Shown: positions 1 to 64,000 of the stretch, in pieces | How the letters are laid out: the number at the start of each line of letters is the position of its first letter | Numbering within the stretch: the stretch's first letter is position 1 | From: Thermocrinis jamiesonii | GTDB taxonomy: Bacteria; Aquificota; Aquificia; Aquificales; Aquificaceae | Assembly (NCBI RefSeq): GCF_000702425.1 | Contig: NZ_JNIE01000006.1 | Span: 1-64,000 of the forward strand | DNA length: 64,000 nt | Direction: 5' to 3' | The notes under the pieces: model-generated | Seen by the model: only the letters and a program-made list of their open reading frames with translations | Databases searched by the model: none | Told to the model about the DNA's origin: nothing | Program-made: the position numbers and the translations under genes

Positions 1-589
1 CATTGCACCACTTGTCCGGCTTGCCCGCTTCTAACTCCTGCAATGTCCCTAAGGCTGATCCCCTTATAACCGGCACCTCATCCCCAGGAAATTCATACTT
101 GTTAAGAAGCTCCCTCACCTCAAGCTCCACAAGGTCCAAAAGCTCCGGATCATCCACCATGTCACATTTGTTCATAAACACCACTATGTAAGGAACATTG
201 ACCTGCCTTGCCAAAAGCACGTGTTCCCTTGTTTGGGGCATTGGTCCATCTGCTGCAGAAACCACAAGAATGGCTCCATCCATCTGAGCTGCCCCTGTTA
301 TCATGTTCTTTATGTAGTCTGCGTGCCCTGGACAGTCTATGTGTGCATAGTGTCTTTTTGGAGTTTCGTATTCTACGTGTGTTATGTTTATCGTTATACC
401 CCTTTCTCTTTCTTCTGGAGCTTTGTCTATTTCTTCGTATTTAATACACCTTGCTTTACCGCCGGGCATAACACCCGCAGCCAATGCGCATGTTATGGCA
501 GAGGTAAGGGTAGATTTGCCGTGGTCTACGTGTCCTATGGTTCCTACGTTGACGTGCTCCTTATCTCTTACAAACTTCTCCTTTGCCAT
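1..589 (-). CDS. tuf: Elongation factor Tu, N-terminal part (cut by window edge)
   Basis: GTPase that delivers aminoacyl-tRNA to the ribosome. The visible 196 codons are the N-terminal part of the GTPase domain: the P-loop GHVDHGKST begins near residue 19, followed by the switch region RGITI, the DCPGHADY motif and the NKCD base-recognition motif. The start at 589 follows a strong AGGAGG ribosome site. The rest of the gene lies beyond position 1. It sits just downstream of four tRNA genes on the same strand, the arrangement of a tRNA-tufB operon, so it is probably cotranscribed with them. Identity is certain; whether this is the only tuf copy cannot be seen. Confidence 0.97.
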
Positions 590-609
590 ATTCTTTACCT
601 CCTTGTATT

Positions 610-684
610 AAGCCCAGGACCGGACTTGAACCGGCGACCTCACCCTTACCAAGGGTGTGCTCTGCCCACTGAGCTACCTGGGCT
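610..684 (-). tRNA. thrT: tRNA-Thr (anticodon GGT)
   Basis: Full cloverleaf on the minus strand. The acceptor strands AGCCCAG and CTGGGCT pair, the anticodon stem CACCC/GGGTG holds loop TTGGTAA, and the T-arm contains GTTCAAGTC. CCA is not encoded. It is the last tRNA before tuf, 20 bases upstream of the start codon. Confidence 0.95.
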
Positions 685-694
685 ATGTTTTTAA

Positions 695-766
695 AGCGGG
701 CGACGGGACTCGAACCCGCGACCTGCTGCTTGGAAGGCAGCTGCTCTACCACTGAGCTACGCCCGC
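695..766 (-). tRNA. glyT: tRNA-Gly (anticodon TCC)
   Basis: Cloverleaf with acceptor GCGGGCG/CGCCCGC, anticodon stem GCTGC/GCAGC around loop CTTCCAA, and T-loop TTCGAGT. CCA is not encoded. Third tRNA of the four-tRNA run. Confidence 0.95.
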
Positions 767-771
767 TAAAG

Positions 772-855
772 TGGAGGGGGCAGGATTCGAACCTGCGCAG
801 GGCGGAGCCCGGGGGATTTACAGTCCCCTGCCTTTGACCACTCGGCCACCCCTCC
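772..855 (-). tRNA. tyrU: tRNA-Tyr (anticodon GTA)
   Basis: Class II tRNA of 84 bases with a long variable arm, as expected for bacterial tRNA-Tyr. The acceptor is GGAGGGG/CCCCTCC and the anticodon loop is CTGTAAA. CCA is not encoded. Second tRNA of the run. Confidence 0.95.
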
Positions 856-858
856 TAA

Positions 859-931
859 AGCTGGCGGTGGGACTTGAACCCACGACCGCGGGATTACAAA
901 TCCCGCGCTCTGCCCACTGAGCTACGCCAGC
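859..931 (-). tRNA. thrU: tRNA-Thr (anticodon TGT)
   Basis: Cloverleaf with acceptor GCTGGCG/CGCCAGC, anticodon stem CGGGA/TCCCG around TTTGTAA, and T-loop TTCAAGT. It is the first gene of the tRNA-tuf operon and its mature 5' end (931) lies only 5 bases downstream of a TATAAT box. Confidence 0.95.
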
Positions 932-945
932 TAATAATTATATCA
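932..945 (-). promoter_or_regulatory. Extended -10 promoter of the tRNA-tuf operon
   Basis: On the minus strand TGATATAAT (hexamer at 942-937) stands 5 bases before the mature end of tRNA-Thr(TGT). No good -35 at 17 bases is visible; a CTGACA lies only 13 bases upstream. The same TGATATAAT string occurs before atpB and petA. The promoter role is inferred from the consensus match and position. Confidence 0.65.
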
Positions 946-950
946 TAACA

Positions 951-1610
951 CTATCTGTCAGATCTGTCTATAAGGTCTGCAAGATTTTGCAATAACTCCA
1001 GCGTATCAAAATTATTACTTACAAGTTTTATTATATCCTCCTTAGGCACATTCCCTTCCCTTATTATCTTTATAGCTTTTGGACTTATAACCTTCACTAT
1101 TGTGGAGGGCTTGCCTGTAAGCGGTGCTCCCTTTACATAAAGGTCTATCTTATCTCCAAAATATTCCATAGCTTCCTTTATATCCACCGCAGGCTTTAGC
1201 CCTTCTGGGTTGGCACTTGGAGCTACAAGGGGTTTGCCAAACTTTTTAAGAAGTTTCTGTATGAATATGCCACTTTTTGGCACTCTGAAGGCTATACTTT
1301 TTCTCCATCTGGTTAGGTATGTAGGAATGGTGGTCCTTTTTGGGAAAATTACGGTAACTCCTAAACTTAAAAGGGTTATACCAAGTTTGGTAATCATAAT
1401 GTCAAACTCAAAGGCTTGCTTTATCTCTGGCAACAGTACTATAAAAGGCCTGTTGGAGGGCCTTCTGATCTCGTAGAGTCTCTCCACCGCTTTTCTGTTG
1501 GTAGCATCTGCCAAAAGCCCGTAGATAGTATCCGTAGGAGCACACACTATGCCACCTTCTTCCAAAACCTTCACCACCTTATTAATGTCCTTTGTGCTCA
1601 CTGTTTCCAT
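951..1610 (-). CDS. tsaC: L-threonylcarbamoyladenylate synthase (Sua5/YciO/YrdC family)
   Basis: Makes threonylcarbamoyl-AMP from threonine, bicarbonate and ATP, the first step of t6A modification of ANN-decoding tRNAs. The 219-residue protein has the family start GGIVCAPTDTIYGL, the nucleotide-pocket motif RRPSNRPF and the late motif APSAN. I chose ATG 1610 because the frame upstream only duplicates the end of pth and a GAGGAT ribosome site precedes this ATG. The gene begins 2 bases after pth ends, so the two are probably cotranscribed with rplY and prs. The C-terminus has a short extension after the core domain. Confidence 0.9.
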   Translation of the reverse strand: METVSTKDINKVVKVLEEGGIVCAPTDTIYGLLADATNRKAVERLYEIRRPSNRPFIVLLPEIKQAFEFDIMITKLGITLLSLGVTVIFPKRTTIPTYLTRWRKSIAFRVPKSGIFIQKLLKKFGKPLVAPSANPEGLKPAVDIKEAMEYFGDKIDLYVKGAPLTGKPSTIVKVISPKAIKIIREGNVPKEDIIKLVSNNFDTLELLQNLADLIDRSDR

Positions 1611-1612
1611 AT

Positions 1613-2188
1613 TTATCCTCCTATCGGCGCATTGCAAAAATTCATAGACTCCTCCGGAGAGGTTTCTAAGCATCTTAAAACACACTCAGAAGCTCTATCC
1701 AATACGGTATAAAGAACGCTTTCCTCTTCTGGATCAAAGGGTGAGAGCACATAATCCACCACTTTGTTTCTGTCCTTAGGTCTTCCTATGCCTATCCTAA
1801 GCCTTACAAAATTGCTTGTTTTAATTTCCCTTATTATGGATTCTATACCGTGATGTCCCCCACTGCTACCTTCCAACCTTAACCTTATCCTTCCGAGGGG
1901 AAGGTCCAGATCATCGTAAATCACCATCATATTTTCTGGAGTTATCTCGTATTCCTCCAAAAGGTTAAGAACCGCAAGCCCAGAGTTGTTCATGTAAGTT
2001 TGTGGTTTGGCTACCAACACTTCTCTATTTAACACTCTAACTCTGTAGACATGAGACAGACATTCCTCTGTGTATTCTTTTACCCTGAGCTTTTTCAGCA
2101 GTTCATCAACCACCATAAACCCTGCATTGTGCCTTGTCCTTTCGTATTTTTTACCTGGATTGCCAAGGCCTACAACAAGTCTTATCAT
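1613..2188 (-). CDS. pth: Peptidyl-tRNA hydrolase
   Basis: Releases peptides from prematurely dropped peptidyl-tRNA. At 191 residues it matches the bacterial Pth family: the start VVGLGNPGKKYERTRHNAGF carries the catalytic His in RHNAG, followed by KPQTYMNNSG, the YDDLDLPLG motif and the GSSGGHHG segment. The start overlaps the stop of rplY by 4 bases (ATGA), so translation is probably coupled. The rplY-pth order is common in bacteria. No lesions seen. Confidence 0.96.
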   Translation of the reverse strand: MIRLVVGLGNPGKKYERTRHNAGFMVVDELLKKLRVKEYTEECLSHVYRVRVLNREVLVAKPQTYMNNSGLAVLNLLEEYEITPENMMVIYDDLDLPLGRIRLRLEGSSGGHHGIESIIREIKTSNFVRLRIGIGRPKDRNKVVDYVLSPFDPEEESVLYTVLDRASECVLRCLETSPEESMNFCNAPIGG

Positions 2189-2766
2189 TCAGTGGGTGTT
2201 TCTTCGGCTCCGGCTTCAGCTTCTGGCTCTAAGACTACCGCTACAACCTCTTCTGGATTGTCAAGTATTATGCAATTAGGTGGTGGTTGTATATCTCTCA
2301 CGTGTAGTGAATCACCAAGCCCAAGATTGCTAACATCTACGGTTATTTTATCAGGTATGCTTTCTACGCTTGCCCGAACAGTTAGCGTGCTAAGTACGAT
2401 CTCAAAGGTGCCACCAAGGGATACACCCACTGGAGTACCCACAAATTCCAAAGGCACCTCTATATCTATCTCTTTCACTTTGGATATGTCGTATAGGTCT
2501 ACGTGAATTGGATTATCTCCAAGCCAACCGTACTGAACTTCTTTCAAAAAGCATACCCTCTTTTCTCCATTCACCTCTGCTACTATTAAGAATGTTTCTC
2601 CGTGGGGCAAGGCATAGAAGTCTTTTAAACTCATGTATGCATGCAGATTTTCCACTCCTTTTCCGTATATCTCCACCGGGATGTATCCTTCCCTTCTTTT
2701 CCGTTTTTTCTCACTTTTCTTTTCATTGGGATTTCTTAAAAGAAGTTTCAACTCAACCCTTTTCAT
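2185..2766 (-). CDS. rplY: 50S ribosomal protein L25, long CTC/TL5 form
   Basis: Binds 5S rRNA in the large ribosomal subunit. The 193 residues include an N-terminal L25 beta-barrel (about 1-95, with GYIPVEIYGKG) and a C-terminal TL5-type beta domain (about 96-185, with VPLEFVGTPVGV), followed by an acidic Glu/Ala tail. This is the long form typical of thermophiles rather than the short E. coli form. It begins 11 bases after prs ends, with an AGGCGG-type ribosome site, and is coupled to pth by ATGA. Confidence 0.95.
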   Translation of the reverse strand: MKRVELKLLLRNPNEKKSEKKRKRREGYIPVEIYGKGVENLHAYMSLKDFYALPHGETFLIVAEVNGEKRVCFLKEVQYGWLGDNPIHVDLYDISKVKEIDIEVPLEFVGTPVGVSLGGTFEIVLSTLTVRASVESIPDKITVDVSNLGLGDSLHVRDIQPPPNCIILDNPEEVVAVVLEPEAEAGAEETPTE

Positions 2767-2777
2767 GACCGCCTCCT

Positions 2778-3713
2778 TTATACAAATAGCATACTAACTG
2801 ATTCACCTTCGTGGATCCTTCTTATAGCTTCTCCTATAAGCGGGGCTATGGATACTACTCTTAGCTTTTCCAAACCTTTATCTTTACACGGAATGGTATT
2901 GGTGACTATAACTTCTCTTATTTGAGATCTTCTTAGCCTTTCCACAGCGGGACCAGATAGCAAACCGTGAGTAGCAACCACATCCACACTCAAGGCACCT
3001 TTTGAAAGAAGTAGCTCACTTGCTGCACAAACTGTGCCTGCAGTGTCTATGATGTCGTCTACGATGATAGCCCTTTTCCCTCTCACATCCCCTATTATGT
3101 CCAAAACTTCCGCTACGTTTGGCTCAGGCCTTCTTTTGTATATTATAGCTATAGGGCATCCGATTTTGTTGGCAAGGAGTCTAGCCCTTTCTACACCACC
3201 CGCATCCGGAGATACAATTACTGTATCGCCATCCAACCTGTCCTTAAGGTATTCATATAGCACACGCAACGCATGCAGATTATCCACAGGTATGTTGAAA
3301 AAACCCTGAATTTGTGGAGAGTGAAGGTCCACGATAACCACCCTTTGGGCTCCTGCTACGGTGATGAGGTCCGCAAGCAGTCTTGCGCTTATTGGAACTC
3401 TTGGTTTGTCTTTTCTGTCTTGCCTTGCGTATGCATAGTAGGGAATAACTGCGGTTATCCTTCCTGCAGAAGCCCTTTTGAGAGCATCCAAGATAAGCAG
3501 AAGTTCCATAATGTTTTCATTTATCGGCGGACAAAGGGACTGTATAACAAAAACGTCCTCCCCTCTCATAGACTCGTTTATCTGAACCCTTACCTCTCCG
3601 TCGCTAAAACGAGACACAAGGGCATCAGACAGGGGTATGTTCAAATATTGGGATACCTCTTTGGCCAGTTCTAAGTTGCTCGTGCCAGTAAGAAGCTTTA
3701 TAGAACCTATCAT
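2778..3713 (-). CDS. prs: Ribose-phosphate pyrophosphokinase (PRPP synthetase)
   Basis: Makes PRPP from ribose-5-phosphate and ATP for nucleotide, His, Trp and NAD synthesis. The 311-residue class I enzyme shows FSDGEVRVQI near the N-terminus, the flexible-loop YARQDRK, the metal/substrate motif DLHSPQIQGFF and the PRPP-binding loop IIVDDIIDTAGT near residue 220. It lies between tRNA-Gln and rplY on the same strand; the 31-base gap to the tRNA suggests a continuous transcript. Confidence 0.97.
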   Translation of the reverse strand: MIGSIKLLTGTSNLELAKEVSQYLNIPLSDALVSRFSDGEVRVQINESMRGEDVFVIQSLCPPINENIMELLLILDALKRASAGRITAVIPYYAYARQDRKDKPRVPISARLLADLITVAGAQRVVIVDLHSPQIQGFFNIPVDNLHALRVLYEYLKDRLDGDTVIVSPDAGGVERARLLANKIGCPIAIIYKRRPEPNVAEVLDIIGDVRGKRAIIVDDIIDTAGTVCAASELLLSKGALSVDVVATHGLLSGPAVERLRRSQIREVIVTNTIPCKDKGLEKLRVVSIAPLIGEAIRRIHEGESVSMLFV

Positions 3714-3725
3714 TTTTCTGCACTC

Positions 3726-4616
3726 CTATTTTTTGGTGGAAAAGCTGGGGTGCCTGGACTCGAACCAGGAGCCCCCGGATCCAAAGTCCGGTGCTCTGCC
3801 AGTTGAGCTACACCCCAAGCTCTCCACCTGATAAACCCGCCAACCTCTTAGCTGACAGGCCTTTTTAAGCCTATCCTCAAGCTCTCCTACAAAGAAAACT
3901 GCCGAGCCACTGCCACTCACCAAGGCTTTGTGGCCCAGGCTTTCCAAAAACCTTAGCACCTCGCCTACCTGAGGTACCACTTCAGCACACAGCTTACCAA
4001 GTTCGTTACTCAAAACCTCAAACTCTCCTCTTCTAAGGCAGTTTATTATTTTATCATCGTCTAAGTCCGGTGTCAATTCCTTTGGGCTTACGAGAGAATA
4101 AACCATTTTGGTGGATACCTGCACCTGCGGATAGATCACAACAAATTTAAAAGGTGGAAGTTCTATTGGATATATTTCATCACCCCTTCCTTTACCCACA
4201 GCTGAACCACCGTATAAAAAAAAGGGAGCATCAGAAGAAACTTTGGAAGCTATTTCTAAAAGCTGTTCAAAGCTTAGGGGATTTCCAAGCATCTCATTGA
4301 CCGCTTTTAAAACTGTTGCCACGTTGGATGATCCTCCACCAAGCCCGCTTCCTACGGGAATGTTCTTCTCTATGAAAACTTGAACTTCCAACTCCTTTCC
4401 TAAGAAGTGTTCCATAAGCCGAAGAGCTTTATAAACTAAATTCTCCTCTTGGGGAATACCGTTGGAAGTTTCTACCCTTAGCGGTCCTTCCTTTATCCAA
4501 ATACGATCAAACAAGCTTATAGCTTGAAATATGGTAAAGATCTCGTGGTATCCGTCTTTGCGCTTTTTCAAAAGCCACAACCCTAAATTCAGTTTGGCTG
4601 GTGAAAGAAGCTCCAT
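3726..4616 (-). CDS. ispE: 4-diphosphocytidyl-2-C-methyl-D-erythritol kinase, frame reads through tRNA-Gln
   Basis: Phosphorylates CDP-ME in the MEP isoprenoid pathway. This GHMP kinase has LSPAKLNLGLWLLKKRKDGYHE at its start, the ATP loop PVGSGLGGGSSN at about residues 87-98, and the third motif VSGSGSAVFFV. Family members are about 270-285 residues; here residues 1-266 are kinase and the last 30 are a translation of tRNA-Gln plus a few bases before TAA at 3726. There is no stop codon between the kinase domain and the tRNA. The start overlaps the upstream cyclase gene by 28 bases. Where translation really ends is unknown. Confidence 0.9.
   Translation of the reverse strand: MELLSPAKLNLGLWLLKKRKDGYHEIFTIFQAISLFDRIWIKEGPLRVETSNGIPQEENLVYKALRLMEHFLGKELEVQVFIEKNIPVGSGLGGGSSNVATVLKAVNEMLGNPLSFEQLLEIASKVSSDAPFFLYGGSAVGKGRGDEIYPIELPPFKFVVIYPQVQVSTKMVYSLVSPKELTPDLDDDKIINCLRRGEFEVLSNELGKLCAEVVPQVGEVLRFLESLGHKALVSGSGSAVFFVGELEDRLKKACQLRGWRVYQVESLGCSSTGRAPDFGSGGSWFESRHPSFSTKK
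3745..3817 (-). tRNA. glnU: tRNA-Gln (anticodon TTG), inside the 3' end of the ispE frame
   Basis: Cloverleaf with acceptor TGGGGTG/CACCCCA, discriminator G, anticodon stem CCGGA/TCCGG around CTTTGGA, and T-loop TTCGAGT. Like E. coli tRNA-Gln it starts with T. The whole gene lies within the open frame of ispE on the same strand, so maturation of this tRNA would cut the ispE message before its stop codon. Confidence 0.95.
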
Positions 4617-5194
4617 CCTTTTCTCTGCATTTTCTGTTTATACATCCTCTCGTCCGCAAGTTTAAGTATATCTTTTATTATATTATCCTCATCCTTGCTG
4701 TAGTCCAGCTCTTTGGAATTTGCAATCCCATAGCTAAAAGACAGGTTATACTGGCTAAATGTTTTTTCAAACTCCTCTCTGATTTTCTCTATTCTATCTT
4801 GGTCTATTTCTTCTTCCAAAACTACACAGAACTCATCCCCTCCCAAACGTGCTATTATGTCGTAATCTCGGAATTTTTGTCTCAAAAAATCTGCTACTTC
4901 TTTAAGGATTTGATCTCCTTTTTCGTGCCCATAAATGTCGTTTATCGGCTTAAAATTATCAAGGTCTATAAAAAGGATCTGAAATACCGCCTTATCTCTT
5001 TTGCTCATTTTTATAAGACGCCTTAGATAATCTTCAAGATACATCCTGTTATAAAGCTTAGTTAAGTGGTCTTTTACTGCAATTTCGTAGGTTTTTCTTA
5101 TGGTTTCATTTTGGGATTGTATAAAGTAGTCATACCTTTTTGTTATTTCGTCAAGGAGAGCTTGCAAAAGTTTTATCTGTATATCCTTATTCAT
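4589..5194 (-). CDS. Diguanylate cyclase, GGDEF domain
   Basis: Predicted to make cyclic di-GMP from two GTP. The 201-residue protein has a short charged helical N-terminus (1-40) and a GGDEF domain (about 41-195) with DHLTKLYNR, the FIDLDNFK metal motif, GGDEF at 118-122, and an inhibitory I-site RDYD at 109-112 exactly five residues before it. No membrane or sensory domain is present; input probably came from the adjoining FIST protein, whose reading frame overlaps its start by 4 bases. That partner is now broken. The 3' end overlaps ispE by 28 bases. Confidence 0.9.
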   Translation of the reverse strand: MNKDIQIKLLQALLDEITKRYDYFIQSQNETIRKTYEIAVKDHLTKLYNRMYLEDYLRRLIKMSKRDKAVFQILFIDLDNFKPINDIYGHEKGDQILKEVADFLRQKFRDYDIIARLGGDEFCVVLEEEIDQDRIEKIREEFEKTFSQYNLSFSYGIANSKELDYSKDEDNIIKDILKLADERMYKQKMQRKGWSFFHQPN

Positions 5195-6326
5195 AGCTCC
5201 TTTATACTCAGTAAAACAGAAGTTTCGTTGTAAAATTTGAGCTTTTTGTAAAACTTATCAGGACCTACCTCTCCGTAAGTGAAAAAGCCAAAGAGGGGAG
5301 CATCCAGTATGGCAGTGTAGATCTCTGGTTCTTTTTGTTGCAACTCTCCCAAAACATACTGCCTTGCCAAGCAGGAAAAGTCAAAGACAAGGTCTGGATG
5401 TTTCATAACCTCTTTTGCTTCCATGGCAACCTTTTCACTTTCTTCTAAAAGCTCTTTTTCTGTTGCAAAGGAAAGCTTAAAATGCTGTCCTTCTTTTACA
5501 GGACCAAAAAACTCTACGTAATCGTCCTTTACGTCTTTGAAAGTTCTCATGGTAGCCACATAACCCTCTTGATCATCCAGTATGGTTATAGGACAGAACC
5601 AAAGATGCTGTATGTCGTTACTTTGTATTTTGCTCATAAGGGACTTGATCGTGTAAGACAGGGGTTGATTGTCATCTACAGTGTATATCCTGTATCCTTT
5701 TGCTTTCTGCACACGGTAAGTTATACCATAAGGTTTAAACCCAAGAGCAATCCGAATGTCAAAGCCTATATTATCAAAAGTAAGAATAAAAAAGCCGTTC
5801 TTTATAACCTTGTCTTCCACAAACTGATACGTCAGGACCTCTTCGCCTTTTTTGTATCCAGAAGATAGCTCACCCACTAAGTTGTTGACAGGACTTTATT
5901 TCAAAAAATGGGCTAAGTCTTCTATGAAAAACCCTAACCTATGTTCGCATAACCCACCCACGAATATGTGAAGTTTATCGTGATTTTGGTTCAAATATTC
6001 TGCAGTCTTTTCAAGTGCTTTTTCTTCTTCTATGTCTTCTATCGCAAATACAGAAGCCTTTCCCTTCCTTTCAAACTTTAAAAACACATTACCAAACCGC
6101 TCACCACTTTTTCGTTCTCAAAAGAACTGAGACTATGAAAACCTGCATAATTTTCCGTTTTGAAAATCTTTTTCATCAGGTGGTTTATGTCCTCGTAATT
6201 ATAGTCAGGATGCACCGCAAAAAGGACAAAATCATAATCTCTTATGCTGTTTTCTACCCTCTCTTTTATTTCTTCCATGGCTAACACTAAGGAACGCCTC
6301 TGAGATGAGAAGACTTTTGCCAGCAT
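5191..6326 (-). pseudogene. FIST-domain sensor protein, broken by a frameshift and a stop
   Basis: FIST (N and C) proteins are signal-input modules thought to bind small ligands. Three open pieces make up one protein: 6326-6078 (82 residues), 6087-5896 and then, in the same frame, down to 5191. Two lesions interrupt it. A one-base shift lies at a run of five T (minus strand, 6084-6080), where one more T would restore the frame. A single in-frame TAA lies at 5898-5896, with similar-looking FIST sequence (GELSSG) continuing after it. The repaired length would be about 378 residues, normal for the family. It starts 40 bases from divergent sucC and overlaps the GGDEF gene by ATGA. Confidence 0.75.
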
Positions 6327-6366
6327 GGTTTAAAATTTATTTTAAATTTTTCAAGGGGGCTAACAG

Positions 6367-7515
6367 ATGAAACTACACGAGCATCAGGCTAAGGAGATAC
6401 TCAAAAGATACGGCCTGCCAGTGCCAGAAGGGAAGGTTGCCTTTAGCTTAGAAGAAGCAAGGCAGGTGGCAGAAGAGCTTGGGGAGTTCCCTCTTGTGGT
6501 GAAAGCCCAGGTGCACTGCGGTGGCAGAGGGAAGGCTGGTGGAGTTAAGCTCGTAAAAAACATGGAAGAGCTTGAATCTGCGGTAAATGGTATGTTGGGA
6601 AAGGTTCTAAAAACTTTTCAGTGTCCAGACGGAAAACCCGTAAATAGGGTTTGGATAGAAAAGGCTACGCCAATAGAAAAAGAATATTATCTTTCTATAA
6701 CCTTAGATAGGTCTGTATCTAAGCCCGTGCTTATGGCTTCTGCAGAGGGTGGAATGGAGATTGAGGAAGTAGCCAAAGAAAAACCAGAGGCTATTCATAT
6801 GCTACACATAGACCCATTTCTTGGCCTAATGCCCTCTCAGGCAAGGAAGATTGCTTTCAGGCTTGGATTACCTGTCAATGATTTTGTTAAGATCGCTCTT
6901 GGTATATACAGAGCCTACGAAGAGCTTGACGCCTCTTTGGTGGAGATAAATCCTTTGGTGCTGACAAAGGATGGAAAGCTGGTCCTTTTGGACGCAAAGG
7001 TGGAGATAGATGACAATGCACTTCTAAGACACAAAGATTTGGAACAAATGGAAGACCTAAGCCAGTTAGATCCATTGGAGGTGGAAGCAAAGACTTACAA
7101 CCTCAACTACATAAAGCTTGACGGAAACATAGGCTGTATGGTCAATGGGGCAGGTCTTGCCATGACGACCATGGATATAATCAAACTGGCTGGAGGTAAG
7201 CCTGCAAACTTTCTGGACGTAGGCGGTGGAGCAAACGTAGAACAAATAGCAAACGCCTTTAGGATCTTGATGGCTGACAAGAACGTAAAGGCGGTGTTTA
7301 TAAACATCTTTGGTGGGATCCTCAGGTGCGACAGGTTAGCAAATGGGCTCATAGAAGCGGCAAAGATGGTGGAGATAAAGGTGCCTGTGGTAGTGCGTAT
7401 GGAGGGCACAAACGTAGAAGAAGGCAAAAGGATCTTAGCAGAATCTGGACTTAACTTTATAACCGCAGAGGACATGTGGGATGGAGCCAAAAAGGCGGTG
7501 GAGCTGGCTGGATAG
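6367..7515 (+). CDS. sucC: Succinyl-CoA synthetase beta subunit (ADP-forming)
   Basis: Beta subunit of succinate-CoA ligase; in reductive-TCA organisms it runs toward succinyl-CoA. At 382 residues it has the ATP-grasp start [18 protein letters not shown], the [16 protein letters not shown] loop, EINPLV, and the CoA-ligase domain with [11 protein letters not shown] and [12 protein letters not shown]. The length fits SucC rather than the longer citryl-CoA synthetase large subunit. The alpha subunit gene is not next to it. GGGGG-rich sequence 8 bases upstream may serve as ribosome site. It is divergent from the FIST pseudogene. Confidence 0.93.
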
Positions 7516-7785
7516 TTCAAAAACCTATGATTTGGATTACACAGGTTTTTTCTAAATAAGCGACACCAAAGGATGCATGCAGTTTATCCTCCTTTACTTC
7601 TAACACTCTTCTTCTTGAACCCATAAATTCAATTCAGTCGCCCACCTTTATCCTCGTATGTTTCTTCTTTTATCCTGCTTGCTTCCGACAGGACTGCACC
7701 TTTTGACAATTTCAAGTCCAAAATATTGCACTGAGATGACAAAGTAATAATTCTAAATGAAATTTTAAAAATATGAATATGATGA
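7516..7785. other. Gene-poor stretch with a possible decayed small minus-strand gene
   Basis: Between sucC and the petA promoter, the minus strand holds two short frames that read like coding sequence: 7721-7629 (TTG start, 30 residues) and 7624-7517 (ATG start, 35 residues). They lie in different frames a few bases apart and could be the halves of one roughly 65-residue protein interrupted by a stop and a shift. I do not recognise the protein. The rest is AT-rich and without clear structure. Confidence 0.3.
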
Positions 7786-7798
7786 TATAATAATAGCT
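7783..7798 (+). promoter_or_regulatory. Extended -10 promoter of petABC
   Basis: TGATATAAT (hexamer 7786-7791) lies about 40 bases upstream of the petA start. It is identical to the boxes before atpB and the tRNA-tuf operon. The -35 region is AT-rich without a clear hexamer. Confidence 0.6.
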
Positions 7799-7830
7799 AT
7801 ACTTTGGCTTTGTTTGAAGGAGGTTGTGCA

Positions 7831-8349
7831 ATGGAGACTTCAAGAAGGGACCTTTTAGGTTTGGCAGTAGGCGGTTTAGGTGCCCTTGGAGTTGTTGGTG
7901 TGCTCTATCCACTGGTGAAGACTCTCTCTCCAAGTCAGGCTTCTTTGGCAGGTGCCAAGGTGGAGGTTGATATTTCCCAAATATCGGATCTTCAGGTTAG
8001 GGTAGTCTCGTGGAAGGGTAAGCCTGTTTTTGTGGTCAAACTACCGGAGGGCTTTCAGTGGGATGGTAAGGTGAGAGATGTTAAAAATGTCAAATTGCTT
8101 GAGGGTCATAATGCTTACGCGTTAATAGCGGTGTGCACCCACCTTGGATGTGTGCCAATTTGGAAGCCTAATGGAGAGGGAGAATTTAACTATCCCATAT
8201 TCCACTGTCCCTGTCATGGTGGATTTTACTCTCCTTGGGGAGACGTCATAACAGGTCCCCCACCAAGATCGCTTTTCATACCTCCTCAAAAGATAGACGG
8301 CAACAAGCTTGTCATAGGAGAAGAAGGCTTTATAAAGGAACTTACTTAA
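7831..8349 (+). CDS. petA: Rieske iron-sulfur protein of the cytochrome bc1 complex
   Basis: Carries electrons from quinol to cytochrome c1. The 172-residue protein has an N-terminal SRRDLLGLAVGG twin-arginine-like signal that doubles as membrane anchor, then the Rieske fold with CTHLGC (Cys102, His104, Cys107) and CPCHGG (Cys126, Cys128, His129), giving the two Cys and two His cluster ligands and the disulfide pair. An in-frame extension upstream to 7804 was rejected because a GGAGG site precedes ATG 7831. First gene of petABC. Confidence 0.96.
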   Translation: METSRRDLLGLAVGGLGALGVVGVLYPLVKTLSPSQASLAGAKVEVDISQISDLQVRVVSWKGKPVFVVKLPEGFQWDGKVRDVKNVKLLEGHNAYALIAVCTHLGCVPIWKPNGEGEFNYPIFHCPCHGGFYSPWGDVITGPPPRSLFIPPQKIDGNKLVIGEEGFIKELT

Positions 8350-8364
8350 GAAGGAGGTGATGAA

Positions 8365-9576
8365 ATGTTGGGAAGAATAGGAAAATGGCTTAACGATAGG
8401 GGGAAACTTTCTGAACTTTGGCAGTCTCAAATGGTGGAATACAAGGTGCCTAAGAACTTAACCTTTCCTTACGCCTTTGGTGTAATGGCACTTGTAGCCT
8501 TTTTAATCCAGATAATCTCAGGAATCTTCTTGGTTATGTATTACCAACCCAACGTTTATACAGCCTTTGACAGCGTCAATTACACCATAATGAAAGAAGT
8601 GCCCTTTTTATGGTTGATTCGTAATGTGCACGCAGCAGGCGCTAACTTCTTCCTTGCGGTGGTTTATCTTCACATATTCACTGGCATATACTACAACGCT
8701 TACAAAAAACCAAGGGAGCTAACCTGGATAGTAGGCTTCTTTATATACTTTGTTCTTCTAATGACTGCCCTATCTGGATACCTCCTTCCTTGGGGACAGC
8801 TATCTTACTGGGGTATGGTGGTAACTACAGAGATTCCTACCTCCATAGACAGTGCTCCCATAATTGGTAAGCTAAAAATAGGAGAAACCATATCTATATG
8901 GATGAAGGGTGGTTACGAACTTGGGCAGATAACACTTGGAAGGTTCTTCGGTCTTCACATATGGCTTCTGCCCCTAATACTCGCAGGTTTGGTGGGTTTT
9001 CACTTTTACCTTATCAGGGCACATGGCATAAGCTCACCGGATGGTAAAGAAATAGACAAGAAGAAGGAAGGCGTTCCTTTCCATCCATACATTACTCTAA
9101 AGGAAGGTGCTTATTTGATGGGATACCTTGCGATTTTCTTCTTTTTTGTGTTTTTCTACATGAAGCACTTTTTACCAGCGGACAACTTTGACCCAGCAGA
9201 TCCGTTTAAAACTCCCGCCCATATAGCCCCTGAATGGTATCTTTTAGCCTTCTATACAATGTTTAGGTCCATTCCCGACAAATTCTTAGGCTTTGTGGTA
9301 TTTAACTTAGCCCTCATACTTCTTTTAATCCTGCCATTCTTAGACTTCTCGCCTCTCAGAAGTGCAAGAAACAGGCCACTCTTCTTTGTGATGTTCATAG
9401 TTCTTGTAATATCCTCAATAGCACTTACCATACTTGGCACAATGCCACCCACACCTACTAATGCCATGCTTGGATTAATATTCACCATAGGCTTTCTCTC
9501 CTTCTTCCTGTCATTGCCAATAATATCCATCTTGGAGTGGGGTTGGTATAAAGCAAAAGGAGGTGACAAGCAATGA
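8365..9576 (+). CDS. petB: Cytochrome b of the bc1 complex
   Basis: Membrane core of quinol:cytochrome c oxidoreductase. At 403 residues it is a full-length, unsplit cytochrome b with about eight membrane helices, the heme-ligand helices RNVHAAGANFF...YLHIFTG and HIWLLPLI...GFHFYLIRAHG, and the PEWY quinol-oxidation motif. It follows petA by 15 bases with a strong AAGGAGG site and overlaps petC by 4 bases (ATGA), so the three subunits are coupled. Confidence 0.96.
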   Translation: MLGRIGKWLNDRGKLSELWQSQMVEYKVPKNLTFPYAFGVMALVAFLIQIISGIFLVMYYQPNVYTAFDSVNYTIMKEVPFLWLIRNVHAAGANFFLAVVYLHIFTGIYYNAYKKPRELTWIVGFFIYFVLLMTALSGYLLPWGQLSYWGMVVTTEIPTSIDSAPIIGKLKIGETISIWMKGGYELGQITLGRFFGLHIWLLPLILAGLVGFHFYLIRAHGISSPDGKEIDKKKEGVPFHPYITLKEGAYLMGYLAIFFFFVFFYMKHFLPADNFDPADPFKTPAHIAPEWYLLAFYTMFRSIPDKFLGFVVFNLALILLLILPFLDFSPLRSARNRPLFFVMFIVLVISSIALTILGTMPPTPTNAMLGLIFTIGFLSFFLSLPIISILEWGWYKAKGGDKQ

Positions 9577-10202
9577 TAAAGGCTATATTCTTTACTGTTC
9601 TTACTGTAGTTTTCTTTTACATCATTTGGATAAACAACATCTTTGCGCCCCATGAAAAATACGAGATGCCACAGGAATACAAAAAGATTGCTATGGATGT
9701 CAAGTATGCAAAAGAAGGAAAGGAACTATTCATTCAAAACTGTGCAGCGTGCCACTCCTTAAGGTATGACGGGGTTTATCTTTTGTCTATTCAGGCAAAT
9801 CCAATGCTTGCTTCACTACAAGAAAAGTACGGCAAATTTATACCTAAGGATGTCTATCAAGCGGTTTTTATAAACGAGCTTAATGCACTCAAGGAAACCT
9901 TCGGTAAGGTTCCCCCTGACCTTTCCACCATATACTTAGTAAAGGGGCCAGAATACCTTTACAACTTTATACTAAAGCCTCAGGAAATACTACCCGGAAC
10001 CACAATGCCGGCGGTTATGGAGGGAAGACCTGAAGAAACCGCAAAGATAATAGCTTACTTAAAATCTGTCTCTGAGCCTCCTCCAGAGGAAAAGACCAAG
10101 AGAACTCTAATGGGCATTGTAACCATAGGCTACTTTGTGATTATGGGAATTCTGATCTGGTTGTGGAGAGATAGACTCCTTAAGAAAATGGGATTGCACT
10201 AA
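9573..10202 (+). CDS. petC: Cytochrome c1 of the bc1 complex
   Basis: Heme c subunit that accepts electrons from the Rieske protein. The 209-residue protein has an N-terminal hydrophobic segment (5-22), one CAACH heme site (Cys57, Cys60, His61), a probable axial Met145 in GTTMPAV, and a C-terminal helix (about 183-202) that anchors it. It is short and resembles the epsilonproteobacterial/Aquificales type in having membrane segments at both ends, but only one heme site rather than two. Its 3' end overlaps the convergent glycosylase gene by 23 bases. Confidence 0.92.
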   Translation: MIKAIFFTVLTVVFFYIIWINNIFAPHEKYEMPQEYKKIAMDVKYAKEGKELFIQNCAACHSLRYDGVYLLSIQANPMLASLQEKYGKFIPKDVYQAVFINELNALKETFGKVPPDLSTIYLVKGPEYLYNFILKPQEILPGTTMPAVMEGRPEETAKIIAYLKSVSEPPPEEKTKRTLMGIVTIGYFVIMGILIWLWRDRLLKKMGLH

Positions 10203-10839
10203 GACAGTAGCTTTTAAGGAAGCACTCTCCACATCTGGGAGTGCTTCTACAGTATGTTTTTGCATGAACATCAATAAGGGCGTGGAATTCTTTGTAGATG
10301 ATTAGGTCCTTTGGTATGTTATTCTCTATGTAAGCTTTTATAGAGTCATAGCTTCCTTCTAAGCGGTATATCCTTTTAAAAAGCCTTAGGGTGTATGCAT
10401 CTACGACAAAACTTAATCGGTTACCCGCATAAAGGAGGATAGCATCTGCAGTTTCTTTTCCTATTCCCTTTACTTTTAACAACTCTTGTCTGCTAACACT
10501 TTGTATAACATCCACTGGGTTGAAAAACTCCGCCACATGCTTTAGTCTCTCTGCCTTCAGTCTGTAAAACCCCGAAGGTCTTATTAGTCTGTAAATCTCT
10601 TCAATCTTGGCCTTTCTTATAAACCTTAGGGATAGCTCTCCTTCCTTTTTAAGATTTTCAAGGCTCTTTTCCACGTTCTTCCACGCAGTATTTTGTGTCA
10701 GAATGGCTCCTATTATTATCTCTTCCCTTGGATCTGTTCCCCTAAGTTTGTGATAGTCTTCGTCTACGGGCCACCAGTTTTGATATCCGTAGGCTTCAAG
10801 TAGAAGTTTGTATAGCTGAATCAAGGACACTCTTAACAT
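10180..10839 (-). CDS. Endonuclease III-like DNA glycosylase (3-methyladenine glycosylase III type)
   Basis: HhH-GPD base-excision glycosylase with a C-terminal 4Fe-4S cluster (CX5CX2CX5C in the last 25 residues). Early motif GAILTQNTAW and hairpin VKGIGKETADAI resemble the MagIII group. In E. coli Nth the residue after GVGR is the lyase Lys; here the aligned residue is Glu, which suggests a monofunctional glycosylase. The catalytic Asp is present in VVDAYT. I chose ATG 10839, which has an AGAGGA site; the frame is open to 10881. The start overlaps the kinase-like gene and the end overlaps petC. Confidence 0.82.
   Translation of the reverse strand: MLRVSLIQLYKLLLEAYGYQNWWPVDEDYHKLRGTDPREEIIIGAILTQNTAWKNVEKSLENLKKEGELSLRFIRKAKIEEIYRLIRPSGFYRLKAERLKHVAEFFNPVDVIQSVSRQELLKVKGIGKETADAILLYAGNRLSFVVDAYTLRLFKRIYRLEGSYDSIKAYIENNIPKDLIIYKEFHALIDVHAKTYCRSTPRCGECFLKSYCLSAIPFS
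10219..10247. other. Perfect 9-bp inverted repeat at the petC / glycosylase junction
   Basis: GAAGCACTC and GAGTGCTTC are exact inverted repeats separated by 11 bases, beginning 17 bases after the petC stop. The repeat lies inside the last codons of the convergent glycosylase gene, over its Fe-S Cys region. There is no T-run, so it may stabilise or end the pet transcript without being a classic terminator. Confidence 0.5.
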
Positions 10840-11398
10840 TTTTGTAAGCTTCCTCTGGATTGGACTTATAGAGTTTTCCAAAGCTTATCGCCTGCTCATC
10901 TGATATTATCCCCTCCTTTTTCAAAAACTGTAAAAATTGGGTAAAATTGTGGGTCTTTTTTACATCCAAGGACCCTCTGTCAAAGTCAAGCAAATAAACC
11001 GTGCCATCCTGTCCTATCAGCAAGTTCTTGTCCAATCTTGAAAACTCATCCCTGTTAATCTTCAGACTGTCAAGGAGAAAGGCAATATCAAGAACTTGGG
11101 AATATATTTTCAGCTTCTCTTCTTGGCTCAGCTCAAGCTCATCAATAGGCACTCCGTTAATAAACTCATACATAAAAAAATCCTCTCCACTTAGCAAGAT
11201 CTTTGGAAAGTATGGATAACCTTTTAACCTTTCCAATATTTTTGCTTCCTTTCTGATGGCATACTCTTTCTCTTCACTTCTTGCAACCTTTACCGCAACC
11301 TCTTTTCCTTCAAAGAATCCTTTGTAAATAATCCCTCGCCAACCTTTACCGATGTATGTTAGCCCCTCTATCTTGTCTTTAATATCCTCAAACCTCAC
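10796..11398 (-). CDS. Small serine/threonine protein kinase-like protein
   Basis: A compact 200-residue kinase fold. Visible are the glycine loop GKGWRGIIYKG, the VAIK-type Lys in VAVKVA, the alphaC Glu in RKEAKILERL, a hinge MYEFINGVPI, a catalytic-loop equivalent SRLDKNLLIG and a metal motif LLDFDRG in place of DFG. This resembles RIO/Bud32-like prokaryotic kinases. It overlaps copZ by 11 bases and the glycosylase by 44-86 bases. Substrate unknown; a PP2C phosphatase is encoded elsewhere in the window but is not adjacent. Confidence 0.75.
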   Translation of the reverse strand: MRFEDIKDKIEGLTYIGKGWRGIIYKGFFEGKEVAVKVARSEEKEYAIRKEAKILERLKGYPYFPKILLSGEDFFMYEFINGVPIDELELSQEEKLKIYSQVLDIAFLLDSLKINRDEFSRLDKNLLIGQDGTVYLLDFDRGSLDVKKTHNFTQFLQFLKKEGIISDEQAISFGKLYKSNPEEAYKNVKSVLDSAIQTST

Positions 11399-11600
11399 CT
11401 ACAACTTTATATCCCCAATTTTCCACTGCGCTTTTTAGCGTCTCAAAAGATACGTTATCTTCCACCTTAACCCTTGCTATTTGCTCCTGTAGAGAAACAT
11501 CTACCTCAGAAACTCCTTCCACACTGTAGAGCGCGTTTTTCACCGTTTTGACACAATGCTCACAGGTCATTCCCAAAATCTTTAAGTTTATCTCTCTCAT
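11388..11600 (-). CDS. copZ: Copper chaperone, heavy-metal-associated domain protein
   Basis: A stand-alone 70-residue HMA domain with the metal site GMTCEHC (Cys13, Cys16). It has the usual beta-alpha-beta-beta-alpha-beta layout and would carry Cu(I) in the cytoplasm, likely to a P-type ATPase outside the window. It overlaps mobA by 41 bases and the kinase-like gene by 11. Metal specificity is inferred from the motif and family; the symbol is a family name. Confidence 0.88.
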   Translation of the reverse strand: MREINLKILGMTCEHCVKTVKNALYSVEGVSEVDVSLQEQIARVKVEDNVSFETLKSAVENWGYKVVGEV

Positions 11601-12174
11601 ATATCTCTAATATAATCCTTGCATCCTCTTTTGTGTTCATGTTCATAAAAACCTCCGGAGAAATACCCATATTGATTACTTCTTCTTCTTGCACGGGAGT
11701 GTATCCCACTGAGCACACAAAATCCAATGCCCTAACCCCTCCAGCTTCAAGGAAGTCCTCTAAGGGTTTTAGTATTTCCTTTGGATAGACCCCAAAAAAA
11801 GTGTAAGTTTTCCCTCTAACTTGATAAAGGGTTATCTTCCCATCATATTTTTGCCAAATATACAGGATTAGGTCCGCTTTAATTAAAGGCATATCTGCGC
11901 TCAAAATTACTATCCTATCCTGTTTAGTATGGCTAAGAGCTGTGTAAAGACCAACCAAAGGTAACTGTCTTTCTGAAACATCTTTTATCAGCTCCACTCC
12001 CTGCAAAAATCCATACTTGTTTGTGTCCTTTGAAACTACGAAGACCTTATCGCAAACTTTCCTCGCCTCTTGAGTTACCCTTTGAATGCATGGCACACCA
12101 TCTATGTGAAAAAGGGTTTTGTCTTCACCAAAGCGCCTACTTTGTCCGCCAGCAAGCACATAACACTCTATCAT
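11560..12174 (-). CDS. mobA: Molybdenum cofactor guanylyltransferase
   Basis: Joins GMP to molybdopterin to form the MGD cofactor of DMSO-reductase-family enzymes. At 204 residues it has the nucleotide loop LAGGQSRRFGEDK at the start, the acceptor-site segment VGLYTAL, the metal motif SADMPLI and a late NMNTKED in place of the common NxNTPEDL. The start overlaps the TPR gene by 4 bases, so the TPR, mobA, copZ and kinase genes form one run. Confidence 0.92.
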   Translation of the reverse strand: MIECYVLAGGQSRRFGEDKTLFHIDGVPCIQRVTQEARKVCDKVFVVSKDTNKYGFLQGVELIKDVSERQLPLVGLYTALSHTKQDRIVILSADMPLIKADLILYIWQKYDGKITLYQVRGKTYTFFGVYPKEILKPLEDFLEAGGVRALDFVCSVGYTPVQEEEVINMGISPEVFMNMNTKEDARIILEIYERDKLKDFGNDL

Positions 12175-12635
12175 TCTTTTAATATGCTTTCCAAGGTGTC
12201 CCTGTATGAAGGATCTTCTTTTAATTCCAAAGCTCTTTTTATGTATTTCAAAGCTTCTTCATTTTTCCCCTGTTTGTGAAGCACATAAGCCAAGTTGTTC
12301 ATAACATCCGGATCTTCTTTCAATTTGATAGCTCTTTTGTAATACTTTTCTGCCTTTTTGTAATCACCCTTTTTAGCATACACGTTCCCTAAATTAAAGT
12401 AAGCTATGTAATTTTCTTTGTCTTTTTTTATAGCTTTTTTGTATTCTTCTTCTGCCAAATCAAGATTTCCTTTTTTTTCATAAATGTATCCCAAATTCAC
12501 ATGTTCTTCCACACTAAGAGGATCGTTTAGTATAACAATCTTTGGCACAGCACAAGAGCTAAGAAGGACAGCTATAAATACAAACAACAAAACCTGCAAA
12601 CCATTTTGAGAGATTTTTTTGGCCTTTCCTTCCAT
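12171..12635 (-). CDS. TPR-repeat lipoprotein
   Basis: Probable envelope lipoprotein: hydrophobic signal followed by lipobox LLSSC, then about three tetratricopeptide repeats (YIYEKKGNLDLAEEEYKKA, NVYAKKGDYKKAEKYYKRA, YVLHKQGKNEEALKYIKRA). The start is uncertain. ATG 12635 gives a normal signal peptide. ATG 12671 lies just behind a TATAAT box and would add 12 residues. The frame also runs back into the mobile element to 12737, which I reject. The first codons and upstream region resemble the two ends of tnpB, so this 5' region may be partly transposon-derived. Partner unknown. Confidence 0.8.
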   Translation of the reverse strand: MEGKAKKISQNGLQVLLFVFIAVLLSSCAVPKIVILNDPLSVEEHVNLGYIYEKKGNLDLAEEEYKKAIKKDKENYIAYFNLGNVYAKKGDYKKAEKYYKRAIKLKEDPDVMNNLAYVLHKQGKNEEALKYIKRALELKEDPSYRDTLESILKE

Positions 12636-12688
12636 CGGTGCTTCATAGAAACACTGCACGCTTACATACATCAGGTTTTTATTATAAC
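12599..12688 (-). repeat. Possible deletion remnant of a second tnpB copy
   Basis: This stretch matches both ends of the adjacent tnpB gene. The upper part (12671-12688) shares the TATAAT box plus ATGTATGTAAGC with the start of tnpB (14239-14267). The lower part (about 12609-12638) shares a 13-base exact match CCGATGGAAGGAA and the 9-mer TCTCTCAAA with tnpB positions near 12880-12925. It reads as tnpB with its middle removed. Inference from direct comparison. Confidence 0.5.
12681..12686 (-). promoter_or_regulatory. -10 box upstream of the TPR lipoprotein gene
   Basis: TATAAT on the minus strand, immediately outside the target duplication of the mobile element. The insertion replaced everything upstream of it from about 12 bases away, so any original -35 region was displaced. 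Confidence 0.45.
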
Positions 12689-12716
12689 TACACTCCCTGA
12701 GGCTGTTCGAAAATCC

Positions 12717-12910
12717 CTCATTGGGACGTCCCCCCAACCTCTAAGGGGACTAACCTTCTCCTCACCCTGTCCCACGCCCCTTCCACCAATAAAGGCTTCA
12801 GAGGAGAAAGGTCCCTTGACAAAATCTTTCCAAGAACAGGGAAGAGGAGGGCTACCTTCAGAACTTGCCAAGCACTTTGAGAGACTTTCTTAGTCTCTCC
12901 CTGCTTGGGA
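12717..12910 (-). ncRNA. Candidate guide-RNA scaffold at the 3' end of tnpB
   Basis: TnpB guide RNAs (omega/reRNA) normally come from the 3' end of tnpB up to the element end. Here that region is rich in fold-back sequence. One imperfect hairpin spans 12868-12908, with outer arms CCAAGCA/TGCTTGG and inner arms GAGAGACT/AGTCTCTC. A second pairing joins 12745-12763 to 12801-12815 (core GAGGAGAA). A palindrome GGGACGTCCC lies at 12723-12732. Role and boundaries are inferred from position and folding only. Confidence 0.4.
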
Positions 12911-14250
12911 TTCCTTCCATCGGCTCCCTCACAGGAGCTTGGCTCGTCCTGAAGGCTTTTAAGTTTTTCTAAAAGCAAGTCCTTTGCCTTCTGAACTTGC
13001 TTTAGCTCAGAGTTTATGGCATTTCTTTTGTATTGGTTTGTCTCTTTCTTAAGCTTTTCCTTTAGCTCTTTTTCCTTCTCTTCGTAAGTGCAGATTGCAT
13101 ACTCCAAGTATTCCTTGTCCGAAAGAAGTTTTAGATAGTTCTCTGGGATTTCTTCCTTAAAGCCTAAAGCCCTTCTTCCTATCACGTATGCGCCCGCTAT
13201 GTCTTTGTCTATCCCAAGCTGTGGTGCATATTTTAGTGCTCCTATAACAGAAGTGAAAGCGGGATTTACCTTGATAACTTCTAATCCATTCAACTTTGCA
13301 CTTCTTTCAATCTTTGAGAGCAAGCTCTTAAAGTTCCAATGGTGTAGTCTCTTTCTTAGTTTTGCTTTTCCATCTCCTCTAAAGCCTTTATTGATTTTCT
13401 TTAAGTTTTCTATAGCTATAGCTTTTCCTTTCTCTTTTGCTATTTCTACTATTCTGTGTGCCAAAAGCCACTCTTCGTAGTCTCTTCTGTTTTTTGGAAA
13501 GCTGATAAACTCGTGTAAGCTAATACTTTGATAGCTTAAAAGATTTCCATCAGAGCTGACTTCTGCTAAGGCTAAATGCAATGGACTTGCGTTTGTGTCT
13601 ATGGCTATTACTCCATACTCTTTGGTTAGCCAAATCTCAGGTGTGGGAACTTCAAAAGAAACAATCCCATAAATCTCTCCATCCCTTAGTTTCAGCTCTA
13701 CAGTGTAAGGGAAATAAGCTTTACCTTCCCAACTTTCCCAAAGCATAGCTAAAAAAGTATTCCACTTGTCTTTTTCGTTGCTTGGTTTTCTCAGCACCTT
13801 TGCATAGATAAATTCCCTATTCCCTGTTGTAAGTCTTAAGTGAAGTTCTCCGTTTATGCTTTCAAACCTTATGAGTCTGTTTCCTTTATCCGCTTTAGAA
13901 CCTACGCTTATTAAAGTTCCTTGTCTTTGTTCTTTCCACTTTCTTTTTAACTTTTCCCTGCTCTTCTTGTCTCTATTTTTACAGAGCCTTTCAAAAAGGG
14001 CTTTACCGCCAAACACCACTTTTTTGTCTGTTGGATACTGTTTTGCTTTGTAGATAGCAGAGTCTATGTATTTGGTAGGTAGGTCAGGAAACAGTTGTCT
14101 TAGCTTTTGGTATATTTGGCTATGGGAGTTTTTGGTTTTCAGTAGTTTATAAGCAGACCTTATGGCGGATGATTGCTTACGCATTAATTCCAAAAGTTTT
14201 TTTCTGTCAGGACCATTCAGTTGAAGTTTAAACTGCAAGCTTACATACAT
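12718..14250 (-). CDS. tnpB: TnpB-like RuvC nuclease without zinc ribbon
   Basis: RNA-guided nuclease family linked to IS200/IS605 elements and ancestral to Cas12. The 510-residue frame has a basic N-terminal half, then RuvC-I with Asp218 (VIAIDTN), RuvC-II with Glu281 (AIAIENL) and RuvC-III with Asp350 (DKDIAGAYVIGRRALG), so the catalytic triad is complete. Between RuvC-II and III there is no Cys at all; NPAFTSVIG replaces the usual CxxC zinc ribbon. A charged coiled region (about 385-435) follows. The last 70 residues are low-confidence as protein because they cover strong hairpins and stop next to the inverted repeat. A TATAAT box lies 12 bases upstream of ATG 14250. Confidence 0.85.
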   Translation of the reverse strand: MYVSLQFKLQLNGPDRKKLLELMRKQSSAIRSAYKLLKTKNSHSQIYQKLRQLFPDLPTKYIDSAIYKAKQYPTDKKVVFGGKALFERLCKNRDKKSREKLKRKWKEQRQGTLISVGSKADKGNRLIRFESINGELHLRLTTGNREFIYAKVLRKPSNEKDKWNTFLAMLWESWEGKAYFPYTVELKLRDGEIYGIVSFEVPTPEIWLTKEYGVIAIDTNASPLHLALAEVSSDGNLLSYQSISLHEFISFPKNRRDYEEWLLAHRIVEIAKEKGKAIAIENLKKINKGFRGDGKAKLRKRLHHWNFKSLLSKIERSAKLNGLEVIKVNPAFTSVIGALKYAPQLGIDKDIAGAYVIGRRALGFKEEIPENYLKLLSDKEYLEYAICTYEEKEKELKEKLKKETNQYKRNAINSELKQVQKAKDLLLEKLKSLQDEPSSCEGADGRNPKQGETKKVSQSAWQVLKVALLFPVLGKILSRDLSPLKPLLVEGAWDRVRRRLVPLEVGGTSQ

Positions 14251-14261
14251 CTTAGGCTTTT

Positions 14262-14267
14262 ATTATA
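14262..14267 (-). promoter_or_regulatory. -10 box of tnpB
   Basis: TATAAT on the minus strand, 11 bases before ATG 14250, inside the right end of the element. The short distance and lack of a ribosome site suggest a leaderless or near-leaderless message. Confidence 0.5.
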
Positions 14268-14370
14268 ACTACTCAGCACTGCCTGAAGGATTTTTTCGAA
14301 CAGCCTCTACACTCCCTTGCCTTTCGTCCTCCACTGTGTTATATTACAATACTCCTTCGGTTGTAGTTCC

Positions 14371-17300
14371 ATGGTGGATTTTGTTCATTTACATTTACAT
14401 ACTCAGTATTCACTTCTTGATGGAGCTATAAAGATAAAAGACCTTACCAAAAGGGCTTTGGAGTTTGGATACTCTGCTGTTGCCATAACAGACCACGGAA
14501 ACCTGTTTGGCATACTTGACTTTTACAAAAGTTTAAAAGAAGTAGGTATAAAGCCCCTGCTTGGTATGGAAGCATACTTTACCACCGGCTCCAGGTTTGA
14601 TAGAAAAGGTAAAGGCTCTGAAGATAACATAACCGACAGATACAACCATCATCTGATACTAATAGCAAAGAACGACGTAGGGCTAAAAAATTTATACAAA
14701 CTCTCTTCCTTAGCCTTTAAGGAAGGTTTTTATTACAAACCAAGAATAGATTACGAGCTTTTGTCTAAATACCACGAGGGGCTTATAGCCATAACTGCTT
14801 GTCTAAAGGGTGTGCCTACCTATTATGCAAGTATAGGAGATGTAAATAAGGCACAGGAGTGGGTAAAAAAGTTCAAAGACCTGTTTGGAGACGACCTTTA
14901 TTTGGAGCTTCAGGCTAACTCTCTACCCGAGCAAGAAACCGCTAACAGACATCTGATAGAGATAGGCAAAAAGCTTGGGGTTAAGTTGGTAGCGACAGCG
15001 GATGCTCACTATCTTTTGCCAGAGGATAGGATAGCTCATCAAGTGCTTATGGCTGTTCAAATGAAAAAAACGCTTATGGAACTCCAAAAAGGAGACTTTA
15101 AGTGTATTAACGACTACTTGCACTTTGCCAGTAAGGAGGAAATGTGGGAAAGGTTTAAAGGAAAGTTTGACGGTTGGGAACAGGCACTGCTGAATACTTT
15201 GGAGGTAGCTGACAAGTGCGATGATAGGTTTGAGTCCCTTGAGAATAAAAACTATTTGCTTCCCAAGTTTTCCCAAGAAGTGGCAGAAGAGGAGCTTTTG
15301 AGGGAACTTGCTATAAAGGGACTAAAGCAAAGAATAGAGCAGGGGCTTGCAAAAGATTCAAAAGAATATTGGGATAGGCTTGAATACGAGTTGGACGTAG
15401 TAAAGAAAATGGGCTTTTCTGGATACTTTATTATAGTTCAGGACTTTATAAACTGGGCAAAGTCCAAGGGTATTCCGGTAGGTCCAGGTAGGGGTTCTGC
15501 AGCGGGGTCTTTGCTGGCTTTTTCTCTGGGTATCACGGACGTTGATCCCATAAAGCACGGCTTACTCTTTGAGAGATTTTTAAATCCAGAGCGTGTTTCC
15601 ATGCCAGACATAGACGTGGATTTTTGTATGGAAAACAGGGATAGTGTCTTGGAGTATGTGAGAAATAAATACGGTGCAGAAAACACAGCTCAGATAATCA
15701 CATACAACGTTATGAAGGCAAAGCAGGCTATAAGGGATACCGCAAGGGCACTTGGACTGCCCTATTCGGAAGCGGATAAATTGGCAAAACTAATACCACA
15801 GGGTGATGTGCAAGGCACGTGGCTATCTTTGGAAGAAATGTATTTAACTCCCATAGAGGAACTTCTTGAGAAATACGGAAGGCACAGAAACGATATAGAA
15901 GAGAATGCAAAAAAGTTGCGCAAAATGGCTCAGGAGAACGCAGAAATAAGGATGTTAATAGAGATAGCTCTTAGGTTGGAAGGGCTCACCAGACACACCT
16001 CCCTACACGCTGCAGGTGTGGTTATATCTCCCGTTCCCTTAGAAGAACTCGTACCGCTTTATTACGACGATGGGCAGGTTGCTACTCAGTTTGACATGTC
16101 AAAGCTTGAGGAATTAGGTTTGGTTAAGATGGACTTTCTTGGACTTAAAACGCTGACAGAACTGGAAAAAATGAGGCTGTTGGTCAAAGAAAGACATGGG
16201 ATAGAAATAAACTTTCTGAAACTTCCTTTGGACGATCAGAAAGTGTTTGAGCTTCTCAGGAAAGGTCTTACTTCCGGTGTGTTTCAATTGGAAAGCAGTG
16301 GTATGAAGAACCTGCTAAGAAGGTTACAACCGGATAGCTTCGATGATGTAGTGGCAGTTTTAGCCTTGTACAGACCAGGACCTTTGAAAAGTGGTCTTGT
16401 GGATAGCTACATAAACAGAAAGCACGGAAAGGAGCAGATAGTATATCCCTTTCCAGAACTGGAGGAAGTGCTTAAAGAAACCTACGGTGTTTGGGTTTAT
16501 CAAGAGCAGATAATGAAGGCAAGTCAAATTTTGGCGGGTTTTACTCCCGGCGAGGCGGACACGCTCAGAAAGGCAATAGGTAAAAAGAAGAAGGAAGTTA
16601 TGGAGGAGATGAAGGAAAAGTTTATAAATGGAGCGGTAGAGAAGGGCTATCCAAGGGATCGTGTGGAAAGACTGTGGGAAGACATAGAGAAGTTTGCCAG
16701 TTATTCTTTCAACAAGTCCCACTCTGTAGCTTACGGATACCTATCTTACTGGACCGCTTACATGAAGGCACATTATCCGGAGGAGTTTTTTGCAGTCAAA
16801 CTATCTATGGAAAAATCTGATACAAAGTTTATAAATCTCCTTAGGGACGCTAAGATGCACTTTGGCATACATATACTTCCTCCGGACATAAACAAAAGCG
16901 GAGCGGATTTTGTAATAGAGGGTGAAAGGAGGATAAGGTTTGGTCTGGCAAGGATAAAAGGGGTTGGGGAAGAAACCGCTCAGCTAATAGTAAGTAAAAG
17001 GAAAGGTGAATGGAAAAGCCTGTCTGATTTTGTTCGCAGTATGGATAGCAGAAAGATAAACAAAAAGGTGCTGGAAGCACTAATCAAAGCGGGAGCCTTT
17101 GATTTTACCAACGAACCGAGGAGTTCCCTCCTTTCCAAATTGGAAACTAAGGATGGCATTTATGTGAGCAACAGCCTATTTGGGAAAAAGCAGGTAAAGG
17201 AAGAAGACAAGGCAAAGTATGAGAGAGAAGTTATAGGTTTTTACCTTTCACAGCATCCTTTGGATCCATACGAGGACCTTCTTAAAGGGCAAATATCCTA

Positions 17301-17829
17301 CGTTGAGGATGTAGAAGATTTGGAGGAGGGTGAATATACCTTTGCGGGCGTCATTTCTGAGCTTAAGATCAAAAAGAATTCAAAGGGTAGCCCTTACGCA
17401 GTGTTTAACCTCATAGACAAGACTGGTGTTGTGGAGGTGGTTGCGTGGTCTGAAGCATACGAAGAAAACAAAGAAAAGCTAAAAGAGGACGAGTTAGTCG
17501 TCATAAAAGGTGAGCTATCAAAGGATCAAGAAAGTGAAACTGTGAGGGTAATACTGAGGGAAGTTTTTAGGATACAAGAATATCTTTTGGAAAAGATAAG
17601 GTTTGTCCGTTTGATTATGCGGAGGGAACTTTCAAGCCAAGAATTGGAAAAGTTATACAGCTTATTGAGTAGGCGTTTTTCTGAAAAGGGCGCTGAGATT
17701 TTAATAGAGTGCAGGGCAGGTGACTACAGGGTTTTAATGCAGGCAGATCCAAGGTACAGAATAGAACCAAGCAAGGAGTTGTTTGATTTGTTAAAACCGT
17801 TCTCGGTAGAGGTAAGCTTAGAAACCTAA
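14371..17829 (+). CDS. dnaE: DNA polymerase III alpha subunit
   Basis: Replicative polymerase. The 1152-residue protein starts with a PHP domain (HLHLHTQYSLLDG, TDHGN), followed by the C-family polymerase core with GPGRGSAAGS, the catalytic PDIDVDF pair near residue 410 and the third Asp in VKMDFLGL, then a helix-hairpin-helix region (ARIKGVGEETAQ) and an OB fold (YTFAGVISELKIKKNSKG). The start at 14371 matches the family; the frame is open to 14317 but that overlaps the target duplication of the element. A TATATT-like box is 30 bases upstream. The stop overlaps the convergent PP2C gene by 4 bases. Confidence 0.96.
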   Translation: MVDFVHLHLHTQYSLLDGAIKIKDLTKRALEFGYSAVAITDHGNLFGILDFYKSLKEVGIKPLLGMEAYFTTGSRFDRKGKGSEDNITDRYNHHLILIAKNDVGLKNLYKLSSLAFKEGFYYKPRIDYELLSKYHEGLIAITACLKGVPTYYASIGDVNKAQEWVKKFKDLFGDDLYLELQANSLPEQETANRHLIEIGKKLGVKLVATADAHYLLPEDRIAHQVLMAVQMKKTLMELQKGDFKCINDYLHFASKEEMWERFKGKFDGWEQALLNTLEVADKCDDRFESLENKNYLLPKFSQEVAEEELLRELAIKGLKQRIEQGLAKDSKEYWDRLEYELDVVKKMGFSGYFIIVQDFINWAKSKGIPVGPGRGSAAGSLLAFSLGITDVDPIKHGLLFERFLNPERVSMPDIDVDFCMENRDSVLEYVRNKYGAENTAQIITYNVMKAKQAIRDTARALGLPYSEADKLAKLIPQGDVQGTWLSLEEMYLTPIEELLEKYGRHRNDIEENAKKLRKMAQENAEIRMLIEIALRLEGLTRHTSLHAAGVVISPVPLEELVPLYYDDGQVATQFDMSKLEELGLVKMDFLGLKTLTELEKMRLLVKERHGIEINFLKLPLDDQKVFELLRKGLTSGVFQLESSGMKNLLRRLQPDSFDDVVAVLALYRPGPLKSGLVDSYINRKHGKEQIVYPFPELEEVLKETYGVWVYQEQIMKASQILAGFTPGEADTLRKAIGKKKKEVMEEMKEKFINGAVEKGYPRDRVERLWEDIEKFASYSFNKSHSVAYGYLSYWTAYMKAHYPEEFFAVKLSMEKSDTKFINLLRDAKMHFGIHILPPDINKSGADFVIEGERRIRFGLARIKGVGEETAQLIVSKRKGEWKSLSDFVRSMDSRKINKKVLEALIKAGAFDFTNEPRSSLLSKLETKDGIYVSNSLFGKKQVKEEDKAKYEREVIGFYLSQHPLDPYEDLLKGQISYVEDVEDLEEGEYTFAGVISELKIKKNSKGSPYAVFNLIDKTGVVEVVAWSEAYEENKEKLKEDELVVIKGELSKDQESETVRVILREVFRIQEYLLEKIRFVRLIMRRELSSQELEKLYSLLSRRFSEKGAEILIECRAGDYRVLMQADPRYRIEPSKELFDLLKPFSVEVSLET

Positions 17830-18554
17830 AATTTTATGAACAGAAAGCTGATGTTGTCACTTTGCTCTTTGTTCTCTAAGGATTTAAGAAAAAGTTCAAC
17901 GGGTTCCTGAGACATAGCAAAAAGCCTCATCTCTTCCTTACTAAACTCTTCCCAAAAACCATCCGAACACACAAGAATGGGCTTACCTAAATTGGGAATC
18001 CTTTTGGTGTATATTTCAAATTCTGACGCATCTCCGAGTATAGCAGATGTAAGTATGTGCCTTTTAGGATGAAGTCTTGCGGTTTCCTCATCCAGTTTGC
18101 CAGATAGTACCAAATCTTCCACCAAGGTATGGTCCCTTGAAACTTTAACAAATCCATCTTTGTCCTTTATATAAACCCTGCAGTCCCCTACGTTAAAAAC
18201 CAAAATCTCTTCCTTTCCGACAATCACACCTGCGACGGCTGTACCCAGTCCAAAGGCAGAAGGGTGTTTTTTTACATAATCCAAGAGACGAACCTTAGCA
18301 TTCCATAGCGCATCCCTTAGGCTTTTTTCGTCCTTTGGTTGTTCTTGAGCTAATACATTCAAAACCTCATAAGATGCTACATCCCCCTTTGCATGCCCAC
18401 CCAAACCGTCTGCTACCGCAAAAAGTTTTTCTTCTGTTTCTACAACCAAAGGTTTTTCCATAACCTCCATCCTTATGACTTTTCTGCCCACCAACAGCGC
18501 ATCTTCGTTTCTTATCCTTACATTTCCCCTATGAGTAAACAACCAAACTCTCAT
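17826..18554 (-). CDS. PP2C-family serine/threonine protein phosphatase
   Basis: Metal-dependent protein phosphatase. The 242 residues hold the PPM metal and phosphate motifs in order: RIRNEDA, ADGLGGHAKGD, GTAVAGVIV, VGDCRVYI, RDHTLVEDLV, SDGFWEEF and SDNISFLFI. It has no membrane segment, so it is cytosolic. It is the last gene of the sulP-tlpA-PP2C run, joined to tlpA by a 4-base overlap. Substrate unknown. Confidence 0.92.
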   Translation of the reverse strand: MRVWLFTHRGNVRIRNEDALLVGRKVIRMEVMEKPLVVETEEKLFAVADGLGGHAKGDVASYEVLNVLAQEQPKDEKSLRDALWNAKVRLLDYVKKHPSAFGLGTAVAGVIVGKEEILVFNVGDCRVYIKDKDGFVKVSRDHTLVEDLVLSGKLDEETARLHPKRHILTSAILGDASEFEIYTKRIPNLGKPILVCSDGFWEEFSKEEMRLFAMSQEPVELFLKSLENKEQSDNISFLFIKF

Positions 18555-19054
18555 TTAAGTAGTTTTGCAACGTCCTCCTCCAGTTCTCTGTAAATGCCCA
18601 TCTTTACCTTTACCACGTTCCCCTCTTTGTCTATGAGGTAAGAGGTTGGAAATCCAAAGAGTTTTAGCCTGTTTTCCAAATCACCCTTTGGCCTAACCAT
18701 GGTAAAGCTATACGGATTGTTCCTTAGAAATTCTCGGAAAGTGTCCTCTGAGGTGTCCATATTTACCGCAACCACCTCAAAACCAAGCGATCTATACTTA
18801 CTATAAACCTTCTCAAAGATCGGCAACTCTTCTTTGCACGGGGGACACCAAACCGCCCAAAAGTTCAAAAGCAAAACCTTTCCTCTGTAATCCGAAAGCT
18901 TTATCTCCTTTCCGTCAGCGCTAATAAAGGTCAGATCAGGGGGCAAGTTATTCATCCCTATGTTTACTCCTGACTTTTCCTGAAAGGCGGTATAAACTAA
19001 AAGAAAAACCAAAATCGCACCAAGCGTAGCGGATACTATCCACGCCTTCTTCAT
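18551..19054 (-). CDS. Membrane-anchored thioredoxin-like protein (TlpA/ResA type)
   Basis: Periplasmic thiol-disulfide oxidoreductase. It has an N-terminal anchor helix (5-23) and a thioredoxin fold with active site WCPPC at 69-73 and the cis-Pro segment FGFPTSYLID. Relatives reduce apocytochrome c or support oxidase copper-site assembly, which would fit the bc1 and heme genes here, but that role is inference. It overlaps sulP and the PP2C gene by 4 bases each. Confidence 0.9.
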   Translation of the reverse strand: MKKAWIVSATLGAILVFLLVYTAFQEKSGVNIGMNNLPPDLTFISADGKEIKLSDYRGKVLLLNFWAVWCPPCKEELPIFEKVYSKYRSLGFEVVAVNMDTSEDTFREFLRNNPYSFTMVRPKGDLENRLKLFGFPTSYLIDKEGNVVKVKMGIYRELEEDVAKLLK

Positions 19055-20838
19055 AACTGTAACCTTACAATAGGTTTAAAGTCCGAAGGTTTTACTGTAT
19101 AGCATTCTTTGAATACCGCATAGGGACATCTTTCCGCACAATACTTGTGATCCAACCTTTTGAAAAGCTCCACTATAGACTGTCCCTTTGAATCAAAGAC
19201 AAAGTCGGTATCAACATATTTTTCAAAATTTGCCCTTTCAAGTATAGGATAAACATCGCAGGCTATATTTGCCATAGCAGGTATAATACCTTGCTTATTT
19301 ATCTCTTCAAACAACCTCATAAGGGTAGATACACCTGCCGCATCTATGTAATTTACCGCTTCCATATCAATCAGCAAAAATTTTAGCGCTCTATTGGTTT
19401 TTCTTTCTTCAATCTTATTAAGTATGTATTCATAGACATATTCAGCGTTTGCAAAGTATATGGGCATATTTGGTCTTATGTAAAGTATTTGGGGACACTC
19501 GGGAAGATTTTCTCTCTCTGCATTGACAAAGGTATTAGACTGTGGGTTTCTTGTAAGCACCACTAACCTTGGATACATAGTCTTGTATACAAAAGTGCCA
19601 AAGGCTACTATAGTACCAAGGGTAAGTGCTACCCAGAGCTCCATAAAAAATACGCTGAAAAAAGTTATCCCGGCAATTATCCCGTCAGTTTTATTCAACT
19701 TGTATAGTTTGATTATTTCCTGCGGCTTTATTAGATTTATAACTGCAGAGAGGACTATAGCTGAAAGAGTAGCCTTAGGAAGATAGTAAAAGGCAGGAGC
19801 TAAAGAGATTAAGGTAATTCCCACAGTAGCACCAGTTATCACACTGGCAAGGATAGTCTTAGCCTGAAGCTGGAAGTTTAATGCAGACCTTGAAAAGGAA
19901 CCACCTACAGGAAATCCTTTAAAAAGCCCAGCGACTATGTTTGCCATACCCTGACCTATAAGCTCTTGGTTAGGATCCCATTTGTCTCCAGCCTGAACTG
20001 CAAGTCGCTTTGCTATAGCAACAGCTTCTACTAGTCCAAAAAATGCAACTACCATTGCACCACCCCAAAGGGTAGCGGTAGTGGAAAAGTCCACTTCAGG
20101 AACTGAAAATTTAGGAATACCCTGAGGTACATTTCCTACTATAGCCACACCAAACCTTTCAAGCTGGTAAAAGTAAGATATGAGGGATGTTACAAAGACA
20201 GCAATAAGGGCTCCTGGCAAAATGGGATGAATCTTTCTGGAAATCCATATAATAGCATAGGACAATGCGCCTATGGCCACAGTATACGGATTAGTGTTTT
20301 CTATGTGGGAGATAATATCTTTTACTACATCGTATATTAGCGTGCTCTGGACTATTTTAAAACCTAATAAGTGTCCTGCTTGACTTAGAGCTATAACAAG
20401 AGCACCCGCACTGACGAAACCAGTTATCACACTTGTTGATATAAGCTCCACTACGAAACCAAGCTTTAAGAGTCCTATAGTAAGCCTTATGAATCCAACC
20501 ATGAGAGCCAATAGGCCCATCAAACCGATCCACTGCTCAGAACCAGGTTCGGCCATGCCATAAATGACAGAGGCAGAAAGAAGGGCAGTCATTGCCACTG
20601 GACCAGTAGCTAAAAACCTTGAACTTCCAAAAAGAGCAGCAACTATGGTAGGTAAAAAGGACGCATAAAGCCCATGTATGGGAGGCATACCGGCCAAAAG
20701 CGCATAAGCCATAGATTGAGGGACCAAGACTGCAGCTACAGTAAGACCCGCTATTAGATCTCTCGTCAGTTTACTTCTATCGTAGTCCTTAAACCAGTGG
20801 AGAAAGGGCGCTAAGTCAATAGATATGGTAATCCTCAC
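19051..20838 (-). CDS. SulP-family anion transporter with STAS domain
   Basis: Sulfate or other anion/bicarbonate permease. The 595 residues comprise a membrane domain of about 12-14 segments (about 20-430) with the SulP signature region QSMAYALLAGMPPIHGLYASF, and a C-terminal cytosolic STAS domain (about 450-565) with the VNYIDAAGVSTLMRL motif. A Cys-rich tail (CAERCPYAVFKEC) follows, unusual for the family and possibly metal-binding. Substrate cannot be told from sequence; bicarbonate is conceivable in an autotroph. First gene of a three-gene operon, divergent from rimP. Confidence 0.9.
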   Translation of the reverse strand: MRITISIDLAPFLHWFKDYDRSKLTRDLIAGLTVAAVLVPQSMAYALLAGMPPIHGLYASFLPTIVAALFGSSRFLATGPVAMTALLSASVIYGMAEPGSEQWIGLMGLLALMVGFIRLTIGLLKLGFVVELISTSVITGFVSAGALVIALSQAGHLLGFKIVQSTLIYDVVKDIISHIENTNPYTVAIGALSYAIIWISRKIHPILPGALIAVFVTSLISYFYQLERFGVAIVGNVPQGIPKFSVPEVDFSTTATLWGGAMVVAFFGLVEAVAIAKRLAVQAGDKWDPNQELIGQGMANIVAGLFKGFPVGGSFSRSALNFQLQAKTILASVITGATVGITLISLAPAFYYLPKATLSAIVLSAVINLIKPQEIIKLYKLNKTDGIIAGITFFSVFFMELWVALTLGTIVAFGTFVYKTMYPRLVVLTRNPQSNTFVNAERENLPECPQILYIRPNMPIYFANAEYVYEYILNKIEERKTNRALKFLLIDMEAVNYIDAAGVSTLMRLFEEINKQGIIPAMANIACDVYPILERANFEKYVDTDFVFDSKGQSIVELFKRLDHKYCAERCPYAVFKECYTVKPSDFKPIVRLQL

Positions 20839-20896
20839 TGATATTTATTTTAACACACTGTTGATTTTTCCGTGTAGTTGTACGATAATAATCTTC

Positions 20897-21370
20897 ATGC
20901 AAATAGACGATAAAGCTATAGTCAGCAAGGTAAAGGAAGTAATAGCTCCTGTGATAAAAAAGATGGGCTATAGACTCTTTGATGTGGAGTTTAAGCCTGA
21001 AAGGGGATGGGTCCTGAGGATAATAGTAGATAAGGAAGGTGGAATAACCGTAGGAGATTGCGAAGAGATAAGCAAAAGAATATCCTCCCTTTTGGACGTG
21101 GAGGATATTATCCCAGTTTCTTACATGCTTGAAGTTTCCTCTCCAGGTCTTACCAGGGAACTGACGAAAAGCGAACATTTTGATTTTTTCACAGGCAGAT
21201 TGGTCAAAATCATACTAAAAGAACCCATAGAGAACAAAAGGGAAATTCTCGGCTATATCCAAGAAGCTAAGGAAAATCTAGTAATCATAAAAAGCAAGGA
21301 GGATGGAAGCATACTTCACATACCCATATCAGCCATAGCCAAGGCCCATTTGGAGATAGAAAAATGGTAA
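20897..21370 (+). CDS. rimP: Ribosome maturation factor RimP
   Basis: Assembly factor for the 30S subunit. The 157-residue protein has the two-domain RimP layout: an alpha/beta domain with GYRLFDVEF and VSSPGLTRELT, then an SH3-like C-terminal domain. I chose ATG 20897; the frame is open upstream to 20825 but that part is hydrophobic and overlaps the sulP start. It overlaps nusA by 7 bases, the standard rimP-nusA pairing. Confidence 0.92.
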   Translation: MQIDDKAIVSKVKEVIAPVIKKMGYRLFDVEFKPERGWVLRIIVDKEGGITVGDCEEISKRISSLLDVEDIIPVSYMLEVSSPGLTRELTKSEHFDFFTGRLVKIILKEPIENKREILGYIQEAKENLVIIKSKEDGSILHIPISAIAKAHLEIEKW

Positions 21371-22335
21371 AAAGTCTAAGAAAGCTTATTGAGCAGGTAG
21401 CAAAGGAAAAAGGCATACCAGAATGGTTGGTAGAAAAGGCATTGAAAAATTCCATAGCCCTTGCTACAAAAAAGGACAGAAAAATAAAAGATCGTGTAGA
21501 GGTGGAGCTGACGGACGATGAGGTAAAGGTCTATATCCTACGCAAAGGAGAAAAGTTTCCACTAGACATAGTTCCCGAAGAGCTAGATAGAATCGCCGCT
21601 TATGCGGCAAAAGAGGAGTTTCTAAGAGAATTAGAAAAAGCTGACGAAGAAAGAAGATACTTAGAGTTTATAGAACTTGAAGGTGAGATAGTGTTAGGTA
21701 TAGTGCGAAAAGTGGCAGAAAATGAGGACCTTATAGTGGACCTTGGGAAGGTTATGGCGGTATTGCCCAAACGAGAGCAAATACCCAAAGAGGTGTATAA
21801 AGTTGGAGACAGATTAAAGGCACTGCTTCTTCGGGTTGTGAGAAAAAGAGGTGGTTATGAAATAATTCTTTCAAGAACACATCCGAATTTTTTGCGCAAG
21901 CTTTTAGAAGCAGAGGTTCCAGAAATAAAGGAAGGTGAGGTGGAGATTTTGAATATAGCAAGGGAGCCTGGAGAAAGGGCTAAGGTTTTGGTGAGGTCAA
22001 AGGATACGCGTATGGATCCGGTGGCAGTAGTGGTTGGTCTAAGAGGATCCAATATAGCACCTATTAGTAAAGAGCTTTCAGGAGAAAGGATAGACGTTAT
22101 AAAAGATACAGACAATATAGAAGAGCTTGTTAGAAGAAGCTTGGCACCTGCACCAGTAACCGATGTAAGAGTAGACCCAAAGCTTAAAAGGGTGGAGGTA
22201 GCAGTGCCAAAGGATAAGCTATCTTTAGCCATAGGGAAGAGGGGGATAAACGTAAAGTTGGCTAACAAAATAACGGGATGGTATATAGACATCCTATCGG
22301 AGGAGGACTTCAAGAAGATTTCCCAGCTGAAATAG
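21364..22335 (+). CDS. nusA: Transcription termination/antitermination factor NusA
   Basis: RNA polymerase-binding factor for pausing and termination. The 323 residues give an N-terminal polymerase-binding domain (1-100), an S1 domain (about 105-170, starting EGEIVLGIVRK) and two KH domains (about 175-320) with RGSNIAPI and the GKRGINVKLANK loop. There is no C-terminal acidic repeat region. It is followed 1 base later by an RNA methyltransferase gene rather than by infB. Confidence 0.95.
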   Translation: MVKSLRKLIEQVAKEKGIPEWLVEKALKNSIALATKKDRKIKDRVEVELTDDEVKVYILRKGEKFPLDIVPEELDRIAAYAAKEEFLRELEKADEERRYLEFIELEGEIVLGIVRKVAENEDLIVDLGKVMAVLPKREQIPKEVYKVGDRLKALLLRVVRKRGGYEIILSRTHPNFLRKLLEAEVPEIKEGEVEILNIAREPGERAKVLVRSKDTRMDPVAVVVGLRGSNIAPISKELSGERIDVIKDTDNIEELVRRSLAPAPVTDVRVDPKLKRVEVAVPKDKLSLAIGKRGINVKLANKITGWYIDILSEEDFKKISQLK

Positions 22336-22336
22336 A

Positions 22337-23596
22337 ATGGGTTTAGACATATTCATTAAAAAAGTGGTATATGGTGGTTATGGTTTGGGAGAGGACAGGG
22401 GTAAAAAGTTTTTAGTAAGGTATGCAGCACCAAAGGAATTGGTTGAGGTAGAAATACTTAAGGAAAAAAAGGACTACGTGGAGGCGACGGTAAAAAACGT
22501 AAAGATTGGCTCAGTTTGGAGAAGGACTGCTCCCTGCAAATACTACTCCTATTGTGGAGGATGTCAAATACAACACTTGGATTACGAAGGACAACTGAAA
22601 GTTAAAGAAGACATACTATTGGAATCTCTGGAAAGGATAGGAAAGATAAAGGTTAAATCATTAGGTGGAGTCCTGAGGTCCAAAGAAGAGTTTGGATACA
22701 GGGTAAAGGTCCAGTTCAAGGTAAGAGATGGAAGTTTGGGTTTTTTTTCTTGGGGAAGCAACGAGCTTGTTCCAATAGATGAGTGTCTTTTGCTCCACCC
22801 TAAGATAAACCAACTAATACCTGCCCTAAGGGAGCTTGTAAAAGCGGTGAAAGAACTGCAAGAAGTTCATGTAACTTATTCGCCAGATGAAGACGAGTTT
22901 ATGCTAAAGCTGATCACTGTTAGCCCCATGGAAACAGAAAAGTTAAGAAAGCTTAAAGAACATACGTTACCAAAGGAAGTAATCTGCTTGGGAAATTACA
23001 CAAACTTAAGGGGAAAGCTTATAAAAAGGTCTATGGTTGGTAGGGAATTTTCCTTTTTCAAGTCTGGAGCATTTAGACTAAGGGTAAGCAACGATTCTTT
23101 TTTCCAGGTCAATTACACCCTCTATGAGGATTTTCCTAAGATGGTGGTTGATGGAGAAAGGGCAAAGAGGGTTTTAGAGCTTCACTGCGGGGTTGGATTT
23201 TTTAGCTTTTGGATGGCCCAAAACTGTGAGTATCTTTTTGGCTCTGATGCAAACCAATTCGCTGTAAAAGATGCGCTGTATAACGCAAAGTTAAATCAGG
23301 TCTTTAATGTTTCTTTTGCTCACGAAAGTGCTTTTGAGACGTTGAAAAACCATGCAGGAGAGGTAATAGACGTATTGCTTCTTGATCCGCCGAGGGAAGG
23401 TTTGTCGGAAGGCGAAGCCAAGCTCATAGTTCAGAACAAACCAAAAAGAATAATCTACGTCTCCTGTAATCCAACCACCTTAGCAAGGGATCTAAAGGTT
23501 TTAGTTTCCGGAGGTTATAAAATTGAAACTATAAAGCTTGTGGATAACTTCCCCCAAACCTATCATGTGGAAGCTATAGTTAAACTACAACTTTAG
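22337..23596 (+). CDS. 23S rRNA (uracil-5-)-methyltransferase, RlmD/RumA family
   Basis: SAM-dependent m5U methyltransferase. It has a short TRAM-like start, an Fe-S motif CX5CX2C (CKYYSYCGGC) with the fourth Cys in DECLLL, the SAM-binding LELHCGVGFFSFWMA, LLDPPREGL and the catalytic Cys in YVSCNPTTLARDL. At 419 residues the length is normal. The family acts on 23S rRNA U1939 or U747, or on tRNA U54; which one applies cannot be decided here. It lies between nusA and frr, 10 bases before the frr start. Confidence 0.88.
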   Translation: MGLDIFIKKVVYGGYGLGEDRGKKFLVRYAAPKELVEVEILKEKKDYVEATVKNVKIGSVWRRTAPCKYYSYCGGCQIQHLDYEGQLKVKEDILLESLERIGKIKVKSLGGVLRSKEEFGYRVKVQFKVRDGSLGFFSWGSNELVPIDECLLLHPKINQLIPALRELVKAVKELQEVHVTYSPDEDEFMLKLITVSPMETEKLRKLKEHTLPKEVICLGNYTNLRGKLIKRSMVGREFSFFKSGAFRLRVSNDSFFQVNYTLYEDFPKMVVDGERAKRVLELHCGVGFFSFWMAQNCEYLFGSDANQFAVKDALYNAKLNQVFNVSFAHESAFETLKNHAGEVIDVLLLDPPREGLSEGEAKLIVQNKPKRIIYVSCNPTTLARDLKVLVSGGYKIETIKLVDNFPQTYHVEAIVKLQL

Positions 23597-23606
23597 GAGG
23601 ATGGAC

Positions 23607-24149
23607 ATGATGGACGAAGTATTTAAAACCGCAGAGGAGGATATGAAAAAAGCGGTGCAATACTTCAAGAACGAAATAGCTGGTTTGAGGACAGGTAGGG
23701 CAAGCACAGCCCTTGTGGAGGAGATAAAAGTGGATTATTACGGTTCAAAGATCCCTATAAAGCAGTTGGCTTCGGTAAGTGTGCCAGAGCCAAACCAGAT
23801 CGTGCTTCAGGTGTGGGACAAAAATGCGGTAGAGTTGGTGGAAAAGGCCATAATGGAAAACCTAAACCTAACACCTCAAAGGCATGGAGATGTTCTGAGG
23901 ATAACTCTTCCGCCCCTAACTCAGGAGAGAAGAAAGGAATTAGTTCGCATGCTTCACAAGATGGCAGAAGAGGCCAGGGTTGCGGTCAGGAACATCAGAA
24001 GGGATGCAAAGGAGCTCATAGAGGATCAGGAGGGTATATCGGAAGACGAAGTAAAAAGAGCCTTGGAAAGACTTCAAAAACTCACCGACAAATACATAGA
24101 GGAAATAAACAGATTAACGGAGAATAAAGAAAGGGAGATTATGGGTTAG
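23607..24149 (+). CDS. frr: Ribosome recycling factor
   Basis: Splits the post-termination ribosome with EF-G. About 180 residues of two-domain RRF: FKNEIAGLRTGRAS early in the helical domain, SVPEPNQIVLQVWDK, and PLTQERRKELVRMLHKMAEEA later. Three ATGs lie at 23601, 23607 and 23610. The AGGAGG site ends at 23600, so the first is too close and 23607 or 23610 is more likely. The stop overlaps the convergent ilvH by 11 bases. Confidence 0.95.
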   Translation: MMDEVFKTAEEDMKKAVQYFKNEIAGLRTGRASTALVEEIKVDYYGSKIPIKQLASVSVPEPNQIVLQVWDKNAVELVEKAIMENLNLTPQRHGDVLRITLPPLTQERRKELVRMLHKMAEEARVAVRNIRRDAKELIEDQEGISEDEVKRALERLQKLTDKYIEEINRLTENKEREIMG

Positions 24150-24711
24150 TTCGCTTTCCCTCCCTTTCCAAAGCTACTTTACCCGTCCTTGCCATCTCCT
24201 TTATGCCAAAGGGTCTGACCAGTTCCACAAAGGCACTTATCTTATCTTCATCCCCGGTTATTTCCACGGTGTAAGTATCAGGAGATACATCTACGATCTT
24301 TCCTCTAAAGATTTCGGTTAATCTAAGCACTTCGTCCCTTGCCTTTGGTGTAGTGGTATAGACCTTTATAAGGGCTAACTCCCTTTCTACGTGTGGGCTA
24401 TCCGTTAGGTCTCTTACTTTTATCGTGTCTATCAGTTTCCTGAGCTGTTTTACTACCTGCTCTATAACTACGTCATCTCCGATCACCTCAATAGTCATCA
24501 GAGAAAGGCCCTTTTCGTGAGTCTCTCCCACCGAAAGACCTTCTATGTTGTAACCTTTTCCCGCTATGAGCGTAGCTATCCTCGCCAAAACTCCTAGCTC
24601 GTTGCGCACAAGGACCGATATTACGTGCCTTCTTGTCTCTCCCTTCTTTACTTCCCTGAATATAGGCGCTTTTATAGCTGATATTTCATTCCTTCCAACA
24701 GTGTCACTCAT
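24139..24711 (-). CDS. ilvH: Acetolactate synthase small (regulatory) subunit
   Basis: Regulatory subunit of acetohydroxyacid synthase, first step of branched-chain amino-acid synthesis; binds valine. The 190-residue protein has an N-terminal ACT domain (HVISVLVRNELGVLARIATLIAGKGYNI) and the C-terminal ACT-like half with EVLRLTEIFRGKIVDVSPDTY. A 20-residue leader precedes the first ACT domain. Start at 24711 overlaps surE by ATGA; the frame upstream (to 24876) only shadows surE. The catalytic ilvB is not adjacent. Confidence 0.93.
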   Translation of the reverse strand: MSDTVGRNEISAIKAPIFREVKKGETRRHVISVLVRNELGVLARIATLIAGKGYNIEGLSVGETHEKGLSLMTIEVIGDDVVIEQVVKQLRKLIDTIKVRDLTDSPHVERELALIKVYTTTPKARDEVLRLTEIFRGKIVDVSPDTYTVEITGDEDKISAFVELVRPFGIKEMARTGKVALEREGKRTNP

Positions 24712-25478
24712 CGCTCTACCCCTGAAGAGAATTTTAAACGGTTTTTTAATGTTTCTATCGCTTTGTAATTGGTCAAGTCCAGTTGTAAAGGTGTTATAGA
24801 AACATACCCATGATAAACTGCCCAATAGTCTGTGCCTTCTTCTAGATGCCAGCCAAATTCGGTAGCTGTTATCCAATAAAGGGGCTTTTTTGCAGGATCC
24901 AATAGCTTTAGCACCTTTTCTTTGTATGCCCTTTTGCCCTGCCTTGTGAGTAAAAAGCCCTTGATCTGGTCTATGGGCAGATCTGGAATATTTACATTCA
25001 GATAGGTATCTTCTGGCATGCCCTTTTCAAGCACCTCCTGAACAACAACCTTTGCTATTTTTGCAATCTCTTTAAAGTTCTTTACCTCTCCACCAAAGGC
25101 GGAGAAGGCAATGGAAGGTATGCCAAGTATCCTTCCCTCCATAGCACCAGAAACAGTGCCGGAATAGGTGATGTCTTCTCCTAAGTTTGGACCTTCGTTT
25201 ATGCCAGAGCAAACCAAATCTGGCTTTTGTCCTTCCAGTATGACATAATAACCCAAGTGGATGCAGTCGGCCGGTGTGCCACCAATTACTGTCCAAAAGT
25301 CCCGCTCTATCCTTCTCATCCTCAGGGGCATGCTAAAGGTTAAAGAATGTCCCACACCGCTTAGGTTCCTGTCCGGTGCAACAGTTATGACCCTCCCGAG
25401 CGTGCTTAGCTCCTCCCTAAGGGCCTTTAAACCTTCAGAAAAGTATCCGTCGTCGTTAGTTAGCAAAAAGGTTGGCAT
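24708..25478 (-). CDS. surE: 5'/3'-nucleotidase SurE
   Basis: Metal-dependent phosphatase of nucleoside monophosphates. The 256 residues start with the SurE metal motif LLTNDDGYFSEGL and carry APDRNLSGVGHSLT, the SGINEGPNLGEDITYSGTVSGAMEG block and a late YVSITPL region. It overlaps ilvH by 4 bases and the upstream oxidase-like gene by 23 bases. Confidence 0.95.
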   Translation of the reverse strand: MPTFLLTNDDGYFSEGLKALREELSTLGRVITVAPDRNLSGVGHSLTFSMPLRMRRIERDFWTVIGGTPADCIHLGYYVILEGQKPDLVCSGINEGPNLGEDITYSGTVSGAMEGRILGIPSIAFSAFGGEVKNFKEIAKIAKVVVQEVLEKGMPEDTYLNVNIPDLPIDQIKGFLLTRQGKRAYKEKVLKLLDPAKKPLYWITATEFGWHLEEGTDYWAVYHGYVSITPLQLDLTNYKAIETLKNRLKFSSGVER

Positions 25479-26739
25479 GCCTTGCTTTTAGCCCAGCCCT
25501 TAAAGTATAAACCACAAACATCACCCCGCTTATAACCGCAAGGACAGTCCCCACCATCATAAACCCTAAAGAAAATAGCACAAAAGGGTCCTCCGTAAAG
25601 CCTGTGCCGTAAGTTTTTCTTGGTGCTCCTTTAAAACCCGCAAAGTAAAGGCCAAGCACAAAGAGTATCATTCCAAAGCCATAAAGAAACAGCTGGGGTT
25701 TTGCTATTTTTGGAAGGTCCTTTATCCATCCGTACTCCTTGAGAAGATAATAGGAAATAGCCATAAGAGTGAGGGTCAAGCTCGTAACCGCTCCGTGATA
25801 GTGGGCTGGCACCCTCAAGTCCGCCTTCAAACCTGCGTAGGCTATAACAACTCCCAAAAGGTAAAGCAATATAGAAAGCCATAAAGCTATGGAATAAGAA
25901 GACGTATTAAAAACGGGTCTTTTGAGAATGTTAAACATGTGTAAAAAGATGGGAATGCCCAAGCCTATGGCATAGGACAATTCGGTAAATATTTTTGCGT
26001 TTCTTGAAACAGGGTCCTCAAAAATCACGGGAACGAGAACTAACAAAACACCGAACGTCAAAAATGCCAGATTTGTAAATCTAAGAATACCAAGCTCGTG
26101 TTTTACACCTAAGAGCTTAGAAAGGAAATACCAAGAAAACAGCAAAACAGTGCCGTTTAGAAATTGGTGTATGTGCCCGGGTGCCCAATAAAGTCTTTCA
26201 TAAAAAAGATACAATTCACTGTGGCTTCCAGTCTTAAAAGCAGATGTTATGGTGGACAAAAGCATCATAAAGGCTAAAACTATGCTCATACTAAGACTGT
26301 TAATAAGCGGATCCTTTGAAAAGATGTTTTTTATAGCTGTTTTTAGCCTTACAATGCTGGCAAACCACAGTCCAGAAAAGAAAAGAACTACCCCAGCAAA
26401 GAATACGGGATGAACTATGGTAGGAAGGTAATTGTTGGAAACCGCAACACCTTTGCCAGAGAAAGATGCTATAGCAATACCCAGAAAACCCAAAAATGCA
26501 AGGTAAAAGCTTATACTATCTTGTTTGGCTAAAAATTTGTTCCACAAAAGCATGGTAAAGGAGAGCAAAAAGATCACTATTGCAAGATCCACGTGTCCCA
26601 CCAGTGCGTGGTAGAAGTATGCGGGAGGAAAAAGCTTATAAATTCCGGGTGTGCGAGCCAAGGCTACAAGAAAGGCAAAAAATCCACCTAAGCCTAAGGA
26701 AATCAAAGCCAGAAAGAAAAACCTTTTTTCCACCTTCAC
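25456..26739 (-). CDS. Heme-copper oxidase subunit I-like membrane protein, CuB ligands incomplete
   Basis: About 12 membrane segments in 427 residues, shorter than catalytic subunits. Features recalling B-type (ba3) subunit I: HALVGHVDLA near 44-53 (heme His), PGHIHQF near 188-193 (GHP-like CuB His) and VPAHYHG at 310-316 (HxH heme ligands). The adjacent His-His pair expected after the VPVIF segment (about 236-245) is absent; the sequence goes straight to EDPVS. So heme ligands appear kept and CuB ligands mostly lost. It overlaps ctaB by 4 bases, linking it to heme A synthesis. It could be a degenerate oxidase, a heme-binding helper or a new redox protein. Confidence 0.7.
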   Translation of the reverse strand: MKVEKRFFFLALISLGLGGFFAFLVALARTPGIYKLFPPAYFYHALVGHVDLAIVIFLLSFTMLLWNKFLAKQDSISFYLAFLGFLGIAIASFSGKGVAVSNNYLPTIVHPVFFAGVVLFFSGLWFASIVRLKTAIKNIFSKDPLINSLSMSIVLAFMMLLSTITSAFKTGSHSELYLFYERLYWAPGHIHQFLNGTVLLFSWYFLSKLLGVKHELGILRFTNLAFLTFGVLLVLVPVIFEDPVSRNAKIFTELSYAIGLGIPIFLHMFNILKRPVFNTSSYSIALWLSILLYLLGVVIAYAGLKADLRVPAHYHGAVTSLTLTLMAISYYLLKEYGWIKDLPKIAKPQLFLYGFGMILFVLGLYFAGFKGAPRKTYGTGFTEDPFVLFSLGFMMVGTVLAVISGVMFVVYTLRAGLKARHANLFAN

Positions 26740-27626
26740 CTCCTCAAGTCAAGCACCATTATGGTAAAGAGTAAAGCAAGGTATATTACAGAGTAAAAGA
26801 AAAGGAAACTGCCGTTTGGTTTTTTTGAAAATACAAACTTCAAGGTCAGAAGAAGATAGAGAATGCTTAGCACAGAGGCGGATAAAAGGTAAATCTCTCC
26901 CGCCATTTGATAAAAGTAAGGAAGGATGCTCATAGGTAAAAGGGCAGAGGTGTAAAGTAAAGTTCTAAGTTTTGTGTGCTTTATACCTTTCACCACGGGT
27001 AATGTAGGGATGCCAGCCTTTTCGTAATCTTGGGCATACTTTATGGCTAAGACCCAAAAGTGCGGTGGTTGCCAGATAAACATGATCAAAAAAAGCACCA
27101 GTGGTTCAAATCCTAAGCTACCGGTTATGGCTGTATATCCTATAACAGGCGGTAGCGCTCCTGAGATCCCACCTATTTCCGTAGCTAAGGGACTTTTCCT
27201 CTTTAAGGTAAGAGTATAAACAGAGATATAAAAAAAAGAAGCAAGAGCTGTAAAAAAGGTGGCTATTGGGTTGGTAAAAAAGAACATAATTAAAAGGGAA
27301 GAAGACAACAGAATAACACCAAACCAAAAAGCACTGGATGGAGAAACGTTACCTGAGGGTATTGGTCTTGTTTTTGTGCGCTCCATAAGTATGTCCAAGT
27401 CTTTATCAAAGTATTGATTGAGAACTGCGGAACCAGCAGAGGCCAAACCTGTGCCCAAAAGGGTCCAAAATGCCAACTCCGTAGGAGGAAATCCTTTCTG
27501 AGCTATATACATCCCGGTAAGGGTGGTTATCAAAACTAAAAGGACTATGCCGGGTTTTGTAAGCAATAGATAATCCTTGATAACTCCACTTAATGTAACC
27601 ATTTTTACCAAAGCCCTTACTGCCAT
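26736..27626 (-). CDS. ctaB: Protoheme IX farnesyltransferase (heme O synthase)
   Basis: Adds a farnesyl group to heme b to give heme O. This UbiA-family membrane protein has about nine helices and the Asp-rich motif NQYFDKDLDILMERTKTRPI, plus a second Asp/Tyr motif AIKYAQDYEKAGIPTLPVVKG. The start may be ATG 27626 (10-base overlap with ctaA) or ATG 27602 eight codons later. Followed by the oxidase-like gene with a 4-base overlap. Confidence 0.94.
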   Translation of the reverse strand: MAVRALVKMVTLSGVIKDYLLLTKPGIVLLVLITTLTGMYIAQKGFPPTELAFWTLLGTGLASAGSAVLNQYFDKDLDILMERTKTRPIPSGNVSPSSAFWFGVILLSSSLLIMFFFTNPIATFFTALASFFYISVYTLTLKRKSPLATEIGGISGALPPVIGYTAITGSLGFEPLVLFLIMFIWQPPHFWVLAIKYAQDYEKAGIPTLPVVKGIKHTKLRTLLYTSALLPMSILPYFYQMAGEIYLLSASVLSILYLLLTLKFVFSKKPNGSFLFFYSVIYLALLFTIMVLDLRR

Positions 27627-28474
27627 GCCTCTCTCAAAACAGGTTGTTGGATTCTAAGGTTTAGATGATAAGTTAGCCATGCGAAGAGGAAAAAACCAGA
27701 GGCAGTATCAAGGAAAACAAGGGGTAAAAAGAACCCTGTTAATACCATGGATACCGCAAAGACAAACTGAACGTTTATGAGAATGAAGGTGTATAAAGCT
27801 AATCTGCTTTTGCTGAAGATGAAATAAAATAGAAAGGCTAACCAGGTCAGGTAGGCAAGGTTTCGGTGGATAAACTGGAGGGCTATTTGCCAGTTGGAAA
27901 GGTCGGGAATTAATGCCCCCGCACAAGTGGGCCACTCATGTCCGCAGGCTTCACCAGAACCTGTGTATCTAACAAGCACACCTGTTATCATAGTGGCAAC
28001 AGCAAAAAGGTAAGCCCATACGGGAATACCCTCTTTGACTGGATCTTGAAACTGTATAAACCTATAGGTAAGAACAAGTGCTCCCAATATTATCATAGAC
28101 TCATATATATGAAAAGATTCCAAGAGCATGTGGCTTACATGCTCTAAGTTGGGAGCTTCTGAAGTTATCATCTTCATACCAGTTAGGGCTGCGCTTATGG
28201 TAAAAATAAGAGCTATCGCAGAGGTTATCTTGGGAAGTCCTTTAAAGCGTCTCCATACGTATATGAAGGTTAGAAAAACAAAAAGGCCAGCCAGACTGCT
28301 TATTGTCCTGTGTCCCATCTCCAGCTTTGCGGAAGTTTCCTTTGGAAGGCTAAAGTCTCCATAACACAGGGGCCAGCTTGGACATGCAAGACCTGAATCT
28401 GTGGTCCTTACCATCCCTCCCCATATCATCACTAAGTAGGTAAATAGAATGGCGGAACCTATAACAAGTCTCAT
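27617..28474 (-). CDS. ctaA: Heme A synthase
   Basis: Oxidises heme O to heme A in the membrane. Eight membrane helices in about 285 residues, with paired-Cys loops in both halves (ACPSWPLC and ACGHEWPTC) and heme-ligand His in MGHRTISS, ESFHIYES, FIHRNLA and the last helix. This is the Cys-pair class of CtaA. I chose ATG 28474; a GTG at 28510 would overlap queD. Coupled to ctaB, so heme A for a terminal oxidase is made here. Confidence 0.92.
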   Translation of the reverse strand: MRLVIGSAILFTYLVMIWGGMVRTTDSGLACPSWPLCYGDFSLPKETSAKLEMGHRTISSLAGLFVFLTFIYVWRRFKGLPKITSAIALIFTISAALTGMKMITSEAPNLEHVSHMLLESFHIYESMIILGALVLTYRFIQFQDPVKEGIPVWAYLFAVATMITGVLVRYTGSGEACGHEWPTCAGALIPDLSNWQIALQFIHRNLAYLTWLAFLFYFIFSKSRLALYTFILINVQFVFAVSMVLTGFFLPLVFLDTASGFFLFAWLTYHLNLRIQQPVLREAWQ

Positions 28475-28484
28475 GGTTTTTAAA

Positions 28485-28832
28485 TTATACTTCAAAGTAT
28501 TCTGCACCACAGTTTTCTGTTTCCCAAACCACGACCTTTTCCACGGAAGGATATTTCTCTTTTACTTTTTGATAAAGCCATCTTGCGACGTTTTCTGCGC
28601 TTGGAGAAAAGCTAAAAACCTCGTTCAAAAGCTTATAGTCCGGTAGGATTTCCTTTAGGAAGTTATCAATCTCCACAAAGTCCTTTCCCATTCCCCCTTC
28701 GTCCAGACTATCCGCTCTAATATACACCTCCACAGTCCAGGTGTGTCCGTGCAAAGGTTCTGGTTTGCCGTAGTAATTTGTCAAAAAGTGCGCAGCGTTA
28801 AACTTCCTTTTTATTCTCAAAAGCCAAGGCAT
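28485..28832 (-). CDS. 6-pyruvoyl-tetrahydropterin synthase/QueD family protein lacking the catalytic Cys
   Basis: Small T-fold enzyme of 115 residues. Zinc His ligands are visible at His15 (AAHF) and His28/His30 (LHGHTW). In QueD and PTPS the catalytic Cys sits four residues before the HGH; here that position is Pro24 and Glu25 follows. Cys-less, Glu-containing members (PTPS-III) are known to make the folate precursor 6-hydroxymethyl-dihydropterin, so this may be a folate enzyme rather than QueD. It is overlapped by 35 bases by the upstream oxidoreductase gene. Confidence 0.8.
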   Translation of the reverse strand: MPWLLRIKRKFNAAHFLTNYYGKPEPLHGHTWTVEVYIRADSLDEGGMGKDFVEIDNFLKEILPDYKLLNEVFSFSPSAENVARWLYQKVKEKYPSVEKVVVWETENCGAEYFEV

Positions 28833-29598
28833 GATCTATATACTCCAAAAGTTCAATGTTTCTTAACGCCCTTTCTCTACTTTTACCATCAAGCTCACCT
28901 GATAGAAAGGCTTTTACCATAGCACCAAGTTTATCCGTTTTGCCTCTGTGTATTAGGCTCCCATCCTTCCAAACTTCTTCTTTTGCAAAGTCAAGCACAA
29001 AAGCACCATCGTCTATTATCCACCTTCTGCTTTGGTTTGGATGTTCCCAAGCAGTCTTTATGGTTAAATCAACATCATCTGCCTTTCCCCTTAGCTCCCA
29101 AACATCACCTAACCTTAGGTCTTCAATCTTTATTTCTTTAAAGAATCTCTGAAGCAAATAAAGGTCGTGCCAAGCAAGGTCCCAAAGGGGAGAAACATAT
29201 CCCCTCCCTCTACCAAACCTTTCAATGCTTAAAGTTTTTACATTCTTTGGAAAATAACTCAGGCATGTGGAGAAACTTTCTACTTCAGAGATGTAAAGGT
29301 TGGGATAGTGGTATATTTCCATGAAGTCCAAGCGAGTTAGGGCAGGAGGCTTTTCAAGTAAAACAGGAATACCTTGATCCAAAAAAACTTTAGCAAGTTT
29401 TACATGATCCTTAGGATCCACCGCTATTATTACCGCTTTTATATCTTCTTCTACATCTTCAAGATGGCAGTAAAAGGGATAATTGTCCAACGCCTTGTTT
29501 GGATCCTTATCGCACAACACAGGCAATTTACCAAGCTCTTCCAACTTTAAGAGATATTTCCTTCCCATATTCCCAAGTCCAATCAACAAAATATGCAT
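28798..29598 (-). CDS. Gfo/Idh/MocA-type oxidoreductase, unknown substrate
   Basis: NAD(P)-binding Rossmann start MHILLIGLGNMGRKYL, then ValIleIle-type strand AVIIAVDPKDH and the EKPPAL motif (EKP is the family hallmark). The C-terminal half has a HD pair in DLAWHDLYLLQRF, consistent with a sugar-type substrate domain. At about 266 residues it is shorter than typical members. The start at 29598 was chosen on the Rossmann motif; the frame is open to 29637. Substrate not predictable; neighbours (queD-like, ctaA) give no direct hint. Confidence 0.8.
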   Translation of the reverse strand: MHILLIGLGNMGRKYLLKLEELGKLPVLCDKDPNKALDNYPFYCHLEDVEEDIKAVIIAVDPKDHVKLAKVFLDQGIPVLLEKPPALTRLDFMEIYHYPNLYISEVESFSTCLSYFPKNVKTLSIERFGRGRGYVSPLWDLAWHDLYLLQRFFKEIKIEDLRLGDVWELRGKADDVDLTIKTAWEHPNQSRRWIIDDGAFVLDFAKEEVWKDGSLIHRGKTDKLGAMVKAFLSGELDGKSRERALRNIELLEYIDHALAFENKKEV

Positions 29599-29670
29599 AG
29601 CGGTTTTGAAACCGTCAGCCTTTGTTACTGCAAACAATTATAACATCCTACACAGTGAGCCCGAAACTTG

Positions 29671-29679
29671 TGATATAAT
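29671..29679 (+). promoter_or_regulatory. Extended -10 promoter of the atpB operon
   Basis: TGATATAAT, with the hexamer at 29674-29679, 11 bases before the atpB start. This leaves a 5' leader of only a few bases. Identical to the boxes upstream of petA and the tRNA-tuf operon. Confidence 0.6.
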
Positions 29680-29690
29680 ATTTATCCAAC

Positions 29691-30350
29691 ATGGATGGAA
29701 TAAGTTTAAACCACGTATATCTTGGCATAGTGTCTATGCTTATTTCAATAGCCTTAATCCTTTTGGCAGGTAAGCCTTCTTTAAAGCCTACAAAGTTTCA
29801 AGCCCTCTGGGAAGGATACGTAAGGTTTGTGCGTAATATGATTTTGGAGAATATAGGGAAGGAAGGGCTAAGGTATCTTCCCCTTATCTCTTCCATAGGG
29901 CTCTTTGTGTTTTTCTCCAATCTTTTAGGTATGGTTCCAGGGCTTGAAGCTCCCACAGCCAACGTCAATACAAACTTAGCTCTTGCCCTGATTGTTTTCC
30001 TATTTTACAACATAGAAGGTTTTAGATTGCATGGGCTTGGTTATTTAAAGCACTTTATGGGTCCCAATCCCTATCTGGCACCAGTTTTCTTTCTCATAGA
30101 GGTTATATCCCACTTAGCAAGACCCATAACCCTAACCTTGAGGCTTTTTGCAAACATGAAAGGCGGTGCTATGCTTTTGGTAGTTTTGGTAGGACTTGTG
30201 GTGCAGAATTACTTCATCATGGCTCTTTCACCAATAGCTTTGTTGTTTATAATAGCAATAAAGTTTCTGGCGGTTTTCATACAAGCTTACATATTTATGA
30301 TACTTTCCGTAGTTTATTTGGCTGGTGCGGTAGCGCATGAAGAACATTAA
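29691..30350 (+). CDS. atpB: F0F1 ATP synthase subunit a
   Basis: Proton-channel subunit of F0. The 219-residue protein has five to six membrane helices, the essential Arg in TLRLFANMKGG and the family block SSIGLFVFFSNLLGMVPG. Followed 26 bases later by atpE. F1 and b-subunit genes are not nearby, so the ATP synthase genes are split into separate loci. Confidence 0.96.
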   Translation: MDGISLNHVYLGIVSMLISIALILLAGKPSLKPTKFQALWEGYVRFVRNMILENIGKEGLRYLPLISSIGLFVFFSNLLGMVPGLEAPTANVNTNLALALIVFLFYNIEGFRLHGLGYLKHFMGPNPYLAPVFFLIEVISHLARPITLTLRLFANMKGGAMLLVVLVGLVVQNYFIMALSPIALLFIIAIKFLAVFIQAYIFMILSVVYLAGAVAHEEH

Positions 30351-30358
30351 AAAACTAA

Positions 30359-30679
<321 letters not shown>

Positions 30680-30686
30680 CTTTTAA

Positions 30687-30702
30687 GGGGGCTTTGTCCC
30701 CC
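30687..30702 (+). other. GC hairpin between atpE and rpmH
   Basis: GGGGG-CTTTGT-CCCCC hairpin 7 bases after the atpE stop and directly before the rpmH ribosome site. It has no T-run, so it more likely protects the 3' end of the atpE message or tunes rpmH translation than ends transcription. Confidence 0.5.
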
Positions 30703-30715
30703 GGAGGTAAAGGAG

Positions 30716-30862
30716 ATGGCGTCCAAGAGGAACATAACCCATCTGTCCAATAGAAAAAGAAGGCGTAAAAGCGGGTTTTTGGCACGTATGTCCTCAAAAA
30801 GCGGAAGGAAGATAATAGCAAGAAGAAGGAAAAAAGGTAGGAAAGTTTTAGCGCCACGTTGA
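30716..30862 (+). CDS. rpmH: 50S ribosomal protein L34
   Basis: Small, very basic ribosomal protein of 48 residues. Family features are the Arg-rich [14 protein letters not shown], then [28 protein letters not shown] precedes the ATG. The stop TGA lies in TTGA, where the TTG starts yidD. In most bacteria rnpA follows rpmH; there is no room for it here. Confidence 0.96.
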
Positions 30863-31065
30863 AAAAGTTAGCTATTTATCTGATAAAACTCTGGCAAAGG
30901 TTTATATCTCCTTTGTATCCACCATCCTGCAGGTATTATCCAACGTGCTCAAATTACGCTATAATGGCTATTGAAAAGTATGGGCTTTTAAAGGGAAGCT
31001 TTAAAGCGATGATACGGATCCTGAGGTGCAATTCCTTTTTCAAAGGAGGAGTGGATTATCCCTGA
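30859..31065 (+). CDS. yidD: Membrane protein insertion efficiency factor YidD
   Basis: Small amphipathic protein that assists YidC. The 68 residues carry the family core [24 protein letters not shown] and the later Cys in LRCNSF. It starts at TTG in a 4-base overlap with rpmH and shares its last base with yidC (TGATG), so rpmH, yidD and yidC are translationally coupled. Confidence 0.95.
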
Positions 31066-32561
31066 TGCAAAAACAGGAAATCGATCCTAAGAAATTATTC
31101 CTCATAGTGGTTTTAGCGACACTTTTTATATTTGCCTATCAGGCTTATCTCATCCTCTTTGCTTCTCAAAATTCCCAACAAACCCAAGTCTCACAAGAGA
31201 AGAAAGCTTCAGAAACTCTACCTCAGCTTATGCTCGGAACTCTTAGGGAAAAGCTAAAACCGTCCAATTTTGTAAATTATAGGTCCGAGCATTTTGAGTT
31301 GGTCCTTTCCGAAGAGGGCGGAAGAATAGTAAGTTTTAAAGATCTGAAGTATAACAAAGAATTGATAACTGAGGAAGAAAAGAAGCTGAACTTTTATCCT
31401 TTGGAAGTTTTCACTGGAGACCCGCAGATAGATAGCGTGTTGAACTCCGAAAGATATCAGATAAAAATAGAGAAAAACAAGATAACTCTGAGTTTAGCCA
31501 GGGAAGACTGGAGTTTAATTAAAGTCTTGGAGGACAAGGGAACTTACTTTAAGGTCAATATAAAAACTAACAACCTTCCGGATGTTTTTGTGTCCGTGGG
31601 CACCCAAGTTAAAGAGGATGAATTTTACACCCATTCTGGTCCTGTGGTTAAGCTGGGGGATAAAGTTCTCAGACTGGATATAAAAGACATACAGGCTAAG
31701 GAGTTTATAACCGGAGATGTAAAGTTTGCAGGTATGGAAAGTAGGTATTACTTTAAGGGATTCTCTGGAAACATACCGGCGGTTGGAATATACAAATTGG
31801 AAGATAACACCACTTTTCTCTTAGTTAAAGTGTCAGGAGAACTAAACCTATACATGGGAGCTAAGGAGTATGCCAAGCTAAAACCCTTAGAACTTTCCGA
31901 TGTAATAGATTATGGAACTCTAAGGCTTGTAGTAAAGCCCCTTTTTATCTTCATGTATTGGATATACCAATATCTTCACTCTTGGGTTTTCTCCATCCTT
32001 GCTCTAACTCTTTTGGTAAGGATCCTGATGTTTCCACTAACCTACAAAAGCACCGTTTCCATGATGAAACTTTCTGAGCTTGCACCAAAGATGCAACAGC
32101 TAAAAGAGAAATACAAAAACGATCCGGTTAAGTTTCAAGAGGAGATGATAAAGCTATACTCGGAAGTGGGTTTTAACCCAGCCTCTGGGTGTTTGCCCAT
32201 GCTTTTGCAAATTCCTGTTTTCTTTGCCCTGTATAAGGTTTTAACCATCACCGTAGACCTGCAGTTGGAAGGGCTTTTGTGGATCCCAAGTTTGGCAGAA
32301 AAGGACCCATTTTACGTGCTACCTATACTTATGGGCTTGACCATGATAGCCCAGCAGTTCATCAGTCCTTCACCAGAAAAATCCCAAAATCTGATAATGT
32401 ATATATCCGCAGTAATATTTACCTTTCTCTTTGCCAATTTCCCTTCCGGACTTGTGCTCTATTGGACCTTCAACAACATCATAAGTTTAGCCCAAAGCTA
32501 TATAATCAAAAAGCTAACTACAAAACCACAAACCAAACACACTAAAGGTAAGAAAAAATGA
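31065..32561 (+). CDS. yidC: Membrane protein insertase YidC
   Basis: Inserts membrane proteins such as the F0 c subunit. The 498 residues consist of an N-terminal anchor (about 10-30), a large periplasmic beta domain (60-300), then five core helices with FMYWIYQYLHSW, the conserved Arg in LLVRILMFPLTYKS, the cytosolic hairpin LKEKYKNDP and a basic Lys-rich tail. This is the long Gram-negative form. ATG 31065 is chosen over an upstream in-frame start that overlaps yidD. It overlaps hldD by 4 bases. Confidence 0.95.
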   Translation: MQKQEIDPKKLFLIVVLATLFIFAYQAYLILFASQNSQQTQVSQEKKASETLPQLMLGTLREKLKPSNFVNYRSEHFELVLSEEGGRIVSFKDLKYNKELITEEEKKLNFYPLEVFTGDPQIDSVLNSERYQIKIEKNKITLSLAREDWSLIKVLEDKGTYFKVNIKTNNLPDVFVSVGTQVKEDEFYTHSGPVVKLGDKVLRLDIKDIQAKEFITGDVKFAGMESRYYFKGFSGNIPAVGIYKLEDNTTFLLVKVSGELNLYMGAKEYAKLKPLELSDVIDYGTLRLVVKPLFIFMYWIYQYLHSWVFSILALTLLVRILMFPLTYKSTVSMMKLSELAPKMQQLKEKYKNDPVKFQEEMIKLYSEVGFNPASGCLPMLLQIPVFFALYKVLTITVDLQLEGLLWIPSLAEKDPFYVLPILMGLTMIAQQFISPSPEKSQNLIMYISAVIFTFLFANFPSGLVLYWTFNNIISLAQSYIIKKLTTKPQTKHTKGKKK

Positions 32562-33472
32562 GAATACTCATAACCGGTGGTGCGGGTTTTATAGGCTCAA
32601 ACTTGGCTAAGGAGTTGGAAAAGCTTTATCCAAAAGCTAAGATCTGGGTGTTGGATGACTTCTCTTCCGGACACTTTAAAAATCTAATAGGCTTTAAAGG
32701 AGAAGTAATAACCGCAGACCTTTCGGACCAGTCCCTTTGGGAATACTTGAAAGAAAGATACAAGTTTGACGTGGTGTTTCATCAGGGTGCCATAACGGAT
32801 ACTACTGTAATGGACCAGGCAAGGATGCTAAGGGTTAATGCAGATAGCTTAAGGTTTATTTTGGACTGTGTATTGCACTGGCAGGCAAAGCTAATATACG
32901 CCTCTTCCGCAGGAGTTTATGGTAATAGTCCTTCTCCTATGAAAGAAGGAGAGGGAGAGGTGCCCGAAAATCCCTACGGCTTTTCAAAGCTCATGATGGA
33001 CAGAATAGCTAAGAACTTTATGGCAGAAAATCCACACATCCAGGTAGTAGGGCTAAGATACTTCAACGTTTATGGGCCCGGAGAAAGTTTTAAAGGAAAA
33101 TCTGCAAGTATGATCTATCAGCTATACAGACAGATGAAAGAAGGAAAGAGACCAAGGCTGTTTAAGTGGGGAGAGCAAAAAAGGGATTTCGTTTATATAA
33201 AGGATGTTGTAAAGGCAAACATACTGGCTCTGGAAAAAAATGTTTCAGGAATATTCAACATAGCCACAGGACAGGCTCGCAGTTTTAACGAAATAGTATC
33301 CATCCTCAACCAAGCCTTAGGAACCTGCTTAGAACCAGACTATTTTGATTGTCCCTATGACTTTTATCAAAACTACACCCAAGCTGACATTTCAAAGGCT
33401 AAGGAATTGCTTGGATACGAACCAGAGTTTAGTTTGGAGGACGGTATAAAGGATTATCTTAAATATCTGTGA
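32558..33472 (+). CDS. hldD: ADP-L-glycero-D-manno-heptose 6-epimerase
   Basis: Last step of ADP-heptose synthesis for LPS inner core. An extended SDR of 304 residues with ITGGAGFIGSNL at the start, the YGFSK catalytic Tyr/Lys and the HldD-specific RYFNVYGPGESFKGK with SASM. Overlaps yidC and the following kinase by 4 bases each. Companion genes in this window are the adenylyltransferase at 37235 and gmhA at 45027. Confidence 0.92.
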   Translation: MRILITGGAGFIGSNLAKELEKLYPKAKIWVLDDFSSGHFKNLIGFKGEVITADLSDQSLWEYLKERYKFDVVFHQGAITDTTVMDQARMLRVNADSLRFILDCVLHWQAKLIYASSAGVYGNSPSPMKEGEGEVPENPYGFSKLMMDRIAKNFMAENPHIQVVGLRYFNVYGPGESFKGKSASMIYQLYRQMKEGKRPRLFKWGEQKRDFVYIKDVVKANILALEKNVSGIFNIATGQARSFNEIVSILNQALGTCLEPDYFDCPYDFYQNYTQADISKAKELLGYEPEFSLEDGIKDYLKYL

Positions 33473-34461
33473 ATTTAGAAGACATAATAAACCTCCTTGA
33501 GGAAGGAATTCTAATAATCAAGGACACTAAGGTAGTCTTTGCCAACAATTTTTTGGTAGAAAATCAAATTATCAGGGAAGATTGGCAGGATAAAAATTAT
33601 TATGAAGCTTTAAGAAATCTATCCCTCATATCCATAATAAGCAAGGCTTTAAGTGGCCAAAAAGCCTTTTCCGAAGAATTCCAACACATTGGGAAGTTCT
33701 ACAAAGTTAAGTTCAAAAGCATAGGTAACTTATCGCTGTTTGACATATCGGACATAACCTCTTTAAGGAAATACGAGCTGTCAAAGAAAGAATTTGTGGA
33801 TAACGCTTCTCACGAACTAAGGACGCCCATATCTGTAATAAGGGGTATATTGGAAACCCTCTTTGAAGAAGAAACCAACGAAAGAAAAAAAAGGCTTTTG
33901 GAGAAAGCTTTGAACAGAATAGATCAAATGCAGAACTTGGTGGAAGACCTTTTAATTCTTGCCAAGCTTGAGTCTGGTAAGGAAAAGTTAAACCTTTCTG
34001 AGTTTAAACTTAAGGACTTAGTAGATGAAGTATATGAGGATTTAAAGGAGGAGTTTATAAAAAGGGAAGTTGCTTTTGAAAATCTTGTAGACCCCTCTTT
34101 TCTTATTGTAGCAGACAGACAGATGTTTTATCTTCTTCTTAAGAACCTAATAGACAACGGCGTAAAGTATAACAAAAAAAGTGGGAAAGTTTGGGTATCT
34201 TCAAAAAAGGATGAAAAAAGATATTTAGTAGAGGTGGGGGACACGGGTATAGGCATTCCAAAAGAGCATTTGCCTTTTATCTTTGAGAGATTTTATAGGG
34301 TGGATAAAGGAAGGTCCAGAGAGTTGGGAGGAACAGGTTTGGGACTTTCAATAGTAAAACACATAGTTTTGGCTCACGGAGGTGATATAAAGGTTTACAG
34401 TGAGCTGGAAAAGGGAAGTAGGTTCGTAATATCTATACCTTCTTTTTTAACAAAAAATTAA
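33469..34461 (+). CDS. PAS-containing sensor histidine kinase, PhoR-like, soluble
   Basis: 330 residues starting at GTG 33469. A PAS-like region (1-95) is followed by a dimerisation domain with the phospho-His115 in NASHELRTPISVIRG, and an ATPase domain with NLIDNGVKYN (N box), DTGIGIP, FERFYRVD and GGTGLGLSIVK. No membrane segment is visible, so unlike classical PhoR it appears cytosolic. No response regulator is adjacent, but phoU follows 24 bases later, which supports a phosphate-signalling role (inference). Confidence 0.9.
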   Translation: MNLEDIINLLEEGILIIKDTKVVFANNFLVENQIIREDWQDKNYYEALRNLSLISIISKALSGQKAFSEEFQHIGKFYKVKFKSIGNLSLFDISDITSLRKYELSKKEFVDNASHELRTPISVIRGILETLFEEETNERKKRLLEKALNRIDQMQNLVEDLLILAKLESGKEKLNLSEFKLKDLVDEVYEDLKEEFIKREVAFENLVDPSFLIVADRQMFYLLLKNLIDNGVKYNKKSGKVWVSSKKDEKRYLVEVGDTGIGIPKEHLPFIFERFYRVDKGRSRELGGTGLGLSIVKHIVLAHGGDIKVYSELEKGSRFVISIPSFLTKN

Positions 34462-34485
34462 CAGTAGGTGTTATACTTAATCTTT

Positions 34486-35166
34486 ATGAAACTGCACGCT
34501 GAGCTTGAAGAAACCAAACAGCTTGTTCTAAAGATGGCTGATGCGGTAAAAACCGCAGTGGAAAAGGCTATAGAATCACTTAACAAACAGGACAGCGCCC
34601 TTGCGGAAGAAATAATAAAGGGGGATGATTTTATAGATCAGTTAGAGGTTGAAATAGAGAGGCGCTGTATAAGAATGATAGCTCTGTATCAACCTGAAGC
34701 TGTGGATCTTAGGCTCATTATGGGTATGTATAAAGTGGTATCTGACTTAGAAAGAATAGGGGATGAAGCGGAGAATATAGCGGAGAGGTCCATCCTGTTA
34801 TCCCAAGAACCTCCGTTAAAACCCTACATAAACCTAACCTTTATGGCAAACACTGTAAAGACTATGATAGAAGACGCGGTTATAAGTTTCTTCCACAGAG
34901 ATACAGATCTTGCAAAAAAAGTTATAGAAAGGGATGATATGGTAGATGAACTTTATCATCAGTTGGAGAGAGAACTTATAACCTACGTGATGGAGGACCC
35001 AAGAAACATAAAAAGGGTCTTAAGTCTATCTTTTGTAGCAAGGCACTTTGAGAGGATGGCAGATCATGCAGAAAATATAGCGGAGATGGCAATATATTGG
35101 TCCGAAGGGGAAATGGTAAAACACCAGCACATAAAAGAAAAAAAAGAAGGAGAAACTGAGCAGTAG
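34486..35166 (+). CDS. phoU: Phosphate signalling regulator PhoU
   Basis: Two-repeat helical protein that links the Pst transporter to PhoR. About 226 residues with the repeated metal motif ERIGDEAENIAE in the first half and ERMADHAENIAEMA in the second. ATG 34486 is chosen because MKLHAELEE matches the family start; a TATACT box lies about 10 bases upstream. Its stop overlaps the GTG start of tmk by one base. Pst genes are not in the window. Confidence 0.93.
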   Translation: MKLHAELEETKQLVLKMADAVKTAVEKAIESLNKQDSALAEEIIKGDDFIDQLEVEIERRCIRMIALYQPEAVDLRLIMGMYKVVSDLERIGDEAENIAERSILLSQEPPLKPYINLTFMANTVKTMIEDAVISFFHRDTDLAKKVIERDDMVDELYHQLERELITYVMEDPRNIKRVLSLSFVARHFERMADHAENIAEMAIYWSEGEMVKHQHIKEKKEGETEQ

Positions 35167-35780
35167 TGAAAGGTTTTATCATAAGCTTTGAGGGAATAGA
35201 CGGTGCAGGAAAAAGCACACAGGCAAAAAAACTTTACCAATTTCTAAAACAGCTCGGCTGGAGTGTCTCCCTATACAGAGACCCAGGTTCAACTTTGTTG
35301 GCAGAAAGGCTAAGAGAAATGGTGTTAGAATCTAACTTAGACCCTATAACAGAGCTTCTTATGTTTGAAAGTGCAAGGTCAAGTCTTGTGTGGGAAAAGA
35401 TCCTTCCAGACCTAAAAGAAGGTAAGATAATCATACTGGACAGGTTTATAGATTCAACTACCGCTTACCAAGGATATGGCAAAGAGATAAACTTGGGGAC
35501 AGTAAATATTTTAAATCACATAGCCTGCAGGGGAATAAAGCCCAATCTCACTTTTTTGTTGAACGTTTCCTTAGAACGAGCTTTGCAAAGGTTAGGTGGT
35601 AAAAAAAGCAGGTTTGAAGACCCAAAATATTTAAAAAGGGTAAGGGATGGATACCTACAGATTTTTTATTCCGAAAAAGAAAGGGATATATTTCTGATAG
35701 ACGCGGATAGGTCAGAGGAAGAGGTTTTTGAGGACATAAAAAACATAACCATAGAAAAGCTTCGAGCGGTATTAAAATAG
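35166..35780 (+). CDS. tmk: Thymidylate kinase
   Basis: Phosphorylates dTMP to dTDP. The 204 residues show P-loop FEGIDGAGKSTQ, the substrate DR motif ILDRFIDSTTAYQGYG, and LID-region GGKKSRFED. Starts at GTG in a one-base overlap with phoU. No unusual features. Confidence 0.95.
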   Translation: MKGFIISFEGIDGAGKSTQAKKLYQFLKQLGWSVSLYRDPGSTLLAERLREMVLESNLDPITELLMFESARSSLVWEKILPDLKEGKIIILDRFIDSTTAYQGYGKEINLGTVNILNHIACRGIKPNLTFLLNVSLERALQRLGGKKSRFEDPKYLKRVRDGYLQIFYSEKERDIFLIDADRSEEEVFEDIKNITIEKLRAVLK

Positions 35781-35790
35781 AAGTTGAGTC

Positions 35791-37245
35791 ATGAAAATAG
35801 TTATGGTTGCTACTGAAAGCGCACCATACATAAAGACTGGAGGGTTGGGAGACGTTGTCCATTCCCTTTCCAAGGCCCTCATTAAACTGGGACATACGGT
35901 CTATGTAATAATGCCCAAGTATGCAAAGTTAAGAAGGGATCTATCAAGAAAAGCAAAAGAAGGAGTGAGCTTATACTTTGATCACAAATGGCTTACCTTT
36001 GACATCTACGAAGACATACTGGACCATGTGAGATACTTTTTTATAGACTACAAAGACTATTACAACAGAGAATATCCTTACGCACCACCTAAGGGGGATT
36101 ACCACGATAATGCGCTTAGGTTTGGTTTTCTTTGCTTAGCTAGCCTTCAGGCTATAAGAGAGCTAAAACTAAATCCTGATATTATCCACATACACGATTG
36201 GCATACGGGACTTTTACCACTATATAAGGGTCTTTATTACCATGATTTAGAAAAAGTGCCCGTTGTTTTTACTGTGCATAATGGTATGCATCAGGGCATA
36301 TTTGACGCTCAATTTTTGCCTTCCTTAAACTTGCCATGGGAACTGTTCCGTCCTTACGGTGGGATAGAGTTTTACGGAAAGATAAACTTTATGAAAGCTG
36401 GAGTGCTCTTCTGCGATGTTTTGACTACCGTAAGCCCTTCTTATGCAGAAGAGTTAAAGCAGTCTTGCTACGGACTGGAAGGAGTCTTTAGAGAGAAAAA
36501 ATACTTTTTTGGCATATTAAACGGCATAGACTACGATGTTTGGAATCCAGAGAGTGACCAGCTAATAATTTCAAACTATAGTGTAAAAAACTTTAAGAAG
36601 GGTAAGCTAAAAAATAAGGCTCATATTAAAGAAATATTTGGTTTAAAAACTGAAGATTATAGGCCATTAATAGGCATTGTAGCAAGGCTTACCGCTCAAA
36701 AAGGTTTTGACCTTTTGGCTTTGGCGGTGGAAGAGATAATAAAAGAAGAGTTTGATATGATAATACTTGGCTCGGGAGAGGATAGGTATAAGGAGATGCT
36801 AATGGAACTAAGCAGGAAGTTCCTAAATTTTAAGGTACGTATTGAATATTCTGAAGAGTTAGCCCATAAAATATACGCGGGCGCGGATATGTTTCTTATG
36901 CCATCCCTTTTTGAACCGTGCGGTATATCCCAGATGATCGCTATGCGCTATGGGACTGTGCCAATAGTTAGGCGCACAGGTGGTTTGAAAGATACGGTAA
37001 AGGATGTGCTGGAAGATCCAAAAAACGGCACAGGCTTTAGCTTTGAAAACTATGACCCAAAGGATATGATGAACTCTCTGCTAAGGGCAAGGGTCTTTTA
37101 CGATATGGAGTTTTGCAACTCACACAGGGTATGGTCGGATATTGTAAAGAGATGTATGAAACAGGATTTTTCTTGGGAAAAAAGCGCAAGGGAGTATGAA
37201 TCTGTCTATTCTACCGCAAGGATGCTAAGGCTCTATGATCATTGA
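35791..37245 (+). CDS. glgA: Glycogen synthase (ADP-glucose type)
   Basis: GT5 glucosyltransferase that extends alpha-1,4-glucan. The 484 residues open with the signature [17 protein letters not shown], then [19 protein letters not shown], and the C-terminal [19 protein letters not shown] with [10 protein letters not shown]. It overlaps the next gene by 11 bases. The alpha-glucan phosphorylase at 42460 would work the other way on the same polymer. Confidence 0.94.
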
Positions 37246-37702
37246 ACTGAACGAACTTCTCAGTTTGCTAAAGGACCTAAGGGGGAAGAAAAAGATCGTT
37301 TTTACCAACGGATGTTTTGACATACTCCACGCAGGGCACGCAGATTATCTAAAAAAGGCTAAATCTTTGGGAGACATACTTGTTGTAGGCATAAACTCTG
37401 ACGAGTCCATAAGAAGAATAAAAGGCGAAAAAAGGCCTATAATACCGCAAGAGCTGAGAGCTTTTCTTTTGGACAGTCTAAAACCGGTGGATTACGTGGT
37501 TATTTTCGAAGAGGACACACCTTTGGAGCTCATAAAAGCCATAAAGCCGGACGTTTTGGTAAAGGGTGCAGATTGGGATGTGGATAAGATAGTTGGTGCA
37601 GACTTTGTGCTGTCTTACGGTGGAAAGGTCGAAAGGATAGAATTTTCCTTTGAGATCTCTACTAGCAAGATCATTGAGAAGATATTAAAAGCATACTGCT
37701 AA
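37235..37702 (+). CDS. rfaE2: D-glycero-beta-D-manno-heptose 1-phosphate adenylyltransferase (stand-alone HldE C-domain)
   Basis: Nucleotidyltransferase of 155 residues with [17 protein letters not shown] (HxGH motif), [18 protein letters not shown], and the late [10 protein letters not shown]. In E. coli this is the C-terminal half of the bifunctional HldE; here it is a separate protein with no kinase domain nearby. It overlaps glgA by 11 bases. Part of the ADP-heptose pathway with hldD and gmhA. Confidence 0.93.
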
Positions 37703-37725
37703 GCTGTGATAAAATTACACTTTTA

Positions 37726-39399
37726 ATGCCTAAGGACACATCCATAAGGAGAATTTTAATAATCGGATCGGGTCCAATAGTCATAGGTCAAGCTGCAGAG
37801 TTTGATTATTCCGGCACTCAAGCCTGTAAGGCTCTAAAGCAAGAAGGATACGAAGTGGTGCTTATCAACTCTAACCCTGCAACCATCATGACAGACCCAC
37901 ACATGGCGGACAGAACCTACATAGAACCTCTTACCGTTGAAGTGGTAGAAGAGATTATAAGAAAGGAAAAACCCGATGCACTTCTTCCCACCCTTGGGGG
38001 GCAGACTGCTCTTAACTTAGCGGTAAAGCTTCACGAAGAAGGAATTTTGGAAAAGTATGGAGTTAGACTTATAGGTGCTAACTACGAAGCTATAAAGAAA
38101 GGAGAAGATAGAGAGCTTTTTAGACAGGCTATGAGAAAGATAGGACTAAAGGTGCCAGAAAGTGCAGTAGTATCATCATTGGAGGAAGGTTTAAAGGCTG
38201 TAAAGGAGATAGGTTTTCCGGTAATTCTAAGACCTGCTTTTACCCTTGGAGGCACAGGTGGTTCCATAGCCTACAATGTGGAAGAGTTCAAAGAAAAATT
38301 GGAAATAGCCCTTAAGACATCTCCTATACATCAGGTGCTTTTGGACAAATCGCTGATAGGTTGGAAGGAGTATGAATTTGAGGTAATAAGAGACAAAAAG
38401 GACAATGTGATCATAGTATGTTCCATAGAAAACTTTGACCCAATGGGTGTGCATACGGGCGATTCTATAACAGTAGCTCCAGCTCAAACGCTTACTGACA
38501 AAGAGTATCAGATCCTAAGGGATGCATGCATAGAGATTATGAGAGAGATAGGAGTGGATACGGGAGGATCTAACATACAGTTTGCGGTTAATCCGGAAAA
38601 TGGAGACTTTTACGTTATTGAGATGAACCCGAGAGTTTCAAGGTCTTCAGCTCTTGCTTCAAAAGCAACAGGCTTTCCCATAGCAAAGGTGGCAGCAAAG
38701 TTAGCGGTGGGATATACCTTAGATGAGCTAAAGAACGAAATAACAAAGCACACTCCTGCCAGCTTTGAGCCATCCATAGATTACGTGGTTGTTAAAATCC
38801 CACGCTTTGATTTTGCCAAGTTTCCAGAGGCAGACAGAACCTTAACCACTATGATGAAGTCCGTGGGAGAAGTTATGGCTATTGGGAGGACTTTCAAAGA
38901 AGCTCTGATGAAAGCTATAAAAAGCTTAGAAATGGACAGATACGGTTTATACATACCTTCAATAGCCAAACTCTCGGACGAAGAGCTAAGAAATGCCATC
39001 AGAACACCAAACCCAGATAGGTTATGGCACATAGCGGAGGGCTTTAGAAGAGGCTTTAGCATAGATGAGATCTACGAGCTTTCTTACATAGACAGATGGT
39101 TTTTATACAACATAAAGCAGATAGTGGATTTTGAAAAAGTTCTCTTTGAAAGACAGTTGGATGAAGAAACGCTCAGGCAAGCAAAGGAAATGGGCTTTTC
39201 AGACAGAGAGATCGCAAGAATAAAGGGCATGTCAGAAGAAGAGGTAAGAACTCTGAGAAGCTCTTATGGTCTTTTCCCAGCATTTAAAGGGGTGGATACT
39301 TGCGCAGGGGAATTTTTTGCCTACACGCCCTATTACTACTCTTCTTACGAAAGACCATACTATCACATAGACGGGACAGTTCTGATTGATGAAGATTAA
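37726..39399 (+). CDS. carB1: Carbamoyl-phosphate synthase large chain, N-terminal half (split carB)
   Basis: First ATP-grasp half of the large chain, which makes carboxyphosphate and carbamate for arginine and pyrimidines. The 557-residue protein has [24 protein letters not shown], the [12 protein letters not shown] motif, [12 protein letters not shown] and an oligomerisation region, and ends [11 protein letters not shown], where an unsplit CarB would continue into the second ATP-grasp half. The next gene is unrelated, so carB is divided between loci, as in Aquifex and some archaea. A TGATAAAAT box lies before the start. Confidence 0.93.
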
Positions 39400-39417
39400 G
39401 GTTAAAATTTAGAAGCC

Positions 39418-40059
39418 ATGAATGTTCAGGATCTTGTGATAGCCATACCAGCTATAATGGTTGCAGTTATACTTCATGAATATGCCCACGGATGGGTTGC
39501 GTATAAAATGGGAGATCCAACCGCAAAGGAGGAAGGAAGGCTAACCCTAAACCCAATCCCACACATTGACCTTTTGGGAACCTTAGTTTTCCCAGCCATA
39601 CTCCTGTTGATCGGCTCAAACATACTCTTTGGTTGGGCAAAACCAGTTCCTATAAACCCTTTTAGGTTCAGGGACCTAAGAAAGGGAACCTTCTTTGTAT
39701 CTATAGCGGGCGTGTGTATGAATTTAGCCTTAGCATCCACCTTTGGACTTTTATATAGGATCGCAGAAGCAGGCTATTTGGACTTTCTAACTCCAGCGGT
39801 GGTCCAGCCCCTTGTGATCTTCTTTGTTAAGTCGGTGATGATAAACACCGTGTTGGCGGTTTTTAACATAATACCAATCCCTCCATTGGATGGTAGTAGG
39901 GCGATCATGAGCTTCTTTTCCTTAAAACATTGGGAGCTTTTTTACAGATTTGAAATGTACGGTTTTCTTATCATTATGCTCCTTCTCTTTACAGGCATTT
40001 TACAAAGGATCATCGCTCCCATTGTGATATTCTTATATGGGGTGTTCTTGGGATTATGA
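39418..40059 (+). CDS. Site-2 protease family (M50) membrane metalloprotease
   Basis: Intramembrane protease of 213 residues, the short form without PDZ domain. The zinc motif HEYAH is at residues 20-24 in the first helix and the third ligand lies in NIIPIPPLDGSR. About five to six membrane segments. Substrate unknown. It overlaps the following small gene by 4 bases. Confidence 0.92.
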   Translation: MNVQDLVIAIPAIMVAVILHEYAHGWVAYKMGDPTAKEEGRLTLNPIPHIDLLGTLVFPAILLLIGSNILFGWAKPVPINPFRFRDLRKGTFFVSIAGVCMNLALASTFGLLYRIAEAGYLDFLTPAVVQPLVIFFVKSVMINTVLAVFNIIPIPPLDGSRAIMSFFSLKHWELFYRFEMYGFLIIMLLLFTGILQRIIAPIVIFLYGVFLGL

Positions 40060-40484
40060 GGTCTTGGAGTTATCTGATTCAAGTTAGGGCTTATTCTAAG
40101 GAAGGCTTAACAGAAGAATCTGCTTTGTATGTTGTTTCCCTCCCGCCAGACCCAGAACTGCTAAAGAAGGTGGATTTAGAATGTTATGCGACCTCTTATC
40201 TTCCCATCCAAACAGTTATAGAGGTTGCCCATGCTTACGCAATAGGCACGGACGAGAAAATAGAAAACCTTGACAGGTATTCTCTGTTGGGCTACAGAGA
40301 GGATATGGACCTATACATATTCAAAGAAGGAGTAAGTTTTAAAGAAGGACTGACGAAGGTTTTTCTTTTGATATTGGACACATTAAAGTCCAAGGGAGAA
40401 TACGAAAGAATAGAACCGGTGGTGGATGTGGGCACGCCTCCTTTGGAGCTTATGCTTGAGTGCTTAAAGCTTGCATCAGCTTAA
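40056..40484 (+). CDS. Conserved-looking small protein of unknown function
   Basis: A 142-residue soluble protein that I do not recognise. It starts in an ATGA overlap with the M50 protease gene, so it is probably cotranscribed and may be functionally linked. Composition is ordinary (mixed alpha/beta, no signal, no Cys motif, no repeats). Its 3' end overlaps the convergent nuclease gene by 9 bases. Coding use looks like its neighbours. Confidence 0.75.
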   Translation: MRSWSYLIQVRAYSKEGLTEESALYVVSLPPDPELLKKVDLECYATSYLPIQTVIEVAHAYAIGTDEKIENLDRYSLLGYREDMDLYIFKEGVSFKEGLTKVFLLILDTLKSKGEYERIEPVVDVGTPPLELMLECLKLASA

Positions 40485-40958
40485 ACCTTTTTCAAAGTCC
40501 TCTGGTTTTATGTTTTCCAGCCACTCTCTCAACTTTTCTTTTTCTTCGTCCTCCTCTGGCTTTGGCACCCTTGACTTTTCTATCACAGACTCTTCTACAA
40601 ATATCGGAGCTGAAAACCTTAAAGCTAAGTTTATAGCGTCGCTGGGTCTTGAATCAATTACAAGAAGGTTGTTCCCTTGAATTATGTGAATCTCTGCGTA
40701 GTAAGTACTATCTCTTAGATCACTTATCACCACTTTATCTACCACTCCTCCCATTTGCAATATAAGGTTCTTCATAAGCTCGTAGGTCATCGGTCTTGGG
40801 GGCTCTACCTTTTGAAGTTCTCGAAGGATACTATCCGCTTCAAAAATGCCTATCCATATGGGAAGTATTACATCGTCTTCTTCCTTAGACTTTAGAACCA
40901 CTATGGGCATTTGGGATACTGGGTCTAAGGTTACACCATGTACTACCATCTCAAACAT
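40476..40958 (-). CDS. Bifunctional nuclease family protein (DUF151)
   Basis: The 160-residue protein has the BFN domain: VVLKSKEEDDVILPIWIGIFEADSI, the RPMTYELMKNLI block and IDSRPSDAINLALRFSAPIFV, with a charged C-terminal extension (about 130-160). Family members have DNase/RNase activity in plants and are widespread in bacteria, where the role is unclear. Single gene, divergent from the ABC transporter ATPase. Confidence 0.9.
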   Translation of the reverse strand: MFEMVVHGVTLDPVSQMPIVVLKSKEEDDVILPIWIGIFEADSILRELQKVEPPRPMTYELMKNLILQMGGVVDKVVISDLRDSTYYAEIHIIQGNNLLVIDSRPSDAINLALRFSAPIFVEESVIEKSRVPKPEEDEEKEKLREWLENIKPEDFEKGLS

Positions 40959-40993
40959 TTCTTCAACCTCCTCACTATGTAAAATATAAGTCT

Positions 40994-41644
40994 GTGATCT
41001 TTGTTGAAAACTTGTTCAAGGTATATCCAGACGGCACCAAGGCTTTAAAGGGGGTCAGCTTTAGTGTAGCTAAAGGTGAGTTTTTGGGTCTAATGGGACC
41101 CTCTGGCTCAGGCAAAAGCACGCTACTTCATCTAATAGCGGGTTTAGAAAAACCCACCACTGGAAGGGTTTTTGTAGAAGGGATAGAAATAACCGCTATG
41201 GACGAGGATCAACTTTCTGATTTTAGAAAAAATAACATTGCCTTTATATTTCAGTTTTACTACCTTTTGGAAGACTTTAGCGTTTTGGAAAATCTAACAA
41301 TTGTGGGAGAGCTGGTAGGCCAAAAGGATCCAAAAAAGAAAGCTTTAGAAATATTGGAGTTTTTAAGGCTATCCCACAGAAAGAATCACAAACCTTACCA
41401 GCTATCGGGAGGGGAGCAACAGAGAACTGCCATTGGAAGAGCGCTCATGTTAGAGCCCAAGATCATACTTGCAGACGAACCAACGGGAAACTTGGACTTA
41501 GAAGAAGGTAAAAAGATCTTTGAGCTTTTCTTAGAGCTCAGAAGACAAAGAGGCATAACCTTTATAATAGCTACCCACAATCAGGAGATGAAAAACTACT
41601 TTGACAGGATTTTGAGGTTAAAGGATGGAGTTTTGGAAGATTGA
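40994..41644 (+). CDS. lolD: ABC transporter ATP-binding protein, LolD/MacB type
   Basis: 216-residue ATPase beginning at GTG 40994. Walker A is GPSGSGKST, the Q-loop IFQFYYLL, the signature LSGGEQQRTAIGRAL, Walker B IILADEPTGNLD and the H-loop ATHN. The short form and the FQFYYLLEDFSVLENL segment fit LolCDE lipoprotein-release or MacB-like exporters. The membrane partner is not adjacent, so the specific role is inference. Overlaps nadC by 20 bases. Confidence 0.85.
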   Translation: MIFVENLFKVYPDGTKALKGVSFSVAKGEFLGLMGPSGSGKSTLLHLIAGLEKPTTGRVFVEGIEITAMDEDQLSDFRKNNIAFIFQFYYLLEDFSVLENLTIVGELVGQKDPKKKALEILEFLRLSHRKNHKPYQLSGGEQQRTAIGRALMLEPKIILADEPTGNLDLEEGKKIFELFLELRRQRGITFIIATHNQEMKNYFDRILRLKDGVLED

Positions 41645-42449
41645 TAGGATCCTACTTAACTTTTTGGAGGAAGACGTAGGATTTGGAGACATAACTACAG
41701 AAAGCATATGCAGAGGAGAAAGGGCTAAAGCGGTATTTTTAGCCAAAGAAAAGGGTGTGTGCGCAGGACTTGATTTTTCTATAAGAATTTTTCAACTGCT
41801 TGGAGATGTAAAGGTAATAAGAGCTTGGGAGGAAGGAAAGGAGTTCAAAAAGGGGGATGTGCTTTTGGAAATTGAAGCAAGCGCGGAGGTGCTTTTGAAG
41901 GGAGAAAGGACCGCCTTAAATCTACTTCAGAGACTAAGCGGTATTGCTTTTCTGACGAGGGAGTTTGTCAAAAGGCTTCAGGGAACAAAAACAAGACTTT
42001 TGGACACAAGAAAAACTACACCAGGACTCAGATACTTTGAAAAGTATGCGGTAAGGATGGGAGGAGGAACGAACCATCGGTTTGCTTTATACGATATGGT
42101 GCTCATAAAAGACAACCACAAGCGCATAGCGGGAGGTATAGGGGAAGCTATAAGAAGGGTAAAAGAAAGAATAGGACCTGCTTATAAAATAGAGGTGGAA
42201 GTAGAGAGTTTGGAGGAATTAGAAGAAGCCTTAAGCTGGAAGGTAGATATTGTTTTGCTTGATAACTTTAGTCCGCAGATGGTAAGGGAGGCGATAAAGC
42301 TAATAGGGGGAAGGGCTGAGGTTGAAGTTTCTGGAAATATAACCCTTGATAACATAAAAGACTACGCTATAGAAGGTGTGGATTATATATCCAGTGGGTC
42401 AATCACCCACTCCGCAAGATGGTTGGATATTAGTATGAGGGTTTTATAA
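41625..42449 (+). CDS. nadC: Nicotinate-nucleotide pyrophosphorylase (carboxylating)
   Basis: Converts quinolinate and PRPP to NaMN in NAD synthesis. The 274 residues show EDVGFGDITTE, ERTALNLLQRLSGIAT-type helix, LLDTRKTTPGLRYFEKYAVRMGGGTNHR and LLDNFSP, with the barrel end SSGSITHSA. The start is within the last codons of the ABC ATPase gene. Confidence 0.96.
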   Translation: MEFWKIDRILLNFLEEDVGFGDITTESICRGERAKAVFLAKEKGVCAGLDFSIRIFQLLGDVKVIRAWEEGKEFKKGDVLLEIEASAEVLLKGERTALNLLQRLSGIAFLTREFVKRLQGTKTRLLDTRKTTPGLRYFEKYAVRMGGGTNHRFALYDMVLIKDNHKRIAGGIGEAIRRVKERIGPAYKIEVEVESLEELEEALSWKVDIVLLDNFSPQMVREAIKLIGGRAEVEVSGNITLDNIKDYAIEGVDYISSGSITHSARWLDISMRVL

Positions 42450-42459
42450 TAACTTTGCT

Positions 42460-44139
42460 ATGATAGCTTACTTTGCAATGGAAATAGGATTGGAAGATAG
42501 GATACCCACTTACAGTGGAGGGTTGGGAACGCTTGCTGGGGACACGCTTTACGCATACGCAGATATTGGAATACCTGCGGTAGGTATAACCCTTCTTTAC
42601 AAAAAAGGATACGTTTCTCAAAGAATAACCCCAAGCGGTATGCAGTTAGACTTTGATACGCCATGGGACTACAAAAAGATTCTAAAACCTACTAATCTGC
42701 AATTGCAAATAAGCTTTGGGGACTTAGTCCAAGAATTCACCGCTTGGGAATACTCAATAATCGGCAGGGAAGAGGTTAAGGTTTTTTTTCTTGATGCAAG
42801 CTTGCCAAAGAACGACCCGGAGATAAGAAAACTAAACGACAGACTGTATTACGACGATGGCATACTTAGACTGCGCCAAGAGATACTCTTAGGAATAGGT
42901 GGATACAGACTTTTGAAGGCCCTTGGATACAACATAAGTGTTTATCACATAAACGAAAGCCATTCTGCCTTTTTAATAGTTGAACTTCTAAGGGAGTTTG
43001 GAAGTAAAGAGGAGGTTCGTAAAAGGTGCGTTTTTACCACACACACGCCCGTGCCCGTAGGACACGACAAGTTTCCGGTAGATATGGTAAAGCAAGAGCT
43101 AAAGTCCTACGATCATATAGATTGGGATAAGGAGGCTGAAGAAGGCTTTATAAACCTCTCTAAGCTTGCCTTAAACTACAGCGGAAAAGTAAATGCAGTT
43201 TCTTACAAACACATGTTTGTGTCCTCAAATATTTTCCCTGAATGCTCTGTTTTTTCAGAAGGTCACTGTAAGATGTATTATGTGACCAACGGCGTTTATC
43301 ACAAAAGGTGGATCCATCGGGAAATTCAGGAACTGTTTAACGAGTACATACCAGGTTGGGACGAAAATCCCATCCTTCTTGGCCAAGCATACTACATTCC
43401 TTCCGAGCTACTCCTAAAAGCCCACATGAGGGTAAAGAGTGATCTGGTAAATTTGGTAAATAAACTGACAGATTCCAGCTTTTCGGATGATGTTTTCACT
43501 ATATGCGTAGCAAGAAGGATGACCGCTTACAAAAGGAACAATCTAATACTTTCTGATATAGAAAGGCTAAAATATATAGCGGAGCACAACGGATATATGC
43601 AGATTATCTTTGCTGGCAAGGCACATCCAAAGGACACCTTTGGAAAGGAAATGATAGCGGACATAATCAACAAGTCTAAGAAGCTCAAAGAGATAACAAG
43701 AAGCGTAAAGGTAGCCTTTTTGGAAAATTACAGCATTGAAATGGCAAAACTTTTGGTTGCGGGGTGTGACGTGTGGCTGAATAATCCAAGGAGGCCATAC
43801 GAGGCGTGTGGAACAAGCGGGATGAAAGCTGGAATGAACGGGGTGCTGAATTTTAGCACCTGGGACGGTTGGTGGTTGGAGGGAGGCATTGAAGGTATAA
43901 ACGGCTGGGGTATTGGTCCAAAGCCAAAGTGGGATGATCTTTCTGAGTCCAACGATAAAGAAGACTTAGAGGACATCTACGGAAAATTAGCCCATATAAT
44001 ATTGCCTATGTTCTACAGCAGAAAGGACGAATGGGTCAGAATGATGAAAAACAGCATTGCAACCATAGGAGCTTACTTTAATACTTACAGAATGGCTTAC
44101 GAATACTTAGGTAAAATTTATCAAATTGGTTTGAGGTAA
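42460..44139 (+). CDS. Alpha-glucan phosphorylase (GT35)
   Basis: Releases glucose-1-phosphate from alpha-1,4-glucans with a PLP cofactor. The 559-residue short form opens with YFAMEIGLEDRIPTYSGGLGTLAGD, has FTTHTPVPVGHDKF, VARRMTAYKRN and the PLP-Lys segment EACGTSGMKAGMNGVLN. Length and motifs match the short phosphorylases of thermophiles rather than E. coli GlgP/MalP. Paired functionally with glgA in the same window. Confidence 0.93.
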   Translation: MIAYFAMEIGLEDRIPTYSGGLGTLAGDTLYAYADIGIPAVGITLLYKKGYVSQRITPSGMQLDFDTPWDYKKILKPTNLQLQISFGDLVQEFTAWEYSIIGREEVKVFFLDASLPKNDPEIRKLNDRLYYDDGILRLRQEILLGIGGYRLLKALGYNISVYHINESHSAFLIVELLREFGSKEEVRKRCVFTTHTPVPVGHDKFPVDMVKQELKSYDHIDWDKEAEEGFINLSKLALNYSGKVNAVSYKHMFVSSNIFPECSVFSEGHCKMYYVTNGVYHKRWIHREIQELFNEYIPGWDENPILLGQAYYIPSELLLKAHMRVKSDLVNLVNKLTDSSFSDDVFTICVARRMTAYKRNNLILSDIERLKYIAEHNGYMQIIFAGKAHPKDTFGKEMIADIINKSKKLKEITRSVKVAFLENYSIEMAKLLVAGCDVWLNNPRRPYEACGTSGMKAGMNGVLNFSTWDGWWLEGGIEGINGWGIGPKPKWDDLSESNDKEDLEDIYGKLAHIILPMFYSRKDEWVRMMKNSIATIGAYFNTYRMAYEYLGKIYQIGLR

Positions 44140-44143
44140 GATC

Positions 44144-45034
44144 ATGAGCAAAAAAGAGCTTATAAGCTTACTACTTTATGACGTTGCCTTAGAACACTCT
44201 GCCATAGTTCAGTATCTTTATCACATATTTCTGATAACCGATGCCAACATAACCTCCGAAATAGAGGAAATAGCCCGGCAAGAGATGCGTCATCTGAAGT
44301 GGTTTGCCCAAAAGGTGGTTCAGCTTGGAGGGGAGGTAGTCCTTGACAGGTTAGAGGACATGATAATGGTGGGTGGTCCAGATTGGGCGGACATGCTTTC
44401 AAAGGATGTGCTTGCGGAAGAGATGGCTATAGAGATCTACACAAAGCAGTTGGATGTTGTAAAAGATGACTCGGTAAAGAGGCTCTTAGAAAGGGTCATA
44501 AAGGACGAAAACACCCATAAATTTGAGTTTAGTGAGTTAAGAGACAAGGTTAAAGAGGGGATGATTTGTTACCAAGAAGAAAGACAAAAAGTAGATCAAA
44601 AAACCTTAGAGGTGCTCAACAAGTTCCTACAGGAGGAGTATGCAAGCATAATAAAATACCTTTACCAGTTCTTCCACTCAAAGGACATAAACCACAGGGA
44701 TGTTATGCTTGACATAGCCATAGAGAGCATGGTGCATATGGGAAAGATAGGAGAAAAGATAGGAGAGCTTGGTGGTATGCCCAATATAAAGACGGACCTT
44801 TCACCTATAAAATACAAAGGTATGCAAGAAAGTTTGAAAGAAGATATAGCTTTTGAACAGCAAGCCATGGGTGAGTATGAGAAGGACATAAAAAGCTTAG
44901 CAGACCCAGAAATAAAAAGACTTTTTGAATTTATAGAGCATCAAGAAGAGTATCACAGACATATGCTGATGGAACTTTTTAAGAAGATGAGAAAACTCAC
45001 GGTGGGAGATCTGAGAAAGAGCAAAGATGATTGA
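44144..45034 (+). CDS. Protein with two tandem ferritin-like di-iron domains
   Basis: 296 residues formed by two four-helix units. Unit 1 (about 1-150) has [34 protein letters not shown] and DENTHKFEF. Unit 2 (about 155-290) has [39 protein letters not shown] and [10 protein letters not shown]. Unit 1 carries a full set of carboxylate/His ligands; in unit 2 the second helix reads ExxxHMG-like. This resembles DUF/rubrerythrin-bacterioferritin relatives, perhaps in oxygen or iron handling. Overlaps gmhA by 8 bases. Confidence 0.8.
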
Positions 45035-45590
45035 TTTGGTGATAAATTCCTTTAGGGAAAGCGCGGATGTAAAGCTTGCCTTTGTGGAAACTTACGCAGA
45101 AAGGCTTTTGGAGGTGGGGAAAATAATAGCCAATGCACTAAAAGATGGAAACAAGGTCCTACTTTTTGGAAACGGTGGAAGTGCAGCAGATGCCCAACAC
45201 ATAGCAGCAGAGATCGTGGGAAGGTTCAAGAAAGAGAGAAAGGCATTGCCAGCCATTGCCCTAACAACCGATACTTCTATACTTACTGCAGTTGGAAACG
45301 ATTACGGCTTTGAAACGATCTTTGAAAGACAAATAGAAGCCCTCTGCATGCCCGGAGACATAGCCATAGGCATAACCACCTCCGGCAACTCAGAGAATGT
45401 CATAAGAGGATTAAAAAAAGCCCACGACCTTGGTGCAACCACCATAGCTCTAACTGGAAGAGACGGGGGAAAGGTAGTGGATATTGCCCATTACTCTTTT
45501 ATAGTCCCATCTTACGATACCGCAAGAATACAGGAGTGCCACATAACCATTGGACACGTACTTTGTGAAATAATAGAGCATCTTTTATGA
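45027..45590 (+). CDS. gmhA: Phosphoheptose isomerase
   Basis: Sedoheptulose-7-phosphate isomerase, first step of ADP-heptose synthesis. The 187-residue SIS-domain protein has [46 protein letters not shown] and the zinc-site [11 protein letters not shown] near the C-terminus. Overlaps nadK by 4 bases. hldD and rfaE2 of the same pathway lie elsewhere in the window. Confidence 0.95.
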
Positions 45591-46384
45591 AAGTGCTTTT
45601 GTTTGTAAAAAACTCTCCCAATGCCTTAGATACGGCGGAAAGTGTTCAGAAGTTTTTAGAAGACAAAGGTATTGGAGTAAAGATCTTCATCAACGAGCCG
45701 GGGAAAGTTCCAGAAGAAGGAGACTACAAGCTAACCATAGTGATAGGAGGGGATGGTACCTTTTTGGCTGGAGCAAGGTTTTCTGCAGTCAAAGGCATAC
45801 CAATTTTGGGCATCAATGAAGGTAAGTTCGGTTTTCTGACAGAGGTTGATAGGGACGAATGCTTTAGTATTATTCAGGAAATTTTGGAAGGAAAGCTAAA
45901 ACCTCAAAAAAGGATGATGATCTCCGCCTTTGTAGAAGATAAGTTAATAGGGCACTATCTTAACGATGTGGTCCTTTCTAAGCTCAGTTTGGCAAGAATG
46001 GTGGAGGTGTCTGCCTTTGTAGATGGTGAATTTATGGTAAGGGTTTACGGAGATGGTATTTTGCTTTCCACACCAACGGGCTCCACAGCCTACGCACTGT
46101 CCGCAGGGGGTCCCATAGTCCATCCCTCTTTGGAAACAATACTCTTTGTTCCCATATGTCCTCACACTCTGTCCAACAGACCCGTGTTAATCCCACCCAC
46201 TTCAGAAATAAGCCTTGTTTCCAGCTCTCCTACCTTTTTGACCCTTGATGGACAGGAGGGGATGGAAATAGAACCAAAAAAGAAAATAACGGTTAAAAAA
46301 TCACCCTACTATTGCGTTCTATACACCCATCCCAGAAGAAGCTTTTTCCACATTCTCAGGGAAAAGCTCAGGTGGGGAAGATAA
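45587..46384 (+). CDS. nadK: NAD kinase
   Basis: Phosphorylates NAD to NADP. The 265 residues show the catalytic GGDGTFL, the NEG-type motif [13 protein letters not shown], and the [20 protein letters not shown] block. Its last 66 bases overlap the convergent PHP gene, a long overlap but both frames look intact. Confidence 0.96.
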
Positions 46385-47395
46385 AACAAAAAGCAAAGCT
46401 GGTTTTATTCCAAAGTAAAAGTTTTTGAGCTTGAAAGAATAAAGAAAACCTACGTATATATTCCTACCCTCTTCAATCGGTAATTGTAGATTGCACCCTT
46501 GGTAGTAACTTTTTGACTTATCTGTAATGTGTAGGACCAAAAAGTTTTCGTAAGGAGAGAGAACCCTGACATTGGCTCTATCTTTGTAAGTTAAGAATAC
46601 CTTTCGGTGAAAAGAAATCAGATTTAAACCAGATGTAATGGCGTCCAAAAGTTCAGTGGCTGAATTTACAGGCTTATTGGTTATCAAGAAATTTCTCATA
46701 AGATAAAAAGACTGAGAATAAGAGGGGAAAAGAATTCTTTTGCCTACTTCCCTTATGTAGATCTTGGTGTGGTGGTCCAGTCCTCCCAAGATGGGATTGT
46801 TCCAGCCTTCTTGGATGTATCTTACAGCATAGCTTTCTACATTTATAACCTTCTTTAAAAGTTCAAGGGACTTCTCTTTGATAAAGGGATACAGAAGCAT
46901 CACCGCAGGCAGGAAGAAAAACAGCTTCTTTTTGTCTTCAAGAAGGGCGTCTTTTAGGTCTATTATTTCCAAAAAATAACCTTCTTTGTTAAGTTTCCAC
47001 CTGTATTTTTCCTTAAAGGGATGGGCTATGATTCTGAGCTTATCAATTTCTAAGAGATCTCCCAATATGCCATCTTTACTGTTTATTTTTCTCTCCACTC
47101 CAGCAACGGTTTTGTTGTTGCAAAAATGTTTGAAGTTGTCATTGTCATGATCTGTTATAAGGGCAAAGTCTATATTTTCCTTTTCCATGGCAGAAAAAAC
47201 ATCTTCCGGTTTTCCCAAAGAATCGTAGGAAAACTGGGTGTGAATGTGAGCTTGGTAGGAATACACAAAAAGGTTGGGAATTTTATCAGGCAGGTCATTT
47301 ACATGTTTAGCCTTTATCCATCTAAAAGGAAAAAGAAAAACTGCCAGAATGTAAAGCACAGAGACAAGGATAAGTAAAAGAACAAACTCTATCAC
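46319..47395 (-). CDS. Membrane-anchored PHP-domain protein
   Basis: 358 residues with an N-terminal membrane helix (about 3-22), then a PHP phosphoesterase domain starting AHIHTQFSYDSLG with ALITDHDNDNF and later HPFKE and GGLDHHTK, which supply the metal His/Asp residues. A second hydrophobic stretch (FFFLPAVMLLYPF) lies in the middle. The C-terminal third is probably beta-rich. Substrate unknown. Its start overlaps trpS by 4 bases and its end overlaps nadK by 66. Confidence 0.85.
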   Translation of the reverse strand: MIEFVLLLILVSVLYILAVFLFPFRWIKAKHVNDLPDKIPNLFVYSYQAHIHTQFSYDSLGKPEDVFSAMEKENIDFALITDHDNDNFKHFCNNKTVAGVERKINSKDGILGDLLEIDKLRIIAHPFKEKYRWKLNKEGYFLEIIDLKDALLEDKKKLFFFLPAVMLLYPFIKEKSLELLKKVINVESYAVRYIQEGWNNPILGGLDHHTKIYIREVGKRILFPSYSQSFYLMRNFLITNKPVNSATELLDAITSGLNLISFHRKVFLTYKDRANVRVLSPYENFLVLHITDKSKSYYQGCNLQLPIEEGRNIYVGFLYSFKLKNFYFGIKPALLFVLSSPPELFPENVEKASSGMGV

Positions 47396-48573
47396 AGCTT
47401 CATCTTTTCTTTAACTTCCTCTAAGGTTTGTCTTGCGATCTGCCTAGCTCTTTGGGAACCTTCCATAAACACTTCCTTAATATCTTTAATGGATTTTTCC
47501 ACCTCCAGTCTTTTCTCTCTTATGGGTTCCAAAAAACTTTCCAAACTTTCAAACATGATCTTTTTACAATCTACACAGCCTAAGGTTCCGCTCATGCAAT
47601 CAACCTCTATCTGTTGGGTTTTTTCACTGTTGGTAAATAGGCGATGGTAAAAGAAAACTGGGCATATGTGGGGTCTTCCGGGATCTCCTTTTCTGAGCTT
47701 TTGGGGATCTGTGAAAAACTTCATAACCTTCTGCCTGACCTCTTCTTTTCCATCTGCAAAAAATATGGCGTTGTTGTAAGACTTACTCATCTTTCTTCCG
47801 TCTGTTCCCAAAAGCCTTGGAGTTTCTGTTAGTAATGCTTTTGGTTCTGGAAAAACTTCTCCGTAAAGTTGATTGAACCTTCGGGCAATTTCTCTACTTA
47901 GCTCTATGTGCGGAAGCTGATCCTCTCCCACCGGCACAGCCTCAGCCTTGTATATCAGAATATCCACCGCCTGCAAAACTGGATAACCCAAAAAGCCATA
48001 AGTGTCTGTGTCATAAAAGTCTCTCTTTGAAACATTTAACCTGTTTAATATTTCAGGCTCCAACAAGCCCTCAAAGACTGCCCTTATGAAGCTATCGGAT
48101 AAGGTATCCAAGATTACCTCTTCAAAAGCTTCAAAATCAACTATCTTGTAAGGAACCTTGGCAAGAAACTCTTTAACTAAGTCTCTCAATCCCCCTTTAA
48201 AACTAAGCTCTAAGTCTGAAATCCTCAGAAGGTTTAGCTTCATATCTTTGTATGTTGGGTTCCACTCAAGCCAGCTTTTTGGCGTGATCATAGAAAAGAT
48301 GAGAAAAAGTTCTAACTCTTCTTTTACTTCAGATTGTATAAAGAGTGTGCTTTTGTTTGGGTCCAAACCAAGTGCTATCCAATCTATCATTACCTGTTCT
48401 ATGTTTTCCTTTATCTGCTCCGTGTTTTTGTAAGCTGTGGTCAGCGCGTGCCAGTCTGCTATCATGTAAAAGGTTTCATGTTTTTCCTGAAGTTCCACCC
48501 AGTTTTTGATAACCCCAAAGTAATGACCCAAGTGAAGTTTGCCTGTGGGTCTCATACCACTAAGCACTTTCAT
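47392..48573 (-). CDS. trpS: Tryptophanyl-tRNA synthetase
   Basis: Class I synthetase charging tRNA-Trp. It opens MKVLSGMRPTGKLHLGHYFG (HIGH motif as HLGH) and has GEDQLPHIELSREI and KMSKSYNN. At about 393 residues it is longer than E. coli TrpS (334) because of an insert of about 60 residues after the SWLEWNPTYKDM region, as in Aquifex. ATG 48573 matches the family; the frame is open to 48621. Confidence 0.95.
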   Translation of the reverse strand: MKVLSGMRPTGKLHLGHYFGVIKNWVELQEKHETFYMIADWHALTTAYKNTEQIKENIEQVMIDWIALGLDPNKSTLFIQSEVKEELELFLIFSMITPKSWLEWNPTYKDMKLNLLRISDLELSFKGGLRDLVKEFLAKVPYKIVDFEAFEEVILDTLSDSFIRAVFEGLLEPEILNRLNVSKRDFYDTDTYGFLGYPVLQAVDILIYKAEAVPVGEDQLPHIELSREIARRFNQLYGEVFPEPKALLTETPRLLGTDGRKMSKSYNNAIFFADGKEEVRQKVMKFFTDPQKLRKGDPGRPHICPVFFYHRLFTNSEKTQQIEVDCMSGTLGCVDCKKIMFESLESFLEPIREKRLEVEKSIKDIKEVFMEGSQRARQIARQTLEEVKEKMKL

Positions 48574-48625
48574 AGCAATATCTATTTTAAAAACAACCAA
48601 ACCACTGGTAAAACTGCACAAAGTT

Positions 48626-48631
48626 TATAAT
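48626..48631 (+). promoter_or_regulatory. -10 box of the S41 peptidase gene
   Basis: TATAAT only 11 bases before the ATG at 48643, with no clear ribosome site between them; suggests a very short leader. Confidence 0.4.
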
Positions 48632-48642
48632 TTCTTTAGTTC

Positions 48643-49752
48643 ATGAGCCTACCTCTTTTGCTGTTAATACTCCTGGTCTTCTCTTCTTACGCCCAGGAGT
48701 ACTGCCCAAAGGAGGAGACTCTTGCTAAGCTCAAGGATTATATCGCTCGCTACTATCTATGGAAGCACAAAATAGGGGAACTCCCGGAGTGGAAAGACGA
48801 ATCAGAAGCTATAGCCTTCCTGCGATCAAAGGGGGATAGATGGACTACTATAACTAAGTTGGAAGACGACAGAAATTGGTATTCTGAGGCAAAAATGTTT
48901 GGCATAGGCATCAGGTGGGATGAGGATGGCACCATAGTTAAGGTGTTTGAAAATTCTCCAGCCCAAAGGATTGGACTAAAACCAGGAGACATAATCTACT
49001 CAATAAACGGAGAAACTGATAAAAGTAAATGGAGTATTATCATTAGAAACACACCTGCAGATATTCCCATTAGGTTGGTAATAATCAAAAACGGCATGTT
49101 TGTGGAGGTGGAAATTTTTAAAGACTACTTTACTGTAAACCCCATTGAAGAAAGACGAATAATAATGCTGGGAAACAAAAAGTTAGGTTATGTCCATCTT
49201 GTGAATTTTACCAATCCTGCGGTAAAGGGTTTTGCAGATGCCTTGTGGTATTTTCAAGAAGAAGGCATTGATGCCCTGATAATTAACCTAAGCAACAACA
49301 GTGGAGGGCTTATATCGGTAGCAAAGGCTATAGCGGACATGCTCATAAGTGGGGAAGGCGTAATGTTCTACTTGGAAGGTTCGGGAAACGGTATAAGTGT
49401 TTATGAGTTTAAAAAAGAAAAAATGCTTGATAAACCTATTTTTGTTATAGTAAACAAAAACACAGCTTCAGCTGCTGAGCTTTTGGCAAGTTTGCTGAAA
49501 AGATACGCAGGCGCAATAGTTGCAGGAGAACCAACAGTTGGAAAATATGTTGGAAGCAACATGTATTTCTTGAACAACTGTGGTTTAGTTTTGAGGTTAA
49601 TCACCTTTGCAATGAAACTTCCAGATGGTAGTTTTGTGGTAGGAGAAAAGGGCTTGGAACCAGACTGTAGAGCAGAAAAAGGTAATTTAGAAAAGGCGTT
49701 GGATTGTTTTAAGAGTGTGATCGCTCCAGAATCTCTTTCAGCCTCTCCCTAA
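48643..49752 (+). CDS. S41-family C-terminal processing peptidase
   Basis: Exported protease of 369 residues. Signal peptide about 1-17, an N-terminal helical region, a PDZ domain (about 85-165, with FENSPAQRIGLKPGDIIYSINGE), and the S41 core with LIINLSNNSGG, the catalytic Ser in NKNTASAAELLA and Lys in GEPTVGK. This Ser/Lys dyad is complete. Likely trims or degrades envelope proteins. Its 3' end overlaps the convergent kinase gene by 44 bases. Confidence 0.92.
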   Translation: MSLPLLLLILLVFSSYAQEYCPKEETLAKLKDYIARYYLWKHKIGELPEWKDESEAIAFLRSKGDRWTTITKLEDDRNWYSEAKMFGIGIRWDEDGTIVKVFENSPAQRIGLKPGDIIYSINGETDKSKWSIIIRNTPADIPIRLVIIKNGMFVEVEIFKDYFTVNPIEERRIIMLGNKKLGYVHLVNFTNPAVKGFADALWYFQEEGIDALIINLSNNSGGLISVAKAIADMLISGEGVMFYLEGSGNGISVYEFKKEKMLDKPIFVIVNKNTASAAELLASLLKRYAGAIVAGEPTVGKYVGSNMYFLNNCGLVLRLITFAMKLPDGSFVVGEKGLEPDCRAEKGNLEKALDCFKSVIAPESLSASP

Positions 49753-50230
49753 TATAGCCGGAGTTTTTCGTAGTATCCAGTATGAAGGCTTCCTCTGGTG
49801 GTTCAAAAACTTCTTTCTGTCTTAGGTATATTTCAACATCCGCATCAGATATGTCTTCCCTTGAGTTCAGTCTTTTTATTATTTCTTCTTCGTCGGCGGT
49901 TATCCAAACAAACACCGCCTTGGGAAACTTTTTTAATACCATGTCCCTTTGCCATTTTTTAAGAAAGGTAGCATCCAAAACCACGCTTTTACCCTGCATT
50001 AATTTTTCTTCAGCAATCTCCAGCATGCGCTCATAGACCTTCTTTGTCCAATCCTCCGCATAAATACCTTCCGAAAAACCTACTTTTACCTTTTTAGTGG
50101 GCTCCAAACCAGCCATTTCTTTTCTTATTTGGTCACTCCTTATCCACTCAAATCCAAATTCCTTATGCAGAATGTTTGCTACAAAGGACTTTCCGCTTCC
50201 AGACAGTCCAACTAATACTAACAACATCAC
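49709..50230 (-). CDS. P-loop kinase-like protein (AAA_33 / zeta-toxin-like fold)
   Basis: 173 residues with Walker A GLSGSGKS, SDQIRKEM, VVLDATFLKKWQRD and the LID arginines in KRLNSREDISDAD. This is the layout of small P-loop kinases such as polynucleotide 5'-kinase and gluconate-kinase-like proteins. No partner antitoxin is seen, so a toxin role is unlikely. It overlaps the Dsb-like gene by 4 bases. Substrate unknown. Confidence 0.82.
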   Translation of the reverse strand: MMLLVLVGLSGSGKSFVANILHKEFGFEWIRSDQIRKEMAGLEPTKKVKVGFSEGIYAEDWTKKVYERMLEIAEEKLMQGKSVVLDATFLKKWQRDMVLKKFPKAVFVWITADEEEIIKRLNSREDISDADVEIYLRQKEVFEPPEEAFILDTTKNSGYIRERLKEILERSHS

Positions 50231-50727
50231 CTCTTTATACCCATTATTTCAAGCATTCTTGGATTGTAGCCTTCTATGATTTTGTAGTCTTTTAGGATTA
50301 TGTTGTAAGGAGTAGCATTTATGTTCAATGCTTTTGCTATCTCTAAGTGCTCATCTACGAGAGGACATTTGGGGACGTTTAAAGGTTTTCCATCCATCTT
50401 TCCAGAAAGCACTTCATCCAAAGCCTTTATCTTGTTCTTTGAGCACGCTATATAGTCAGATTTTGCCCGGCTCTCCGGAAAGCTGGGAAAGGGAAGGAGA
50501 AATACATAGACTTTTAGCCTGTCCGGATACTTTTTTAGCTCCTGCCACTCTTTCCTGCAGTGCATACAGTCTGGGTTCATAAATGTAATAAGTTCTACCT
50601 TTCCTTTTCCAAACACTATGGCTTTGCTTAAAGGTATTTGTCTTACCTGTTCTTTGATGAACTCACTGTATAGGTCTTGAGAGAAAACAACGGAAATTAA
50701 AGCAAAAAATAAAAGCCAGAGTCTCAT
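50227..50727 (-). CDS. Periplasmic thioredoxin-fold protein, DsbC/DsbG-like
   Basis: 166-residue exported protein: signal peptide about 1-16, redox motif CMHC (Cys54, Cys57) in FMNPDCMHCRKEW, and a cis-Pro segment ATPYNII. Two more Cys (CSKNK, CPLV) occur later. It lacks the DsbC dimerisation domain. May act in disulfide handling or cytochrome maturation. Divergent from murD, 14 bases apart. Confidence 0.82.
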   Translation of the reverse strand: MRLWLLFFALISVVFSQDLYSEFIKEQVRQIPLSKAIVFGKGKVELITFMNPDCMHCRKEWQELKKYPDRLKVYVFLLPFPSFPESRAKSDYIACSKNKIKALDEVLSGKMDGKPLNVPKCPLVDEHLEIAKALNINATPYNIILKDYKIIEGYNPRMLEIMGIKR

Positions 50728-50741
50728 ATTAAAATGATACC

Positions 50742-52001
50742 ATGTCTAAGTTCTTGGTGTGGGGCTTGGGGGTAAGTGGGCGCTCTGCGGTAAAGCTTCT
50801 AAGAAGTAAAGGGTATGAAGTTTATGAAGGGGACGACAAAGAAGGAAAGGACTTTAGAGAATTTCTGCCTTTGGTAGATAGAGTAGTGCTATCTCCGGGC
50901 ATCCCTCCTAAGCATCCCCTTTGGAAAGAAGCTTTAAGGCTTGGGTTGGACGTTATAGGTGAGCTGGAGCTTGCGTGGGAGTTCTTCAGAGGGAAGGCTA
51001 TAGCTATAACTGGCACGGATGGTAAATCGACCACCACAAGGCTAACTTATTTGATGCTGAGTAAGTTCTTCAAAGACGTAGAGGAAGGTGGTAATATAGG
51101 AATTCCTTTTTCGGAGATAGTTTTAAAAAATCCAGAGTGTTTGGCGGTTTTAGAGGTTTCTTCCTTTCAAGGGAAGACCTTAAAAAGCTTTCGCCCCATA
51201 GGAGGTGCTTTTTTAAATTTTTCTACGGACCACTTGGACTGGCACCCCAATTTAGAGGACTATCTTCAAAGCAAATACAACATATTTTCAAGACAAAAGG
51301 AGGAGGACTTTTTGGCTGTAAATGCTTTTCAAGAAGAAACAAAAAACACGCCCACTAAGGCAAGAAAGATCCTAATTGGTGAAAAGGAAGCCCACATAAA
51401 GGACGGAAAGGGCTATGTTTTTGGTAAAGAAGTTTTTAGCTTAGAAAGGTTAAAGATTGTAGGTATGCACAACGCAATGAATGTTTTAACTGCTTCTGTT
51501 ATAGCTTACACACTCGGCGTTCCGGAAGAGGTTATACAAGAGGTAGCGTATAACTTCCGAGGACTTCCTTACAGGTTGGAGTATTTGGGAGAGTTCAACG
51601 GTGTTAGAATATACAACGATTCTAAATCTACAACACCCAACGCACTTAGGTCTGCCCTTGAGAGCATGCCAGACCATAAAGTTATACTCATAGCAGGCGG
51701 AAAGGACAAAGGCATGAACTTTGAAGATCTGCATACTTTGGTTAGCAAAAAGGTAAAAGCCTGCCTATTGATAGGAGAAGCAAAAGAAAAGATTGCCAAA
51801 GCTTGGAACAAAGCGACGGATATTTATCTTTTCAACAGCTTGGAAGAGGCGGTGGAAAAAGCTTTATGCATTGCCAAAGGGGGTGATGTAATCCTTTTCT
51901 CTCCAGCCTGTGCATCCTTTGACATGTTTAGAGATTACAAAGAGAGAGGGGATAGGTTTAGGGCTCTTGTGGAGGAGTTCTATGAGGTTTATAAAAACTG
52001 A
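50742..52001 (+). CDS. murD: UDP-N-acetylmuramoyl-L-alanine--D-glutamate ligase
   Basis: Adds D-Glu in peptidoglycan precursor synthesis. The 419 residues have an N-terminal Rossmann-like domain (VWGLGVSGRSAVKLL), the ATP loop AITGTDGKSTTT, NFSTDHLDWH and the C-terminal YNDSKSTTPNALRSAL. Its 3' end overlaps the MFS gene by 20 bases. No other mur genes are adjacent. Confidence 0.96.
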   Translation: MSKFLVWGLGVSGRSAVKLLRSKGYEVYEGDDKEGKDFREFLPLVDRVVLSPGIPPKHPLWKEALRLGLDVIGELELAWEFFRGKAIAITGTDGKSTTTRLTYLMLSKFFKDVEEGGNIGIPFSEIVLKNPECLAVLEVSSFQGKTLKSFRPIGGAFLNFSTDHLDWHPNLEDYLQSKYNIFSRQKEEDFLAVNAFQEETKNTPTKARKILIGEKEAHIKDGKGYVFGKEVFSLERLKIVGMHNAMNVLTASVIAYTLGVPEEVIQEVAYNFRGLPYRLEYLGEFNGVRIYNDSKSTTPNALRSALESMPDHKVILIAGGKDKGMNFEDLHTLVSKKVKACLLIGEAKEKIAKAWNKATDIYLFNSLEEAVEKALCIAKGGDVILFSPACASFDMFRDYKERGDRFRALVEEFYEVYKN

Positions 52002-53325
52002 TCTAACCTGTAGGTTGGATGCGTTGCCCTGGACGGGTTTTCATACAAGGTTTGTGGTCGCTTTGGGTATTACTTGGGTTTTGGATGCCTTTGAGGTGGT
52101 CATAGTGAGCGCAGTTCTCAAACCTATGGCAAAACAGTTAGAACTTTCTGCCCAACAGGCATCCCTTTTAGTGAGTGGCTTTCTCATAGGTGCCATAATA
52201 GGTTCTTTGCTGTTTGGATACCTTGCAGACAAGTTCGGCAGAAAGAGCCTTTTTATCATAACTCTTCTTCTATACTCTGGTGGAACTTTTCTGACAGGCT
52301 TTGCAGATAGCTTTGAGTTTGCTATGTTATGCAGAATACTCGCTGGTGCTGGCTTAGGTGGAGAGTTTGCAGCTATTCAGTCAGCCATAGATGAGTTTGT
52401 GCCTGCACGCCACAGAGGAAAGGTAGATGGAACCATAACTGCTCTCTGGAACTTAGGTAGCATAATAGCTTCCTTGTCTGCCCTCTATCTTCTTAAAACT
52501 TTTGACGAATCCTTTGCCTGGAGGGTGGCATACTTTTTAGGGGGAATTCTTGCCTTGCTGATAGTCTTCATAAGGCTCTACGTTCCAGAATCTCCAAGGT
52601 GGCTAATAGCTAAAAACAGAATAAAAGAAGCGGAAGAAATAGTCAGAAAGGTGGAAAAGAAAGCTGGCTTTTCTCCAAAGGTAGAAAGCTGTGATATACC
52701 GGTATTTGAAGGTAGCATTTTTGACGCCACAAAGATAATCCTTACAAAGTATAGATGGCAGTTTATATTTAGCGCATCTATGAGCTTTACTATTTTGACT
52801 ACTTACTACGGTATTATAACCTTCTTGCCGCTGGTTCTTTCAAAGGTTTATAATCTTTCCTCTCTGGAAATTTCCAGCGTGCTGTTTTTTGGAAGTGTAG
52901 GTGGTTTAATAGGTGGTTTAACGGTAGCCTTTTTAAACGATAAGCTGGGAAGGAAGCCCTTAGGAACAGCCATAAGCTTTTTGTCCATGCTTGCTGTTTT
53001 TCTTTTTCTGTTAAAAGGCGTAGATCCAAGAGTGTTATACTTTGTGTATTCCTTTATTGCATTTTCCTTTGCGTCCGTGGCTTACGTGATAGCCACCGAG
53101 ATATATCCTTCCTACATAAGAGCATACACCATAGGTGTGCTTTCTGTAATTGGCCGGTTGTCCGGTGCCTTTGCTCCAGCGGTAGTGGTCTCCATAGCAA
53201 GCCAAGACTACAGATTAGGTATTTTTACTATTGCCAGCTTTTGGCTAGTTGGTTTTATAAGCTTTTTAATCTACTCAATAAAAGGCAAAGAGACAAAAGG
53301 AAAACCTATAGAGCAGATAAGTTAA
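51982..53325 (+). CDS. MFS transporter, metabolite:H+ symporter group
   Basis: About 447 residues with 12 membrane helices. Family motifs: GYLADKFGRKSLF after helix 2, GLGGEFAA in helix 4, PESPRWLI after helix 6 and NDKLGRKPLG after helix 8, as in sugar/aromatic-acid/metabolite symporters. Start ATG 51982 has a GGAGGA site and lies within murD; an in-frame upstream start (51910) was rejected. Substrate unknown. Confidence 0.9.
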   Translation: MRFIKTDLTCRLDALPWTGFHTRFVVALGITWVLDAFEVVIVSAVLKPMAKQLELSAQQASLLVSGFLIGAIIGSLLFGYLADKFGRKSLFIITLLLYSGGTFLTGFADSFEFAMLCRILAGAGLGGEFAAIQSAIDEFVPARHRGKVDGTITALWNLGSIIASLSALYLLKTFDESFAWRVAYFLGGILALLIVFIRLYVPESPRWLIAKNRIKEAEEIVRKVEKKAGFSPKVESCDIPVFEGSIFDATKIILTKYRWQFIFSASMSFTILTTYYGIITFLPLVLSKVYNLSSLEISSVLFFGSVGGLIGGLTVAFLNDKLGRKPLGTAISFLSMLAVFLFLLKGVDPRVLYFVYSFIAFSFASVAYVIATEIYPSYIRAYTIGVLSVIGRLSGAFAPAVVVSIASQDYRLGIFTIASFWLVGFISFLIYSIKGKETKGKPIEQIS

Positions 53326-53328
53326 ATC

Positions 53329-54465
53329 ATGAAAAAGATAATTTATCTTGCCACGGTCTTTATGCTTCTTTCCATATCAGCGCTTGAAGGGTTTGTGATT
53401 GTTCTTATGGCTTATACTTTCTACTTAATAGCCAGAGGAGAGCTAAAGCCCTACGGAAGGCTCCTGAGCCCTCTCTTGCTTCACGCTATTCCCACCATCC
53501 TTTCAACCCTTCTTTACACACCTTCCCAAACAGGAAAGGCCATAGAGAGGTCAATCTTTCTTCTTATATACCCCTTAGGTGGTAAAGAAAAGTTAGGTTA
53601 TGAGTTTTTTAAAAGGTTTAACCAGCTTTTGATCTTTGTCGGTGTTCTGCTAATACCTGTGGTGCTTTACAACTTCTACAAAGATGGCGTGCCTGCGCCT
53701 TTGTGGGGCGGAGTGTTTGAGGTAGGATTTCTTTATTCTTTTTTCTCCATAAGCGCCCTGTCTATGTTCTTATTTACCAAAAGAAAGATTTATTTTGTCC
53801 TTTTTCTGATTTTTATAGGCTTTGTATTTGCTAGCATGAGAAGGTCTGCCATAATGGAATTGATCTTTACTCTACTTTTGATCATCTACTTGATGCGAAA
53901 AATAGTTTCTAAGAAATTTGTGATTGCAACTTTGACTTTCATAGGTTTTAGCACGGTGATAACTTTTAGCGTTCTTGTTCAGAAAGATCTGCGGTTTTCT
54001 ACTATGGCCGAGGTATTGCTTGGGAAGAAAACCTTGAACGAAGAAACCTTAGACGTGATTTCAAGCATAAGATGGACCATCTTCAAGGCAGGCTTGGAGG
54101 TGGTAAAGAAGGACCTTAAGGAGGGAAACTACCTTCCACTGCTTATTGGACACGGTCTAAACTCAGGATACTACCTTGAGCCAAAGTCTCCAGTAGGTGG
54201 AACTTACGAGTCTGTCTTTTTGCTTTCTGAGTTCATAGAAAAGGGTATTTTGGGACTTTTGGGCATCTTATGGCTGTGGTGGGCTTACTATTCTTACCTG
54301 CTAAAGCTCAAGTTAAAAAAAGAGGATGATATTCTTCTTGTTCCTTCCCTTTCTTTTTTATCTACCATGCTGATAGGTAGCGTGTTCACTATGTTTTGGG
54401 ATGCTATGCTACCTTGGATGCTTTTGGTCTTCAGAGTGGCGGAAAAGCAATTGGAAAGCTCTTGA
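53329..54465 (+). CDS. Polytopic membrane protein, O-antigen ligase-like
   Basis: 378 residues with about ten membrane segments and a larger outside loop (about 225-300) before the last helices, the topology of Wzy/WaaL polymerases and ligases. An Arg pair ASMRRSAIMEL sits in a central helix, as often seen in this group, and GHGLNSGYYL lies in the big loop. Could join O-antigen to lipid A core, but sequence conservation in the family is low. It follows the MFS gene by 3 bases. Confidence 0.6.
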   Translation: MKKIIYLATVFMLLSISALEGFVIVLMAYTFYLIARGELKPYGRLLSPLLLHAIPTILSTLLYTPSQTGKAIERSIFLLIYPLGGKEKLGYEFFKRFNQLLIFVGVLLIPVVLYNFYKDGVPAPLWGGVFEVGFLYSFFSISALSMFLFTKRKIYFVLFLIFIGFVFASMRRSAIMELIFTLLLIIYLMRKIVSKKFVIATLTFIGFSTVITFSVLVQKDLRFSTMAEVLLGKKTLNEETLDVISSIRWTIFKAGLEVVKKDLKEGNYLPLLIGHGLNSGYYLEPKSPVGGTYESVFLLSEFIEKGILGLLGILWLWWAYYSYLLKLKLKKEDDILLVPSLSFLSTMLIGSVFTMFWDAMLPWMLLVFRVAEKQLESS

Positions 54466-54468
54466 GCC

Positions 54469-54714
54469 TTATTCTACTTTTCTGTAGAACCTAATCAGCT
54501 TTCCGCTGTTTGCGTCTATCAGAGCGGTCCCCTCTGAGCCTCTAACTCTGTAGTAGCATTCTCCCTTTTTGTTTCTTGAAAGATTTACACTATAGACCTT
54601 TCCAACGAGTTGGGATGCTTGCCTGCTTGCATCTTCTACGCTAAGCTTTGGATTGCATAGCTCTAAAGATGCAAAGCTTAAGTTTATTGCCAACAGAACA
54701 ATCATAAACACCAT
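54469..54714 (-). CDS. Small exported PepSY-like protein
   Basis: About 81 residues if started at ATG 54714, which gives a clean signal peptide (MVFMIVLLAINLSFAS). ATG 54768 would add 18 residues ahead of it. The mature part is a single PepSY-like unit, with LSVEDASRQASQLVG, an internal Cys pair (CNPKL and ECYYRV) and a C-terminal IDANSGKLIRFYRK. PepSY proteins often accompany iron or copper uptake and respiratory genes; here the TonB receptor lies upstream on the same strand, beyond a likely terminator. Confidence 0.65.
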   Translation of the reverse strand: MVFMIVLLAINLSFASLELCNPKLSVEDASRQASQLVGKVYSVNLSRNKKGECYYRVRGSEGTALIDANSGKLIRFYRKVE

Positions 54715-54876
54715 AGATTTGTATTTTAAATAGTTTGTCCTAAATTCACACAAATTTAACCTTTCCATGTGTAGGAAGACCCCACTAAAGTGTCTGACAT
54801 TCAGCTCTGCTCACTACTATATATACTCCTAATAGACTACAAAACTCAAGAGCTTCTAAAAGTATGCAAGTAGAGT

Positions 54877-54916
54877 AAAAAACCCGGGAAGGGTAGCGCA
54901 TGAGGCACGCCCGGGG
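54877..54916 (-). terminator. Probable rho-independent terminator of the TonB receptor gene
   Basis: On the minus strand, starting 9 bases after the receptor stop, two CCCGGG arms enclose about 20 bases and are followed by TTTTTT. The six-base GC arms plus the T-run fit an intrinsic terminator. Confidence 0.65.
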
Positions 54917-54924
54917 TGCATAAG

Positions 54925-57021
54925 TTAGAATTTATAAGAAGCGTTTAAGAAGAAAGTCCTTCCAGGTTCTGGCACTTTAACTCCAGCCATAAAGGGATGT
55001 CTCAAGAAAGAGGTATGCTCGTAATACTTCTTATCAAGGACGTTATCCACACCCGCTGTTAAAGAAAGACCCTTCCAATTTACACCAGCCTTTAGGTTCA
55101 GCACTCCATAACCGGAGGTCTTTTGCTCTTTTAGGTCTGAATCTACTTTGTCCTGCGTGGCGGTTGCCACCACTTCCCCTTCCGTAAACCAAAGACCTGT
55201 ATCGTATCTGAGTCCCAATCTTGCCTTTAGAGGAGGCACTTCTGCCACGTCTTTGTCGTTTATGTTAAGGTGTGGCTTTCTGTCCTTTCTTCCTTGAACG
55301 TAAGATGTCCCACCAAATAGAAAGAGATTTCCAAACAAGTTAGCCCTTATATCCGCTTCAAAACCATAAAAGACCGCATCCACATTGGCATAAGACATAG
55401 CACTGTCTCCTGTCACTAAATCAGCGCCATTCTGCCTTCTCTGCTTGTGTATAGTTATATAATCCTTTACTAAGCTATAGAAAACTGTTCCCTTTGCCAT
55501 TAGCTTTTTAGAGGAATACTTCAATCCCAAGTCAAATTCGGTGTTTTTGGAAGGCTTTAATTCTGGGTTTCCTACCCAAGCGCAGAAGGGCATTGCAGAT
55601 GTACAATTCCTTCCTAAAGCAAAATACCTTTCCTGAGGATCTGGCACTCTAACTCCGTATCCTAAACCACCAAAGAACTCAAGCTCTGGAGTAAAGGAGT
55701 AGAAGACCTGCACATTACCTGATGGATACGTATCCGTTTTTGAAGTGCTTCTGGTGTTTTTATAAGCAAAGTAAAGGTCGGTGTTTGCTTTTGAAGAATT
55801 AGCTTCTGACTTTGTGGTATCTACTCTCAAGCCCACACTAAGCCTTAGTTTGTCAGATAGCTTTGTTTTATACTCTCCAAAAACTCCAAGGTTGGTAACA
55901 TCCACATCTGGAATGATAAATTGCCTATTTGGAGCGGAATCCAGTGGCGTCTGGGGCCACATATAGTTTGTCGCATCCCAGTTTCTTTTATAGGCTTCAA
56001 AACCAACCAAGAAATTCCCGACCTCTCCTTCCATTCTCCCACCTAAGGTTTTAGTTTCTGCGTAGGTTGCCATACCCCAAGGGTTAGGTTTTGTATAGCC
56101 TCTGACCGAACTTGCCCTAAGCCTATCATCCATCCAGTGCTCCACCTTTGTGTAATAGAGGTGAAAGTTTAAAGACTTTATCAGCTCTGAGACTTTTCCA
56201 ACCTTGTAGCTAAAGCTAAACCTATCTGTATCATCATAATCCGCATCCATCATAAGAGCAGGATATAGCACGTGCTTTGCAGATTGCCTTGTGTATGCAA
56301 GCTCTAACTCGTGGTTTTCCAAAGGCTTAAGGCCAAACTTTGCCCAATAGGTGTTGATTTCAAAGGCTTTTGAGTTTATAAACTCTGGTTTGTATCTGTT
56401 GGAACTGCCTGAAGGATAAACTTCTGTTATCTTTTTACCGTCTCCATCTTCGTATGGTTTTGAGTATCTGTATGAGTATCCAGCTAATCCATAAAATCTG
56501 TTGTCTGCGTAAGAAACTACGGGAGAGAGGTTTATAAAGTTAAAAGAACCTACGGATGCATTCAGGTTTAGCCTAAAGCCCTTATCTGGTTTTTTTGTGA
56601 TTATATTCACAAGACCGCCCATAGAACCTTGATGTCTTACATCAAAGGGACCCTTGATAATTTCTATCTTTTCCACTTCCGAAAAATCTACGTGAAAGGC
56701 TGGAGGGTCCATCCTGTTGGGACAAGCTCCATGAACTTCAGTATCGTCAATCAAGACATTGATGTTATCTCTCTGAAAGGCTCTTATCAAGACATCGTTT
56801 GCTATTCCACCTTTGCGGAATTTGGAAAGCCCGCTTATTTTGGTCAGCGCTTCTCCCACATCTTTAGCAGAGCTTTCTCTTACTTCCCTAACTTCCAAAC
56901 TGTCCTCAAAGCTTTCTTTCTTACCCTTTACTTCAATCTCCTTCAGCAAAAGTTCTTGGGCATAAGCTTGACTAAAGATAGCACCCAGCAGTGCTAACTT
57001 GAGAAATTTCCTACTCTTCAT
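54925..57021 (-). CDS. TonB-dependent receptor, OprC/NosA-like (probable copper receptor)
   Basis: Outer-membrane channel of 698 residues: signal peptide about 1-21, a plug domain (about 30-165) and a 22-strand barrel ending with the aromatic terminus NASYKF. The plug has EVHGACPNRMDPP at 96-107; Pseudomonas copper receptors OprC/NosA carry a closely similar HGxCPNRMDPP segment, from my memory of that family. A second Cys pair (NCTSAMPFC) lies in an outer loop. Preceded by AGGAGG and by a direct repeat that may be an operator. Substrate copper is inference. Confidence 0.85.
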   Translation of the reverse strand: MKSRKFLKLALLGAIFSQAYAQELLLKEIEVKGKKESFEDSLEVREVRESSAKDVGEALTKISGLSKFRKGGIANDVLIRAFQRDNINVLIDDTEVHGACPNRMDPPAFHVDFSEVEKIEIIKGPFDVRHQGSMGGLVNIITKKPDKGFRLNLNASVGSFNFINLSPVVSYADNRFYGLAGYSYRYSKPYEDGDGKKITEVYPSGSSNRYKPEFINSKAFEINTYWAKFGLKPLENHELELAYTRQSAKHVLYPALMMDADYDDTDRFSFSYKVGKVSELIKSLNFHLYYTKVEHWMDDRLRASSVRGYTKPNPWGMATYAETKTLGGRMEGEVGNFLVGFEAYKRNWDATNYMWPQTPLDSAPNRQFIIPDVDVTNLGVFGEYKTKLSDKLRLSVGLRVDTTKSEANSSKANTDLYFAYKNTRSTSKTDTYPSGNVQVFYSFTPELEFFGGLGYGVRVPDPQERYFALGRNCTSAMPFCAWVGNPELKPSKNTEFDLGLKYSSKKLMAKGTVFYSLVKDYITIHKQRRQNGADLVTGDSAMSYANVDAVFYGFEADIRANLFGNLFLFGGTSYVQGRKDRKPHLNINDKDVAEVPPLKARLGLRYDTGLWFTEGEVVATATQDKVDSDLKEQKTSGYGVLNLKAGVNWKGLSLTAGVDNVLDKKYYEHTSFLRHPFMAGVKVPEPGRTFFLNASYKF

Positions 57022-57033
57022 GTTTAACCTCCT

Positions 57034-57064
57034 TTAACACAATAATATAATAATATTAACACAA
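57034..57064 (-). promoter_or_regulatory. Direct repeat upstream of the TonB receptor gene, candidate operator
   Basis: TTAACACAA occurs at 57034-57042 and again at 57056-57064, a 22-base spacing (about two helix turns), separated by an AT-only stretch that can hold the -10 region. The pair ends 13 bases upstream of the start codon. A metal-responsive regulator site is a guess based on position. Confidence 0.4.
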
Positions 57065-57332
57065 AATTCACACAGAAAGGGAAGTAGATTAAATACGATT
57101 TCTAATGGAAGGCTTGTAATTTAAAACTTTGTGGAATGATTAAACTCGGCATAGTGGGTTCTACTAGATCGGTGGAAAGTCAAGCGAAGGATCCTAAACC
57201 GTTTTCTAACAAACCATCGTCTATTATGGTTAGCATTGGACTTTCTACTATCGTATTTTCCTTACCTTAGAGGACGCTTCAAGCTAATAAACCGCTTTGA
57301 AGGAAACATCGTTGACATCTTAGAAAAATACC
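57065..57332 (+). other. Non-annotated stretch with two short overlapping open frames
   Basis: On the plus strand an ATG frame runs 57136-57270 (44 residues, starting MIKLGIVGSTRSVES). A second frame, without ATG, is open from about 57146 to the TAA at 57356-57358 and reads like a protein C-terminus (hydrophobic LLWLALDFLLSYFPYL, then a charged amphipathic tail). They may be parts of one frameshifted gene. I recognise neither. Confidence 0.3.
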
Positions 57333-58328
57333 TCAAGCTGATTGAGTTAATTGTTTAAAGTAATCCACTATCATGTTTCTTAATGCTTTTTCGGGAGGCA
57401 CGAATGCTACTTTTTCTGCAAAATCAAGCCAATAAAGTCTCTTTATAAGAAGCTCTAATTCTTTTTCCGTAAAGTTTTTTGCATACCTTTTAAAGTTGTG
57501 GATCATAAAGGGGTGTTTTACGCCCAGATCTTGCAGTAAAGTTTCTGGATCTTTATTACTCTTTTTCAAAACAAATAGCTTTAAAGTATAGCTTACCAAA
57601 AGCCATTGGATCTGCAGTGCTGGAACGCCCATTCTGTATAAAGCGGAGAGAAGCGAAAGGGTCTTTTCAAGGTTTTTTGTAAAGAAGGCTTCTATAAAGT
57701 CAAACACATTACCGTAGGTCTGAGCCAAACAGACTTTTTTGACATCTTCCAATGTTATTTGCTTATCTGCATACAAAAGTAGCTTTTCTACCTCTCCTCT
57801 CAAAAAGGTAAGGTCGTAAGAGGTTATTTCTAAAAGATAGTCAATGGCTTGCTCGTCAATCTTTTTCCCTTCTCTTTCTACTTTCTTTCTTATCAGATCT
57901 CTTATCTTATTTCTGTCCAGCTTTTTTGCTTCTAAAAAATCGCCCAGTTCTAAAAGGGTTTTAAACGGTTCCTTCTGAAGGCTACTTTTGTCAAGCTTTC
58001 CTTCTAAGAGAATAAAAACCGCTTTGGTCTTTATTCTGTTGGCGAGGCTTTTGATAAGCTTTGGGTCCTTTAGCTTCTTTATAAACTGTTCTCCTTTTTT
58101 GATGAACAAAAACTCTTTTTGTCTTTTTTTCTCAAACAATTCACTCTCTCCAAGGGCGTTTATAAAGTCCTGAAGGTTTATCTCGTTTCCCCACAAAACT
58201 TTAACGGGTGCCACTGTGGAAAGCTTATCCATAAAAGCGGAAACTATGTATTCCTCCTCTACCTGCACCAGATTTATGGGTTTCATCTTTTCTAAGCTTA
58301 GGTTTTTTTGGTACTCTAAAAGGTTCAT
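57333..58328 (-). CDS. holA: DNA polymerase III delta subunit
   Basis: Clamp-loader subunit that opens the sliding clamp. About 331 residues in three regions typical of HolA: an alpha/beta N-terminal domain with VQVEEEYIVSAF and LFEKKRQKEFLFI, a helical lid with ITSYDLTFLRGEVEKLLLYA, and the C-terminal collar domain with GVPALQIQWLLVSY. Sequence conservation in this family is low but the pattern is clear. ATG 58328 overlaps the mtnA stop by ATGA; the frame is open 4 codons further. Confidence 0.88.
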   Translation of the reverse strand: MNLLEYQKNLSLEKMKPINLVQVEEEYIVSAFMDKLSTVAPVKVLWGNEINLQDFINALGESELFEKKRQKEFLFIKKGEQFIKKLKDPKLIKSLANRIKTKAVFILLEGKLDKSSLQKEPFKTLLELGDFLEAKKLDRNKIRDLIRKKVEREGKKIDEQAIDYLLEITSYDLTFLRGEVEKLLLYADKQITLEDVKKVCLAQTYGNVFDFIEAFFTKNLEKTLSLLSALYRMGVPALQIQWLLVSYTLKLFVLKKSNKDPETLLQDLGVKHPFMIHNFKRYAKNFTEKELELLIKRLYWLDFAEKVAFVPPEKALRNMIVDYFKQLTQSA

Positions 58329-59278
58329 GTGGGCTTCCAAATACCTTTTTCTGTAATTATTGCAGTTATGTTCTCTGCAGGGGTGATATCAAAGGCTAAG
58401 TGGAGGGCAGGAGAACCTTCTGGTGCAAACAGGCAGTTTTTGAACCTTTTTACTTCTTCTTCTGAGCGTTCTTCTATAAGTATCTCTTCTCCGCTTTCTA
58501 TGCTGTAGTCTATGGTGGAGCTTGGGGCTACTACGTAAAACGGTATGCGGTGGGTTTTTGCCAAAACAGAAAGGGCATAGGTCCCTATCTTGTTTGCTAC
58601 ATCACCCCTTTTCGTAATCCTATCTGCACCCACTATAACGCAATCCACCAACCCTTTTTTCATCAAAAAGCCAGCTGTGGAATCGGTGATTATTTTGTGA
58701 GGTATGCCTTCCTTTAGAAGTTCCCAAGCGGTCAGGCGAGAGCCTTGAAGGTAAGGCCTTGTTTCATCTACCCACACAAAGATGGACTTTCCTGAGTAAT
58801 GAGCTTGTCGGATTACTCCTAAGGCAGTCCCAAAGCCTGCGGTAGCTAAGGCTCCTGTATTGCAATGGGTCAAGATCCTTGCGTTCTTAGGTATAAGCTC
58901 ATTGCCTATTTGTGCCATTTTTACGTTAGCCTGATAGTCCTCTTCCTCTATAGCCTTTGCAGTGGCCTCTAAGTCTTCTCCCCTTTTGTAAGCATCCATC
59001 ATCCTATCTAAGGCATAAAACAGATTGTAAGCTGTAGGTCTTGTGTTTCTTAGGACTTCATAAACAATCTTTGGATCTTCTCCCTTTTTGACTCCGAGAA
59101 CAAAGCCGTAAGCAGAAACACAACCTATAGCTGGAGCCCCCCTCACTACCATGTCCTTTATAGCTTGTGCAGTTTGGAGATGGTCCTCTAAGGCTATCCA
59201 CTCCTCCAAATCAGGCAGTTTCCTCTGATCCAATAACCAAAGTTTTTGACCATCCCACCTAAAAGCTTTTACTTGCAT
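58325..59278 (-). CDS. mtnA: Methylthioribose-1-phosphate isomerase
   Basis: eIF2B-related isomerase of the methionine salvage pathway. The 317 residues contain VVRGAPAIGCVSAYG, RPTAYNLFYAL, THCNTGALATAGFGTALG with the catalytic Cys, DETRPYLQGSRLTAWEL and the catalytic Asp in VGADRITKRGDVANKIGTY. Slightly short but complete. Overlaps holA by 4 bases. Related ribose-1,5-bisphosphate isomerases are an alternative, but the motifs favour MtnA. Confidence 0.9.
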   Translation of the reverse strand: MQVKAFRWDGQKLWLLDQRKLPDLEEWIALEDHLQTAQAIKDMVVRGAPAIGCVSAYGFVLGVKKGEDPKIVYEVLRNTRPTAYNLFYALDRMMDAYKRGEDLEATAKAIEEEDYQANVKMAQIGNELIPKNARILTHCNTGALATAGFGTALGVIRQAHYSGKSIFVWVDETRPYLQGSRLTAWELLKEGIPHKIITDSTAGFLMKKGLVDCVIVGADRITKRGDVANKIGTYALSVLAKTHRIPFYVVAPSSTIDYSIESGEEILIEERSEEEVKRFKNCLFAPEGSPALHLAFDITPAENITAIITEKGIWKPT

Positions 59279-59287
59279 GGTTGTTTA

Positions 59288-59630
59288 TGGTGGAGGCGGA
59301 GGGAATCGAACCCTCGTCCGAGGATAGCCCGGCTATTAGGGCTTCTACAGGCTTAGCCAGTGTTTGTCTTTAATGGCTGTTCGCCCACTGGCAGGCAAAA
59401 CAGCCACAAGGCAGGTAAGTTTCGGAAGGAGAGCCCTGCCAACCCTTCCTTCCTACACCCCTGTCTATGAACCCAACCGGTCAGCCAGAGGCACACCAAC
59501 CGGCGAGCCGCTGCCTTTTCTTAGGCAGCGAGGGCCAGTTCAGCTTCGGGAAGTGTTTTGATCGGCTGTTAAGGTTGCCACCCTGCCTGCTTCCCTAAGC
59601 CTGCTATCCCCGTCGAAACCATTCGCCCCC
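59288..59630 (-). ncRNA. ssrA: Transfer-messenger RNA (tmRNA)
   Basis: 343-base minus-strand RNA for ribosome rescue. The 5' end GGGGGCGAATGGTTTCGAC and 3' end GGTTCGATTCCC...CGCCTCCACCA form the tRNA-Ala-like part, with CCA encoded. The tag frame ends PEAELALAA before TAA (59550-59521), matching the Aquifex-type tag. The precise resume codon is not certain. Upstream is an AT-rich near-palindrome (about 59636-59660) holding a likely -10 region. Confidence 0.96.
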
Positions 59631-59696
59631 TTAAAGGATATATATTTAAATATATCCCATAGCCAAATCTCTGACAATAGCCTATTTTATTTTTCT

Positions 59697-60374
59697 ATGC
59701 AGTTAAAACTTAGAATAAGAAGGCATAAAGAGGGTAAATCGTGGTATGACAGCTTTTCTGTGCCTTACGAAGAAGGTATGACCTTTCTGTCCGCTTTGCA
59801 AAAGATAAAGGAAACTCAAGATGAGACGCTTACTTTTAGACATTTTTGTAGGGCTGGTATATGTGGAACCTGCGCCATATACATAAATGGCTTTCCCAAA
59901 CTTGCGTGCAAAGAGCAGGTTTTACCTTACCTTTTGGACGGAGAGGAAATTACGATTGAGCCTTTAAAGAACCTTAGGGTAATCAAGGACCTGGTGGTGG
60001 ATCATGAAGTTATCCCAAAGAAGATGAAAGAGCTCTCCCTTTGGATTTCAGAAAACAAGGAGAATATAAACATAGACCCAGAGGTTAGCAAATACATAGA
60101 AAGTTCCGCTGATTGCATCCTCTGTGGTGCATGTCACTCTTACTGCCCTCAAATTTTGGAAGAAGATTACGCAGGTCCTTTGTTCTTTGCTAAGCTTTAT
60201 AGATTTTCTGTGGATCCAAGAGAAGGTAAAAAACAACTTAGGAAGCTTCAAGCACTTTCTGGAAGGCTTTATCACTGCCTTTCCTGTAATAAGTGCAACA
60301 ACGTTTGTCCAAAGGAAGTGGAACCCGCAACTCTTATAAGAAAGCTAATGCTTATGGATGTGGATAGTGCTTAG
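59697..60374 (+). CDS. sdhB: Succinate dehydrogenase / fumarate reductase iron-sulfur subunit
   Basis: Electron-transfer subunit. At 225 residues it has the 2Fe-2S domain with CRAGICGTC and a later Cys in KLAC, then the ferredoxin-like domain with CILCGACHSYCP and CLSCNKCNNVCP. In a reductive-TCA organism it would serve fumarate reduction. The flavoprotein and membrane subunits are not adjacent. Its 3' end overlaps flgA by 17 bases. Confidence 0.9.
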   Translation: MQLKLRIRRHKEGKSWYDSFSVPYEEGMTFLSALQKIKETQDETLTFRHFCRAGICGTCAIYINGFPKLACKEQVLPYLLDGEEITIEPLKNLRVIKDLVVDHEVIPKKMKELSLWISENKENINIDPEVSKYIESSADCILCGACHSYCPQILEEDYAGPLFFAKLYRFSVDPREGKKQLRKLQALSGRLYHCLSCNKCNNVCPKEVEPATLIRKLMLMDVDSA

Positions 60375-61002
60375 CATATTCTTGGCGTTATCCCTTTGCT
60401 TTTCTTGGACAGAAGAAGAGCTTAAGGATCTTGTGGAGAATACGGTAAAGGAAAGGTTTGGGGATAGCGTAAGGGTTGAAAGAATAAAGATTCTTGATTG
60501 GAAAGGTAGTCTGGATGGGACTCCAAAGGTAGAGCTGGATATGGAGTACGGAAGAGCAAGAGCTTTGGCTTACATTGATTTTGGACAGAAAAGGTTGAGT
60601 GCCATATTAGAGGTTTATTGGAAGGCAAAGTTTTTTGTAGCAAAGCAAGATATACCAAAAGGAACAGTATTATCTGAAAAGCTTTTTGCGGAAGAGGAAA
60701 GATGGCTAAGAAGTATTCCCAACGATTTTAGGTTAAACGAGGAAGAGTTGGAAAGGTATCAGGCAAGCATTCACATACCAAAAGGTTCCATTCTCAGAAG
60801 GTCTATAATTAAGCCTTTGCCTGCGGTAAAAAGAGGGGATGTGGTAAAGCTTGTACTTCGCAGTGGGAATTTAGAGATAACAACCTACTGCACCGCATTA
60901 GATGGTGGAGAGGTGGGTAAAACGGTGAGGGTTAAAACCCAAAGCGGAAAGATCGTGAGGGGGAAAATAATAGACTTAGGCGTTGTGGAGCTTTTGGAGT
61001 AA
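60358..61002 (+). CDS. flgA: Flagellar basal-body P-ring assembly protein FlgA
   Basis: Periplasmic chaperone for FlgI. The 214 residues start with a signal peptide (about 1-17), followed by an N-terminal domain and an SAF domain (about 90-155, AKQDIPKGTVLSEKLF and IPKGSILRRSIIKP) and the C-terminal ALDGGEVGKTVRVKTQSGKIVRGKI. Starts within sdhB. Other flagellar genes are not in the window. Confidence 0.92.
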   Translation: MWIVLSIFLALSLCFSWTEEELKDLVENTVKERFGDSVRVERIKILDWKGSLDGTPKVELDMEYGRARALAYIDFGQKRLSAILEVYWKAKFFVAKQDIPKGTVLSEKLFAEEERWLRSIPNDFRLNEEELERYQASIHIPKGSILRRSIIKPLPAVKRGDVVKLVLRSGNLEITTYCTALDGGEVGKTVRVKTQSGKIVRGKIIDLGVVELLE

Positions 61003-61011
61003 AGGTATAAT
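60983..61011 (+). promoter_or_regulatory. Promoter upstream of thpR
   Basis: TTGTGG (60983-60988) and TATAAT (61006-61011) with exact 17-base spacing, ending 12 bases before the GTG start. Lies over the last codons of flgA. Confidence 0.55.
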
Positions 61012-61023
61012 AATAGATCAGCT

Positions 61024-61581
61024 GTGCTTAGAATTTTTATAGGTTTTTTTACCACTAAGAGTATTCAAGAGCATGTGGAGAAAATAAAGGAGCAAGCGGA
61101 TGACTTTATAAAGGGCAAATGGGTAGAACCTCAGAATTATCACATGACTTTTTACTTTATAGGGGAAGTGCCAGAGGAAAAGATTATGGATATAGCAAAG
61201 GCTGTTCAAGAGGTGTCGCAGAGACACAAGGCAATAAAGGTAAAGTATAGGTCCTTGGGTGTGTTTCCGAATTTAGATAGAGCAAGGGTGCTTTGGATCG
61301 GAATTGAAGAAGGCGGGAATAAACTAAAAGCCTTAGCAAAGGATATTTACCATACCAACAGAAAGCTAAGTATAAAAAGCGACAGCAAACCCTTCTATCC
61401 TCATGTAACCATCTGCAGAATAAAAGAATACGATAGAAAAAAGCTGAAAACTTTTTTGAAAAAATACGAAAACACAAACTTTGGCGAAGATACTGTGGAT
61501 AGGATATCCATTATAAGGAGTTCCTTAACTTCCGTAGGACCCATATACTCTGTTTTGGAGGAGTTTTATCTCAATGGATAG
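61024..61581 (+). CDS. thpR: RNA 2',3'-cyclic phosphodiesterase (2H family)
   Basis: 185-residue 2H phosphoesterase, historically called 2'-5' RNA ligase. Both catalytic motifs are present: HMT in NYHMTFYFIGEV and HVT in YPHVTICRI. Starts at GTG 61024 and overlaps purM by 8 bases. Physiological role in bacteria is not settled. Confidence 0.92.
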   Translation: MLRIFIGFFTTKSIQEHVEKIKEQADDFIKGKWVEPQNYHMTFYFIGEVPEEKIMDIAKAVQEVSQRHKAIKVKYRSLGVFPNLDRARVLWIGIEEGGNKLKALAKDIYHTNRKLSIKSDSKPFYPHVTICRIKEYDRKKLKTFLKKYENTNFGEDTVDRISIIRSSLTSVGPIYSVLEEFYLNG

Positions 61582-62581
61582 GCTAACTTACAAACAGGCG
61601 GGTGTGGATATAGAAAAAGCGGAGAGTTTTGTAGAATTTATAAAGGATAAAACTAAGGAGCTTAAAACCCAAGCCATTCTGTTTGGCAGTTTTGCCAGCG
61701 GAGTTTTGCTGGAAGGATACAAAAAGCCCGTGATTATGATGACTGCTGATGGTGTAGGCACAAAGCTAAAGGTTGCCCAACAGATGAACGTCCATCATAC
61801 GGTAGGTATAGACCTTGTGGCGATGAATGTAAACGATCTTATAACCTCCGGCGCAAAGCCATTAGGATTTATGGACTACATAGCGACAGGAAAGTTAAAT
61901 CTGGATGTGCTCAAAAAAGTTATGGAAGGTATAATAGAAGGTTGTAAGCTTTCTGAAATGCCTCTTGTGGGAGGAGAGACCGCAGAGATGCCTGATTTTT
62001 ATCCAGAGGGGGTTTATGACCTTGCGGGCTTTTGTGTAGGGGTATGCGAAGAGGATGAACTGATAACAGGAAAGAATATAAAACCGGGGGATGTCTTAAT
62101 TGGACTACCTTCTTCTGGCTTTCACAGTAATGGATATTCCCTTTTGAGAAAGGTTTTGGAGCTAAAAAGGATTGATTATGAGACGTATTTAGAAGAGTTT
62201 AACAAAACGGTGGGAGAGATCCTCCTTGAGCCAACGCGTATATACTGGAAGGAAGTTAAAGCTTTGCTTGAGAAAGGCATTCAAGTAAAGGGGATGGCTC
62301 ACATAACTGGTGGTGGAATACCGGGCAATGTGGTTAGGATCCTTCCGGAGGGAACAAAGGCGGTTGTAGAAGAAAAAAGCATCCCAATGAATCCCATCTT
62401 CCATTGGATTCAAAAGCTTGGTAATATAGAAAAACAAGAAATGTTTAGGGTGTTTAACATGGGAGTTGGTTTTGTTCTTATCACTGATCAGACAAATGCT
62501 GAAAAGGTTCTATCTGAAATACCCGATGCTTTTATCTTTGGTTTTGTGAAATCCGGAGAAAGGAGTGTAGAAATTGCGTAA
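61574..62581 (+). CDS. purM: Phosphoribosylformylglycinamidine cyclo-ligase
   Basis: AIR synthetase of purine synthesis. The 335 residues show YKQAGVDIEKAESFV, VIMMTADGVGTKLKVA, GIDLVAMNVNDLI, PLVGGETAEMPDFY, GLPSSGFHSNGYSL and MAHITGGGIPGNVVRIL. Full length. Overlaps bamA by 8 bases. Confidence 0.96.
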   Translation: MDRLTYKQAGVDIEKAESFVEFIKDKTKELKTQAILFGSFASGVLLEGYKKPVIMMTADGVGTKLKVAQQMNVHHTVGIDLVAMNVNDLITSGAKPLGFMDYIATGKLNLDVLKKVMEGIIEGCKLSEMPLVGGETAEMPDFYPEGVYDLAGFCVGVCEEDELITGKNIKPGDVLIGLPSSGFHSNGYSLLRKVLELKRIDYETYLEEFNKTVGEILLEPTRIYWKEVKALLEKGIQVKGMAHITGGGIPGNVVRILPEGTKAVVEEKSIPMNPIFHWIQKLGNIEKQEMFRVFNMGVGFVLITDQTNAEKVLSEIPDAFIFGFVKSGERSVEIA

Positions 62582-64000
62582 GCTAACGTCGGCACTTTTG
62601 CTTAGCTTTGGTTTGCTTTATGCACAGACGATAGAAAGGATAGAGATAGAAGGTGCTCAGTATGTGCCAGAAGAGATCATAAGGGGATTGCTAAGAGCAA
62701 AAGAAGGTTTTTCTTACGATCCATCAGCTATAAGGGAGGATATAAGGCGCCTTTACAGAACTGGTTTCTTTGACCGCATAGAAGTAGAAGAAGAAAGGGT
62801 TGGAGACAAGGTTGTCCTCATTTATAAGGTAAAGGACCTGCCAGTGATATACAAGATAGAGTTTGTGGGCAACAGAAAGATAAAAGCGGACGAGTTGGAA
62901 AAAAGGATAGGAATAGAGACTGAAGTGGGAAAGATAGACATAGAAGAGATAACAAGAGACTACACTTCTTCACCTGCCATAGAAGAAAAGGTTGAAGTGC
63001 AAAGGAGGTTAAAGCTCGGGAGAGTATTAAGCAGGGAAGAGATGGAGGTCATAAAGAGTAGAATAATCCAAGCTTATCAGAAGGAAGGCTATACAAACGT
63101 GCAGGTCTCTTATGAGCTTGTGCCCAAAAAAGGTGCGTCAAAGCTGGTTTATAAGATAGTGGAAGGAGAGCCAGAATATGTAAGCGATATTGAAATAAAG
63201 GGGAACAAAAGCTTTAAAAGAAGTAAGCTTTTAGGTTTTATGCAGACAAAACCACCAAGTCTTTTAGCCCTTAGGCTCAGACCTCCGTTCAGCGAAGAGG
63301 TTTTGAAAGAAGACCTCAAAAAAATAGAAGAATTTTACAGGTCGGAAGGGTTTTTGGAAGTGCAAACTTCTTACGATGTAAAAAAGGAAAACAACAAATA
63401 CAAGGTGGTAATACAAATAACGGAAGGGAAAAGGTACAAGCTAAGGGGTGTAAAAATAGAAGGGAATACCTATTTTTCCGAGAGGGAACTTTTAGGCAAT
63501 GCTTTGAAGAAAAATAGGGGCGGTTTTTACAAAAGTGCTGTGGTAGAGAGTGTGCTAAGAAACATAAAGACTAAATACTCACAAATAGGCTTTTTGAATG
63601 TTAGCTTTGATAAACAGGAACAGGTGGATAGAGAAAAGGGGGAAGTATTTGTACTTATAAGGATTTACGAAGGAGAACCTGTGTATGCGGGAAGAATAGA
63701 GGTAAAGGGTAACTACGAAACAAGGGATTATGTGATAAGAAGGGAGCTAAAAATCCAAGAGGGTGACCTTATAAACCAAAGAGAGTTAGAAAGGTCAAGG
63801 ACGAGAATATTCAACTTAGGATACTATCAGGACGTGGAAATAAACCTGTCTCCGTCCGAAAAGAATAAGTGGGACATAGAAACAAAAATAAGGGAAAGAT
63901 TTACTGGACAGTTTTCCGTAGGGCTTGGATACAATCAGGTAAGCGGGGTGTCTGGGTTTCTATCCATCAGAAAGGGCAACTTCTTAGGCACGGGTGATAT
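62574..64000 (+). CDS. bamA: Outer-membrane protein assembly factor BamA (cut by window edge)
   Basis: Inserts beta-barrel proteins into the outer membrane. The visible 475 codons start at TTG 62574 (AGGAG site 8 bases upstream, inside purM), with a signal peptide ending LLYAQ, then about five POTRA repeats. Typical POTRA strands are YKIEFVGNRKIKADEL, ISDIEIKGNKSFKRSK-like and AGRIEVKGNYETRDYVIRREL. The frame then enters the barrel (GQFSVGLGYNQVSG) and is open at 64000. Confidence 0.93.
   Translation, partial: MRKLTSALLLSFGLLYAQTIERIEIEGAQYVPEEIIRGLLRAKEGFSYDPSAIREDIRRLYRTGFFDRIEVEEERVGDKVVLIYKVKDLPVIYKIEFVGNRKIKADELEKRIGIETEVGKIDIEEITRDYTSSPAIEEKVEVQRRLKLGRVLSREEMEVIKSRIIQAYQKEGYTNVQVSYELVPKKGASKLVYKIVEGEPEYVSDIEIKGNKSFKRSKLLGFMQTKPPSLLALRLRPPFSEEVLKEDLKKIEEFYRSEGFLEVQTSYDVKKENNKYKVVIQITEGKRYKLRGVKIEGNTYFSERELLGNALKKNRGGFYKSAVVESVLRNIKTKYSQIGFLNVSFDKQEQVDREKGEVFVLIRIYEGEPVYAGRIEVKGNYETRDYVIRRELKIQEGDLINQRELERSRTRIFNLGYYQDVEINLSPSEKNKWDIETKIRERFTGQFSVGLGYNQVSGVSGFLSIRKGNFLGTGD

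What the first reader, a model, noticed from the sequence alone, without database searches (positions are those of the whole stretch)
12689..14317. TnpB nuclease carried by an element with DDE-style inverted repeats and a 10-bp target duplication
The sequence directly shows TACACTCCCT flanking GAGGCTGTTCGAAAA inverted repeats, with a tnpB-like gene as the only cargo. IS200/IS605 elements that usually carry TnpB have no such ends and make no duplication. This looks like a non-autonomous transposon that captured or enlisted an RNA-guided nuclease and is moved by a transposase in trans, a parallel to Fanzor genes in eukaryotic DNA transposons.
Basis: partly seen in the sequence, partly recalled or inferred. 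Interest (0 to 1): 0.78.

Follow-up and report, generated by a model that had tools for sequence, protein, structure and literature searches.

The report
TnpB nuclease on an IS5-like transposon
A bacterial RNA-guided nuclease gene (TnpB), which normally lives in transposons that leave no target duplication, here sits inside elements with the inverted repeats, target duplications and target preference of an unrelated cut-and-paste (IS5-like DDE) transposase, a bacterial counterpart of how Fanzor nucleases were captured by eukaryotic transposons.

Summary
Window 12699-14307 is a 1609-bp element with perfect 15-bp inverted repeats and a 10-bp TACACTCCCT duplication; no comparable pair turned up in shuffles. 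Its sole gene is a TnpB with the RuvC D-E-D residues but no zinc ribbon.

The genome (genus Thermocrinis) holds two more full copies plus contig-cut and deleted ones with the same ends. Two relic insertion sequences with the same ends carry broken IS5-like DDE transposase, and a sister species has a 934-bp IS with those ends and a 10-bp duplication. In two relatives, removing the element plus one duplication restores an interrupted gene. TnpB and IS insertions share a TGNCA target motif. Transposition in trans is therefore well supported (no mobilisation assay).

The TnpB came from IS607: relatives sit behind IS607 TnpA at AGGAGG sites without repeats. The switch happened at least twice. The last 80 codons plus the right end form a conserved structured RNA, kept in TnpB-less miniature copies. 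In TnpB-type insertions the motif lies almost only where it would be the guide's TAM (41/67 left ends, 5/75 right ends), unlike IS-only copies, hinting that RNA-guided activity shapes which insertions survive. Cleavage itself is untested.

The parts
12689..12698 (+). target-site duplication, copy at the element's right end (RE, 3' side of tnpB); read on the - strand it is the first 10 nt of the predicted guide (AGGGAGTGTA)
   Evidence: identical to 14308-14317
12699..12713 (+). terminal inverted repeat, RE (GAGGCTGTTCGAAAA); on the - strand also the 3' end of the predicted reRNA scaffold
   Evidence: pairs with an upstream AGGTT in the consensus RNA fold (helix 9)
12699..12990 (-). predicted reRNA (omegaRNA) scaffold overlapping the last ~80 codons of tnpB and running to the RE; the guide would follow outside, from 12698 downwards
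   Evidence: fold z -5.1; 15 of 55 pairs with two-sided changes, 96.9% of cells paired, 0/500 shuffles; reduced dS in the last 80 codons between species; kept in TnpB-less ~306-bp MITEs
12718..14250 (-). tnpB, 510 aa, RuvC D218/E281/D350, no zinc ribbon
   Evidence: AlphaFold model matches TnpB 8h1j/8exa and ISFba1 IS607 TnpB 8iaz; dN/dS about 0.1 over codons 1-430
14262..14267 (-). possible -10 box (TATAAT) of the tnpB promoter inside the left end; inference from sequence only
14293..14307 (-). terminal inverted repeat, left end (LE, 5' side of tnpB)
14308..14317 (+). target-site duplication, LE copy
14318..14321 (-). GGCA on the - strand: the GNCA motif that lies directly 5' of the LE-side duplication in 20 of 24 TnpB-type insertions; predicted TAM

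Best explanation
12699-14307 is a non-autonomous transposon: an IS607-derived TnpB and its guide-RNA scaffold enclosed by the ends of an IS5-like DDE insertion sequence. The IS transposase, supplied in trans by IS copies, pastes the element next to TGNCA and duplicates 9-13 bp (shown: shared ends, duplications, target motif, restored genes; inferred: mobilisation in trans). Insertion leaves the host sequence that directly follows TGNCA next to the right end, where the transcript would carry it as guide. TnpB with that guide should recognise the empty site (TGNCA as TAM) and cut it, so that recombination with an occupied copy restores the element (inferred from known TnpB biology; supported by purifying selection, the conserved RNA and the one-sided motif; not tested). 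The stated confidence is for the transposon part; the retention step alone I hold at about 0.45.
For: Ends and duplication; further copies and deleted copies with the same ends in the own genome. IS relics with the same ends and IS5-like transposase remnants in the own genome and a 934-bp IS with a 10-bp TSD and DDE_Tnp_1 in a sister species. TnpB elements in Thermocrinis and related genera with TSDs of 9-13 bp. Removing element plus one duplication restores MobB (PF03205, E 1e-22) in L147 and an outer-membrane protein frame in L078. Chimeric element L139 uses an IS right end as its TnpB left end and still has a 9-bp TSD. GNCA lies 9-13 bp outside 41/67 TnpB-type left ends against 5% expected, and also outside 19/45 IS-only ends. 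IS607 TnpA stands directly upstream of the same TnpB family in relatives without repeats; two captures by tree. RNA and selection evidence.
Against: No intact transposase with these ends was found in the own genome, and several genomes full of TnpB copies (for example complete genome G002) have no transposase match, so present-day mobility is unproven there. The sister-species IS lacks its 5' coding part. No orthologous empty site for the window copy: synteny upstream of dnaE is not conserved. About 40% of TnpB left ends lack the motif. RNA-guided cleavage and the TAM are untested; the TnpB scores below the NCBIfam guided_TnpB cut-off.
Confidence: 0.85

Rival explanations
1. TnpB is a passenger: the element is an ordinary IS5-type MITE that happened to enclose a TnpB gene; the one-sided target motif is a property of the transposase's unequal ends and TnpB cutting plays no part.
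For: The motif also flanks IS-only insertions (LE 8/25, RE 11/20; 9/25 against 14/20 with a looser motif, p 0.036), and in three intact IS copies of G009 TGTCA/AGTCA/TGTAA lies on the right-end side, so some end asymmetry exists without TnpB.
Against: The side bias is stronger in TnpB-type insertions (41:5 against 8:11, p 1.7e-4) and their motif is broader (GGCA, GCCA, GACA as well as GTCA; p 0.0017). TnpB codons 1-430 are under purifying selection and the RNA scaffold is conserved even in TnpB-less copies. Two independent captures kept the same orientation.
Confidence: 0.35
2. The element still moves as an IS607 (or IS200/IS605) element and the repeats and duplications are coincidental.
For: Its TnpB is a member of an IS607-associated family.
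Against: No TnpA nearby; IS607-type relatives have no inverted repeats or duplications and sit at AGGAGG, whereas these have repeats, 9-13 bp duplications and TGNCA at many independent sites, with gene-restoring empty sites.
Confidence: 0.02
3. TnpB and its RNA actively direct the insertion: the transposase is recruited by TnpB to guide-matched sites.
For: The right end abuts the base after TGNCA while the duplication length varies.
Against: Guides differ between copies and equal the insertion site itself, as expected if acquired on insertion; IS-only copies use the same motif without TnpB.
Confidence: 0.04

Closest known systems
Fanzor2* and Fanzor1 elements of eukaryotes (Yoon et al. 2023, PMC10711439; Bao and Jurka 2013, PMC3627910)
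   Same: [quoted passage not shown] the inverted repeat is part of the predicted reRNA (helix 9 here).
   Different: Bacterial, IS5-like ends; here the duplication differs in every copy so it cannot be fixed scaffold, and guide plus TAM logic appears kept by the target motif. PMC3627910 states that bacterial TnpB occurs in IS200/605 and IS607 elements.
IS607 elements with TnpA and TnpB (PMC11061315; here L117, L118, L122, L162)
   Same: Same TnpB family (46-48% identity), comparable upstream half of the 3' RNA region.
   Different: Serine recombinase TnpA, no inverted repeats or duplications, target AGGAGG, which contains the published IS607 TnpB TAM AGGAG; the last ~110 nt of the IS607 right end are replaced by the DDE right end.
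IS200/IS605 (ISDra2) TnpB and omegaRNA
   Same: RuvC nuclease, RNA from the 3' end of the gene through the right end, guide outside the right end.
   Different: No Y1 TnpA; inverted repeats and duplication present; zinc ribbon absent.
IS5-family insertion sequences and their MITEs
   Same: DDE_Tnp_1 transposase, short inverted repeats, duplication, miniature copies.
   Different: TnpB plus reRNA as cargo; the transposases score below NCBIfam IS5 cut-offs.

Membership tests
TnpB | RuvC D-E-D catalytic triad | tested here: met
   D218, E281, D350 invariant in 9 diverse members; fold matches TnpB structures
TnpB | curated family models | tested here: inconclusive
   TIGR01766 67.7 bits over its cut-off of 32, but guided_TnpB NF040570 44.4 under 100
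TnpB | C4 zinc ribbon (PF07282) | tested here: not met
   the segment between the TS and DKD motifs holds no cysteines, also in IS607-linked relatives
TnpB | structured reRNA from the gene's 3' end to the right end | tested here: met
TnpB | RNA-guided, TAM-dependent DNA cleavage | not testable with these tools
   needs biochemistry
IS200/IS605 | Y1 TnpA, no inverted repeats, no duplication | tested here: not met
IS607 | serine-recombinase TnpA upstream, no inverted repeats or duplication | tested here: not met
   absent in all DDE-type members, present in relatives L117, L118, L122 and others
IS5-family mobilised MITE | inverted repeats shared with an IS encoding a DDE transposase | tested here: met
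IS5-family mobilised MITE | transposase above the curated IS5 cut-off | tested here: not met
   NF033579 58.4 bits (L050) and 97.5 bits (L055) against 140; hence only 'IS5-like'
IS5-family mobilised MITE | mobilised in trans by that transposase | not testable with these tools
   needs a mobilisation assay

The most novel reading that the evidence does not exclude
TnpB was captured by DDE transposons at least twice in bacteria, and each time its required motif moved from the IS607 TAM (AGGAG) to the new transposase's target motif (TGNCA), so that RNA-guided cutting of empty sites works again; the one-sided motif in surviving insertions is the footprint of that retention, and TnpB-less miniature copies supply further guides in trans.
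Probability: 0.45. Interest if true: 0.87.

Novelty: new variant of a known kind. Interest (0 to 1): 0.75.

Why it matters
Bacterial TnpB has been tied to two transposase types, IS200/605 and IS607 (PMC3627910). Elements in which a DDE transposase takes over show that the nuclease is a portable module useful to unrelated transposons, as proposed for Fanzor. They make directly testable whether TAM specificity follows the partner transposase, and the orientation bias offers a natural record of RNA-guided retention. The hosts are hyperthermophiles, so the proteins may be robust for structure and biochemistry.

Tried and rejected
Orthologous empty site for the window copy: dnaE was found in all 31 genomes but the upstream neighbour differs; replaced by in-gene insertions L147 and L078. 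TAM inherited from IS607: rejected, IS607-type relatives sit at AGGAGG. My first reading that TGNCA was purely a TAM was dropped when IS-only copies showed it too; my second, that it is purely transposase end asymmetry, was weakened by the stronger bias in TnpB copies. Rfam gave no match. An intact transposase with exactly these ends was sought in 61 genomes: only near-complete L050, many collapsed contig ends in G012, and a more distant intact IS in G009. Three scans failed on wrong coordinates. Contigs L264 and L271, labelled as other phyla, carry near-identical elements and are probably misbinned Aquificaceae; not counted as independent spread. Literature: no held paper found describes a prokaryotic TnpB on a DDE element; two key papers are not held, so priority is not certain.

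Full report
Observation. The element at 12699-14307 has perfect 15-bp inverted repeats inside a perfect 10-bp direct repeat. It is the only 15-bp inverted pair of suitable spacing in the window; randomised windows gave 0.26 pairs and none with a flanking repeat. The enclosed gene (12718-14250, - strand) matches TnpB models through its RuvC half, the catalytic residues D218, E281 and D350 are invariant in nine diverse relatives while the zinc ribbon is missing, and an AlphaFold model (pLDDT 79, pTM 0.55) matches TnpB, Cas12k, IS607 TnpB ISFba1 and Fanzor2 structures.

Copies. The own genome has two further full-length copies and several contig-cut or deleted ones with the same boundaries, among them a 439-bp copy with an exact 10-bp duplication (L016). 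Relatives in the genus have up to 53 ends per genome against 1-3 for the backwards control. Named records place the closest relatives in Thermocrinis and Hydrogenobacter. Among 24 TnpB-type insertions with a recognisable duplication its length is 9 (5), 10 (12), 11 (3), 12 (3) or 13 (1) bp.

Transposase. Two relics in the own genome (near C2:243663 and C2:344523) carry the same inverted repeats and pieces of an IS5-like transposase. In the sister species G001 a 934-bp IS has the same ends, a 10-bp duplication GCGAAACAGT and a 258-aa reading frame with DDE_Tnp_1. A more distant, intact 309-aa relative in G009 (three copies) has 9-bp duplications beside TGTCA, AGTCA or TGTAA. The chimeric element L139 has an IS right end in place of the TnpB left end and still a duplication, so the ends are interchangeable. 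Cutting out the element and one duplication from L147 restores a MobB gene across its P-loop, and from L078 an outer-membrane protein frame.

Origin of the TnpB. In Hydrogenothermaceae relatives the same TnpB family starts directly behind an IS607 TnpA (L117, L118, L122; the IS607 assignment rests on the related TnpA in L051), has no inverted repeats or duplication, and its left end follows AGGAGG in the copies whose left end is visible, which contains the measured IS607 TnpB TAM AGGAG (PMC11061315). More distant relatives in Bacillota and others are also IS607-linked. In a 72-row tree the DDE-type proteins fall in two places, the Thermocrinis/Hydrogenobacter/G015-G022 clade and the G029 clade next to an IS607-linked Thermodesulfobacterium protein; one clade is rejected (AU p 0.000135).

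Guide RNA. The last 292 nt fold far better than shuffles (z -5.1). On 31 right ends 96.9% of cells pair and 15 of 55 pairs change on both sides; no shuffle of 500 reaches the covariation score, and slid structures fall to 62% or less. The terminal inverted repeat itself pairs within the scaffold (helix 9). Between species, synonymous divergence drops from about 1.9 in codons 1-430 to 0.37 in the last 80 codons (window against L109); one within-genus pair shows no drop. dN/dS of codons 1-430 is about 0.1. About 306-bp miniature copies that lost the TnpB frame keep this structure and have their own duplications.

Target motif. Directly outside the left-end duplication stands GNCA in 20 of 24 insertions, outside the right-end copy in 1 of 24. 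Over all classified, de-duplicated ends, GNCA at 9-13 bp occurs at 41/67 TnpB-type left ends and 5/75 right ends (Fisher 1e-12; 5.4% expected), and at 8/25 left and 11/20 right ends of IS-only elements (p 0.14); the difference in side bias has p 0.00017. IS-only motifs are GTCA in 17 of 19, TnpB-type in 19 of 41 (p 0.0017). Reading: the transposase favours TGTCA in either orientation, perhaps with a lean to its right end; among TnpB-type insertions those survive in which the right-end flank, the would-be guide, starts directly after the motif, as a TAM would require. End classes were assigned by k-mer similarity and the counts are modest, so this step is held at about even odds.

Verdict. It parallels Fanzor2 capture by DDE transposons in eukaryotes (PMC10711439) and departs from the earlier generalisation that bacterial TnpB is confined to IS200/605 and IS607 (PMC3627910). 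Trans mobilisation, RNA-guided cleavage and the TAM remain to be shown at the bench.

Noticed in passing
window 12585-12691: The sequence next to the right end resembles a decayed older copy of the same family (left-end/tnpB start at 12653-12691, 90% over 39 bp, and CCTTCCATCGG as in the RNA region), so the element probably inserted into a relic of its own kind.
   Followed up: partly
L023:296-2114 (own genome C2:384196-386010): A different, zinc-ribbon TnpB (502 aa, PF07282) sits between the RNA-scaffold piece and the right end of this element family: a possible third capture.
   Followed up: partly
L003:1502-3771; L002 with L042: TnpB element and IS relic lie side by side; in L003 the composite is flanked by ATAAGGATCT with an inverted copy of it between the two, suggesting intramolecular transposition.
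   Followed up: partly
L006 with L017; L154 with L180; L004 with L008: Duplications match between different copies (TCAAACTGC, ATATGATCTT, AGTGGTA), a sign of recombination between copies or, for contig ends, of one element split by assembly.
   Followed up: partly
G002 (complete genome): At least six full-length open tnpB copies but no transposase homologue: the nuclease elements outlast their transposase.
   Followed up: partly
G012 contig ends (L355-L368): Many contigs break within about 125 bp of the same IS ends, pointing to several near-identical, recently active IS5-like copies in a Hydrogenobacter sp. that the assembly collapsed.
   Followed up: no
L085, L102, L209, L210, L256 and L055: Many insertions lie at gene ends or beside TTGACA, where TGACA may supply a stop codon or a -35 box: the transposase motif may steer insertions to harmless sites.
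   Followed up: no
L374 (G006) and L407 (G004): The same IS-type insertion flank occurs in two species, an insertion probably older than their split.
   Followed up: no
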